From: Bacteroidota bacterium
GTDB lineage: Bacteria; Bacteroidota; Bacteroidia; UKL13-3
Assembly (NCBI GenBank): GCA_947492885.1
Contig: CANLPK010000012.1
Coordinates: forward strand, 1 to 50,241
DNA: 50,241 bases
Direction of reading: 5' to 3'
A program made the position numbers and the translations under genes. Shown here in pieces: positions 1 through 50,241 of this stretch (position 1 is the stretch's first letter; every line of letters starts with the position of its first letter). The notes beneath the pieces were generated by a model. The model had not been told where the DNA came from, made no database searches, and was given only the letters and a program-made list of their open reading frames with translations.

Positions 1-487
1 GGTAATCATGATGCCGAGCTATGTAAATATTGGCGCTTACGTTGACGAAGGAACCATGGTAGATACATGGGCAACGGTAGGCAGCTGTGCACAAATTGGG
101 AAAGGCGTACATCTTAGTGGTGGCGTTGGTATTGGAGGGGTTTTAGAACCTGTTCAGGCAGCACCAGTTATTATTGAAGATGGTTGCTTTATTGGTTCAA
201 GATGTATTGTAGTAGAAGGGGTTCATGTAAAAAGTGAAGCTGTATTAGGAGCCAATGTATGCTTAACACAAAGTACTAAAATTATTGATGTTACTGGCAA
301 TGTGCCCATAGAAATGAAAGGGGTAGTTCCTGAACGTTCGGTGGTAATTCCGGGTAGTTATGATAAGAAATTTCCAGCAGGTGAATACCAAGTAAACTGC
401 GCATTGATCATTGGTAAACGCAAAGCGAGCACAGATCTGAAAACGAGTCTGAACGATGCTTTGCGCGATTTCGGAGTGGCGGTATAA
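1..487 (+). CDS. dapD: 2,3,4,5-tetrahydropyridine-2,6-dicarboxylate N-succinyltransferase, C-terminal part (5' end outside window)
   Basis: [53 protein letters not shown] left-handed beta-helix hexapeptide region typical of DapD; frame is open to the window start. Confidence 0.95.
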
Positions 488-540
488 TTCAATGATTTTT
501 TCACCTTTATACTTTAAGTCTTTAAAAAAAATATTTTATA

Positions 541-2757
541 ATGAAGCATATTTTCTTTGTAGCATTTGCTCTTATTAGCTTACTCTCGGTTGCACAAAAC
601 AAACCTAAAGAGGGAGCTATAGAAAACAATCCAACACGTAAATTCACCATGAACGATGCGGTGATTGGACAACGTTCTTATTTACAACCCAAAAGATTAT
701 CACAATTGCAATGGATACCAGGTACTACCAAATACAGCTATGTGGTTAAACAAAATAACCGGGAAGTGGTGATGGTAGGAGAGGCCGGTAAAACCGATGA
801 AACACCAATGTTTGCCAGCGATATGATTGGTGCCAAGCTCGCTGAAAGTGGGGTTGATAGTATGTTAAGCTTGCCACAATTTACGTGGGAAAATTCGAAC
901 ACCATTCATTTTATGTTCAAGCATCGCATGGTATGGTTTGATTTAGATAAACAAGAAATTCGTACGAGCGGCACCTGGATTGATGATGCAGCCAATTTTG
1001 ATATTGACCCGAATGGTAAACAAATTGCCTACACCATAGAAAATAATTTGGTGGTGATGAATGCCAAAGGCGATAAATTGATGGTAAGTAACGAAGATGA
1101 TAAATCACATGTATACGGAGCTTCCAATGTTCATCGGAACGAATATGGAATTTCTAAAGGAACCTTTTGGAGTCCGAAAGGAAATTTGCTCGCATATTAC
1201 CGCATGGATGAGTCGATGGTGACGGAGTACCCCATCATGAATATTAACGATAAACCCGCTTCGGTTAAGATGATTCGTTATCCGATGGCAGGAGGTAAAA
1301 GCCATCGTGTTACTGTTGGAGTATTTAATACCAATAGCAATACTTCCATCGTCTTAAATATTGCTGGCGACCCGGAGCATTATATCACCAATATTAGCTG
1401 GAGCAAGGATGAATCGAAAATTTATTTGGCATTACTCAATCGTCATACCGACTCATGCTGGTACCAGATTTATGATGTTCAAAGTGGGAACCTGATTAAG
1501 ACTTGGGCAATTTTCACCGCCCCAACCTATGTTGAGCCACTATACCCATTGGCTTATTTGGGAAATTCGAATAAGTTAATCTGGCGCACCTATGAGTTGG
1601 CAGCCGATAAAAAATCTACCAAAGAGGTAGTACGTATCATAGATGAGAATGGAAATAGCGTTGACAAGAACAACTACAGCTTTGGCAACGTCATTGCAGA
1701 TATTTATTCATTCGATGAGAAAGGATATTATTTCACCTATTTCTATAATGATGGGTTGAATAAGGGGGTAGCCTATCAGCCATTGAATGCAAAAGGTAAA
1801 ATGGTTGCAGCTATTCAACGCAATGCCATTGATGGAATCAATACCCCGATGTTTTGTGATAATGGAGCTTTCTATATCAATCAACTACAATCAGCAACAA
1901 CTCCTCGCACCATAACAGTCAATGCAAGTGCAACGGGTGTTGCCACCCAAACTTTATTGAGGGCAATGAATCCGCTGGCCGATTATGCTATGCCCAAAAT
2001 GAAGTTTGTGAAGATTAAAGCTGCGGATGGTGTGACCAATTTGAATGCAAGAATTATTTACCCACTGGGATTTGACAGTACCCAAAAATATCCATCAGTA
2101 ACTTATGTATACAACGGCCCGCATGTTCAACTGGTAAGCAATACCTGGCTAGGTGGAGCCGATTTGTGGTTATATTATATGGCTCAACAAGGCTATGTGG
2201 TATTCACGGTGGATGGAAGAGGCAGTGGCAACCGCGGCAAAGAATTTGAGCAAGTTATCCATCGTCAACTGGGTACTGCCGAAATTGCCGATCAGATAAA
2301 AGGGAATGAATACTTAAAATCACTGGCCTTCATTGACCAAAATAGAATGGGCGTATTTGGATGGAGTTTTGGTGGTTTTATGACTACGAGCTTGATGACT
2401 CGCACACCAGGAACCTATAAGGTGGGTGTCGCCGGTGGTGCAGTAATCGACTGGAGCTATTATGAGGTGATGTATACGGAAAGGTATATGGACACCCCGG
2501 ATGAAAATCCAACAGGATACGATAATTCAAACCTACTCAATTATGCAGGTGCATTACAAGGCAAATTAATGATGATTCATGGTACCAGTGACGATGTGGT
2601 TGTGTGGCAACATACCTTGATGTACACCAAGAAATGCGTGGAGTCGAAGAAGCAAATAGATTACTTTATGTATCCTGGCCATCTTCATAATGTGCTTGGT
2701 GTTGACCGAGTAAATTTAATGCAAAAGATTACCGATTATTTTAGTCAGAATTTATAG
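541..2757 (+). CDS. S9 family peptidase, dipeptidyl peptidase IV-like, secreted
   Basis: Signal peptide, DPP-IV beta-propeller-like N-terminus, nucleophile motif GWSFGGF, C-terminal Asp (HGTSDD) and His (YPGHLHNV). Confidence 0.93.
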   Translation: MKHIFFVAFALISLLSVAQNKPKEGAIENNPTRKFTMNDAVIGQRSYLQPKRLSQLQWIPGTTKYSYVVKQNNREVVMVGEAGKTDETPMFASDMIGAKLAESGVDSMLSLPQFTWENSNTIHFMFKHRMVWFDLDKQEIRTSGTWIDDAANFDIDPNGKQIAYTIENNLVVMNAKGDKLMVSNEDDKSHVYGASNVHRNEYGISKGTFWSPKGNLLAYYRMDESMVTEYPIMNINDKPASVKMIRYPMAGGKSHRVTVGVFNTNSNTSIVLNIAGDPEHYITNISWSKDESKIYLALLNRHTDSCWYQIYDVQSGNLIKTWAIFTAPTYVEPLYPLAYLGNSNKLIWRTYELAADKKSTKEVVRIIDENGNSVDKNNYSFGNVIADIYSFDEKGYYFTYFYNDGLNKGVAYQPLNAKGKMVAAIQRNAIDGINTPMFCDNGAFYINQLQSATTPRTITVNASATGVATQTLLRAMNPLADYAMPKMKFVKIKAADGVTNLNARIIYPLGFDSTQKYPSVTYVYNGPHVQLVSNTWLGGADLWLYYMAQQGYVVFTVDGRGSGNRGKEFEQVIHRQLGTAEIADQIKGNEYLKSLAFIDQNRMGVFGWSFGGFMTTSLMTRTPGTYKVGVAGGAVIDWSYYEVMYTERYMDTPDENPTGYDNSNLLNYAGALQGKLMMIHGTSDDVVVWQHTLMYTKKCVESKKQIDYFMYPGHLHNVLGVDRVNLMQKITDYFSQNL

Positions 2758-2762
2758 CCAAT

Positions 2763-2795
2763 AAAAAAGCCACTTCAAATTGAAGTGGCTTTTTT
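2763..2795. terminator. Rho-independent, probably bidirectional terminator
   Basis: aaaaaagccacttcaa/attgaagtggcttttttatttt inverted repeat with A and T tracts between convergent genes. Confidence 0.85.
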
Positions 2796-2814
2796 ATTTT
2801 AATGAGTTATTTAA

Positions 2815-3426
2815 TTATTTGGTATAGGTATTTGTACCTTTAGTAGTATTTGTATGGGTTGCATCTTGTACAAAAGATTCGTTTCTAACCACAACCATCT
2901 GCGATTTACCTAATTCGTCGAATACAATTGTTACCGTATTGTCAGTGGTACCAATTGTAGTAGTGCTATTTCCTGAAACATACTTAGTTGCATGAAGAAT
3001 GATTGCTTCTTTATTTTTCAACCCTGCTGATTTGTCTTTACCTGCAAAAGCCCAGCTACCTGATTCTACATCTGTTTGTCCGGCTTGAACCACAGTCAAG
3101 GTGTAGGTATTGTCTTTTGTGAATTCCCAAGTTTCACTATAGGTATAAGAATTAGTTGTGGTTTGAGACGCAGCATTTCCAATTTTAATTACGGTAGTCA
3201 CTTTTTGATTGGTGCCATCAAAAGTATAATCCCTGGTAGTTACGATATTGCCGTTAACCGTTGAAACGGTATAAGTGTTAGTTGATAGTTTCCAAGTGCC
3301 TTCAAGGCGGCCTTTACGAGAGCTAAATGGTAAAGCTGGATCGTTTGCTCCTTTCTTACATGAAGATACTGGAATAATAGTGGTTGCAATGATTGCAAAT
3401 AGGAAGAATTTTATAATAGATTTCAT
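2815..3426 (-). CDS. lipoprotein, lipocalin-like/hypothetical
   Basis: MKSIIKFFLFAIIATTIIPVSSCKKG lipobox; beta-rich body (LEGTWKLSTNTYTV, YSETWEFTKDNTYTLTV). Confidence 0.75.
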   Translation of the reverse strand: MKSIIKFFLFAIIATTIIPVSSCKKGANDPALPFSSRKGRLEGTWKLSTNTYTVSTVNGNIVTTRDYTFDGTNQKVTTVIKIGNAASQTTTNSYTYSETWEFTKDNTYTLTVVQAGQTDVESGSWAFAGKDKSAGLKNKEAIILHATKYVSGNSTTTIGTTDNTVTIVFDELGKSQMVVVRNESFVQDATHTNTTKGTNTYTK

Positions 3427-3500
3427 ATGGAATAAAATTGATTTATATATGGCGAAGATAAATAATTAAATTTGAACCCAAATAATACTCTTTTATAAAC

Positions 3501-3908
3501 ATGGCAACATCCAATGTCAATTACGAAGGTGGCTTAAGAACCAAGGCCACGCATATTTTTTCGGGAAATTCCATTATCACCGATGCCCCCCTCGATAACC
3601 ACGGCAAAGCGGAAGCTTTTTCGCCTACCGACCTGATGGCTACCTCCTTGGGGGCTTGCATGCTCACGGTAATGGGGATCAAGGCCGAGCAAAGCCAATG
3701 GAATATAGACAATACCACTGTGCAGATTACCAAGATAATGGGAACCGAGCCACGCCGTGTGATTCAAATCGATGCTTTGGTAACCTTTCCTAAAGGTGAT
3801 TTTGATGCCAAAGCTAAAACAATTTTGGAGCATACTGCCCTTACTTGTCCAGTGAGTAGAAGCTTGCATCCCGACTTAAAACAGAATATTGAATTCGTTT
3901 GGAGCTAA
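3501..3908 (+). CDS. OsmC family protein
   Basis: SPTDLMATSLGACMLTVMGI and LTCPVSRSLHPD motifs with both OsmC cysteines. Confidence 0.92.
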   Translation: MATSNVNYEGGLRTKATHIFSGNSIITDAPLDNHGKAEAFSPTDLMATSLGACMLTVMGIKAEQSQWNIDNTTVQITKIMGTEPRRVIQIDALVTFPKGDFDAKAKTILEHTALTCPVSRSLHPDLKQNIEFVWS

Positions 3909-4023
3909 GCCTTTCAAACCTTATTTAATAATAGTTTAAACTTTGTAATTTTGCCTTTTATAATTTAAAATTATTCATAAAATCAATCCTTTAAATTTAA
4001 GGGATACAAATTATCTTCGCATC

Positions 4024-5424
4024 ATGCTAAAAATAAAATTTGGAACCGACGGATGGCGCGCCATCATTGCACAAGAATATACTGTTGATAATGTAAAACG
4101 CGTAGCCGATGCCACTGCCAAATGGTTATTGCAAAATAATCCAAAACCTACTGTGGTGGTTGGTAATGATTGCCGTTTCGCTGGTAAATTATTTAGCGAA
4201 ACTGTTACACGTATCATGGCATGCAATGGTATCAAGGTATTTTTAGCAGAGAATGAATTTGTAAGCACTCCAATGATTTCATTAGGAACTGTAAATTTAG
4301 AGGCCAGCCAAGGAATTATTATCACTGCGAGTCATAACCCAGCAAGTTATAATGGATATAAGTTAAAAGGAGCCTATGGAGGGCCTACTACGCCAAAAGA
4401 TATTGAGATAGTTGAATCATTAATTCTTGACTCAGTAGACTATGAAATGAAATCATTAGAAGCATATTTCGCTGATGGTTTGGTGGAGTATATTGATTTG
4501 GAAACCATGTATTGCGATCATGCGGAAGCCAATTTCGATTTAGACGCAATTCGTAAAAGCAATTTGAATTTTGCATACGATGCAATGTATGGTGCAGGTC
4601 AAAATGTGATGAAAAGACTATTGCCCGATGTGGATCGTTTGCATTGCGAGTACAATCCAGGATTTAATGGACAGGCGCCGGAGCCTATTCATAAAAACTT
4701 ACAAGAGTTTAGCGATATGATTAGTGTGAGCGGTGATATTGCTTGTGGCTTGGCTACCGATGGAGATGCCGACCGTATAGGGTTATATAATAGTTCAGGT
4801 AAGTTCATCGATTCGCATCATATCATTTTGTTGCTCATTAATTATTTACACAACTATAAAAATCTTGGCGGTAAAGTAATTTTTACATTTAGTTGTTCTC
4901 AAAAAATTAAGAAGCTTTGCGAACATTTCGAGTTGGAATACGATATCAAAAAAATTGGTTTTAAATATATCTGTGAAGACATGATTACCCAGGATGTGCT
5001 GGTTGGAGGCGAAGAGAGTGGCGGTATAGCAATCAAAGGGCATATTCCTGAACGTGATGGAATATGGATGGGATTGGCATTATGGGAGTTCATGGTGAAA
5101 ACAGGTAAGAGCATTGAAGCCTTGATTGAAGAGGTATATGCTATTGTAGGAACATTTGCTGTAGAGCGTTTGGATTTGCATTTGACCGAAGAAAAGAAAC
5201 AACAAATCATTGCTTCATGCAAATCGGATCAATATACAAGTTTTGGAAATTTGAATGTAACGAGCACTGAAGACCTTGATGGATTTAAATTTCATTTAGG
5301 TAATGAAGAGTGGGTAATGCTTCGTCCGAGCGGCACTGAGCCTGTGCTTCGTGTATATTGTGAAGCCGCAACCAGCAAAAGAAGTTTCGAAATTTTGCAT
5401 ATTGTTGAAACCGCAATTCTATAA
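4024..5424 (+). CDS. phosphoglucomutase/phosphomannomutase family protein
   Basis: KFGTDGWRAII, active-site ITASHNPASYNGYK, metal-binding DGDADRIG, GGEESGG and RPSGTEPVLRVY. Confidence 0.95.
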   Translation: MLKIKFGTDGWRAIIAQEYTVDNVKRVADATAKWLLQNNPKPTVVVGNDCRFAGKLFSETVTRIMACNGIKVFLAENEFVSTPMISLGTVNLEASQGIIITASHNPASYNGYKLKGAYGGPTTPKDIEIVESLILDSVDYEMKSLEAYFADGLVEYIDLETMYCDHAEANFDLDAIRKSNLNFAYDAMYGAGQNVMKRLLPDVDRLHCEYNPGFNGQAPEPIHKNLQEFSDMISVSGDIACGLATDGDADRIGLYNSSGKFIDSHHIILLLINYLHNYKNLGGKVIFTFSCSQKIKKLCEHFELEYDIKKIGFKYICEDMITQDVLVGGEESGGIAIKGHIPERDGIWMGLALWEFMVKTGKSIEALIEEVYAIVGTFAVERLDLHLTEEKKQQIIASCKSDQYTSFGNLNVTSTEDLDGFKFHLGNEEWVMLRPSGTEPVLRVYCEAATSKRSFEILHIVETAIL

Positions 5425-5506
5425 ATTAGATTTAAGCAAGTGCTAAACAATTTGCTTGTTTGATAGTTTTAGTTGGCCATCTATTCATTTTTCATTTTAT
5501 TATTCT

Positions 5507-6013
5507 GTGACTAATATTCTCATATTATCTGATACACATAATTATCTGGATGAAAGAATTTGGAAATATATTGATGCCTGCGATGTAGTGTGGCATGGCG
5601 GTGATATTGGAACGATTGCCATAGCCGATTCCATTAAAAAGCACAAACCCGTTGAAGCGGTTTATGGTAATATTGATGGGACGGATGTGCGACAGGTGCA
5701 TCCACTCATTCATCGGTTTAAATGTGAAGAAGTATCAGTGGCAATGACGCATATTGGGGGTTACCCCGATCGTTATCGGCCCGATGCGATGAAAATTTTA
5801 AATGAGCGGGTACCCGATATCATGGTATGTGGACACTCCCATATTTTGAAAGTGATGCGTGATAAAAAATATCAGAATATGCTCTTCATCAACCCAGGAG
5901 CAGCGGGAATACATGGGTTTCATCCCATACAAACATTAATAAAATTAAAAATTGATGGGAAAAGAATTTACGATTTGGAGGTAGTTGAATTAAAGAGAGC
6001 CAAACTCGATTGA
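5507..6013 (+). CDS. YfcE-like metallophosphoesterase
   Basis: ILILSDTHN, VWHGGDIG, VYGNIDGTD, VCGHSH, NPGAAG motifs; GTG at 5507 is the likely start because the preceding 17 codons are unconserved-looking. Confidence 0.9.
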   Translation: MTNILILSDTHNYLDERIWKYIDACDVVWHGGDIGTIAIADSIKKHKPVEAVYGNIDGTDVRQVHPLIHRFKCEEVSVAMTHIGGYPDRYRPDAMKILNERVPDIMVCGHSHILKVMRDKKYQNMLFINPGAAGIHGFHPIQTLIKLKIDGKRIYDLEVVELKRAKLD

Positions 6014-6014
6014 G

Positions 6015-6413
6015 TTATTTACCCTTGCCAATAATACGTTTTCGATGTGTTTCTCCCCAATCTCTTAATTCATCAATAAGCTTATCTAAAGTCTTTCCAT
6101 AAGGTGTCATAGAATATTCCACCACCACTGGAACCGAATCGTATACGGTACGTTTAATAAGTTGATTCATTTCCAAATCACGTAATTCTTTTGAGAGCAT
6201 CTTATCGGTGATATCAGGAATTTCTTTGGCCATTTGGCTGAAACGCTTATTGCCAAAGGTAAGTGAGATGATGATTGGGAGTTTCCATTTACCACTTAAT
6301 ATGTCCAATGCGTCACGCACAGGTAAGATGGCTTTGGTACATTCGGCTAAGTTTTTAACTTTAGGTTGTTTTGCTGTTGTCATTGATCTAGTTGCTTTCT
6401 CGAAGTATAGCAC
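6015..6413 (-). CDS. HxlR family winged-helix transcriptional regulator
   Basis: LDILSGKWKLPIIISLTFGNKRFSQMAKEIPDITDKMLSKELRDLE. Confidence 0.92.
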   Translation of the reverse strand: MLYFEKATRSMTTAKQPKVKNLAECTKAILPVRDALDILSGKWKLPIIISLTFGNKRFSQMAKEIPDITDKMLSKELRDLEMNQLIKRTVYDSVPVVVEYSMTPYGKTLDKLIDELRDWGETHRKRIIGKGK

Positions 6414-6498
6414 TATCCACAGGGGTAGTACTTACTATTGGATAGCAAATATAGATACCTTTGAATCCTCAAACAAGTAAATTGACTGTCAAAATTTT

Positions 6499-6822
6499 AT
6501 GATAAATTTAAAGATCATTTCGTCCACCAAACGACCGGGTAGAAAAGGGCCTTTGGTTGCAGGCTGGATTGAAGCGCAAGCACGTGACGATGGCGGCGTT
6601 TCAGTGGGTACACCTGCTACCAAAGGTTTGAAAGGTGATTTGGCAACAATGAAAATTGTGCCACTCACTGAAGGTGTTAATTTTTCGATGTTCACTCAGT
6701 TTTTTAACGAAAAAGGTGAATTTGCAGGAAACGAATTCTCCATTAAATCGACTAAGTTCATGTTGGATGAATTGGTGAGATGGACTAAAGGATTAATATT
6801 AATTAAAGAAAATACATTATGA
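6499..6822 (+). CDS. internally shortened NAD(P)H-dependent FMN reductase-like protein
   Basis: N-terminus LKIISSTKRPGRKGPLVAGWIEAQA and C-terminus MKIVPLTEGVNFSMFTQFFNEKGEF...MLDELVRWTKGL match the two ends of the flavodoxin-like reductase family; the middle is missing (107 aa total). Confidence 0.65.
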   Translation: MINLKIISSTKRPGRKGPLVAGWIEAQARDDGGVSVGTPATKGLKGDLATMKIVPLTEGVNFSMFTQFFNEKGEFAGNEFSIKSTKFMLDELVRWTKGLILIKENTL

Positions 6823-7511
6823 AAGTAGATATATGGTCGGACATACGTTGTCCGTTTTGCTATATAGGCAAACGAAAATTTGAGATGGCATTAGAGGGAT
6901 TTCCTCAACGTCAACAAATAGAAGTGGAGTGGCATAGTTTCGAATTAGACCCCAATTTAAAAACTGAGCATGGTAAAAGTGTATATGATTACTTAGCAGA
7001 GCGCAAGCGAATGACTCGTGAACAATCGGAAACGATGCATGTTCAAGTAACTCAGATGGCGGCGGAAGTGGGGTTGAATTATGATTTTGATTCGGCGGTA
7101 ATCTCTAATTCATTCGATGCGCATAGAATTATTCAATTGGCCAAAACCAAAGGATTGGGTGATGTTTCTGAAGAAGAATTTTTCAAAGCATATTTCTGTG
7201 AAGGTGTTGATATAAGCAATCATGCATCACTTTTACTCATTGGTCAACGTATCGGATTGGAAGAAGTAGATATCTCTAGGGTTTTATCGAGCAATGAGTT
7301 TGCCGATGAAGTACGTTACGATGAACATCAGGCACAAGAAATAGGAGTGACGGGAGTTCCGTTTTTTGTGCTCAACAATAAATATGCAGTATCGGGTGCA
7401 CAAGCCCCTGAAACATTCTTACATGCACTTGAAGTAGCTTGGTCGGAGATTACACCAACAAATACCCAATTGAATGATGGGGCAAGTTGTGATGCGGATG
7501 GCAATTGCTAA
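6819..7511 (+). CDS. DsbA family oxidoreductase, FrnE-like
   Basis: DIWSDIRCPFCYIGKRKFE, C-terminal GVTGVPFFVLNNKYAVSGAQ, and Cys-rich tail; ATGA overlap with the previous gene. Confidence 0.93.
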   Translation: MKVDIWSDIRCPFCYIGKRKFEMALEGFPQRQQIEVEWHSFELDPNLKTEHGKSVYDYLAERKRMTREQSETMHVQVTQMAAEVGLNYDFDSAVISNSFDAHRIIQLAKTKGLGDVSEEEFFKAYFCEGVDISNHASLLLIGQRIGLEEVDISRVLSSNEFADEVRYDEHQAQEIGVTGVPFFVLNNKYAVSGAQAPETFLHALEVAWSEITPTNTQLNDGASCDADGNC

Positions 7512-7527
7512 ATTGAATTTTATATTG

Positions 7528-8376
7528 ATGCCTAAAATTGTAAAAATACACGCAGCAGAGAATACTCCAATGGGCGAATTGGTTACCTATAGGGCCTTGC
7601 CTACGCGCACCATTGATATGTTGGATCCGTTCTTGTTTCTAAATCATCACGGACCACAGGTATATGCGTCGAATAATTCAGGGTTGCCATTTGGACCACA
7701 TCCACACCGTGGCATTGAAACCGTTACTTTTATTGTTGATGGAGATATTTGCCATAAAGATAATGGAGGACATGAAAGTGTGATGACTGCTGGTGGTGTG
7801 CAATGGATGACGGCTGGAAGTGGGTTGATGCACGAAGAAGTATCATCTAAGGAGTTCAAGAAAAACGGAGGGCCTTTAGAGATTTTGCAATTATGGTTGA
7901 ATTTGCCTTCTCGATTAAGAATGACGAAGCCCAATTATGTTGGGTTAGAGAAAGAAGCTATTCCAATATTATCAGTGAATGATGACGTAAAACTTCAATG
8001 TATTTCTGGTACATGGGAAAATCAAGAAGGACCATTTCCATCAATTACAAATATTGCTTTGGCATTGGTTCATTTTAAAAGCGGAGCATCTTATACCTTG
8101 AATGCGCCTGGAGAGCATACCATTTTCTTTTATATTATCAGAGGTAGTTTTACAGTTGACAATACGATGGTGAAGGCCATGAATGTGGTGGAGTTCACAA
8201 CAGAAGGTGGCGAGATTAAAATTATATCACATGAAGAGAGTATCTTGCTTTTGGGATATGGTAAGCCTTATCAGGAGCCAATTTTTTCACATGGCCCATT
8301 TGTGATGAATACAAAAGAAGAAATCATAGAAGCATATAATGATTATAACGCAGGTAAATTTGGTGCCTGGAATTAA
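7528..8376 (+). CDS. pirin family protein
   Basis: HHGPQ, PFGPHPHRGIETVTFIVDG, AGGVQWMTAGSGLMHEE pirin cupin motifs; start set at MPKIVKIH. Confidence 0.94.
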   Translation: MPKIVKIHAAENTPMGELVTYRALPTRTIDMLDPFLFLNHHGPQVYASNNSGLPFGPHPHRGIETVTFIVDGDICHKDNGGHESVMTAGGVQWMTAGSGLMHEEVSSKEFKKNGGPLEILQLWLNLPSRLRMTKPNYVGLEKEAIPILSVNDDVKLQCISGTWENQEGPFPSITNIALALVHFKSGASYTLNAPGEHTIFFYIIRGSFTVDNTMVKAMNVVEFTTEGGEIKIISHEESILLLGYGKPYQEPIFSHGPFVMNTKEEIIEAYNDYNAGKFGAWN

Positions 8377-8384
8377 GAATCTAA

Positions 8385-9269
8385 ATGGAACGTAAAAAAT
8401 TTATACAAACCTTAGGAATAGGAACTCTAGGTACTTTAGCAATGACAACATTATCAGATTTTAAAAAATTTACTGGCGACTTAAAAGTGCAAGATGAAAT
8501 GATGCCAGTATTATTCGTTGGTCATGGCTCACCAATGAATGCCATAGAAGACAATGAATTCAGTACCCGGTGGATGGCGATGGGTAAAGAAATACCAGTA
8601 CCGAAGGCTGTTCTTATTATATCGGCACATTGGCTTACTCAGGGCACTAAGATTACTGCGATGGAGATGCCTAAAACCATTCACGATTTCGGTGGATTTC
8701 CAAAAGCGCTTTTCGATTATGAATATCCAGCACCTGGCAATCCAGTCTTGGCAGCCGAAACAGCGAGTATGATAAAATCAACTGCTGTAACGCTGGATCA
8801 CGATTGGGGTTTGGATCATGGAGCTTGGTCGGTGGTATGCCGTATGTATCCAGATGCAAAAATTCCTATGATTCAATTGAGTATCGATTACGCTAAAGGG
8901 GCGCAATATCATTACAACTTATCAAAAGAATTGGCTGCGTTGCGTAAGAAAGGTGTATTGATATTGGCCAGTGGTAATATGGTTCACAACTTAGGCATGA
9001 TTGATTGGTCGATGATGAATGGTGGAGGATTTGATTGGGCTCTAAGTTTGAATGATACATTCAAGTCACTAATCTCAAGTGGGGATCATCAAAAGTTGAT
9101 TGATTACGAAAAATTGGGAAGCGCTGCCAAATTGGCGATTCCAACTCCCGATCATTATTTCCCATTGATGTATAGCTTAGGATTGAAAACAGAACAAGAT
9201 AAGATTAGCTTTTTCAATGATAAGGCATTGGGTGGTTCCTTAACGATGACCTCTGTAAAGTTCGGGTAA
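8385..9269 (+). CDS. 4,5-DOPA dioxygenase extradiol-like (DODA/YgiD) protein with leading signal-like segment
   Basis: VLFVGHGSPMNAIEDN, ISAHW, HDFGGFP, DHDWGLDHGAWSV, ASGNMVHNL motifs. Confidence 0.93.
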   Translation: MERKKFIQTLGIGTLGTLAMTTLSDFKKFTGDLKVQDEMMPVLFVGHGSPMNAIEDNEFSTRWMAMGKEIPVPKAVLIISAHWLTQGTKITAMEMPKTIHDFGGFPKALFDYEYPAPGNPVLAAETASMIKSTAVTLDHDWGLDHGAWSVVCRMYPDAKIPMIQLSIDYAKGAQYHYNLSKELAALRKKGVLILASGNMVHNLGMIDWSMMNGGGFDWALSLNDTFKSLISSGDHQKLIDYEKLGSAAKLAIPTPDHYFPLMYSLGLKTEQDKISFFNDKALGGSLTMTSVKFG

Positions 9270-9350
9270 GCCTTACTAGGTAAAGGTTTTTATCTCTTTG
9301 TTTTCGTTCTGTTTCAATGATGTACATTTGTATTTTATTATACAATGTAA

Positions 9351-9884
9351 ATGAATTCTGCGAATACCATTCAAAAAATTAAAACAGCACTCTTTTGTTT
9401 TGCTTCCATTTTATTTATTGGATGTGATCAGGTTACAAAAAACTTAGCCAAAGAACATTTGATGAATCGAGGTGCTGTATCCTATTTCAATGATTTATTT
9501 GTACTCTATTACGCAGAGAATACTGGGGCCGCCATGGGGCTTGGTGATGCATTACCACAGGTATTGAGTTTTTTGTTATTAGGCATCTTACCATTGTTGT
9601 TTTTAATAGCACTATCCTTCTATATTATTAAGCATATGAATCGTTTATCGCCCTTATTGCTCACTGGTTTAACCTTTGTGTTTGCTGGTGGTATTGGAAA
9701 TATTATCGATCGTTTACTTCACGATAGGCATGTTACTGATTTTATGATTATGGGAATAGGAAAACTACATACAGGGATATTTAATTTTGCCGATTTATAT
9801 ATTAGCACCGGAGCAATTATTTTACTCATTTATATTTTAAAGCTCAATATTGCAGAATCAAAGCGCAATAAATTGGAGGTATAA
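9351..9884 (+). CDS. lspA: lipoprotein signal peptidase II
   Basis: DQVTKNLAKEHL, NTGAAMG, GGIGNIIDRLLHDRHVTDF, FNFADLYIS; four TM segments. Confidence 0.94.
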   Translation: MNSANTIQKIKTALFCFASILFIGCDQVTKNLAKEHLMNRGAVSYFNDLFVLYYAENTGAAMGLGDALPQVLSFLLLGILPLLFLIALSFYIIKHMNRLSPLLLTGLTFVFAGGIGNIIDRLLHDRHVTDFMIMGIGKLHTGIFNFADLYISTGAIILLIYILKLNIAESKRNKLEV

Positions 9885-9917
9885 AAAAAGGCCGCTCCTT
9901 TTGAGAGCGACCTTTTT
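9885..9917. terminator. shared bidirectional terminator between lspA and the convergent secreted-protein gene
   Basis: aaaaaggccgctc-cttttga-gagcgaccttttt stem with A and T tracts. Confidence 0.8.
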
Positions 9918-9936
9918 ATTTAGTAAAATCAATATA

Positions 9937-12900
9937 CTAGAATTTTGTCAAGATAACTTTTCTGTAAAGTGTTTGACCTCCCATTTCAATTCTCACCATA
10001 TAGTAAGTAGAAGCAGCATCTTGAAGATCGATTCTTACAGAAGCAGTTCCGTTAAAATTAGGTTTAGAGATGGTTTGAACTTCTTGTCCTAAGTAATTCA
10101 ATACAGTAATAGTTAATGGGCCAGTGATTGCTGAATTAATTTCAACATTGAAAGGTCCTTCAGTTGGATTCGGGAATACATTGATGTTGATTTCATCCTT
10201 AGCGTAAGTTCTGTTATTATCAGCTTGAGCAGTAGGTTGCGTTTTGTTCAATGAACATCCTGTACATACATTATTCCAATTCCAAGTAGTGTATTCACCT
10301 TCAACTTCTTCTCCAATGAATAATCCTTTCATGGTAACGCGAGCTGAGTTTGTTCCTTCTGTTTCAATTTCTTCTAATGAATAAATTGCACCAACAACAG
10401 TACTTCCGCGTTCAACTTCAAATTCGTCGCGAGCATAAACAACGACACTTTTCTCATCAATATTGAATTGATTGTAAGGGCCTAATTCTACTTCATCATA
10501 AATTCTTAATACTGTACAGTTAGAGAATTTGATTTTAGCATTAGAGCAAGAAGTTAATGAACGAATATAAACAACAGGCTTAGTGAAAGTAACGGTAGCA
10601 TTAGTTCCAATAGTGATGTTTTTATAGATTGAGTCGTTCAATGTTACAGTAGCATTGCTAGCTACATTCACATTGCTTCCTGAATTATAATAAGGATTGT
10701 GTTTGAAAGAAGGTAATGATACAGTTGCAGCGCTATAGTATTTAGTAGTTACTGTAGAGTTTGAACTAACGTCAATATCTTTTGCTTTTCCAAAAGTAGT
10801 GCTACCAGTGATAGTAGAATGATTTTCTACTTCTAATTCGCCACCGCATGAGCTGGTAACACCAACACCACCAGTTTGAACGTATGAATAACCTTCTAAT
10901 TCAGCTTCATGAGTAGCTAAGATAGTATAGCTAGAAAGTAATGAAGTAGCATTGTATGCAACATAAGTGCTCGCAGTTGAAGTACAACCGAAGCTATTGG
11001 TAGCAGTTACAGTATAAGTACCTGTAGCATTTACATTAATAACAGCAGTAGTAGCACCAGTATTCCATGAGTAAGTAGAACCAGAAGAACCTGAAGCGGT
11101 CAATACAATTGAACCACCTTGGCAGAATCCTGGCAAAACACCTTGAGAGATAGATACAGAAGGGATACTTCCAACAACAGTGACAGTAGCTGTTCCAGTT
11201 GAAGTATTGTTATGGATATCGGTTACAGTTAATGTTACATTATTAACTCCGATATCGCTACAGCTAAAGTTGGTTTTGCTTAATGAGTATGAAGCAATAC
11301 CACAATTGTCAGTACTTGCATTGTTAATTTGAGATGCATTTACTGTTGCGCTACCGTTAACCAAAGTAACAGTTACATTTTGTGTATTTACAACAGGAGC
11401 TTCATTATCATTAACTGTTACGTCGAACGAACAGCTAGAAGCGTTTCCAGCCATATCAGTTACTTCATAATTAACAGTGTTTGTTCCAGTAGGGTATGCC
11501 TTGCTATAACGACGCGCGATGTATGTGCTGATATCTGTAGTACTTCCGCATAATTTCACATCATCGATATAAAATAATGGAGTAGCTGAAGGATTTGGAT
11601 CCGAGTTAAGGAAATTAGATACTGGAAAGAAGTCGAGTGCTCCAATTTGGTTAGCACCAGCAGCATTATTAAATTGTTTAGAGAATTGCCATGAAGAAAC
11701 GGTAACTCCATTGATAATTAAAACAGTTTGATTTGCAGTTTGGTCAATCAATTGTTTTACTTCAAACCAATTGCCTTGTGGGTAGCTGAAAGCAACATTT
11801 CCACCAGGTCTATTAAGGCGACCACTGCCATTTGAATTAAATTGTAATTGATGAGCCCATTGAACACCTGCTGTTTCAAAGTGTTGCAAGTTATAGTATC
11901 CAGTATGTCCGGCAGGGATATAAACCATGAATGATAATTCCCAGTTTCCAGCAGTTTGGTTACCCAATAAGAACAATTGATCTTGAGGACCACCATTTGC
12001 ATTACCTGAAACTTTCAAGCTCTTCGTGCCGTTGAAAGCTTGATCGGTACTTACTACACTACTTGCAGCGGTATTCGACCAAGGTTTCCATTGTGGAGAT
12101 TGTCCGCTAACAGCAGTCGTGGTATATTCTTCTAAGCCATCAGTATTGCATACTGATCCGCAGCTTTCGCTAATTTCAGGACCTGTTACAGTAACATTGG
12201 CTTTACAAACTCCAGCGTCAGTGCTTACTGTGATATCAGAAGGACAAGTAATAGAAGGTGCTGTTTCATCAGGAGTTCCTAATACTTCAACTGAATCGTA
12301 AGTTGAACATCCAAACTCAGAAGTAATAGTAACATAATACCATCCTGGGGTAAGATCGAAAATAGCTCCATCGGTGCTACCATTGCTCCATAATAATGAA
12401 TATTCGACTCCATTATTTAAATTATTAAATTCTATTGATCCATCATTTCCGTTAGGGCAGCTTGTAGGAATAGCATCTATTGAGTAGCTAAATTGGCACG
12501 GATTTACAGAAATAGTAAATGATTGTTCCACTGGTGTATGCGCCATATGCCATAAATCTTCACCAGTTAAGGTAATTGTTACATTGCCAATATCAGAAGC
12601 ACTTGGAGTGCCTGTTAATGTTGCTGTTCCGTCGCCATTATCAGTTAAAGTTAACCAAGAAGGTAATGAACTTGATATAATTTCTAGTTCATCTCCATAA
12701 GCTACATCTGAGTCAGACACTACGATATCATAAGTATATAATTGATTTTCGTAAGCTGTTTCGTTAGCAGTTGATGTAAATGAAGGCAATGAATTTGGAT
12801 TCAATGTATAAGTACGTGTTGCTGTTTTATTATTTGCATCTTCCGCAGTGAAAACAATGGTATGCGTACCGAAGTCGGCAGCCCATGGCGTCCAGCTCAT

Positions 12901-14163
12901 GGTTACTTGAGGAGTGCTTGATAATGAAGTAGGCAAACTTGATGATAATGTAGCGCCTGCAGGAATCGATGCACTCAAGATACGTGTAGTAACGCTTGGG
13001 TCAGGATTGGTTGCTTTGGCGATATCATCCGTTTGTACTCCAGTTGGGATATAAAAATCAGTAGCTTCTGCACGTGTAGGGCTAATGAAAATAGGGTTGG
13101 TATTTACATTAATAGTTACAGACGTAAATGTTTGAACACCACCATTTCTTTCTGCAATAAAAGTCATTACATAAACTCCTAATTGAGAATTAGTTGGCGT
13201 GTAGCTAAAGGAAGTATTTGTTGGATTCGAAGGGCTATTAGGTAAACTAGGGCTAAATGAAGAACCCGATGGAGCTCCAGATACATTTAAGAATACCGTA
13301 CTGCCATTGTCAACATCTAATGCTTTAATATTGAATGCCAAAGTTTGACCTGGATTTATACTAAATACATAATTATTTGCAGGGGTAACAGAATAATCGA
13401 AAATAGGAGGTGTGTTCGCCGCAACAATTCGAATAATAAAGTCAACAACAGTTATTGATCCACTGGCATCAGTAATTGAAATTGCACCAGTAAATAATTG
13501 AGTTGGCGTTTTGCCAATAGTATTAAAGGTAGCAGCACCTGTAGTTGAGTTAACGTTTAATCCAGTTAAATTAGTTACTCCTGTTTGAGCAGCAGTAGCT
13601 AAGCTAAAGGTTAAACTTTGGTTATCAGGATCATTTGCAGGAACATTAAATGGAGCAGCCGATTGACCTGCTGCTAAATTTATAATTGCTGGCACTGTTG
13701 AAACAGGGCTACCAGTATTACCAGATACCAACTGAACTACCGTTTCGCAACGGAAAGTACCATCGGCATTATTTTGAAGTGTGCTTAAACGACAGCAGTT
13801 CGTGAAAAACGCATTAAAAGACGTTCCACTTACGGCATAAGTATGGGTAATAACTCTTTCAGCTACAAACCAGTCTTCAGCAGCGTTGATTGATGTTACC
13901 ACATAGGTTAAAGTCGCAGAAGATGTTGCATCTCCAAAATTGAGATTGCCAGATGAAGGGTTAACGGTAGCTCCGATTGAAACGCCACCAAAATAACTAA
14001 TACGCCATCCTGTAGTAATTTTAAATGTTACAACACGAGAGGCGTCGTTAGGGCGGGTCCAAGAAATACTTCCATAACGAAAGTGAGAAGCTTCGGCGCT
14101 CGTGGGCGCTAAAAATGCCATTAAGGCAAACATCAGCATCAAAAAGATGCTTTTCTTTTTCAT
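9937..14163 (-). CDS. large secreted multi-domain protein (Ig/cadherin-like, HYR-like, T9SS C-terminal sorting domain)
   Basis: Signal peptide MKKKSIFLMLMFALMAFLAPTSAEA; NTPPIFDYSVTP / SLPSFTSTANETAYENQLYTYDI Ig-like repeats; APSITCPSDITVSTDAG HYR start; C-terminal INVFPNPTEGPFNVEINSAITGPLTITVLNYLGQEVQ...YRKVILTKF T9SS-type tail. Confidence 0.92.
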   Translation of the reverse strand: MKKKSIFLMLMFALMAFLAPTSAEASHFRYGSISWTRPNDASRVVTFKITTGWRISYFGGVSIGATVNPSSGNLNFGDATSSATLTYVVTSINAAEDWFVAERVITHTYAVSGTSFNAFFTNCCRLSTLQNNADGTFRCETVVQLVSGNTGSPVSTVPAIINLAAGQSAAPFNVPANDPDNQSLTFSLATAAQTGVTNLTGLNVNSTTGAATFNTIGKTPTQLFTGAISITDASGSITVVDFIIRIVAANTPPIFDYSVTPANNYVFSINPGQTLAFNIKALDVDNGSTVFLNVSGAPSGSSFSPSLPNSPSNPTNTSFSYTPTNSQLGVYVMTFIAERNGGVQTFTSVTINVNTNPIFISPTRAEATDFYIPTGVQTDDIAKATNPDPSVTTRILSASIPAGATLSSSLPTSLSSTPQVTMSWTPWAADFGTHTIVFTAEDANNKTATRTYTLNPNSLPSFTSTANETAYENQLYTYDIVVSDSDVAYGDELEIISSSLPSWLTLTDNGDGTATLTGTPSASDIGNVTITLTGEDLWHMAHTPVEQSFTISVNPCQFSYSIDAIPTSCPNGNDGSIEFNNLNNGVEYSLLWSNGSTDGAIFDLTPGWYYVTITSEFGCSTYDSVEVLGTPDETAPSITCPSDITVSTDAGVCKANVTVTGPEISESCGSVCNTDGLEEYTTTAVSGQSPQWKPWSNTAASSVVSTDQAFNGTKSLKVSGNANGGPQDQLFLLGNQTAGNWELSFMVYIPAGHTGYYNLQHFETAGVQWAHQLQFNSNGSGRLNRPGGNVAFSYPQGNWFEVKQLIDQTANQTVLIINGVTVSSWQFSKQFNNAAGANQIGALDFFPVSNFLNSDPNPSATPLFYIDDVKLCGSTTDISTYIARRYSKAYPTGTNTVNYEVTDMAGNASSCSFDVTVNDNEAPVVNTQNVTVTLVNGSATVNASQINNASTDNCGIASYSLSKTNFSCSDIGVNNVTLTVTDIHNNTSTGTATVTVVGSIPSVSISQGVLPGFCQGGSIVLTASGSSGSTYSWNTGATTAVINVNATGTYTVTATNSFGCTSTASTYVAYNATSLLSSYTILATHEAELEGYSYVQTGGVGVTSSCGGELEVENHSTITGSTTFGKAKDIDVSSNSTVTTKYYSAATVSLPSFKHNPYYNSGSNVNVASNATVTLNDSIYKNITIGTNATVTFTKPVVYIRSLTSCSNAKIKFSNCTVLRIYDEVELGPYNQFNIDEKSVVVYARDEFEVERGSTVVGAIYSLEEIETEGTNSARVTMKGLFIGEEVEGEYTTWNWNNVCTGCSLNKTQPTAQADNNRTYAKDEININVFPNPTEGPFNVEINSAITGPLTITVLNYLGQEVQTISKPNFNGTASVRIDLQDAASTYYMVRIEMGGQTLYRKVILTKF

Positions 14164-14741
14164 AGAAAAAGATTTAAAAGTTGATTGTAGAAATTGGTTC
14201 ATTGGTTAATTGATTAAATAGTTAAAAATTTAAAGACAGTGTACCCGTGCTTTTAACACCGATAAAATTGTTGCAATAAATAATGCCAATGGTTTTTTGT
14301 TAGTCCAGAGATACATTAGATTTGTTTTATGAGGCAAATATATTTCTTTTTTCATTCCGCCAAATTTTTTTTATATTAAATTTCGAGCAATTGTATAAAA
14401 AATTCGTCACTCGATTTTACACCCAGTTATTTATTAATGGTTGCAGGAAATTTTAGTGAGAAACCTGGGAATAGTAATATTATATTCAATGAAGCCTTAT
14501 AAATCAACATTATATTAACGCGATTGATGTGATTTGAAAAGAAAACGGGAATGAAAGAATGGAATAAAAAGTTTTTATTCGTTTATTGTCGCCTTGAAAA
14601 GTGGTCAAATAAATCGATCACCTAAAACGTATAAATAGTTAAATAATTCCGCAGAGCCATTAATGACCTAAAAAAGATACACATTTCACTCCTTAATTAA
14701 TTAGCCTATTTATTCTATTACATTTGCTTCTACTTTATATC

Positions 14742-15113
14742 ATGAAAATACTATTCGCAATTGGCTTTGGTAGCTTTATCGGTGGTTCTAGCCGATATCT
14801 CATCTCCATCTTTTTTCAACAAAGAATTCAAGGTGTATTTCCATGGACTACTTTTTCTGTAAACCTAATTGGGTGCTTTTTAATTGGAATCGTATTTAGT
14901 GCCTTCGAAAAAGGCAATATAACTGGCGATTGGAAATTATTTTTAGCCACAGGCATCCTCGGTGGATTTACCACCTTTTCAGCATTCTCAATGGAATCAT
15001 TGCAAATGATGCGTTCAGGAAATGTCATGCTTGCAATGATATATGTTCTTACCAGCGTTTTATTAGGTATTGTATTTAGTTTTCTTGGTTACAGTCTTAT
15101 TAAATCCTTCTAG
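14742..15113 (+). CDS. crcB: fluoride efflux transporter CrcB/Fluc
   Basis: GFGSFIGGSSRYLIS, PWTTFSVNLIGCFLIGI, GILGGFTTFSAFSME. Confidence 0.95.
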   Translation: MKILFAIGFGSFIGGSSRYLISIFFQQRIQGVFPWTTFSVNLIGCFLIGIVFSAFEKGNITGDWKLFLATGILGGFTTFSAFSMESLQMMRSGNVMLAMIYVLTSVLLGIVFSFLGYSLIKSF

Positions 15114-15201
15114 CTTGATACGTTTTCTTAATTAATTGAATTGAGATTTTAAAGTTTCTCATTTCTCATTATTCCTTATTTTGCAGCAAAATTGAATCGA
15201 T

Positions 15202-16965
15202 ATGAATTCTAAAAATATCAAAATTGCAGTGATCTCCCTGCTTTCTCTTATTGTTATCTTCTTTGTTTACCGATTCTTTTTCGGTTCAGCTCGCAGCATC
15301 TATCGATTAATTCCAAAAGATAGTTATGTAGTGATGAATGTAAATTTGAAGGCGATTGCTACGAAACTTGATCTAACAAGAATAAAAAATTCGACACTCT
15401 ACGCTAAGTATAAAGAGGAAACTAGTCGCGGTGAGAAAGATTTTTTACAGGTTATTTTTGATTCTGTATTGCATGATCCTAAGAAATCGGGAATCGACTT
15501 TGGTACGGAAGCCAGCATCTATGGCTTTGAGAAAGGGCATGGGAGGTATTTTGCTGTTGCCGTTGCCATTGATAGCAAGTCGAAGTTTGATAAGCTCATT
15601 GATGAAAATCTTACTAAGGAAAATAAACAATATGCAAAAGGTGATATTAATATTATTGAGATAGATGACAGGGTTCTTCTAGGATATGATGGTGATCATG
15701 CCATCCTTTTAAATACAGAACAATATGATAATGTTCGAGAAAAATCGGTTGAAAAAACATTGCTCTATTTATTCGATTTACATCGCGACGAAAATTTCAA
15801 TAAGAATATAGCCTCTTCAAAATTTGCAAGCACCAAAGGCGATATCACTTGGTTCGTGGATATGCAACATCTTATTGGCGATGAGATGCCTAAGAAAAGT
15901 GAAGGTAGAAAGTATTTCGATTTTAGCTTGCTTTCATCATTGAATTTCAATCAAGATAATTTTGAATTAAATACCGATTTTGTTTTTGAAACCGAAGATG
16001 TATTAAAGGATGTGAAATCAATTATTACCAAGCACGGTATCTCCCGAGAACAGCTTCCTTTTCTTTCCAATGGTAAGATATTGGGACTACTATCACTTTC
16101 CTTCGACTTTAAACAATTTATTGAAGTATTTGGTGAGAAATATGAAAAGGAGCTAGGCCGAAAATTATCCAAAGAACAAGGAGGCATGACCTTGGAGGAT
16201 TATAAGAATCTATATACAGGTGATGTGAATGTTTCCTTGTTGGATGTAAAAGCAATAATGGAGGATTATGATAAATACGAATTGGATGAAGCAACCAAAG
16301 AATATAAAATGGTTAAAGCACAACGCCCCAAATTTCTGCCCATATTCTCTGCAACGATGGGAATAAAAGATAAAGCCGTATTGAAGAAAGTATTTAAAAC
16401 TGTTATTGAGAGGAATGCTGGTTCAACAGAAGAGTTTGGAAGATATCTGGAATTAAATAATAGTTATATCGGTTCACTGTATTATGTGGTGAGTGGTAAT
16501 TATATCACACTAATCAACGACTCTGCTTTGGCTTACAAAATTAAGAATGAAGGCAAACTTGGTGAGTCACCTGATGCAATGAAGGCCATGGTTTGCGAAA
16601 ACGCCTTTTCTTTCTTCCTAGATTTGGATTTGAAGAATTATCCTGAAGGACTCAAATCAACATATTTTGAAAATTATTATATGAAAGAGGTTTCTGCACC
16701 TTTCTTTGCAAATATCAATAGTATTTCTATCACTGGAAATGACCAGCATGGCCAACTAAAAATAAATCTGGTGCCAGGCAATGATAATTCACTGGTTCGA
16801 TTATTTAATGCATTCGATGCACAGGTAAAAAATGAATTGGAGAGAGAGCAGCTTCGTTCTCAAGAGCGTGAACAAGAGCAGTCACTCTTGGATTCACTAA
16901 ACAAATTGGCAGCGCCAGAGGACGAGGTAAGAGATGAAACTCCAGCGTACAGTCCCCAACACTAG
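15202..16965 (+). CDS. DUF4836-like membrane-anchored protein
   Basis: N-terminal TM anchor followed by IYRLIPKDSYVVMNVNLKAIATKLDLTRI; long soluble domain of Bacteroidota-specific appearance. Confidence 0.6.
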   Translation: MNSKNIKIAVISLLSLIVIFFVYRFFFGSARSIYRLIPKDSYVVMNVNLKAIATKLDLTRIKNSTLYAKYKEETSRGEKDFLQVIFDSVLHDPKKSGIDFGTEASIYGFEKGHGRYFAVAVAIDSKSKFDKLIDENLTKENKQYAKGDINIIEIDDRVLLGYDGDHAILLNTEQYDNVREKSVEKTLLYLFDLHRDENFNKNIASSKFASTKGDITWFVDMQHLIGDEMPKKSEGRKYFDFSLLSSLNFNQDNFELNTDFVFETEDVLKDVKSIITKHGISREQLPFLSNGKILGLLSLSFDFKQFIEVFGEKYEKELGRKLSKEQGGMTLEDYKNLYTGDVNVSLLDVKAIMEDYDKYELDEATKEYKMVKAQRPKFLPIFSATMGIKDKAVLKKVFKTVIERNAGSTEEFGRYLELNNSYIGSLYYVVSGNYITLINDSALAYKIKNEGKLGESPDAMKAMVCENAFSFFLDLDLKNYPEGLKSTYFENYYMKEVSAPFFANINSISITGNDQHGQLKINLVPGNDNSLVRLFNAFDAQVKNELEREQLRSQEREQEQSLLDSLNKLAAPEDEVRDETPAYSPQH

Positions 16966-16968
16966 TAA

Positions 16969-17616
16969 TTGATGAATATTCGTATTGATGCATTGGTACC
17001 CAGTTTTCTGGAAGGGAAAATTCCTACAGGGAATTTATGGGCAAAACAAATTGCACTTGATGATACTGGATACTTTCTAATCAATGCCAACTCTGGGAAA
17101 GGAAAATCAACCTTACTTTCTTATTTATTCGGTGTGAGAAAAGATTATCAGGGAACGATTCATTTTAATAATAAAAACCTTCGCGAATTTAATATTGATG
17201 ATTGGGCTGATTGGAGAAGCAAAAAAATATCGATGGTATTTCAGGAGCTGAAGCTCTTTCCTCAACTCACCGCATTGCAAAATGTATTGATGAAGAATGA
17301 ACTTACGAAGCATTTCTCACTCGAACAAACGCGTGAATTATTCTCTCGGCTTGGAATTTTAGAATTTTTGGATATTCCTTGTAATCGCCTTTCATTAGGG
17401 CAGCAGCAGCGTGTCGCCATCATCAGGGCATTGCATCAATCCTTCGAATGCATTTTATTGGATGAACCATTCAGTCACCTCGATGTCGAAAATGCGAGCA
17501 TCGCTTTTAATCTTATCATGGAACAATGTAAGGCACAAAATGCGATGATGATTTTGAGTAGCTTGGGTAGTAATCATGGATTTAATTTCACCGAAACATT
17601 TAATCTGGCTTCATGA
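16969..17616 (+). CDS. ABC transporter ATP-binding protein (LolD-like)
   Basis: Walker A NSGKGKSTLL, signature LSLGQQQRVAI, Walker B ILLDEPFSHLD. Confidence 0.9.
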   Translation: MMNIRIDALVPSFLEGKIPTGNLWAKQIALDDTGYFLINANSGKGKSTLLSYLFGVRKDYQGTIHFNNKNLREFNIDDWADWRSKKISMVFQELKLFPQLTALQNVLMKNELTKHFSLEQTRELFSRLGILEFLDIPCNRLSLGQQQRVAIIRALHQSFECILLDEPFSHLDVENASIAFNLIMEQCKAQNAMMILSSLGSNHGFNFTETFNLAS

Positions 17617-18797
17617 TTCAAAATTTATTACCCGGCAAACATGGAAAATTGCAACTTTGGATTGTGATGTTTGGATCCTTTATTGGATTGAGCTTGGTGA
17701 TGATTTCAACCCAGCTTTATTTCGATTTTAAAAATTTCTTAACCGTCAAATCCGATTTTTTATCTGAACAGTTTATTACCGTGAATAAAAAGGTGAATGT
17801 ATTAAACACCCTGCTGAATAGTAAGTCGACATTTAGCCAAGAGGAGATAAGCACTTTAGAGAATATGCCACAAGTGAAGCAGGTGGCGGGATTTGTGTCG
17901 AATCGGTTTCGGTTGAAAACCTCCATTCAGTTTGCTGGACAGCAATTATATTCTGATTTGTTTTTCGAAGCTGTGCCCGATACGTACCTTGATATACAGC
18001 CAAACAACTGGGAATGGGATTCGGTGGAAGGTATCATCCCCATTATACTTCCAGCCGATTATTTGAATTTATACAATTTCGGATTTGCCCCAGGACAAGG
18101 ACTGCCCCAGCTTACACCGGATATGATTTCTATGGCGACCTTGCAAATTCAAATTAATGGGGCAGGGAAGGAGCGCATATTCAAAGGGAAAATTGTGGGC
18201 TTCTCCAATCGTATCAATTCGATTTTGGTGCCTTTGGATTTTATGCAATACGCAAATCGGAATTTTAGTGATGCCCTCGAACCGGAGCCTTCACGACTGA
18301 TTGTAGCAAGCGATAACCCTGCTGATCCAGCATTGATGAAGTATTTTGATGAGCAAGGATATGAGTTGAATAATGAATTATTGAAGAACTCGAAGATGCA
18401 ATCGTTGATGCGAATTATCTTAACCATCGTGCTTTTTCTGAGTGCAATAATTATCGCCTTATCGCTTACTGGCTTTGTACAATTCTCGCGATTACTTATT
18501 AATAAGAAGGAATATGAGATACGAATACTTTATTATTTGGGTTATACCCATCGATTCATCGCGTCGAAATATTTAATATTCTATTTACGAATTACAGGTA
18601 TCGTATTTGTTCTTTCGTTACTTAGTTTGTTTGTCGTGCAATATTTCTTTGGCGATTGGATGACTCATAAAGGTTTTGAATTGGAATCAAGCATACAATT
18701 AGAAGCAATTTTCTCGGGCTTTGCATTGTTTGCAATACTTGTAATCACAGGGGCGTGGGATATATTTAGGGTAACGAAAAAGCTGGCGAAAAGCTAA
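17613..18797 (+). CDS. FtsX-like ABC transporter permease
   Basis: 4-bp overlap with the ATPase; N-terminal TM, large extracytoplasmic domain, then three C-terminal TM segments around YEIRILYYLGYTHRFIASKYL. Confidence 0.82.
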   Translation: MIQNLLPGKHGKLQLWIVMFGSFIGLSLVMISTQLYFDFKNFLTVKSDFLSEQFITVNKKVNVLNTLLNSKSTFSQEEISTLENMPQVKQVAGFVSNRFRLKTSIQFAGQQLYSDLFFEAVPDTYLDIQPNNWEWDSVEGIIPIILPADYLNLYNFGFAPGQGLPQLTPDMISMATLQIQINGAGKERIFKGKIVGFSNRINSILVPLDFMQYANRNFSDALEPEPSRLIVASDNPADPALMKYFDEQGYELNNELLKNSKMQSLMRIILTIVLFLSAIIIALSLTGFVQFSRLLINKKEYEIRILYYLGYTHRFIASKYLIFYLRITGIVFVLSLLSLFVVQYFFGDWMTHKGFELESSIQLEAIFSGFALFAILVITGAWDIFRVTKKLAKS

Positions 18798-18806
18798 GGA
18801 TTGAAA

Positions 18807-20384
18807 TCATTCAACGGGACCTGAACGGGTCATCACCATTTTTCCATTTTGCAATTCATAATATTCCTGAATTACTTGTTCCGATTCATTATCCACGCGT
18901 ATGCTTCGAAAGATTTCATATAAGGTAAGATTGCCATCAATGAATTTATAGCTTTTAGTTTCGCTTACTCCATTCTTACTATAATGTGTTTGTCCTAAAA
19001 CTGAATGGCTCACCCAATTGTACTGCACGGTTTCCATGCTACTCAAAAGGGTATCATATTTAAATTTACTGGCGATACTATCGTAAATGAAATATTGATA
19101 CGTATCCTTCCTGCCATTATTCCTCAATCGATAATCAGTGAATCCGTCAAAATTATAATCATCACATTCAAAGATGGTATTGTACCTTGATATATTATGA
19201 GTTTTGTTTTTGATAAAAACATATTGCTCATAATGCACATTCCCTTCGCCAAATCGGGTAGCTTCATGGGTGACAATCATTTGCCATAGGTGCACAAATC
19301 GATCACCTTGCTTTTCATAGCAATCGGTGGTGCTGGTACTACCGGCCTCCACATTGGAGCCTCTTGGTTCAACATAATATATGGTGCCTTTAAATTGTTT
19401 TCGGGTATCATCAAAACTCACCGAAGTGTATTGATTCAAGAGTGTGTCAGGTTGGTATGTTTTTGTTGCCGGATTTAAATGATAATACTTTTTGATATTG
19501 GGGTTGGAATCCACGGGGATGGCATAATCAACGAAGCCATCAAAATTATAATCACCGTAGGTTTTGGGAGTGTAAATTAATGGAATGGTATCGTTTGATT
19601 CCAGCAAAGCCAATCGGTCTTTTATTCGGTGGTAGTGATATACGCGACTTGAATTACTGGAATCTCCATATTTCTCAATGATTTTATCGATGTATTCCGA
19701 ATTTTTACCATGAATTTTAAAAGTGATTTTAGCATTGCCTGAGAATAAAGTTCCTTCCGATGTTTGGGCAACGCTATCAAAGGAGAGTTGAATGAGTTCG
19801 CTATAGAAAAAATCCTGAATAAAGGTGCTTTTTTTTTCCTGAAACATGTAAAAGGTATACCTTCCTGGCTTGTTGGGATTGCAAATTCGTATATCGTTAT
19901 TGCCATCAAAATCGAAATCGAATACCTTAAAGCTATCGATACAAAAATTTAGAACGCCATTTATTTCAGCATCGAAGGGTAGCGAGAATATTTTTTCATC
20001 ATTGCTTAATTTAGATACTTCCAGCAGTAAGTTTTTTCTGGCAAATTTACTGGAGGGTTGTACTATGGATTTGTTTGTGGTATAGCTTAATTCATATTTA
20101 AATCGGGAGTCGATTTTTGTAAAGATAGGCGCATTGCTGTTTGTGGGTATTGAATAACTCTTAGCGTTAATAGTGATTGACAATGCCAGGTGGATGAAGA
20201 GATATAAAATAAAATTATGTGGCTTTATTTTATTTGAAATTACACGAAAGATTCCCATATTTTGATTGCGCAAATATCGAAACAATGATTGGATTAATTT
20301 AATGAAGTTTGTGAATTTTGATTTGAAGGCTAAAGGTAAAATTGATTTCATGAAGTATAGATGAATTATTTTTAATAATTCCAT
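18807..20384 (-). CDS. hypothetical secreted/anchored protein with repeated D-x-N-F-D-G-x-x-D motifs (start may be nearer 20258, MGIFRV...)
   Basis: Long ORF; DFDFDGNNDIRI, GDYNFDGFVDYAI, DDYNFDGFTDYRL repeats; hydrophobic segment NFILYLFIHLALSITINAKS. Confidence 0.7.
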   Translation of the reverse strand: MELLKIIHLYFMKSILPLAFKSKFTNFIKLIQSLFRYLRNQNMGIFRVISNKIKPHNFILYLFIHLALSITINAKSYSIPTNSNAPIFTKIDSRFKYELSYTTNKSIVQPSSKFARKNLLLEVSKLSNDEKIFSLPFDAEINGVLNFCIDSFKVFDFDFDGNNDIRICNPNKPGRYTFYMFQEKKSTFIQDFFYSELIQLSFDSVAQTSEGTLFSGNAKITFKIHGKNSEYIDKIIEKYGDSSNSSRVYHYHRIKDRLALLESNDTIPLIYTPKTYGDYNFDGFVDYAIPVDSNPNIKKYYHLNPATKTYQPDTLLNQYTSVSFDDTRKQFKGTIYYVEPRGSNVEAGSTSTTDCYEKQGDRFVHLWQMIVTHEATRFGEGNVHYEQYVFIKNKTHNISRYNTIFECDDYNFDGFTDYRLRNNGRKDTYQYFIYDSIASKFKYDTLLSSMETVQYNWVSHSVLGQTHYSKNGVSETKSYKFIDGNLTLYEIFRSIRVDNESEQVIQEYYELQNGKMVMTRSGPVE

Positions 20385-20396
20385 AAATCATTCTAT

Positions 20397-20518
20397 GGCC
20401 GCCGCAGTTGGTGTTGTGTGCAAGCCTTAACGCGAGTCACACCAACGGCCAATTATTCAACGAGAAGTTATGCCCAGTTGTTGGTGACCCGCCGCACAAC
20501 CACACACAACAACGGCGG
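20397..20518. repeat. MITE-like element copy 1
   Basis: ccgccgcagttggtgttgtgtg ... cacacaacaacggcgg form imperfect terminal inverted repeats; shares gcccagttgttggtgacccgccgca exactly with copy 2. Confidence 0.7.
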
Positions 20519-20551
20519 AAAATGGGTTGGTTCATGAAGAAATACAATCAA

Positions 20552-20568
20552 ACGTTCCTAAGGAACGT
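20552..20568. repeat. palindrome acgttcctaaggaacgt followed by cggtatg
   Basis: Perfect 7-bp stem; inverted counterpart gacgtgccgtaggtacgt near 20867. Confidence 0.65.
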
Positions 20569-20591
20569 CGGTATGGGGAGGAGCAATGTTT

Positions 20592-20817
20592 CTACCCACC
20601 AGATGCCCCGAAGGGGCATAATACAGCATCTTCAATAATTCAATTTTTTAAATATAAATCACCAATGTATTCTCTCTGCTCTCAAACTTCACTCTCGCGC
20701 TGATTTAGTTACCCACCAAATGACCCCATAGGGTCATAATACAATATCCTCCATAATACGATTTCTGAATTATAAATCACTCTTCTGTTCCTCTACTCTC
20801 ACACTCATACTGTATTC
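20592..20817. repeat. tandem repeat, about two units of 117 bp, each headed by TACCCACCARATG-hairpin-ATAATACARYATC
   Basis: tacccaccagatgccccgaaggggcataatacagcatc at 20593 and tacccaccaaatgaccccatagggtcataatacaatatc at 20710, with tails aaatataaatcacc.../gaattataaatcact... also aligned. Confidence 0.75.
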
Positions 20818-20818
20818 C

Positions 20819-20848
20819 TGTCCCTATAGGGACATCTGGTGGGTAGCA
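20819..20848. repeat. inverted hairpin head tgtccctatagggaca-tctggtgggtag
   Basis: 16-bp perfect palindrome followed by the reverse complement of ctacccaccaga. Confidence 0.75.
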
Positions 20849-20959
20849 TAAAGGTGTCCCTGAATTGACGTGCCGTAGGTACGTTTGAATATTGGTATTG
20901 ATTAATACAAAATCGAGAAATGACATTTCAATAATGTATTCAAAAAAAGTCATTCTATA

Positions 20960-21089
20960 GACGCCGCAGGTTGTTGTTGTGTGAATGCTCTAGCTAGTGT
21001 CCTCTCCAACGGCCAAATGTTCGACGGAGAATTGCGCCCAGTTGTTGGTGACCCGCCGCATACCCACACCCACAATGCAATAACTGCGG
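20960..21089. repeat. MITE-like element copy 2 (direct orientation relative to copy 1)
   Basis: tcattctat..gccgcag..ttgttgttgtgtg...ccaacggccaa...gcccagttgttggtgacccgccgca collinear with copy 1. Confidence 0.7.
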
Positions 21090-21138
21090 ATAGGAGATAG
21101 GTTTCAGAAGAAATGCGCATCAATTGATTTAGATAAAC

Positions 21139-21939
21139 TCAATTCAATTTCTTCAAATACTTTATCCAGTTGCCATAATTGATGGTATGCTTTTCTATAC
21201 CATTAAAAAATGGGGTTAGCTCCTGATGAAGCCACAACTCCACTTCATCATAACTCAGATTGCCCTGTTCTACCATGGTAGTGATATTACTCTGAGTGGT
21301 TAGATATAAAATTAATTCATCCAGGGTATATGTAATTGGGTTTTTAAATTCGTCTTCTTTTTCGAGTTGATAATTGAAACCGGCTAAATGATTATTCGTC
21401 CATTCGTAAGTATTATTTCTTTTTGGGGCAGGAAACTTTCTTAAATACACCTCCGGATACCAGGCACCAAAGGCTTCCACACCCAACATTTCAGAAATAA
21501 AAAAATTATCATATAGAACCAGCCATCCTTTCGATTTTAGAAGTCGGTTCGATTCAATTAGAAATTTATCAATATCAAACCAATGTACCCCTGAACAAAC
21601 GGTGATGAGATCGAAGGTATTTGAATCGAAGGGTTGCTTTTCGGCAGGAGCAAGTGCGTATGATATTTTTTTAGGCTCCAATGCCCATTTAAGCATTTCT
21701 TCAGAAGTATCGGTTCCATATACTTTGCTAGCAATATAGAGCAATGCCTGCGTTGATAAACCGGTGCCACAGGCAATATCTAATGCTTCCTCGAGTTTAT
21801 CATCTAGCTTTAAATGATCCTTAATATGCAAGATTGTATTGTGATGAAAATACGGGCGCCCTTTTGAATATCTTTCGGCGGCATTTTTAGGAGCGAAGTG
21901 GTTGGTGGGTAGTGACATAAGAGGGATGACTAAAGACAA
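21139..21939 (-). CDS. class I SAM-dependent methyltransferase
   Basis: ALDIACGTGLSTQALL, DLITVCSGVHWFD, LKSKGWLVLYDNF. Confidence 0.9.
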   Translation of the reverse strand: MSLVIPLMSLPTNHFAPKNAAERYSKGRPYFHHNTILHIKDHLKLDDKLEEALDIACGTGLSTQALLYIASKVYGTDTSEEMLKWALEPKKISYALAPAEKQPFDSNTFDLITVCSGVHWFDIDKFLIESNRLLKSKGWLVLYDNFFISEMLGVEAFGAWYPEVYLRKFPAPKRNNTYEWTNNHLAGFNYQLEKEDEFKNPITYTLDELILYLTTQSNITTMVEQGNLSYDEVELWLHQELTPFFNGIEKHTINYGNWIKYLKKLN

Positions 21940-22043
21940 GGTGTGACTTCAAGGTGAAATAATTTCCTCCGATTGAAATTATTAACTATTAAATATTTAG
22001 TTTTATAGTGAATACTTTTATTCAAATTTGTTAGATGCTTACT

Positions 22044-22742
22044 TCAACAAATTAATAATAACCTTGGTTCCCCTGGCTTCTCCATGGGAGCGCGGTGAAC
22101 ACAAGGTAGCACAGGGCTTTCGGGATGATCGACGGCCAGCCTCCACATATTTCCAATTCCAAAATTCATGGGTTGGGTATCATGTAGGACTTGATAATGG
22201 AGGTCGTAGAAATTCTCTGTTAAGAACGCTTCAAACCCTGCCTCGTTGCCTTGATATATTTTTCTAAGTTCCTGGCGAATTTCAGGAATGAGTATTTTTT
22301 GTATAGCTTGTGTATTGGGAATCAATTCGCTTGCTGCTCCATAGTAAGTGCATAGGAGGGTATAAGTAGGAATGGGAGCACGATCAACATGATAAGAATA
22401 AACATCGGTTGGGAATCCAGGATGCTCATCATCCCGCTCATAATTATTAATTAAATTTAGTGTGGGAGCGGCGCCCTGAGCTTTTAATACTTGTAAGTCA
22501 TTCAAAATAATTTCACGGGCTAATATTCCTTGTTCACTCAATTGCATTTCTAAAAGTGTTGCTTCCTCAATCACCACTAGGTTTTCAGTAAGCTCTATTT
22601 TATTTGCAATTTCCTCGAAATTACCTACGAGTTCACGCGTCCATCCAATGGCATTCACCTCTCCAAGAAAGGGAGTGCCAATCAAATCTTGAAAATTGGA
22701 AACATGCAGAACTTGATTATTGGAAGATAATTGAGCGGCCAT
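22044..22742 (-). CDS. DUF1826-like hypothetical protein
   Basis: YSYHVDRAPIPTYTLLCTYYGAASELIPN and terminal CVHRAPMEKPGEPRLLLIC resemble DUF1826 proteins by recollection. Confidence 0.55.
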   Translation of the reverse strand: MAAQLSSNNQVLHVSNFQDLIGTPFLGEVNAIGWTRELVGNFEEIANKIELTENLVVIEEATLLEMQLSEQGILAREIILNDLQVLKAQGAAPTLNLINNYERDDEHPGFPTDVYSYHVDRAPIPTYTLLCTYYGAASELIPNTQAIQKILIPEIRQELRKIYQGNEAGFEAFLTENFYDLHYQVLHDTQPMNFGIGNMWRLAVDHPESPVLPCVHRAPMEKPGEPRLLLIC

Positions 22743-22812
22743 TAGGGGGTGATTTATATGATCAGAGTGGTAATATAAAAGTGAATGTTGCAGTTTGTTA
22801 AGATCAGAGTAA

Positions 22813-23262
22813 TTAGCGTTGTTTTATGCAATTATAGAGGCCAGTTAACACAATGCAACATACAGCAATCATTGCAAGCGCAAGCGAAATAAGTAGAAAT
22901 GAAATTACTCCTTCAATAACCGATGCTCCTTCTATACCACCAGCTATAGGCATCATTTTTCCAGCTCCCGTTATAGCTGCAATTGTCACTGCCACAAAAT
23001 TTGAAAATGATCCATAGATTGTTAGCCTATATAAAGCTTTTAACCAATTTTCTTTTAATGCCAGCTTATTCCAAATAAGACCAAGGATTACCAAAAACAT
23101 TCCATTCAATGTTCCTTCAAGATGGGCAGAAAGTCCCATTCTAGGATTTGCCATTAAGGGAATAAATAACCCAATCAAAAGTCCGAATAAAAATAAAAGT
23201 ATTCCTAGAAATAAAAGCCAACTGGCATATTTATTTGTTGTAGTGTTGTTTGCAGTATCCAT
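22813..23262 (-). CDS. hydroxylaminobenzene mutase-like (HabA/HabB) membrane protein
   Basis: Four TM segments with PLMANPRMGLSAHLEGTLNGMFLVILGLIW and GAGKMMPIAGG motifs. Confidence 0.65.
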   Translation of the reverse strand: MDTANNTTTNKYASWLLFLGILLFLFGLLIGLFIPLMANPRMGLSAHLEGTLNGMFLVILGLIWNKLALKENWLKALYRLTIYGSFSNFVAVTIAAITGAGKMMPIAGGIEGASVIEGVISFLLISLALAMIAVCCIVLTGLYNCIKQR

Positions 23263-23634
23263 ATAATTGATAATTAGTAATTTTTTTTTTGTTGACAATA
23301 AGTGATACCCCTTAACGTTGCTTATGTATTAGTTTTCGATACCAAAAGTATAAAAATAAAGTATAATGGTGGACCTTGGCTGCTGCTGCATTGATGCTAG
23401 TTTTAAATTGCAATCTTATCATGAACAATATTTTTTTTAATAATTAGTAAATTATTAGCTGATTAATTGCGAAAGTAACTATTTTTTAAAAAAATGCTAT
23501 TCCTAAATCTCAGAAACTTTCCTCTATGTTAAACTCTTTTTCCCAAGGGCTTTTGGCACTATAATATTACATTTTCCGTAAATCAATATATTATTTTGTA
23601 AAAATTCTTATTAATAAATTAGCTAAAACAGCTT

Positions 23635-25125
23635 CTAGTTCCATTGAAGTGTTTCGTGAACTTTTCGCCCCTCATTAACTACCATATCAATTACTTCATA
23701 AATATCGCTTTTTGAAGTTCTGAAATTGACGATACAAGCTCTCAAGCAATATTTTCCATCGATAACCGAATTTGATAAAAACACCTTGCCAGATTCTTGT
23801 AATTTATTCAATAAGCTTTCATTTAAGCGATTTAAATACTCCTGATTTTCTACCACACGATTCACATATTCTGGCGGAACATATTGAAATGTGGTGATAC
23901 TTAAATTTTGAGTTACTGCATTAAGTTCCAAATGTATTTTTGCTTCCTCAAAAAGCAATTGAGCTAATTCGATATCGTCTCCAATCATTTCTATATAACC
24001 CTTCTTACCTACTTGTTGCAAAGCCATCCATACTTTGAGTGCCCTGAATCCTCTCGAATTTTGAAATCCAAATTCATAGTAGTTGAGTGAAGGTTGATCT
24101 TCATGACTTGTGAAATTGTAATATGCCGGATGTGAACTATATGTATCGATCAAATATTGTGGATTTTTTACGAGGGTGCAGCCTGCTTCCAGTGGTGCAT
24201 ACAGCCATTTATGTGGATCAAGTGCGATAGAATCGGCTTCCTCAATTCCTTCAAATAGTTTGTAGTATTTTGGTACAACGGCTGCTGGAATTCCATATGC
24301 TCCATCGATGTGAAACCATAGATCATGTGCTTTGCAGATTGTTGCAATGGTAGAAAGATTATCTACGACTCCTGTACTCACATCACCGGCATTTCCAATA
24401 ACAAGGAAAGGTTTTTTGCCACTTTTAATATCATCATGAATGGTTTTTTCTAAAATTTCCGTATTCATTTTATTTTTAGCATCAGTTTCAATCCAGCGGA
24501 TTGCTTTTGTGCCATGACCAAATAATACAGCCGCCTTTTCAATCCAAGTATGAGTTGCTTTTGAACAATAGAAAACCATTTCTCCTGCATTATTCGTTAA
24601 GCCATCCTCCTTCAAACTCTTTGGTGCCATGGCTGTTCTTGCTGCTAAGAAGGCGGTGAAGTTGGCCATATTGCCACCACTTACCAATATTCCTCCAAAA
24701 GTAGTAGGAACACCTATAAATTCTGCCAACCATTTCACTGTTTGTTTTTCTATTGCGGTAGCCATGGGGCTTAAAATATTGGCACCTACATTTGGATTGA
24801 CCGCAGCCGCGAGAAAATCGGCCATGGCACCGATGGGAGAGGGTGAGGAGGTAATGTATCCGAAAAATTTTGGATGCCCGTTGAGCAATGAATGATTGAA
24901 TAGCAAATCAGAAGATCTATCTATTATTTCTGATACCGCCATTCCATTATCCGGCAATGGATCATTCCCTAAAATCTCCTGAATTTGCTTGGGCGTTTCT
25001 CCTGTGGTAACCTGATTTTCATGAATAGTTTCCATGAAATTGGAAATGACATCTACTAATTGATACCCTATTTTTTTGAAATCTTCACCACTCATCTCAA
25101 TGGGTGATACTCTTTTATCTTTCAT
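23635..25125 (-). CDS. pyridoxal-dependent (group II, aromatic-L-amino-acid-type) decarboxylase
   Basis: LSPMATAIEKQTVKWLAEFIG, SGGNMANFTA, WFHIDGAYG, ALDPHKWLYAPLEAGC (PLP lysine), NSRGFRALKVW. Confidence 0.93.
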   Translation of the reverse strand: MKDKRVSPIEMSGEDFKKIGYQLVDVISNFMETIHENQVTTGETPKQIQEILGNDPLPDNGMAVSEIIDRSSDLLFNHSLLNGHPKFFGYITSSPSPIGAMADFLAAAVNPNVGANILSPMATAIEKQTVKWLAEFIGVPTTFGGILVSGGNMANFTAFLAARTAMAPKSLKEDGLTNNAGEMVFYCSKATHTWIEKAAVLFGHGTKAIRWIETDAKNKMNTEILEKTIHDDIKSGKKPFLVIGNAGDVSTGVVDNLSTIATICKAHDLWFHIDGAYGIPAAVVPKYYKLFEGIEEADSIALDPHKWLYAPLEAGCTLVKNPQYLIDTYSSHPAYYNFTSHEDQPSLNYYEFGFQNSRGFRALKVWMALQQVGKKGYIEMIGDDIELAQLLFEEAKIHLELNAVTQNLSITTFQYVPPEYVNRVVENQEYLNRLNESLLNKLQESGKVFLSNSVIDGKYCLRACIVNFRTSKSDIYEVIDMVVNEGRKVHETLQWN

Positions 25126-25532
25126 GTCAACGTTTATAATTAATTTTTGATAAGGCTAATTTTTACAAAATTGTTCAGGGTAGTCTTGTTTCAAAGTTTA
25201 GGGGCATTTGTGAAGTTTCTATTGCCTGAAGGTAAGCGCGCAATCAAAGTAAATGGAAAATATCCGCATCGAAAAGGAAATTTTCAATCCATTTTTATAA
25301 AATTTTCATTATTCTTTATATTCGAACTAACCAGTTTGTAATAACTTAAATTCTTTTCTGTTTAAGTATTGATGTTTCACACGATCATTCAATACTATTA
25401 AATATTGTTCATATAAATCATCTTCATTTGAACAGGATATTTAGTTTTATCTGTCAATACTTTTTTTCACCTAGAAGAATATCAACGTTGTAGCAATATA
25501 TTTTTAGAATTTTTGAACAATAATATCAAAAA

Positions 25533-25940
25533 CTATTTCGCTTTGATTTTATTGCCCTTGGCTTCATGCGTTAGTTCTACCAAACCCAGGGCCTCCATCA
25601 AGGGTGGGATATACATGCCGAAACGCCCGCGCAGTCCCTTCTTCATACCATACCATCCACCCACAGGGTTTTTCTCCGAACGACCCCAGTCTTCGAAAGT
25701 GCCGTCTTTGGCGGGTTTCTGTTCATCGGCACTGCCCAGCTCCATCCAGTCGCCATGTTTTTTGAGCATGGCATGTGCATCGGCAAGGCAGCGCAGTCGA
25801 TAGTGAAGCACCGTTTTTCCAACGGTACATACTAAAATTTCATCCCCATCTTTTTCGTCCACATGCATGGTGTACTCCGAACTTAGGGGTGGTGTTTTTA
25901 ATACTAAGGGTTTGTCTTTGGTTCCAATTTTATTTTTCAT
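25533..25940 (-). CDS. hypothetical protein
   Basis: Intact ORF with EDWGRSEKNPVGGWYGMKKGLRGRFGMYIPPLMEALGLVELTHEAKGNKIKAK. Confidence 0.7.
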   Translation of the reverse strand: MKNKIGTKDKPLVLKTPPLSSEYTMHVDEKDGDEILVCTVGKTVLHYRLRCLADAHAMLKKHGDWMELGSADEQKPAKDGTFEDWGRSEKNPVGGWYGMKKGLRGRFGMYIPPLMEALGLVELTHEAKGNKIKAK

Positions 25941-25966
25941 AATGCGATTGAAATAAGAGTTTGAAT

Positions 25967-27139
25967 TTATAAATAACTAAGCCACCATTTTTCTTTGTGT
26001 GAAGATTTATATAAATCGAATTTACGACACAATGGATACAATATCATAATCACTACAATCCAAACTAAATACACCACCCACAAATCGAAGCCATAGCCTT
26101 GCAGCGTGGTCACCAGCGATACCCACGTTGGCAATATCATGGCTTGCCATCCAAAGTCCGTGAAATGCGCCAGGGCCATGGCAATGAGATGGATTAAATA
26201 GAGATGCAGTACATAGTAAAAGAAAGGCACCCTGCCAAAGGTGACGAAAAATTTCACCACCTTGCCTCTCCACGATTCGGAATTGGCCAAAAATAAAAAG
26301 GCACCTCCCAAAGTCATCAAGAGGTATAATAATGAGGGCGGATATTTATTGGGATTCATAAACGACATCAGGCTTTGAATATGGGTATCGTAATGCAACC
26401 AAGGGGTAGGATCTCCATATTTATTGATATAGCGAATCACTACAAAAAGTAGCAAAGCAAACATACCAATGATATTAAATGTTTTGCGACGGGGCGTTGC
26501 TTCGTGTTTCTTATCATAAAACGAACCAAAATAATATCCCAGAGACATCACCGCAATCCAAGGAATGATAGGGTAGCCCACTACCAAATGCGATTCGGTA
26601 CCAATAGGGAAATAATTGAATTCGTGAAGTATGGCCCAGAAATAATTTCCATCAAAATGAACGTTATCGAGTAAGTTATGACCAGCAATCAATACCAAAC
26701 TAAAAATTAAAATTGCTGTTCGTGGCAGATGAATTAAGGCACCGAGCACCACCATGCTTACACCCAAAACCCAAATCACCACTAAAGTTGGTGTACGAAA
26801 TTGCCAGTCGAAATACCATGCGAAATTAATCACAGTGAGCTCGAGGAACATGAGCCAGAGTCCGCGTTTGATAAGGAACCCCGACAACTCCGACTTGGTT
26901 TTTTTTCTTCCCATCAGGAAGGCGCTTATGCCCGCGAGGAAACTGAAAATGGGTGCACAAAAATGCGTAATCCATCGGGTGAGGTATGCAGCTATGGTGG
27001 TATGTGCCGGATCGGTAGGGTCGATATAAAATGCCGATGCATGCACATAATCTCGTGTATGATCGAGTGCCATGATTACCATCACCAGGCCCTTTAAAAG
27101 GTCGATGGATTCAATACGTGTTGAAGATTCGGAAGTCAT
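25967..27139 (-). CDS. DUF1624 / heparan-alpha-glucosaminide N-acetyltransferase-like membrane protein
   Basis: RIESIDLLKGLVMVIMALDHTRDYVHASAF and about ten TM segments. Confidence 0.88.
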   Translation of the reverse strand: MTSESSTRIESIDLLKGLVMVIMALDHTRDYVHASAFYIDPTDPAHTTIAAYLTRWITHFCAPIFSFLAGISAFLMGRKKTKSELSGFLIKRGLWLMFLELTVINFAWYFDWQFRTPTLVVIWVLGVSMVVLGALIHLPRTAILIFSLVLIAGHNLLDNVHFDGNYFWAILHEFNYFPIGTESHLVVGYPIIPWIAVMSLGYYFGSFYDKKHEATPRRKTFNIIGMFALLLFVVIRYINKYGDPTPWLHYDTHIQSLMSFMNPNKYPPSLLYLLMTLGGAFLFLANSESWRGKVVKFFVTFGRVPFFYYVLHLYLIHLIAMALAHFTDFGWQAMILPTWVSLVTTLQGYGFDLWVVYLVWIVVIMILYPLCRKFDLYKSSHKEKWWLSYL

Positions 27140-27177
27140 TAGGAATTGTTTTGAAAAGTGAAGATAGAATTATATTT

Positions 27178-27885
27178 CTAATCTCCTGAATATTTTCGAA
27201 AACGTATGGGATGCAGATTCATATTATTGAAAAACACAATTTGAATTTGATTTCTGTGACTGTTTTCCAATTGCTGGGTCATGATGCCCACCTCTATTCG
27301 CATATTGCGGGGAAGCACATAACCAATGGCACCATAAATTCTATTGCGATCGAAAACCGGAGCCGTGGCGTTCATAAATATTTCGTTGTACATCGAAAGA
27401 TACAACGTATTGGCCGACATGCTTTGACGTGTAATTGGAATATTGGCAGAAAGGAAATATCGAAAACGCACTTGAAATTTATCAGGTAGAAATCGTTCTT
27501 CAATACGATAGCGATGGGTGAGATTGATAAATCGGAAATTTTGTTTGGTGATGAATTGCTGAAAGATACGATGCTCTGTGGCACCTACTTTATCGGATGA
27601 ACTGGGGAGGTAGCGTTCGGAATATACATAGGCATAACCCAGGAGGACATTATTATTGTTCTCAGATAAATTATAACCGAAGCCCGTTCTTAATACGAGT
27701 TGTTGCAAGTCGCCAATGAGGTTATAGTTCCGGTATTGAATTTCATTATGCCAGTTCCAGTGGCGGTTTATTTTTTGATTGCCAAAATAGATAAACCAGT
27801 TTCCGGTATTTGATTTCTGTGCGTTGCCATTTATTACAAATAAACATAGCAGGCTAAATAAACTTAGTCTAAAGCAAATTCTCAT
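27178..27885 (-). CDS. DUF2490 domain-containing protein
   Basis: Signal peptide; WFIYFGNQKINRHWNWHNEIQYRNYNLIGDLQQLVLRTGFGY beta-barrel-like. Confidence 0.85.
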   Translation of the reverse strand: MRICFRLSLFSLLCLFVINGNAQKSNTGNWFIYFGNQKINRHWNWHNEIQYRNYNLIGDLQQLVLRTGFGYNLSENNNNVLLGYAYVYSERYLPSSSDKVGATEHRIFQQFITKQNFRFINLTHRYRIEERFLPDKFQVRFRYFLSANIPITRQSMSANTLYLSMYNEIFMNATAPVFDRNRIYGAIGYVLPRNMRIEVGIMTQQLENSHRNQIQIVFFNNMNLHPIRFRKYSGD

Positions 27886-27915
27886 TTAAAATAATTTTGA
27901 AATGAATTGATGAAA

Positions 27916-28350
27916 TTAAATCGTTGAATTGGACTTCTCTGCATAGCGTTTGAAATTGTCGAGGATTGCTTGCCAGCCGCCTCTTTGAAGCTCTTTGCTG
28001 TTCTCTGTCTCTGCATCGAAGGTCTCGGTGATTTCAGTGCTTGATTCGTTACTCATAAATTCCACGCGTACCCTTCTGCCATCTTCTAAATGATAGGCAA
28101 GTAGTTTTTGATTCACAATCTCATCATAAATCCCGATGAGGTCGAAACCGAAGCTACCATCTTTTGCTTCCATGCGTGCGAAGTATTTTCCACCCACGCG
28201 CAAATCGTTTTCAGCTTTGGGAGTATGCCAGTCGTCGGATGCAAAGTTCCATTGGGTAATATGTTCGGGCAGGGTGAAATAATCCCATGCCTGCTCCAGC
28301 GAAGCATTTACGGTACATTGAACGGTGATAGATATATTTTGATTACTCAT
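27916..28350 (-). CDS. SRPBCC/AHSA1-like domain protein
   Basis: VNASLEQAWDYFTLPEHITQWNFASDDWHTP and GGWQAILDNFKRYAE. Confidence 0.92.
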   Translation of the reverse strand: MSNQNISITVQCTVNASLEQAWDYFTLPEHITQWNFASDDWHTPKAENDLRVGGKYFARMEAKDGSFGFDLIGIYDEIVNQKLLAYHLEDGRRVRVEFMSNESSTEITETFDAETENSKELQRGGWQAILDNFKRYAEKSNSTI

Positions 28351-28371
28351 GATGATAAATTTATTTTATGT

Positions 28372-28791
28372 TTAGGAACGTATTTTTTTGGTAGCAATCC
28401 AGCCACCCAAATAAGCCATCGGAATATATGCCACAATCGCATCGAGTGCCGAGAACCAAACGGGAGCAGGCAAAGTCATGATAGCCATGATGCCACCCAC
28501 CAAATTAAATAGCCCGATTAACAAGGCCAGTTTCATATTATTATTTGCAGCCATGAGTGCGGTGATTAATGCACCAGCAAACGTACCAATCGCATGTGCT
28601 AAGAAGGGCATGATAAAATGTTTGGGTTCGAAAAGATGCATGGAAGCAATCAGTCCTTCGGTAGTGGTAACATCGGCACCTGGTGGGGGAGGGATGATAC
28701 TATCGCTGATGAGGATGACACCCATATTGATGGCACCACCCACAATGAGGCCAATGACTACGGCAATAAAATTTTTAAGAATCGGATTCAT
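28372..28791 (-). CDS. small four-TM hypothetical membrane protein
   Basis: Hydrophobic segments; FIMPFLAHAIGTFAGALITALMAANNNMKLALLIGLFNLVGGI. Confidence 0.75.
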   Translation of the reverse strand: MNPILKNFIAVVIGLIVGGAINMGVILISDSIIPPPPGADVTTTEGLIASMHLFEPKHFIMPFLAHAIGTFAGALITALMAANNNMKLALLIGLFNLVGGIMAIMTLPAPVWFSALDAIVAYIPMAYLGGWIATKKIRS

Positions 28792-28845
28792 GAATTGAAT
28801 GATTAGAGAGTAAAAATAGAATTAATTATCCAAAATTAAAAGGCA

Positions 28846-29802
28846 TTAAATTTTGATGATGACATTCCCAATTTTCAGTCCCGACTCCACATAGCGATAT
28901 GCCTCCACCATTTGTTCCAGGGTATAGGCGCGATCGATCACTGGTTTGAATTTCCCTGCGATGGCGAGCGATTGTAGGAAGTCGACATCACTCTTATTAA
29001 TGCTTGGAATGGGAAAGAGCACCTTTTTCTTTTTGTATTTTGCTATCATGGCCAAGAATACATTTTCCGAATTTTTTCCCAGCTCGGTGGAGATATAAAT
29101 TCCATTTTCGGTAAGCACCTTTTTTGCTTTGGCGAAGGAGCTTTTTCCCACGGCATCAAATATAAAATCGTAGCGTTGTTCCGAGTTCGAATAATCTTCT
29201 TTCGTATAATCAATCACCCGATCGGCTCCTAGCGATTTTACCAAATCCATATAGGGCGTGCTGCAAACGGCCGTCACTTGTGCACCAAAATGTTTGAGCA
29301 ATTGCACGGCAGCCGATCCAATAGCGCCGGTAGCACCGTAAACCAAAATATTTTGTCCCGCTTGCACTTTCGCTGCTCTGATATCGCAGAGTGCATAGTG
29401 GCTTCCTTCGGTGAGTGCGGTGGCATCTTCAAACGTCCAGCCAGAGGGCAGGAGCGCCATGGAGCCTAAAGCATCCATTGTCATGAATTCTGCATGTGCA
29501 CCAAAGGTTTTGTCGTTATAGCCGAAAACCTGATCCCCAATTTTGTAGTTGGTTACTCCCGCTCCAAGCGCTTCGATGATGCCAGCGAATTCGTTGCCTA
29601 GGGTTTTATTTTTAGGGCGAAAGAGTCCGCTAAAAAATCGTGAGATAAAATATTCAGCGCTTCGAAAGCCGCAGTCGGTGCGGTTCACCGTGCTAGCTTT
29701 TACGCGAATGAGCACCTCCCCAGGTTTGGCAATGGGAGTTGGCACGTCCATGAGTTTCACAATCTCGGGCGGACCGTATTGGGTATTGATGATGGCTTTC
29801 AT
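28846..29802 (-). CDS. zinc-less quinone oxidoreductase/alcohol dehydrogenase-like MDR protein
   Basis: GEVLIRVKASTVNRTDCGFRSAEYF, LGNEFAGIIEALGAGVTNYKIGDQVFGY, ILVYGATGAIGSAAVQLLKHFGA. Confidence 0.92.
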   Translation of the reverse strand: MKAIINTQYGPPEIVKLMDVPTPIAKPGEVLIRVKASTVNRTDCGFRSAEYFISRFFSGLFRPKNKTLGNEFAGIIEALGAGVTNYKIGDQVFGYNDKTFGAHAEFMTMDALGSMALLPSGWTFEDATALTEGSHYALCDIRAAKVQAGQNILVYGATGAIGSAAVQLLKHFGAQVTAVCSTPYMDLVKSLGADRVIDYTKEDYSNSEQRYDFIFDAVGKSSFAKAKKVLTENGIYISTELGKNSENVFLAMIAKYKKKKVLFPIPSINKSDVDFLQSLAIAGKFKPVIDRAYTLEQMVEAYRYVESGLKIGNVIIKI

Positions 29803-29933
29803 TGAGGTGGGATTAGATTTTGAATCGAGTGTAAAAATAGGGTTTGGAATTCGGGTATGAAATATAAAATGATGAATTATTCAGAGCTATTCATTTCACT
29901 GGGCTCTCAAACTCCGCACTCACCCCGATTTGT

Positions 29934-29982
29934 GCCGTTGGTGAGGCTCGCGCAAAGGCATACCCACAAAACCAACTGCGGC
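29934..29982 (-). repeat. partial reverse-oriented copy of the 20397 MITE-like element
   Basis: gccgttggtgaggctcgcgcaaaggcatacccacaaaaccaactgcggc aligns with the reverse complement of gccgcagttggtgttgtgtgcaagccttaacgcgagtcacaccaacggc (20401-20449). Confidence 0.75.
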
Positions 29983-30021
29983 GTTCGCGGGGATGGATTT
30001 TTATGAATTCAAGATTGAATT

Positions 30022-30366
30022 TTACAATCCCCCTTTCCCCGCATCAATCATCTTTTTAATGATCACAATTTGCCCTAAATGATAATGCGAATGCTCGATG
30101 ATACCCTGGATATTTCGATAATATGTTCCGTATTTTTCTTCAACAAATATTTCCCATAAAACCGATTCCGGTAATTTTTCAATGAGGCTGGCCATCTCCT
30201 CCGCATGGTTATAATGCAATGCGAGCATCGCCTTCCATTCGGCTTCATTATTTATCGGAGGACAATCGAAACTAAATTTATCATTATGGCTATTATTATT
30301 CAACTGCTTCGCAGTTGGCAAGTTTAAATTTATTGATTCACCATTTTTTAAAATTGTATTTAATAC
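30022..30366 (-). pseudogene. N-terminally truncated DinB-like protein gene
   Basis: KFSFDCPPINNEAEWKAMLALHYNHAEEMASLIEKLP...EKYGTYYRNIQGIIEHSHYHLGQIVIIKKMI is DinB-like C-terminus; no ATG start, only TTG at 30319-30321; reading frame upstream (VLNTILKNGESINL) still looks homologous then hits TGA inside the heptamer array. Confidence 0.6.
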
Positions 30367-30447
30367 GATTCACGTTTTACGATTCACGTTTTACGACTTA
30401 CGATTCACAACTCACTACTCACTACTCACTACTAACTTCTAACTACT
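30364..30447 (-). repeat. degenerate heptanucleotide array, 12 units
   Basis: - strand units: AGTAGTT AGAAGTT AGTAGTG x3 AGTTGTG AATCGTA AGTCGTA AAACGTG AATCGTA AAACGTG AATCGTA; no phase slips. Confidence 0.85.
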
Positions 30448-30456
30448 CCCCCCGCA

Positions 30457-33400
30457 CTACCTCCAATCCCCATACAATACAAACGCGCCCCAGAAGAAGG
30501 GATGAATGTATTTGGGATTTTTGGAAAGTGTTGCTTGGGCAGCGCGTAAAGCTTCGGCTTTGGGCATTGTTTTGAGGTTTTTGTAGAACTCCGTCATTAA
30601 AATTCCTGTGGCATCATCATCCACACTCCATAAGGAAGCAATCACTGTTTTCACGCCTTTCTCCAAGAAGGAATTTGCCGCCGAATAGTACCAGCCTTTG
30701 ATGGAGTCGGTAGTTACTGCTGTTTCGCATGCAGAGAGCACTACCATATCGCAACTTAATTTCTTCAATCCCTTGATTTCAGAAATGCTGAGGTTCCCAT
30801 CGTCGGAGGCATCGGAAGTGAACTTGATATACGAGTTTTTGAAATTGGAATTGTCGAGAATACCATGTGTAGCGAAATGAATGAAATGTTTTGATTGCAG
30901 TGATTGTTTGGCTTGCAATTCGGTGGCTTCTTTGCCATAGTAGTAATCACCATTCACCAACATCTTTTGTATGTCTTTCACTTCTCTTTCTGCACTGGGC
31001 AATTCTTTTTGGGTATGATTGTAATCGGGATTGCCAAAGGCTGCCATAGAGTTCAAGCTATCATTGCCTCTAGAGTTACGTAAGAAGATATCGAGCTTCG
31101 TAATATAAAAGATGGAGTAATCTTCAACTAAGAAACGGAAGTCGGTTGGATTGGTACCATTTCCTAAAACTTGAAATGGAATATTACAAAGCTTTCCATT
31201 CGGGATGATACAAATTTTTGTTTTGCCTTTGATATCTGCAGCGATAGGGTCAATCAAAATCTTATACAAATCTTTAGAGGTTCCGAGCAAGGTGAGTCCC
31301 GTTTGCACAGGTTCTTCCAATAGCTCGCCCCCTCTGAGTTTCAAGGTATGTGCACCCGCCGATTTATCGGGAACATTTAATAGGCTTTGGAAGTTTTTAA
31401 TTTTAGTTTCTAACTCTTTTTGTTTGATACGAACCACACTCACTTTTTTCGATTGATTTGTCACCGTGAAAATAAATAGGTTGTCATCATTCATCATATA
31501 CAATACCACGGCTACATCTTGAGGTATATTTTCTTGATACGATTCAAAGTCTTTCGGGTTGGTATGGGTTACAAAATTATCTTTCAGGTCGGGGTAGGTA
31601 GTCACCAGGGAATCAATATAATTCACATAGTCGGCTTCCACGGTTAAGATGGAACGTTCATAAGAGCTTATCACTTCCTGATTTTGTTCAGCTACTGGTT
31701 TTGCTTTCTCGTTAGATAAATTTTCCTTTAGTGTTTTGCTCTGTAATTCAAGTTCCTGTGCACGTTTCAAGGCTTCAGCTTTCTTTGGGTCGTCAATAAC
31801 TAAACCACCTCTCGAAATCTGATCTTTCATTCCTTGAATATTGCTCTTGTTGGCAAACTCAAGGGCGGCAGTTGTGTCATGTAGTTCGATAAACGAGGCA
31901 ATAATTTTCGAGTACAAATCTACTTTTCTGCTGTCATTTGAATATTTGCTTCTCACTTTCTCATCATCAAAAACATTGGATGAATTTTCTTCTATGATCT
32001 TGATTGCCTGCTTATAATAGATTACTGAGGAATCGAATTTTTGTCTTTCAAAAAAGAAGGTGCCTAAGTCGTAGAGTGCCTCCCAATTGTATTTCACAAT
32101 ATTATAACGCGCCGATTCGTCCACACATTTTTGAAGATACTCCACACCCTTAGCGGTATTGTTGAGTTTCATGTAGGTGCGACCGAGGTATAAGGCTGCT
32201 TCAATGGTTTTCTCCCGCTCGTTGCTCAAATTTCCATACTGCGATGATTCATTTAAGTAGGTGAGGGCTTGCGTATAATTTTTACGATCATATTCTAAAT
32301 GACCTAATACCAGTGCTGCTTCTGAGGCCATACGATTGAGCTTCTTTTCTTTTGATATCGTATATGATGGCATCAAATATTTTAAGGAATTTGGATAATC
32401 TTTCTTTACTAAAAATATTTCGCCCAAATTAAGTCCGTATAGTATCCATGATTCATTATGAAGTTTTATTTTTTCATGAATGTCATATGCCGTTTTAATA
32501 TAAGGGTAGCATCCATCAAAATCGGCTTGCCAATAGTATAGGGTTCCAATATTATTTTGCGAGACCGAACGACCCAATAGATTATTGTCTTTTACGTAAA
32601 TACTATCTGCCATCGTATAGTAGTAGTTGGCCAATTTATATTCAGAAGTGTGCTGGTAAATTCCACCCTTAGTGAGATAGCAATTGGCAATATAGGCGCT
32701 GTTTTGAAGGTCTTTCACTAAACTAATTGAGCTGTCGGCATAGATTAATGCATTGTGAAAATCGCCTGTTAAATTGTACTGATAACTGATGGAATTGAAT
32801 GCATCTGATTGGTCGAGTATATTGTTATTTTTCCGTGCTACCTCCAACGATTTATTAAAGTACAAATCGGCTTTGATAAAATCGCCGCGAGTTACATAGT
32901 TGCTGCCCACATTAGAATACAATCGCGAGAGCTGGGTTACCTCCCCAATAGAATCGAAAATATGAATCGATTTGAGATAGTACTCCGTTGATTTTTCAAT
33001 ATTGAGTTCGTTGGTAAAGATGCGTGCCATATAGTTATAGCAGACCGCAATTTCACGGATGTTTGCATTTTTATTGGCGATGAATAAGGCATTATCAATT
33101 TTGTTTTTGGAGTCAACGTATTGGAAATTTAACGAAGCCAGATTGGCTAAATTCAAAAGTGAATAAATTTGATTACTCACATCACCCATCTCCTTAGCCA
33201 AATTATTACAGATGGTAAAGTACTTGCGTGAAGCCGCGGTATCGTAACTATAAGCAACTGTTGCCATATTATAAGAGCTCTCAATCTGATTAATTCGGTT
33301 GTTCGATTTTACCGACATATCATAAGCACTATTGTATTTTTCAAAGGCCTTCATTTCATTTTTCTCTTTGGTGTACATTTCCCCATATGAGGTATAGATA

Positions 33401-35271
33401 TCGTACAAGCCACTTGAATCTTTTGCCGTTACATAATAGCTCACTGCACTATCGAGGGCGAGCACCGCCTTATCTTTCTCACCCATTTCTACATAGAGGT
33501 CACTTAGTTTTGTCCAGGTATAAGCGGTACCTGAATAATCATTTTTATATTGGCGTAGGATGATGGCTTCTTTGAAAATGGTTACAGCATCGTCGTATTT
33601 ACCCAAGCGCTGATATGATTTTGCCACCCCTGAACGCGCCAATCCCGCATTGGAATAAGATTCTAAATTATAATAACCACGGTACGATTCATTATAATAA
33701 TCGATTGCATCGTTAAATTTACCGAGATTGAAATATACAGATGCCATACTGTAATAGGTATACGCGATTTTTTCACGATTCCCTAAATCTTTATAGCTTT
33801 TTAAAAGTTTACCATACGCATCGATGGCCTCATTGCTCTTTCCTTGTTTTTTGTAGATGGTAGCCACCATATCGTAGTATGTGATATTTTTCTTGCGGCT
33901 ATCCAATGTGTTCAGGTTATTGTTTATAGCAATGGCTTTCTGGAAATTATCCATGGCAGCATTGAAGTCGAAAAGCTCATAGTAATTAATTGCCAGGTAA
34001 TAGTAAATTTTTGGTTCCAAAAAATTTCTGTTGAAGCTACTTAATTGATCTTTATAAGTATTGTAATCGTCGAGAGTTTTCTTGTCACTTACAATAGCCT
34101 CTTTATATTTTTTGTCGGCATAAAGACAATAAACCTCTTTGAGCTCACAATTTAAGAGTCCACTATAATCTTTAAGTAGCAAGTAAAGTGCAGATGCTTT
34201 TTTGCAATATTTAATGGCTTCGTTATAATTTTCTTTGTCTTGATAAAGTTGAGCCTTCATGAAATAGCAGTATACCAAACCAGCACTGTCTTTGAGTTCA
34301 GTGCCTATTTTTATGGCAATATCCAGGATCGTATTTGCCGAATCGAATTGGTTATTATTGATGAAATTGGGGATTCCGGCGGCCCAATAATATACCATCT
34401 CTTCTTTTAAAATGAGTGCTTTGTTTTCTCTAATCACTCGAATTTGTTCTAACGATTTATTCTTGAAATAATATACCGAATCCATAATCTCGATTTTACT
34501 ATACGGTGCTTTATTCATTACCCAGGTTGCAAAAATGTCAGGGAAATTCCAGTCGTTGCTCGTATAACTTATCGAATAATTATTCACGTATTTCATGAAT
34601 GCCAAAATGTCTTTCGGCTTCGGGTCTTTAATTAAATTCATGGTGCTCTTGCCTTTGTAACGCCCAGTAGGTATGGTGTCACGCAAGTATTGATATTTCT
34701 CCATATCTTTAATTATCTCGTACACATCGTGCATGCTGTTGATGCATTGCGTTATCATGCTATCTTCATTTCCTTTGCTATCGTAATATAGCAAACCCTT
34801 AAAAGTGTAGAGGGGCTTTTTATCAATATAGAAATTTATATTCTTTTTAGCCATCTCAAAAAACATGGAATGATAGGGAAGGGGTGGAATTAATATTTCC
34901 GCGGCCACCACATAGTCATTCACATAAATTTCCGAATTTTTATCGGTTACATCATATCGCACGATGGTTACAAAGGAAGTATAATCACCTACCGCAGTTA
35001 CGATTGCATATCCGTACTCAATATTCTCTCTGCTTTTAATTCCAACATTAATGGAGCCGTATACTTTTAGCGTGGTATTGAGTTTTATTCCTGCTTTCTT
35101 GCCAGCCGGAATCGTAGCATACACGGTATCATCACGAACTTCTAGTATATCATTAATATAAAAATACAAGTCGGAATATTCGGTGCTGACTTTCTTTTGT
35201 GCGTTCGTTTTAATTCCAAAGATGAGAAGCATCACAAGAACACAAATTCTAGGAAATTGGTATTTCTTCAT
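30457..35271 (-). CDS. secreted TPR-repeat protein with C-terminal CHAT protease domain
   Basis: Signal peptide MKKYQFPRICVLVMLLIFGIKTNAQ; numerous TPRs (e.g. AIDAYGKLLKSYKDLGNREKIAYTYYSMASVYFNLGKFNDAIDYYNESY); CHAT motifs HFIHFATHG and MVVLSACET, ASLWSVDDDATGILMTEFY, HPFFWGAFVLYGDWR. Confidence 0.95.
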   Translation of the reverse strand: MKKYQFPRICVLVMLLIFGIKTNAQKKVSTEYSDLYFYINDILEVRDDTVYATIPAGKKAGIKLNTTLKVYGSINVGIKSRENIEYGYAIVTAVGDYTSFVTIVRYDVTDKNSEIYVNDYVVAAEILIPPLPYHSMFFEMAKKNINFYIDKKPLYTFKGLLYYDSKGNEDSMITQCINSMHDVYEIIKDMEKYQYLRDTIPTGRYKGKSTMNLIKDPKPKDILAFMKYVNNYSISYTSNDWNFPDIFATWVMNKAPYSKIEIMDSVYYFKNKSLEQIRVIRENKALILKEEMVYYWAAGIPNFINNNQFDSANTILDIAIKIGTELKDSAGLVYCYFMKAQLYQDKENYNEAIKYCKKASALYLLLKDYSGLLNCELKEVYCLYADKKYKEAIVSDKKTLDDYNTYKDQLSSFNRNFLEPKIYYYLAINYYELFDFNAAMDNFQKAIAINNNLNTLDSRKKNITYYDMVATIYKKQGKSNEAIDAYGKLLKSYKDLGNREKIAYTYYSMASVYFNLGKFNDAIDYYNESYRGYYNLESYSNAGLARSGVAKSYQRLGKYDDAVTIFKEAIILRQYKNDYSGTAYTWTKLSDLYVEMGEKDKAVLALDSAVSYYVTAKDSSGLYDIYTSYGEMYTKEKNEMKAFEKYNSAYDMSVKSNNRINQIESSYNMATVAYSYDTAASRKYFTICNNLAKEMGDVSNQIYSLLNLANLASLNFQYVDSKNKIDNALFIANKNANIREIAVCYNYMARIFTNELNIEKSTEYYLKSIHIFDSIGEVTQLSRLYSNVGSNYVTRGDFIKADLYFNKSLEVARKNNNILDQSDAFNSISYQYNLTGDFHNALIYADSSISLVKDLQNSAYIANCYLTKGGIYQHTSEYKLANYYYTMADSIYVKDNNLLGRSVSQNNIGTLYYWQADFDGCYPYIKTAYDIHEKIKLHNESWILYGLNLGEIFLVKKDYPNSLKYLMPSYTISKEKKLNRMASEAALVLGHLEYDRKNYTQALTYLNESSQYGNLSNEREKTIEAALYLGRTYMKLNNTAKGVEYLQKCVDESARYNIVKYNWEALYDLGTFFFERQKFDSSVIYYKQAIKIIEENSSNVFDDEKVRSKYSNDSRKVDLYSKIIASFIELHDTTAALEFANKSNIQGMKDQISRGGLVIDDPKKAEALKRAQELELQSKTLKENLSNEKAKPVAEQNQEVISSYERSILTVEADYVNYIDSLVTTYPDLKDNFVTHTNPKDFESYQENIPQDVAVVLYMMNDDNLFIFTVTNQSKKVSVVRIKQKELETKIKNFQSLLNVPDKSAGAHTLKLRGGELLEEPVQTGLTLLGTSKDLYKILIDPIAADIKGKTKICIIPNGKLCNIPFQVLGNGTNPTDFRFLVEDYSIFYITKLDIFLRNSRGNDSLNSMAAFGNPDYNHTQKELPSAEREVKDIQKMLVNGDYYYGKEATELQAKQSLQSKHFIHFATHGILDNSNFKNSYIKFTSDASDDGNLSISEIKGLKKLSCDMVVLSACETAVTTDSIKGWYYSAANSFLEKGVKTVIASLWSVDDDATGILMTEFYKNLKTMPKAEALRAAQATLSKNPKYIHPFFWGAFVLYGDWR

Positions 35272-35393
35272 AATAATGGGGCAGGATTAGATTTTGTATT
35301 TTATAAAGGCAAACTTGAATAAAGGCAAATTTAGGATTCGACGGCATATAAAAAATACTACTTTAAGGGTATTTTAGTGATACTGCTCATTCG

Positions 35394-35900
35394 CTATCCC
35401 TTTTGATTTAGGGTATTGAAATAATTATAATCGGTATTCACGATGCCCTCGGTAATGCCAATGGTGTGAGCCATGGTGATGAGTTGGCCGCGATGAAAAC
35501 TACTATGATTTACAACATGCACAATATACTCGTACCTGCTCAAACTGTTTTGCATCCATTCGGCATTCAGTTCCAGCATATCATTCAACTGGGCATCTGT
35601 AAATGCTGCAAACTGCTCTTGTATTTGAATGGAGACTTCCCCTAATTCACGTAAAATATTTTCTACTTCGTTATGTCTTACCGACCAATTGAAATTTGTG
35701 GTATCCTTCTCGGTGATGAATGCCAGCCAGAATTTCTGTGCTCTTAAAATATGCTGCAATGTGAAATCCAATGACTTAAAACTCGAAGGTGTTTCCTGAT
35801 AAAGTAACACCGTATCAACCTGCTGTAGCCATTGAATAATTTCGATGTTCGCCCAAGAATTGAAACGTGTGTAGTTATTTGTAAATTTAACGAGACTCAT
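35394..35900 (-). CDS. DinB family protein
   Basis: YTRFNSWANIEIIQWL, LDFTLQHILRAQKFWLAFI, IVHVVNHSSFHRGQLITM. Confidence 0.9.
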   Translation of the reverse strand: MSLVKFTNNYTRFNSWANIEIIQWLQQVDTVLLYQETPSSFKSLDFTLQHILRAQKFWLAFITEKDTTNFNWSVRHNEVENILRELGEVSIQIQEQFAAFTDAQLNDMLELNAEWMQNSLSRYEYIVHVVNHSSFHRGQLITMAHTIGITEGIVNTDYNYFNTLNQKG

Positions 35901-35920
35901 ATTTAGTGTATATATAATTT

Positions 35921-36397
35921 TTATCTAATCATGTCATAGCGATCCATTCCTTGGCCATAAAAATCGGGAGTAATTTTTGTAATTCGAAAACCTTGCTTCT
36001 CAAAAAAAGGATAGCTAAATTGGGTGGTATCTAAAGCAATTGCATATTGCGGATAACGTGTTTCAATTTCCTTGATTCGATGTAAAAGCAATGCCTTGCC
36101 TATTCCTTGCCGGTGCCTGTTGTGTGCTACCATGCCCCAAGTCATACTCGCTTCTAGTCCTTCTTTGGGTATATAGAATCCACCGCAAGCAGCAATTTTA
36201 TTTTCTAATTCCACCACATAGTAAAATTCCTCTCCAGTTTGTTTGTATGCCAGTTTCCCTTCATCCTGGCCTTGTAGCCATGACTCAAAATCGGTGCGCT
36301 CCGAGGGATCGAAATACTTAGGTGTATTGCTATTGAAGAGTTCAATACAAGCAGTATGATCTTGTGGTTGATAGGTTCTGATAATCATGTGGCCCAT
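35921..36397 (-). CDS. GNAT family N-acetyltransferase
   Basis: IRTYQPQDHTACIELF, WGMVAHNRHRQGIGKALLLHRIKEI, FFEKQGFRI. Confidence 0.92.
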   Translation of the reverse strand: MGHMIIRTYQPQDHTACIELFNSNTPKYFDPSERTDFESWLQGQDEGKLAYKQTGEEFYYVVELENKIAACGGFYIPKEGLEASMTWGMVAHNRHRQGIGKALLLHRIKEIETRYPQYAIALDTTQFSYPFFEKQGFRITKITPDFYGQGMDRYDMIR

Positions 36398-36429
36398 TGA
36401 GGGAGTGATTTAGTGACCTGAGTTTAAGT

Positions 36430-36777
36430 TTATTTTTTTTCTTTTTTTCTTGATGATTTAGCCAAAGGATTAAACTCGAGACATAGGTTAATCCAATAAT
36501 CAAAATCCTTTTTAGTTCTTCTTCCTTCTTCCTCAATTAATACATACCCAAGCATAGGGCGTTTACCCAATACCATGGTGGTGCATCCCGTTTTCTCTAC
36601 TACTACTTCATTCATTTCTGGATTGATACGGCACATCAAATTACCTCTAAAAACACCCACACACATTTTATCATTGAGCATGAACGCCAGTCCACCCATC
36701 ATCTCCATTTCTTCTATATTGGGAAAATCGCAAAGTGACTCTCGTATTCTATTCGCGAGGGCTTCGTTATAAGCCAT
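36430..36777 (-). CDS. TfoX N-terminal-like domain protein
   Basis: EMEMMGGLAFMLNDKMCVGVFRGNLMCRINPE and GCTTMVLGKRPMLGYVLI. Confidence 0.9.
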   Translation of the reverse strand: MAYNEALANRIRESLCDFPNIEEMEMMGGLAFMLNDKMCVGVFRGNLMCRINPEMNEVVVEKTGCTTMVLGKRPMLGYVLIEEEGRRTKKDFDYWINLCLEFNPLAKSSRKKEKK

Positions 36778-36789
36778 AATAAAATTATA

Positions 36790-38112
36790 TTATATTTTTT
36801 TTACCCATACCATCATCGAGTTTTCCTTGTACACTTCGATGATCGATTGTGCATCTATAAATTCACCACTACTCACGGCATTATACAAGATTCCATTAAT
36901 TTCAATTTTGCCTTGGGGTTTTAAGTCGGTGATGGCTATGCCTTTCAGGTTTAAAATACTTTCACGATGCAAGAGGCTGTTCACTAATTTCGAATCGGCC
37001 AAGGTTTGGGTATGCGCTATGCGTTCGAAGAAATTTCTGCTCACCATAAACCGACTCAATACAATCGCAATTAAAATCGTAGAGATGAATGAGATACTCA
37101 CAATCTTTAATGCCAAATTCAATGAGCCATTACCCACCCCATCAAAATTGAAATAATCGTTCTTCACCATAGCAAGTATCAGCGATGAAATTAATAATAT
37201 GATTCCCGAAATCCCCGCCACACCGACTCCCGGTATCACAAAGATTTCGAGAATGAGTAAGACCAGTCCGATAAAGAATAAAACGATTTCCCAGTTGGCT
37301 GCGAGTCCGTCCATATAATTTGGAGCGAAATACAACATGGCGGCAATCAAGCTCACCCCAATAGGGAACATGGCTCCAGGGTGTTGAAACTCAAAATAGA
37401 TTCCACCCAAAATTAACAGAATTAAAATGCCACTAAGCATGGGTGCTTTAAGCAATCCAATAAATTTATCGAGAGCAGAAGGTTCATAGTAAATGAGTTC
37501 AGCATCGCTGAGTTGGGTGCGTTGAAGTACGTCGGTAATCGAATTGGCCTTGGCCTCACAAAACCCATATTTAATGGCTTCCTCTGCAGTAAATGTAATC
37601 ACTTGCCCTTTTTTATTGATGCTATCCACCACCACATTTCCATCCACCATCGCTTCGGCAATATCGCCTCGACGGTGATTTTGGGTGGCCGTACTGCGCA
37701 TGATGCCGCGCATATAACTTTGGTATTTATCGGGCAGCAATTCCCCATTTTGATTCACCACCGAAGCTGCACCAATAGTGCCTCCTGGATGCATATAAAT
37801 ACTATCGCAAGCCAAGCTAATGAGGGCGCCAGCACTAGCAGCATTATTATTAATGTACACATAAACAGGCATCCCCGCATTGAGGATGGTAGATCGTATG
37901 GAGTCGGCATCATCGAGCAAACCGCCATAGGTATTGAGTTCCATCACCACGGCGCTTACCTTTTGTTCGCGTGCCGATTGAAATGCCTTCTGCGTATATC
38001 TCCAGGTCTTGGGTGAAATTTCATCCATTAATTTAAATACCATTACCTTTTTTTGGGCCATGGCTTCGGTGATAAACAAACTAACGAAGAGTAAGAGGAT
38101 AATTTTTTTCAT
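36790..38112 (-). CDS. NfeD family ClpP-class membrane serine protease
   Basis: VVMELNTYGGLLDDADSIRSTIL, NNNAASAGALISLACDSIYMHPGGTIGAASVV, multiple TM and C-terminal OB-like NfeD domain. Confidence 0.93.
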   Translation of the reverse strand: MKKIILLLFVSLFITEAMAQKKVMVFKLMDEISPKTWRYTQKAFQSAREQKVSAVVMELNTYGGLLDDADSIRSTILNAGMPVYVYINNNAASAGALISLACDSIYMHPGGTIGAASVVNQNGELLPDKYQSYMRGIMRSTATQNHRRGDIAEAMVDGNVVVDSINKKGQVITFTAEEAIKYGFCEAKANSITDVLQRTQLSDAELIYYEPSALDKFIGLLKAPMLSGILILLILGGIYFEFQHPGAMFPIGVSLIAAMLYFAPNYMDGLAANWEIVLFFIGLVLLILEIFVIPGVGVAGISGIILLISSLILAMVKNDYFNFDGVGNGSLNLALKIVSISFISTILIAIVLSRFMVSRNFFERIAHTQTLADSKLVNSLLHRESILNLKGIAITDLKPQGKIEINGILYNAVSSGEFIDAQSIIEVYKENSMMVWVKKI

Positions 38113-38159
38113 TCCATCACAAAGATATTGTTTTGAGTACGATAAGTTATCTTTGCTCT

Positions 38160-38786
38160 ATGAAATTTTTATTTTCCATTAGTTTCATTTTGCTGATGCT
38201 CTCTGGTTGGGCCTTTCCACCCGATAGTACTGCCATTTATCATAAGGTGGTTTCGGGCGAAACATTGCCTGGCATTGCTAAGAAATACCATGTGAAGGAA
38301 TCGCAAATCAAGCAATGGAATAAACTTACCACCCCCAACTTGTTTATTGCCCAACGATTGATTGTAGGTTACAAGCATGCGCCACAACAACAAATTGTAG
38401 CTGAGAATTTAGCCCAAGCCGATTCATTGAGGAAGGCAGCAGCCAACAAACCCAAGGTGACGCCTCCAGTTGTAAAGCCCAAATCGCCGGAAAAGCCAGC
38501 ATCTCCCAAAGCCCCGGTGGAATTTGTTTCCAATGGACTTGCCTCATGGAGTAATACTATCACACCACCGAATCAATATGCCGCACTTTTTAATGGAGCA
38601 CCCGAAGGAACCATTATCAAAGTGACATGCACTAGCACCAACAAGGCTGTGTATGTAAAAGTAATTGGATTAATTACTGATGCATATCCGGCAGATAATT
38701 TAATAATATTGACTAAAATTGCCGCCGATAAGCTCGGAGTTACTGAACAAGATTTTGAATGTAGCCTGAGTTTCACTAAAGAGTAA
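38160..38786 (+). CDS. LysM domain protein with C-terminal double-psi beta-barrel-like segment
   Basis: YHKVVSGETLPGIAKKYHVKESQIKQWNKL LysM; GTIIKVTCTSTNKAVYVKVIGLI. Confidence 0.85.
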   Translation: MKFLFSISFILLMLSGWAFPPDSTAIYHKVVSGETLPGIAKKYHVKESQIKQWNKLTTPNLFIAQRLIVGYKHAPQQQIVAENLAQADSLRKAAANKPKVTPPVVKPKSPEKPASPKAPVEFVSNGLASWSNTITPPNQYAALFNGAPEGTIIKVTCTSTNKAVYVKVIGLITDAYPADNLIILTKIAADKLGVTEQDFECSLSFTKE

Positions 38787-38794
38787 GGAGTTAC

Positions 38795-40063
38795 ATGCTT
38801 CAAAAATATTTTAATGCGAAGAGTTTTTTTTTATTGGGCGGATGCTTCTTAGCATTAGGAATTCCATGTGATGGATTCCTTCGTGGTTTAGAGAATACCG
38901 GCTTGATATGCTTACTCTTCTCAGCCATCCTCAACTACAAGAATTATAAACTGTCTTCACTCTATCAACCCATCAATCTCCTGTTTATGGCCTTGTTCGT
39001 GCTTTGTGTATTTGGATATCTATATACCAATAGCATCGAAAATTTAAACAGCAAAACCGGATTGAAGGTTTTGTTTTTACTCTTTCCAATTGCCTTTTCG
39101 CAAACACCGTCGTTTACCGACTTCGCTCGTCGTCTCTTCATAGGCATCTTTGTATTTGTGATAGCGATCCTCGCCACCCTTACCATGATTGATTATGCAA
39201 TGCATTTCGAGGAATATAATATCCTTATTCAGCAATCTAAACCCATAGAAATCATTGGTGGTACTATGCATATTTATTTTAGTATGATGCTGGCCTTGAG
39301 TGTGTTTTTAGGATTGCATTTGATACAAAAGAATTTTAAAATAATATTAACCACCACCTTTGATAAGCTGCTGCTCTTTGCCATCATCATCAATATTATT
39401 GCACTGCATGTATTGAGTGCACGCACCGGACTCATGGCATTTTACGCTGCATTGGTGATGATTTTATTGCGACATACGATTCGTACTCGTAGATATAAAA
39501 CCCTCATTGGGGGCTTGTTTGCAATGATTGCTTTCCCAATGGTGATGTATTTCTCGGTGGCATCTGTTAAGAATCGTATTGATAATACCTTCGACGATTT
39601 GAACCGTTATTATAATAATGACTATGTAGGTTACTATTCCATTTCCGGCCGATTTGAAACATGGAAAGTTGCCATGCATATCTTCGAGGATCATCCAATA
39701 TTTGGTGTAGGGAGTGGCGATTTGCAACAAGATATCGAATCGCAATATCTTATCGATGGAACCCGACTGATGCGCGAAGAAACATTACCCAATTGCCATA
39801 ATCAATATATTGAAACCTTGGCAGCACACGGTATCATTGGTTTTGCTGTATTCATCTCCATACTCATCCTCATGTTTGGCATGGTGAAAAAACTACCAAG
39901 AAATAATTATTTGATGCTGGCTTTCGTCAGCTTGTTCGTGACGGGCTTTAGTGTTGAAAGCCTCATTGAACGTGAAGCCGGTATTACTCTCTTCCTATTT
40001 TTCTTCTACCTCATTCGAAATAATGCTTACGATTCGGAGATGAATACTTCCGTCGCTCCATAA
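38795..40063 (+). CDS. O-antigen ligase family protein (WaaL/Wzy_C-like)
   Basis: About ten TM segments; SARTGLMAFYAALVMI, GRFETWKVAMHIFEDHPIFGVGSGD, NCHNQYIETLAAHGIIG. Confidence 0.9.
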   Translation: MLQKYFNAKSFFLLGGCFLALGIPCDGFLRGLENTGLICLLFSAILNYKNYKLSSLYQPINLLFMALFVLCVFGYLYTNSIENLNSKTGLKVLFLLFPIAFSQTPSFTDFARRLFIGIFVFVIAILATLTMIDYAMHFEEYNILIQQSKPIEIIGGTMHIYFSMMLALSVFLGLHLIQKNFKIILTTTFDKLLLFAIIINIIALHVLSARTGLMAFYAALVMILLRHTIRTRRYKTLIGGLFAMIAFPMVMYFSVASVKNRIDNTFDDLNRYYNNDYVGYYSISGRFETWKVAMHIFEDHPIFGVGSGDLQQDIESQYLIDGTRLMREETLPNCHNQYIETLAAHGIIGFAVFISILILMFGMVKKLPRNNYLMLAFVSLFVTGFSVESLIEREAGITLFLFFFYLIRNNAYDSEMNTSVAP

Positions 40064-40974
40064 CCAAATTCATCGGTAGGGGCATCCTTTATTTCTTTGA
40101 CGTGCGTATTGGTTTTAAGCACTTTCACAATCTCATTTTTTAGCTTCAAGTTACCTACTCCATGAATGAAAGTCACCTTTTTCATTCCTGCTGCCATTGC
40201 ATCTTCCAGGTTCTTCTCAAAATACTTTAACTGCGCCTGCAAAGTTTCTTGCTTGGTTAACTGGGTATAGTTATTATGAATTTTGTCGATATGTAAGTCG
40301 ATGATGGAAAGGGGCGCTTTGAGAGCAGCGATGGTTGTTTCCACTGCTTCAGATCGTGGTTGGAAGGTGGCCAGTTTCTGAATGGCTTCTTCATTCAAGG
40401 CTTCATTAATTAAAAACAAATACCCTTGCTTTTGTAAGATGGGCGTGGCTCTCAGGTGCTTGAAGAAGCGGGAAGCAGGCACTTGCAAGTTCTTCACCAC
40501 GGGCGACCAGGCAGTTTGTTCGGGTTTGATTAATACCTGGAAATTAAATTCAGGCCAATTAGCAAACTGATCCATTGCTAATTTATCAACGCTCTTATAA
40601 TCGAAAGCATCTACCATAGCAAAGAATTTCGGTGTTAGCTGCTGGTCTTTGGTGGTATAGTAATTTACAAAAACTCGTTGGTTGGTATGGTTGATGAAAT
40701 ACAGTTCCATCTGTTGATCGTTGAGCTGAACAAAAGATGCGTAAAGGTTTTCATCGAAGCCCTTGTCGGCAGTTTTTACTTCTACCACGGCCGTTGTTGC
40801 TGCGGTATTACTAAAATCTTCAAACGATATTTTTACGATTTGACCAATTAAAACCGGAATCTCAAAATCGTTATCTACGGTAACGCCCACCATCTCATTG
40901 CTGAGGATTGCCGACACGATGCCATCCATGTTTTCGTTTACAAAGCGAACCTTATCTCCAATACTAAATTTCAT
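40027..40974 (-). CDS. DUF2027 and Smr domain-containing protein
   Basis: N-terminal KFSIGDKVRFVNENMDGIVSAI; C-terminal IDLHIDKI...KVTFIHGVGNLKLKNEIVKVLKTNTHV Smr motif. Confidence 0.9.
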   Translation of the reverse strand: MKFSIGDKVRFVNENMDGIVSAILSNEMVGVTVDNDFEIPVLIGQIVKISFEDFSNTAATTAVVEVKTADKGFDENLYASFVQLNDQQMELYFINHTNQRVFVNYYTTKDQQLTPKFFAMVDAFDYKSVDKLAMDQFANWPEFNFQVLIKPEQTAWSPVVKNLQVPASRFFKHLRATPILQKQGYLFLINEALNEEAIQKLATFQPRSEAVETTIAALKAPLSIIDLHIDKIHNNYTQLTKQETLQAQLKYFEKNLEDAMAAGMKKVTFIHGVGNLKLKNEIVKVLKTNTHVKEIKDAPTDEFGYGATEVFISES

Positions 40975-41048
40975 GGGTCAAAGGTAGTGCATAATTTCTG
41001 CGTGTATTATTCATTGTTAATTCCCGTTTAATAAGTAATCTTTGCAAC

Positions 41049-42260
41049 ATGGATATTGCCATTATTGGGGGAGGAGCCTCCGGATTTTTTTGTGCTTTGA
41101 ATATTGCGATGCAGAGACCGGATGCGCAGATCACTATCTTTGAACGCACTTCCACCTTATTGGGTAAGGTGCGAATAAGTGGTGGCGGGCGTTGTAATGT
41201 TACGCATTCGTTATTTGATGCGCGCGATTTGGTTAAGAAATATCCTCGGGGTGCGCGCGAAATGCTGAGTCCATTCATCAAATTCAATCCCGAAAATACC
41301 ATCGAATGGTTTCGACAGCGAGGCGTAACATTGAAGACAGAGCCCGACGGACGAATGTTTCCAGTGACGGATTCATCGGAAACTATTATCGATTGTTTCT
41401 TGAGAGAAGCGGAAAAATTGGGAATCCAGATTTTGATGAATGCGGGAATCACGGAAATTAAAAAAACGGAACATGCCTTCGAATTGTATACCAATACTCA
41501 ACGCTATCGTTGCGATGCCGTGGTGGTTGCTGCTGGGGGAAATATCGCAGAAGACCTTAAAAAAACATTATTGGAGATGGGACATACTTTTGTTCCATCG
41601 GTGCCTTCCTTATTCACTTTCAATGTACCCAAGCATCCCATCAATAGCCTCATGGGTGTGAGTGTGCCCATGGCAACAGTGAAGATTGCAGGCACCAAAT
41701 TAGTTGAAGAAGGCCCCATTTTAATCACCCATTGGGGATTCAGTGGGCCCGCCATTCTAAGGCTTTCGGCTTGGGGTGCCCGACATCTGGCATCGGTAAA
41801 TTATGAGTTTAAGTTCATCATCAATTGGATTCATGGAAGCACGCCAGACTATATTTTTCAAGAGCTTTCCAACTATAAGCAATGGCATCAGCAAGCCAAT
41901 ATTTTAAATTCACCCATCGATATTCCCAAGCGACTGTGGAAGTTTTTTGTGAATGATACTGGCATCGACGACCATACTATTTGGCAAGCAGTACCCAAGC
42001 ACCTATTGCAAAAATTGGCAAGAAGGGTGAGTGTCGATGAATATGATGCACGTGGTAAGACGACTTATAAAGATGAATTCGTAACGGCAGGTGGGATTCA
42101 ATTGAAGGAGCTCGACTTCAAAACCATGGAAAGTAAAATGGTTCCTGGGCTCTATTTCACAGGAGAGATTATTGATGTGGATGGCATCACCGGAGGATTT
42201 AATTTCCAGAATGCATGGACTACAGCCTGGCTGGCCGCAAATTCTTTGGCAATTAGCTGA
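41049..42260 (+). CDS. HI0933/BaiN-family NAD(P)/FAD-dependent flavoprotein
   Basis: DIAIIGGGASGFFCALNIA, LLGKVRISGGGRCNVTH, DAVVVAAGG, GLYFTGEIIDVDGITGGFNFQNAWTTAWLA. Confidence 0.94.
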   Translation: MDIAIIGGGASGFFCALNIAMQRPDAQITIFERTSTLLGKVRISGGGRCNVTHSLFDARDLVKKYPRGAREMLSPFIKFNPENTIEWFRQRGVTLKTEPDGRMFPVTDSSETIIDCFLREAEKLGIQILMNAGITEIKKTEHAFELYTNTQRYRCDAVVVAAGGNIAEDLKKTLLEMGHTFVPSVPSLFTFNVPKHPINSLMGVSVPMATVKIAGTKLVEEGPILITHWGFSGPAILRLSAWGARHLASVNYEFKFIINWIHGSTPDYIFQELSNYKQWHQQANILNSPIDIPKRLWKFFVNDTGIDDHTIWQAVPKHLLQKLARRVSVDEYDARGKTTYKDEFVTAGGIQLKELDFKTMESKMVPGLYFTGEIIDVDGITGGFNFQNAWTTAWLAANSLAIS

Positions 42261-42292
42261 AAAACCTCTTACAATTTATTATTTTCGCGCCT

Positions 42293-42907
42293 ATGAAAAA
42301 TCTCTCTCTCATTCTGAATTTGGTATTGGCGGTTGCCGTTGGCGTGCTATTCTGGTTGCATTTTAAAGGAGGCAAAGGAATTGAACCTACCAAGCATATT
42401 AACTTCGGTGATAAAAACATGCGTATCGCTTATGTCGATGTTGAAAAAATTGATAGCAGCTATAAGTTCATTACCGACAAGCGCAGTATCATGGAGAAAG
42501 AGGTGGAAGCGAGTCGTAACTCATTGGCTTCAACAGAGCAATTGCTTACTGCAGCACAAACTAAATTGCAGGAAGATGCATATCTTTTGGAGAACAATGC
42601 CAATATCAGCATGACTGATAAGTACAATAAACAAAAGGAATTGCAAGCGCGTTATGAAAAGTTTCAGCAAGACTATGCCGTATATCAGCAGCGTAAAGAT
42701 GTTATGGAGCGCGAATTAGATGCGAAGATTCAGAACTTCAATAAGGCCATGATGCAGAGCTTAGATAATAATATTAAGAAATATAATCTCGATCAGAAAT
42801 ACGATTATATCCTTACCAAACAGCAAATGTTATTGGCCAACGATAGCCTCGATATCACCGAAGATATCTTGAATATGCTCAACCAAGAATATTTGGATTC
42901 TAAGTAG
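42293..42907 (+). CDS. OmpH/Skp family outer membrane chaperone
   Basis: N-terminal TM, IAYVDVEKIDSSYKF, long coiled coil, YDYILTKQQMLLANDSLDITEDIL. Confidence 0.9.
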   Translation: MKNLSLILNLVLAVAVGVLFWLHFKGGKGIEPTKHINFGDKNMRIAYVDVEKIDSSYKFITDKRSIMEKEVEASRNSLASTEQLLTAAQTKLQEDAYLLENNANISMTDKYNKQKELQARYEKFQQDYAVYQQRKDVMERELDAKIQNFNKAMMQSLDNNIKKYNLDQKYDYILTKQQMLLANDSLDITEDILNMLNQEYLDSK

Positions 42908-43295
42908 TTTGACGTTTCAATAGTATTGGAATAATACCTCCAATGATGGTTGAAGCAACACCTAAGCCAATCATCCATTGTGGATGAAGGATTGTGAAGA
43001 AGTTCACCAAAACCACAATTAAGAATACCCCCACCGTACCATAGGCCATCTTTTTAAGTGTGGCCATCTGCATTGTCACGATGCTTCCAATTAAGCAAGC
43101 GATACCATAACTAATGGCATTGGTAATTAGTAAGTTTTTGGGCAAACTATTGATATAGGCTTCAAAATCGGCTTTGGGTAAATTGGGAGCTGGAGGTGCT
43201 ACTTGAAAGAAAGGAGGGATGGTATTCTCAATCACCATCAGTACTAAAAAAGCAGCGACGAGTCCGGCGAAAATGGCAAGTAAATTTTTATACAT
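42900..43295 (-). CDS. small four-TM hypothetical membrane protein
   Basis: MYKNLLAIFAGLVAAFLVLMVIENTIPP; four hydrophobic segments. Confidence 0.75.
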   Translation of the reverse strand: MYKNLLAIFAGLVAAFLVLMVIENTIPPFFQVAPPAPNLPKADFEAYINSLPKNLLITNAISYGIACLIGSIVTMQMATLKKMAYGTVGVFLIVVLVNFFTILHPQWMIGLGVASTIIGGIIPILLKRQTT

Positions 43296-43369
43296 AATAG
43301 AATAGGTTGCAGGCAAATAAAAAGATTTTCACCGATTAGAAAAATTTATTTTAATTCGAAGAACCGAAT

Positions 43370-44386
43370 ATGATAATTAGAAGCAAAGCCCCCTTACGTA
43401 TTGGTCTCGCCGGAGGTGGTACCGATGTGAGTCCGTATAGTGATGTATATGGTGGTGCCATCCTCAATGCCACCATCAATCTTTTTGCATATGCTACCCT
43501 CATTCCCCGTGAAGATGATACCGTTATTTTTAATGCGGTAGATAAGAACGAAATAAAAACAACCACCTTACAACAAATAGAAACATCGGGTGAATTGCAA
43601 TTATTACAAGGCGTTGCGAAATATATCATCGAGAATTTCGATACAAAAATTACTGGATTCGAATTGAGCACTTTCGTGGATGCACCAGCTGGAAGCGGCT
43701 TGGGAACCTCTTCTACTTTGTGTGTTGCCATTATATCGGCCTTTGCAGAGTGGCTTAACTTGCCCTTGGGTGAATACGATATAGCCAAGCTGGCTTTCGA
43801 AATAGAACGTAACTATTTGGGAATGGCGGGTGGCAAACAAGATCAATATGCTGCTACTTTTGGTGGATTCAATTTCATGGAATTCTCTGGTGAGAAAGTC
43901 ATTGTAAATCCACTACGTGTTAAACAAAAATACATCAACGAATTAGAGAATAATATTCTGTTGTACTATACTTCAACCTCACGCTTGAGTAGCTCGATTA
44001 TTGAGGAACAACAAAAAAATGTGAATTCTAAAAAAGATAAGAGCATTGACGCCATGCATAAACTCAAGGAGCAAAGTGTCATGATGAAGGAAGCCATACT
44101 CACCGGAAACCTCGATGTGATTGGCGAAATCCTGAATTTTGGATGGATGTTTAAGAAGCAGATGGCTGATGGAATTTCGAATACACGCATCGATGAAATT
44201 TATGAAACTGCTATTGCTCATGGTGCGAGTGGCGGTAAAATAAGTGGTGCCGGTGGTGGAGGATTCATGATTTTTTATTGTCCGAAAAATACGCGTTACC
44301 CTGTAATGCAAGCCCTGAAGTCGTTTGGGGGCGAATTTAAACGATTCCAATTTGAAGAACACGGCGTAAGAAGCTGGAAAATTTAG
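43370..44386 (+). CDS. GHMP kinase, D-glycero-alpha-D-manno-heptose-7-phosphate kinase-like
   Basis: IIRSKAPLRIGLAGGGTDVSPYSDVYGGAILNATI, PAGSGLGTSST, GASGGKISGAGGGGFMIFYC. Confidence 0.93.
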   Translation: MIIRSKAPLRIGLAGGGTDVSPYSDVYGGAILNATINLFAYATLIPREDDTVIFNAVDKNEIKTTTLQQIETSGELQLLQGVAKYIIENFDTKITGFELSTFVDAPAGSGLGTSSTLCVAIISAFAEWLNLPLGEYDIAKLAFEIERNYLGMAGGKQDQYAATFGGFNFMEFSGEKVIVNPLRVKQKYINELENNILLYYTSTSRLSSSIIEEQQKNVNSKKDKSIDAMHKLKEQSVMMKEAILTGNLDVIGEILNFGWMFKKQMADGISNTRIDEIYETAIAHGASGGKISGAGGGGFMIFYCPKNTRYPVMQALKSFGGEFKRFQFEEHGVRSWKI

Positions 44387-44397
44387 TTATACCTGAA

Positions 44398-44835
44398 ATG
44401 AGAAATATATTTTTAATTGTTTGTGCTACCCTAGTTTTGTTTGGCTGTAAAAAGAAAAAAACCGATCGCGAGAAAATCGACGAGTATATTGTTGCCAATA
44501 ATTTGACAGGTCAATATACTTCGAGCGGATTATATTACACCGTCGATGTGCCAGGAACCGGAGGCAGTCCAGCTTTGAGCAATATCGTTAAAGTAGAATA
44601 CGCTGGCTATCTGCTCGATGGAACCAAGTTTGATGCAACGAAAACAGGCGTCCCAATTGAGTTTGGCTTATCGCAAGTAATCGAAGGATGGCAAGAGGGA
44701 ATTCCAAAATACCAAAAGGGAGGCAAAGGCAAACTCATCATACCAAGTGCCTTAGGTTATGGAAGCAGTTCGGCTGGGGATATTCCTCCCAATTCGGTTT
44801 TGGTATTCGATGTTTATTTGGTTGATTGGAGATAA
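44398..44835 (+). CDS. FKBP-type peptidyl-prolyl cis-trans isomerase lipoprotein
   Basis: Lipobox LVLFGCKKKK; VEYAGYLLDGTKFDATKTGVPIEFGLSQVIEGWQEGIPKYQKGGKGKLIIPSALGYGSSSAGDIPPNSVLVFDVYLV. Confidence 0.95.
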   Translation: MRNIFLIVCATLVLFGCKKKKTDREKIDEYIVANNLTGQYTSSGLYYTVDVPGTGGSPALSNIVKVEYAGYLLDGTKFDATKTGVPIEFGLSQVIEGWQEGIPKYQKGGKGKLIIPSALGYGSSSAGDIPPNSVLVFDVYLVDWR

Positions 44836-44888
44836 TCATTCCACGATTTCTTTAATTTTAAAACCTCACCAAAGTTTTTTTTTGATTT

Positions 44889-47015
44889 ATGATTGAATTC
44901 TCCTCAGGAATTAGTTTGCAAATGCAAATTGGTATCCACCAAGTGAAGCAAGCCCTGAAGCTGTTTTCGGAAGGCGCTACGATACCATTTATTGCACGTT
45001 ACCGAAAAGATGTAACGGGTAATTTGGATGAGGTGCAGCTCTTGAAAATAATGGAACTGGCCAAGGAAGCACAAGAGCTTGCCAATAGAAAAACCTATAT
45101 CTTAAAAACTATTGAAGAGGCAGGTCAGTTGACCCCTCAACTAAAAAAGGCCATAGAAGAAGCCAATAATATCACCATCTTAGAAGATTTATTTCTTCCT
45201 TATAAACCCAAAAGAAAAACACGCGCAAGCATCGCTAGGGAGCGTGGATTGGAGCCTTTGGCTCAACTCATAAAAAAGCAAACACGCATTGAGGTTTTAC
45301 AGGAAGCAAAAAAGTATTTGGGTAAAGATTTACCAACGGTTGAATTGGTGCTCGCAGGTGCCAGAGATATTATTGCAGAGGAGATGAGCGAACATGCTGC
45401 ATTGCGTAATACCATGCGCAATTTATATCAGCGCGAAGCCATCATTCAAAGTAAGATGGTGAATGGAAAAGAAACGGAAGGAGCGAAGTACCGCGATTAT
45501 TTTTTATTTACCGAATCACTCTCAAAAATCCCATCACACCGAATGCTCGCCATCTTCAGAGGGGAGGAGGAAGGGATCTTGCGTTTGGGCATTGAACCCA
45601 ATGAAGAGCGTGCTCATTTTTTGATGGAGCGCGAATTTTTGTTTGGGAATAATGAGTCGGCAGCCCAAGTGAAACTGGCCATCAAAGATTCGTATAAGCG
45701 TTTATTGCAGCCTTCTTTGGAGAATGAATTTCGACAATCATTAAAGACTCGGGCAGATGAAGAAGCGATTCAGGTATTCGCCGAAAACCTGCGCCAGTTA
45801 TTGCTTTCGTCTCCACTGGGAAGTAAAAAAATAATGGCCATCGACCCGGGGTATCGATCGGGTTGCAAGGTGGTTTGCCTTGATGAAAATGGCAACCTGA
45901 AACATACCTCGCTCATTTTCATTCACGAAAAAAACCATAAGCTCACCGAAGCCGAACATTCAATTCGAACTTGGGTTCATGAATATAATACTGAAGCCTT
46001 TGCTATTGGTAATGGTACTGCGGGTAGAGAGACGCAGCAATTTATTCAGTCACTGCAATTAAATATTCCGGTGTTCATGGTAAATGAAGATGGGGCTTCC
46101 ATCTATTCAGCATCGGCTATTGGCAGGGAAGAATTTCCTGATTACGATTTGACGGTGAGAGGCGCGGTAAGTATTGGTCGTCGATTAATGGATCCATTGG
46201 CGGAGCTGGTGAAACTCGATCCAAAAAGTATAGGGGTTGGACAGTATCAGCACGATGTTGCGCAAAACCGATTGAAGGAACGACTCGATCAAACGGTGGA
46301 GCATTGCGTGAATAAGGTAGGCGTGAATTTGAATACTGCGAGCAAGCACCTGTTGAGTTATGTTAGCGGCATTGGGCCAGTGCTCGCCGAAAATATCGTG
46401 AGCTATAGGGCAGAAAATGGAAATTTCACACAACGAAAGCAGCTCTTGAAAGTTCCACGCTTAGGCCCAAAAGTATATGAGCAATGTGCAGGATTCTTAA
46501 AAATTCCTCAAAGCAAAAATCCACTCGATCATAGCACAGTGCACCCCGAGGCGTATTCGCTGGTGGAGCGCATGGCCACCGATTTGGGATTGAAGTTGGA
46601 GCAATTAATTTGCAATGAGAAAGAGATTTCAAATATTAAGATTTCTCAATATGCTGATGAAAAAATTGGAGTGCATTCTATTCAGGATATTCTCACCGAG
46701 CTGCGCAAACCCGGACTCGATCCACGCTCTGAGGTACAGCTTTTTGAATTTGCCAAGATTTATAAAATAGAAGATGTGGCGGTGGGAATGATTGTTCCTG
46801 GATTGGTAACCAATCTCACCCGCTTTGGTGCCTTCGTTGATATTGGGGTGAAGCAGGATGGCATGGTACACATTTCTGAGATAGCCAATCAGTATATCAC
46901 CGATCCCAATCAGGTATTGAAACTCAATGAATCCGTGATGGTAAAAGTGTTGGAAGTTGATTTAGAAAGAAAAAGAATTGCCTTGTCAATCAAACAAGCA
47001 ACTACAAAACAATAA
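44889..47015 (+). CDS. tex: Tex-family RNA-binding transcriptional accessory protein
   Basis: PFIARYRKDVTGNLDEVQL, AIDPGYRSGCKVVCLDENG, AIGNGTAGRETQQF, C-terminal S1 domain GMIVPGLVTNLTRFGAFVDIGVKQDGMVHISEIA. Confidence 0.96.
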   Translation: MIEFSSGISLQMQIGIHQVKQALKLFSEGATIPFIARYRKDVTGNLDEVQLLKIMELAKEAQELANRKTYILKTIEEAGQLTPQLKKAIEEANNITILEDLFLPYKPKRKTRASIARERGLEPLAQLIKKQTRIEVLQEAKKYLGKDLPTVELVLAGARDIIAEEMSEHAALRNTMRNLYQREAIIQSKMVNGKETEGAKYRDYFLFTESLSKIPSHRMLAIFRGEEEGILRLGIEPNEERAHFLMEREFLFGNNESAAQVKLAIKDSYKRLLQPSLENEFRQSLKTRADEEAIQVFAENLRQLLLSSPLGSKKIMAIDPGYRSGCKVVCLDENGNLKHTSLIFIHEKNHKLTEAEHSIRTWVHEYNTEAFAIGNGTAGRETQQFIQSLQLNIPVFMVNEDGASIYSASAIGREEFPDYDLTVRGAVSIGRRLMDPLAELVKLDPKSIGVGQYQHDVAQNRLKERLDQTVEHCVNKVGVNLNTASKHLLSYVSGIGPVLAENIVSYRAENGNFTQRKQLLKVPRLGPKVYEQCAGFLKIPQSKNPLDHSTVHPEAYSLVERMATDLGLKLEQLICNEKEISNIKISQYADEKIGVHSIQDILTELRKPGLDPRSEVQLFEFAKIYKIEDVAVGMIVPGLVTNLTRFGAFVDIGVKQDGMVHISEIANQYITDPNQVLKLNESVMVKVLEVDLERKRIALSIKQATTKQ

Positions 47016-47852
47016 TTATTTAGAGGCCGCTTCATGCTGCGGGAAGGTGATATATTTCTTCTTTAAGAAATTAGGCAAGATCTCGCGATGCGTAAGAATG
47101 ATTTTATCAGGGTCGTCAAGCTTATCAATCATCTCTAAGTATTTCACTTCACCAAATTGTTCAATCACTTGCGCCTTCTTCTTTTCATCGGTGAGTAAAT
47201 AGTAACGCATTCCTATACCGTCGGCTTCTGGGTGAAACTGGGTGCCATAAATTTCATCGGAGAATCGGATGGCCATCAAAGCCCTTTCCAGTGGTACATT
47301 CGGGCGTTCCTTTTCCAAGGCAAGCACTTCGGCACGTGTTTCAAAAAACTTGGTCATATTGGGCTGTATCACTTGCCATTCTCTACTATCAACAATATAA
47401 AACGTTTCTGCGAGATTTTTCAAGATGGCATCTTCTTTACCCGCTTCCGTTTTGTGGGTAGGCATCACTCCAAAAGAGGTGCTCTTACGCTGGCATACAA
47501 CTCCGTAACCATAGTTGCGGCAGAACACTTGAAAAGAGTGACAAATTAAAAAGAGGAATTTCTTCTCGTCCGATTTCTTATTGATGGATTCAATCGATTC
47601 AATCAGATGAAAGAACTTATTTTCCCAATCGCTGCCAGCGCTGTCAATGGGGCTTCCTGGGCCACCGCTGCTGATGAATACATCGAAGTTTCGTGCGTCG
47701 GGCACTTCCCCTTTACCTCTAATATCAAATATTTCGTAGGTTATAGGCAAGGCTTCATCACTTGCAAATTTCTCGATGGTTTCCTTGATTCCTCTCATGC
47801 CCTGATTCTCATGCCCGAGGTACATATCCAAAATAGCAATTCTATAATTCAC
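47016..47852 (-). CDS. class I glutamine amidotransferase-like protein
   Basis: DVFISSGGPGSP, FLFLICHSFQVFCR nucleophile region, EIYGTQFHPEADG. Confidence 0.85.
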   Translation of the reverse strand: MNYRIAILDMYLGHENQGMRGIKETIEKFASDEALPITYEIFDIRGKGEVPDARNFDVFISSGGPGSPIDSAGSDWENKFFHLIESIESINKKSDEKKFLFLICHSFQVFCRNYGYGVVCQRKSTSFGVMPTHKTEAGKEDAILKNLAETFYIVDSREWQVIQPNMTKFFETRAEVLALEKERPNVPLERALMAIRFSDEIYGTQFHPEADGIGMRYYLLTDEKKKAQVIEQFGEVKYLEMIDKLDDPDKIILTHREILPNFLKKKYITFPQHEAASK

Positions 47853-47860
47853 GATGCGAA

Positions 47861-47972
47861 GATAGTGAATCGTGGTACGTAAAACGTAATGCGTAATGCG
47901 TAAAACGTAATTCGTAGAACGTAAAACGTAATGCGTAAAACGTAATGCGTAGAACGTAAACAGTGAATCGTA
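47861..47972 (+). repeat. degenerate heptanucleotide array, 16 units
   Basis: + strand units GATAGTG AATCGTG GTACGTA AAACGTA ATGCGTA ATGCGTA AAACGTA ATTCGTA GAACGTA AAACGTA ATGCGTA AAACGTA ATGCGTA GAACGTA AACAGTG AATCGTA; no phase slips. Confidence 0.88.
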
Positions 47973-48074
47973 TTGCTTAAATCATAGAATTTTGCTCATA
48001 AGCCTATTAATGTATTTTCATATGAAGTCATCAACACCTTAGCCACGAGAACCTCTATGACTTATCGACCCCGC

Positions 48075-48226
48075 GTCCGTCGTTGCGTCTCCGACCAACG
48101 ACCGCAATGCCCTCCGGCCTTCGATGTGTTCATTGTGGAAGGCAGCTAAGGGAATGAATCATCAGCCCAAAAAGACATTGCTATACGAGAAGCGCTGAGC
48201 CGTTGGTCGGAGACGCAACGGCGGAC
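48075..48226. repeat. MITE-like element with 26-bp terminal inverted repeats
   Basis: gtccgtcgttgcgtctccgaccaacg (48075-48100) and cgttggtcggagacgcaacggcggac (48201-48226): reverse complements at 25/26 positions. Confidence 0.85.
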
Positions 48227-48280
48227 AGAGTGTTAGTAATGTGAGAAATGAAATACAGGTAAAAGCAATAGCCCCCATAA

Positions 48281-48310
48281 AAGAACCCTTCCAATATTGA
48301 AAGGGTTCTT
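48281..48310 (-). terminator. putative Rho-independent terminator downstream of the T9SS-tailed gene
   Basis: aagaaccctt-ccaatattga-aagggttctt perfect 10-bp stem, T/A-rich flanks. Confidence 0.7.
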
Positions 48311-48396
48311 TTCTAATTTAAACGGTAGGAACAATTACCAATGTTCACTAAAACACTTCCCCATCTTCTGTCATCTCTCTCTTGTCTATAAACTCA

Positions 48397-50241
48397 CTAC
48401 TCCACGCTCACCCTTGCCATCGTCACCTTCCCATTACATTCAACACTCACGAAATAAATTCCTGAAGCGGGTTGGTTCAATTCAATATTAACGATTGAAT
48501 CGGCAGTGCTTTGGTTGCTTGTTACTTCATAAACCTGCATTCCCAAAGCATTGTACACAGTGATATGAATATCTCTTTGAATATCATTTCCAAGATTCAC
48601 ATTAAACTTACCTTGACTTGGATTGGGATAAACTGTAGGCTGCTTGCCATTCGATAAATCATCAAGACCAGTATTGGCACAAGTATTAATGGATAGATTG
48701 GTAGTGTTTTGAAATAGTGGAAGTCCGGAAGCAGCATTACGTAAGCGGATACGGTAATTATTGCCATAGGTTGTTCCTTGTGGAATCGCAGTTGCAATGG
48801 GGCTATTTACACTATAACCAATGGTAAGTGGAGCATCAAAGCTTCCTGAAACATCGGATAGCTCAGCGATGAAAGGCCCTGTTACATCACCTACGGTATG
48901 AAAAGGAATACTCACATTGTATGATGTGCTTGAACAAAACGGACTACCATTAATTTGATCGGTAATGATTGCATAGCATGTATTTATTTCTAAATCGCTT
49001 CCATTATCTGAGCCAATCATGTAAGGCGAATTACTCATCACGCGAATGCGGTACCCTGTGCCTTTCGTTGTTGCAGTTAGGATGGTGGCAGTAATTGGAC
49101 TACTGGTAGCTGAACCTATAATAGTTGGGGTAGTAAACGAGCCATTTTCATCAGATAACTGCGCATAAAAATTACCAGTATAATTTCCAATGAAACTAAA
49201 TGGAACATACACAGTATATGAGGTATTCTGGCAGAATGGTGAGCCTTGAATAGTACCTGTGGTGATTGAATTTTGGATGCACGTATTGATGGATAGATTC
49301 ACACCGTTATCGGCCCCAACGATAGCTGGGCTACTATTTTTAACGCGTATTCTATACTTGGTTCCTATAGGTGTATTCGATGGAATGTTCACGCTGATTG
49401 GGCTGGTGGTGCTAATTCCAATGGATACAGGTGCTGCAAAACTTCCTAATGAATCGGAGAGCTCGGCGGTATAATAGCCATTGAAACTTCCTAGAGATAC
49501 AAAGGGTACCGAAGTGGCAAAGCTAGTATTGCTGCAAAACGGACTGCCTGCAATACTTCCAGTTGCGATAGTATTGTTATTGCAATTATGAATGGTTACA
49601 TCACTCGATGATGGGGTGCATGGTGGATTGCTGATTGTCCAACGAAAAACAATATCTCCATTTCCCAAACTAGTTACACTAGTGTTTGGATTCGTTGGCG
49701 AGGAGATGCTACCAGTACCACTTACTAACGACCATAAGCCAGTGCCAGTAGTAGGTGAGTTGCCTGATAAGGTAGTTGTTGTAGCGCAAATTGTTTGTGG
49801 TGCACCAGCATTTGCGGTAGTGATCGTTCCTGAGAAACTAATCATTACTGTATCGCTCGATACTCCACAACTGCCGCTTGAAATTTTCCAGATAAATTGA
49901 TTGGCACCGATGCCTAATCCAGTAACGGAGCTTGTTGGTGATGATGGATTGTTGATGGTTCCAGTACCAATTAATAATGTCCAGCTACCAGTTCCCGATG
50001 CTGGGGTATTACCATTTAATGTTGTTGTATTCGTGCACAACACTTGATCAGTTCCAGCATTGGCAGTAGTTGGCGATGATAAAACAGATATTACAACAGT
50101 ATCAATCGACGGTGAGCAAGGTGGATTGGAGATTGTCCAAAGTAAAATATTTTGTCCCCAACCCAAACCAGAAATAGTGGTAATTGGGCTCAATGCATTA
50201 GTGAATGTGCAGCTGCCGCTTACTTTCGACCACATTCCAGT
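48397..50241 (-). CDS. secreted repeat protein with T9SS C-terminal sorting domain (N-terminal part outside window)
   Basis: C-terminal TVYPNPSQGKFNVNLGNDIQRDIHITVYNALGMQVYEV...GIYFVSVECNGKVTMARVSVE; repeated TANAGxxQxLCxxTTTLxGNxPxxGTGxWxLxxGTGxIxxPxxPxxxVTxLGxG units; frame open to the window end. Confidence 0.93.
   Translation of the reverse strand, partial: TGMWSKVSGSCTFTNALSPITTISGLGWGQNILLWTISNPPCSPSIDTVVISVLSSPTTANAGTDQVLCTNTTTLNGNTPASGTGSWTLLIGTGTINNPSSPTSSVTGLGIGANQFIWKISSGSCGVSSDTVMISFSGTITTANAGAPQTICATTTTLSGNSPTTGTGLWSLVSGTGSISSPTNPNTSVTSLGNGDIVFRWTISNPPCTPSSSDVTIHNCNNNTIATGSIAGSPFCSNTSFATSVPFVSLGSFNGYYTAELSDSLGSFAAPVSIGISTTSPISVNIPSNTPIGTKYRIRVKNSSPAIVGADNGVNLSINTCIQNSITTGTIQGSPFCQNTSYTVYVPFSFIGNYTGNFYAQLSDENGSFTTPTIIGSATSSPITATILTATTKGTGYRIRVMSNSPYMIGSDNGSDLEINTCYAIITDQINGSPFCSSTSYNVSIPFHTVGDVTGPFIAELSDVSGSFDAPLTIGYSVNSPIATAIPQGTTYGNNYRIRLRNAASGLPLFQNTTNLSINTCANTGLDDLSNGKQPTVYPNPSQGKFNVNLGNDIQRDIHITVYNALGMQVYEVTSNQSTADSIVNIELNQPASGIYFVSVECNGKVTMARVSVE

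Follow-up and report, generated by a model that had tools for sequence, protein, structure and literature searches.

Heptamers are the commonest long-unit repeats in many bacteria, according to Mrazek et al. (2007) as cited in later work (PMC4679880, PMC4692102), and the same citations credit these authors with the proposal that a 7-nt polymerase contact favors slippage. Two intergenic systems have been described more fully. Rehm et al. (2015; PMC4692102) reported GGGAATC and GGGGA(C/T)T heptamers in Xanthomonas and Nostoc, placed about 50 bp or less from a start codon (on the non-coding strand) or a stop codon (on the coding strand). Some overlap the stop codon, inverted pairs occur occasionally, and both length and sequence vary strongly among close relatives. 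MacGregor (2015; PMC4679880) reported TAACTGA direct repeats in Beggiatoaceae, Cyanobacteria, and a few Bacteroidetes, with sets just before start codons having the AC-containing strand as sense and a single set, following a stop codon, in the reverse orientation; binding by S1, Csp, or CsrA-type proteins was proposed for the sets before starts. The tandem heptanucleotides of Calothrix PCC 7601, as cited in PMC4692102, are cyanobacterial STRR sequences.

We analyzed a stretch of 50,241 nucleotides from a Bacteroidota genome (the window), in which a tract close to one end is best read as a variant of these known intergenic heptanucleotide arrays, a kind of long simple sequence repeat. The tract and its surroundings comprise the following features.

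47861 to 47972, + strand: main array, 16 CGTA-type heptamers (112 bp), with the GT strand being the + strand
47016 to 47852, - strand: class-I glutamine amidotransferase-like gene (Pfam PF00117), whose GTG start at 47852 abuts the main array
47856 to 47864, - strand: candidate -7 promoter element TATCTTCGC, between array and start and overlapping the first unit
48075 to 48226, no strand assigned: dispersed inverted repeat (REP-like hairpins, 26-bp arms), sharing the intergenic region of the main array
48397 to 50235, - strand: gene across the intergenic region from the array, with a Por secretion-system C-terminal sorting domain

The original prediction, made from the letters of the window, described 16 in-register heptamers without an indel, and this is exact for 47861 to 47972. 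Its account of the units also held: positions 5-6 are GT in all 16, 13 out of 16 end in CGTA, and variation is restricted to certain unit positions, as expected of a phase-locked degenerate family. The units are chiefly AAACGTA and ATGCGTA, and because these alternate, Tandem Repeats Finder reported periods of 14 and 21 as well as 7 (score up to 110). Stop codons are asymmetric between strands: the GT (+) strand has 15 across its three frames, and the - strand has none. An Rfam scan of the window gave no match at the gathering score, so a known RNA family is not supported.

As predicted, the array lies upstream of the amidotransferase start, with its first unit 9 bp from the GTG at 47852 (- strand), and the AC strand is the sense strand just before the start codon. 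The Bacteroidota -7 promoter consensus is TAnnTTTG, and the candidate element TATCTTCGC is conserved in a sister species. Any effect of the array on the amidotransferase promoter or 5' region is most likely secondary at most.

Tandem Repeats Finder also located a second array in the window, which had been overlooked.

30364 to 30447, - strand: second array, 12 heptamers with the unit grammar ARNNGTD
30355 to 30360, + strand: TGTATT cap, at the end of the second array that faces the intergenic region; ahead of the array, the AC strand has TTGTATTTAATAC

This array starts 9 bp past the stop codon of a gene (30457 to 35232) for a large protein with a CHAT domain and many tetratricopeptide repeats; relative to that gene, the GT strand of the array is the sense strand. 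Both arrays are well beyond chance when compared with 200 first-order Markov resamples of the window: the lag-7 scores of the two were 32 and 35 out of 42, the resamples reaching at most 26, and no GT/AC lattice in the resamples was longer than 5 units, compared with the 16 and 12 observed.

Arrays of this type recur across the genome. A search for four ARNNGTD units found them on seven contigs, including that of the window, while the reversed pattern returned none in the same genome, and an eighth contig bears an array in an unselected stretch (locus L164). With at least eight contigs involved, the expectation of further arrays was borne out, and the lack of such arrays, which had been named as grounds for refutation, fails. 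Four-unit ARNNGTD arrays are absent from three out of four other genomes of the genus. A pattern-free scan of 257 kb from this genome and its sister, part of which was picked for containing a hit, gave 28 arrays at lag 7 and 0-3 at each of lags 5, 6, 8, 9, 10, and 11. Other array types met there (GTATTTA, GTATTGA, and GTCTTAT) are likewise GT-anchored, and 680 kb of unselected sequence contained two regions, each with two facing arrays, all GT-anchored. The GT/AC lattice of the genus arrays is well above chance under column permutation (mid-rank 0.221 ± 0.031 versus 0.5), a test that drew on partly hit-selected sequence. The genus arrays are intergenic, with a few overlapping gene ends. Their flavor is a GT-D-A core (GTRANNN, with GTATTNA relatives).

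Comparison with the described systems shows that the kind of element and its orientation are shared, while the unit, the degeneracy, and the TGTATT cap differ. With the GGGAATC-type repeats, the present arrays have in common degenerate intergenic heptamers, an orientation rule, turnover, and occasional inverted pairs. Those repeats, however, are G-rich and quadruplex-forming, whereas the units here (CGTAAAA, CGTAATG) are not G-rich, carry the GT-D-A core, and contain no GGG run in the main array; the cap found on related arrays sets them further apart. The TAACTGA repeats resemble the main array in lying before starts, with the AC strand as sense and stops on one strand. They differ in having a near-invariant unit and mostly short sets, whereas the present arrays are degenerate and of other sequence, and TAACTGA is not among the units of the main array. 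Surveys like that of Mrazek et al. probably score near-perfect repeats and would mostly miss this degenerate lattice. The likeness to the Calothrix STRR lies in the tandem heptanucleotides of cyanobacteria, several of which carry CGTAATT arrays.

The cyanobacterial comparison bears on the proposal that the window holds an analogous but different family, which was not supported. Seven-unit CGTA arrays gave at least 118 matches among named genomes, and the matches listed included Chloroflexota, Cyanobacteria, Gammaproteobacteria, Desulfobacterota, Bacteroidota, Cloacimonadota, and others. Nostoc, Trichormus, Planktothrix, Dolichospermum, and Sphaerospermopsis have CGTA-type arrays, including the unit CGTAATT. 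A Chloroflexota locus (L291) reads CGTAGAA CGTAATG CGTAAAA ... CGTAATT, the same unit mixture as in the window, and some Chloroflexota arrays with this mixture start at the stop codon of a gene. Since CGTA arrays, some with the mixture of the window, occur in many phyla, those of the window are not a separate Bacteroidota family. The shared degenerate mixture (CGTAAAA, CGTAATG, CGTAGAA, CGTAATT) suggests a common cause rather than common ancestry. Phage origin was rejected, as 5-unit CGTA arrays were present in only 26 of 2.9 million viral contigs. We also note that an 8-kb stretch of a Chloroflexaceae metagenome-assembled genome (L247) contains at least 17 different heptamer arrays, several as inverted neighbors.

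Within the class, the anchor is variable. A 7-bp lattice of seven or more GT occurred in 119 out of 194 genomes and one of seven GG in 91 out of 194, and a reversed (TG) control gave results similar to the GT search. The similarity of the control indicates that heptamer arrays of many sequences exist class-wide and that GT is the flavor of the genus. A GT anchor as a class-wide rule was thus rejected, GG or TG anchors being about equally common in other class members. A repeat-rich relative had three arrays in 232 kb of random stretches, too few for statistics.

Orientation within the genus is strict. Among GTRANNN/GTATTNA arrays up to 150 bp from a gene edge, the GT strand points outward from the nearest gene edge at 20 out of 20 distinct loci (two-sided p = 1.9e-6), the one-strand-outward polarity of the repeats of Rehm et al.; one locus was assigned by hand, and another (L155) is almost equidistant from two genes. 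The outward GT strand is sense at stop-codon edges and antisense at start edges. GTCTTAT-type arrays have the opposite orientation (three out of three). The location proposed for these arrays, at gene starts, stood in part: they do lie at gene edges, but in the genus equal numbers directly follow stop codons. Across phyla, polarity is weak: GT points outward in 34 of the 50 arrays at CGTA loci within 60 bp of a gene edge. Some bias at the stop side would arise in any case, since a reading frame entering an array ends at its first stop. Class-wide outward polarity was not found in a Bacteroidia sample, which gave 8 versus 8 at start edges and 18 versus 10 at stop edges.

The cap is similarly one-sided. 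TGTATT occurs on the AC strand at the intergenic end of 13 out of 22 arrays, against 0.7 expected, and at the gene-side end of only one out of 22 (binomial p ~2e-14, remaining below 1e-9 once 4096 hexamers are allowed for). The main array is uncapped, and the distance between the cap and the first lattice AC is variable. As a separate observation, a dispersed core of ~110 bp, ACATAAGACGTGAATCGTGGCGAG ... CCCTTCGAAGTAAAACTACTG[CT]TGTATT, lies between genes with heptamer arrays on both sides (L147, 14500-14620 and 15920-16030; L158, 1253-1453).

Arrays at orthologous sites differ between the two sister species, compared with one genome per species, in both length and units. At the main site, where the amidotransferase proteins are 97% identical, the sister species has a short array (GATAGTG AATGCTT GG GATAGTG AATGGTG AATGGTG AGTGGGT) with the same gene-side edge. 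At the second site, the edges are again the same but enclose ~12 units of a different sequence, next to a 17.4-kb flank that is 89.6% identical. Over the orthologous sites, flanks are 82-90% identical and arrays are mostly unalignable, while boundaries and the GT lattice are kept; at one further locus, the two species have identical arrays. This pattern indicates that units turn over fast and that the lattice is mostly retained. The spacer between genes that we take to be rpsG and fusA, from the known gene order S7, EF-G, offers a deeper comparison. Other genera of the family have an array-free spacer of 10-30 bp. In the genus it measures ~140 bp, and AC every seven bases is kept there in two diverged species with other positions differing; a third diverged species showed no clear lattice in this spacer. 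One stretch departs from the usual divergence: positions 1373-2400 of L148 (contig C57 of the genome under study) are 99.8%-100% identical to the sister over 1 kb, both arrays included, compared with 82%-97% in other regions. Recent exchange or a misplaced contig are possible explanations.

We consider it probable that the tract is a heptamer array of the known kind that grew by 7-bp slippage and was filtered by its neighboring genes, and the array itself most likely serves as quickly evolving spacer DNA at the edges of genes. Growth, shrinkage, and unit exchange in 7-bp steps would result from slipped-strand synthesis or unequal recombination, as suggested by the 14- and 21-bp periods and the turnover of units. 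Neighboring genes may then act as a filter on array survival. Beyond the end of a gene, an array would be tolerated if the strand read onward from the gene bears stop codons, and with a period of 7 every frame meets a stop within 21 bases. Ahead of a start, it would be tolerated if the AC strand, which is G-poor and stop-free, is the one that runs into the gene. Gene-edge filtering is supported, short of proof, by the polarity and by the stop test, in which stops per unit exceeded column-permuted versions (mid-rank 0.354 ± 0.033 versus 0.5 in 44 sampled class arrays). A stop in every unit was rejected as a defining rule; it describes 15 out of 16 main-array units and most genus arrays but only a trend in the class. 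Outside the genus, the stop-codon filter is likewise a trend, with clear exceptions (GGAAGAC, GGACAAT, and GGGGTTT arrays), and by itself it does not account for polarity at gene starts. The opposite orientation of the GTCTTAT-type arrays counts against this reading. Slippage alone also leaves unexplained the retention of GT while other positions vary, as well as the cap.

The kept GT pair and the cap leave room for readings based on binding sites or templated growth. A DNA- or RNA-binding protein, for example of cold-shock, S1, or RRM type, could recognize GT/AC every seven bases near gene boundaries and regulate transcription ends or translation starts. Such a binding lattice would explain why GT is kept at orthologous sites while the other five positions diverge, it suits the strict outward polarity within the genus, and it has a precedent in the binding proposed by MacGregor for TAACTGA (PMC4679880). 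Even so, we regard it as unlikely, given that most genes have no array (two array-bearing regions in the 680 kb of unselected sequence), that three of the four other genomes of the genus lack the four-unit arrays, and that GT polarity is weak across phyla. Rho utilization of the AC strand was rejected, as many main-array units have no YC.

A bolder reading, and one we think quite unlikely, is that the GT(N5) lattice with its TGTATT cap, always pointing off genes, is an actively maintained gene-boundary element served by a dedicated GT/AC factor or a cap-extending enzyme, with the grammar reached independently by different phyla.

Alternatively, a small mobile or dispersed element could be delimited by TGTATT at its ends, in which case the arrays would be its edges and the heptamers would lie outside the caps. 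The strong excess of TGTATT at intergenic edges and its near absence at the other edge would fit, as would the facing inverted arrays in several intergenic regions and the ~110-bp core found three times between arrays. But cores between caps are mostly unrelated and range from ~50 to 800 bp, the cap stands at no constant distance from the first AC, and the rpsG-fusA site bears the lattice in each of the three diverged species where the site could be recognized, so that recent movement is not seen. We judge this origin improbable.

It is very improbable that the arrays are arms of long, terminator-like RNA or DNA hairpins, each paired with an inverted partner. The rpsG-fusA spacer does fold better than 200 out of 200 shuffles (z = -3.45), and 18 of 30 neighboring pairs at the many-phylum CGTA loci match better inverted; however, three further genus regions with facing arrays fold non-significantly (z = -0.95 to -1.76), 11 of 15 neighbor pairs in Bacteroidia match better as direct repeats, and the spacer of the main array contains no comparable partner for it. 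Neither the fold tests nor the neighbor-pair comparison found a hairpin partner for every array. Finally, although the assembly is a draft (183 contigs, 89.5% complete), the main array is almost certainly no sequencing or assembly artifact, since the separate assembly of the sister species bears arrays with other units at the same sites and short-read collapse would not create arrays of such diverse units.

This genus offers orthologous sites at which units turn over while a two-base lattice and its polarity are kept, together with a cap motif undescribed for the related heptamer repeats compared here (PMC4692102, PMC4679880). With such sites and the cap, slippage, translation-based selection, and protein binding become separable by strain comparison or deletions.

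The inverted repeat at 48075 to 48226 is separate from the heptamer array. It consists of CCGTTGGTCGGAGACGCAACGG and a TCGTTG...CAACGA partner, and it also occurs at another locus (L082, 2452-2980). Allowing up to two mismatches, none of the other three genus members has a copy, while the genome of the window has 13 copies and the sister genome 17, where it is also found as tandem copies of 113 bp.
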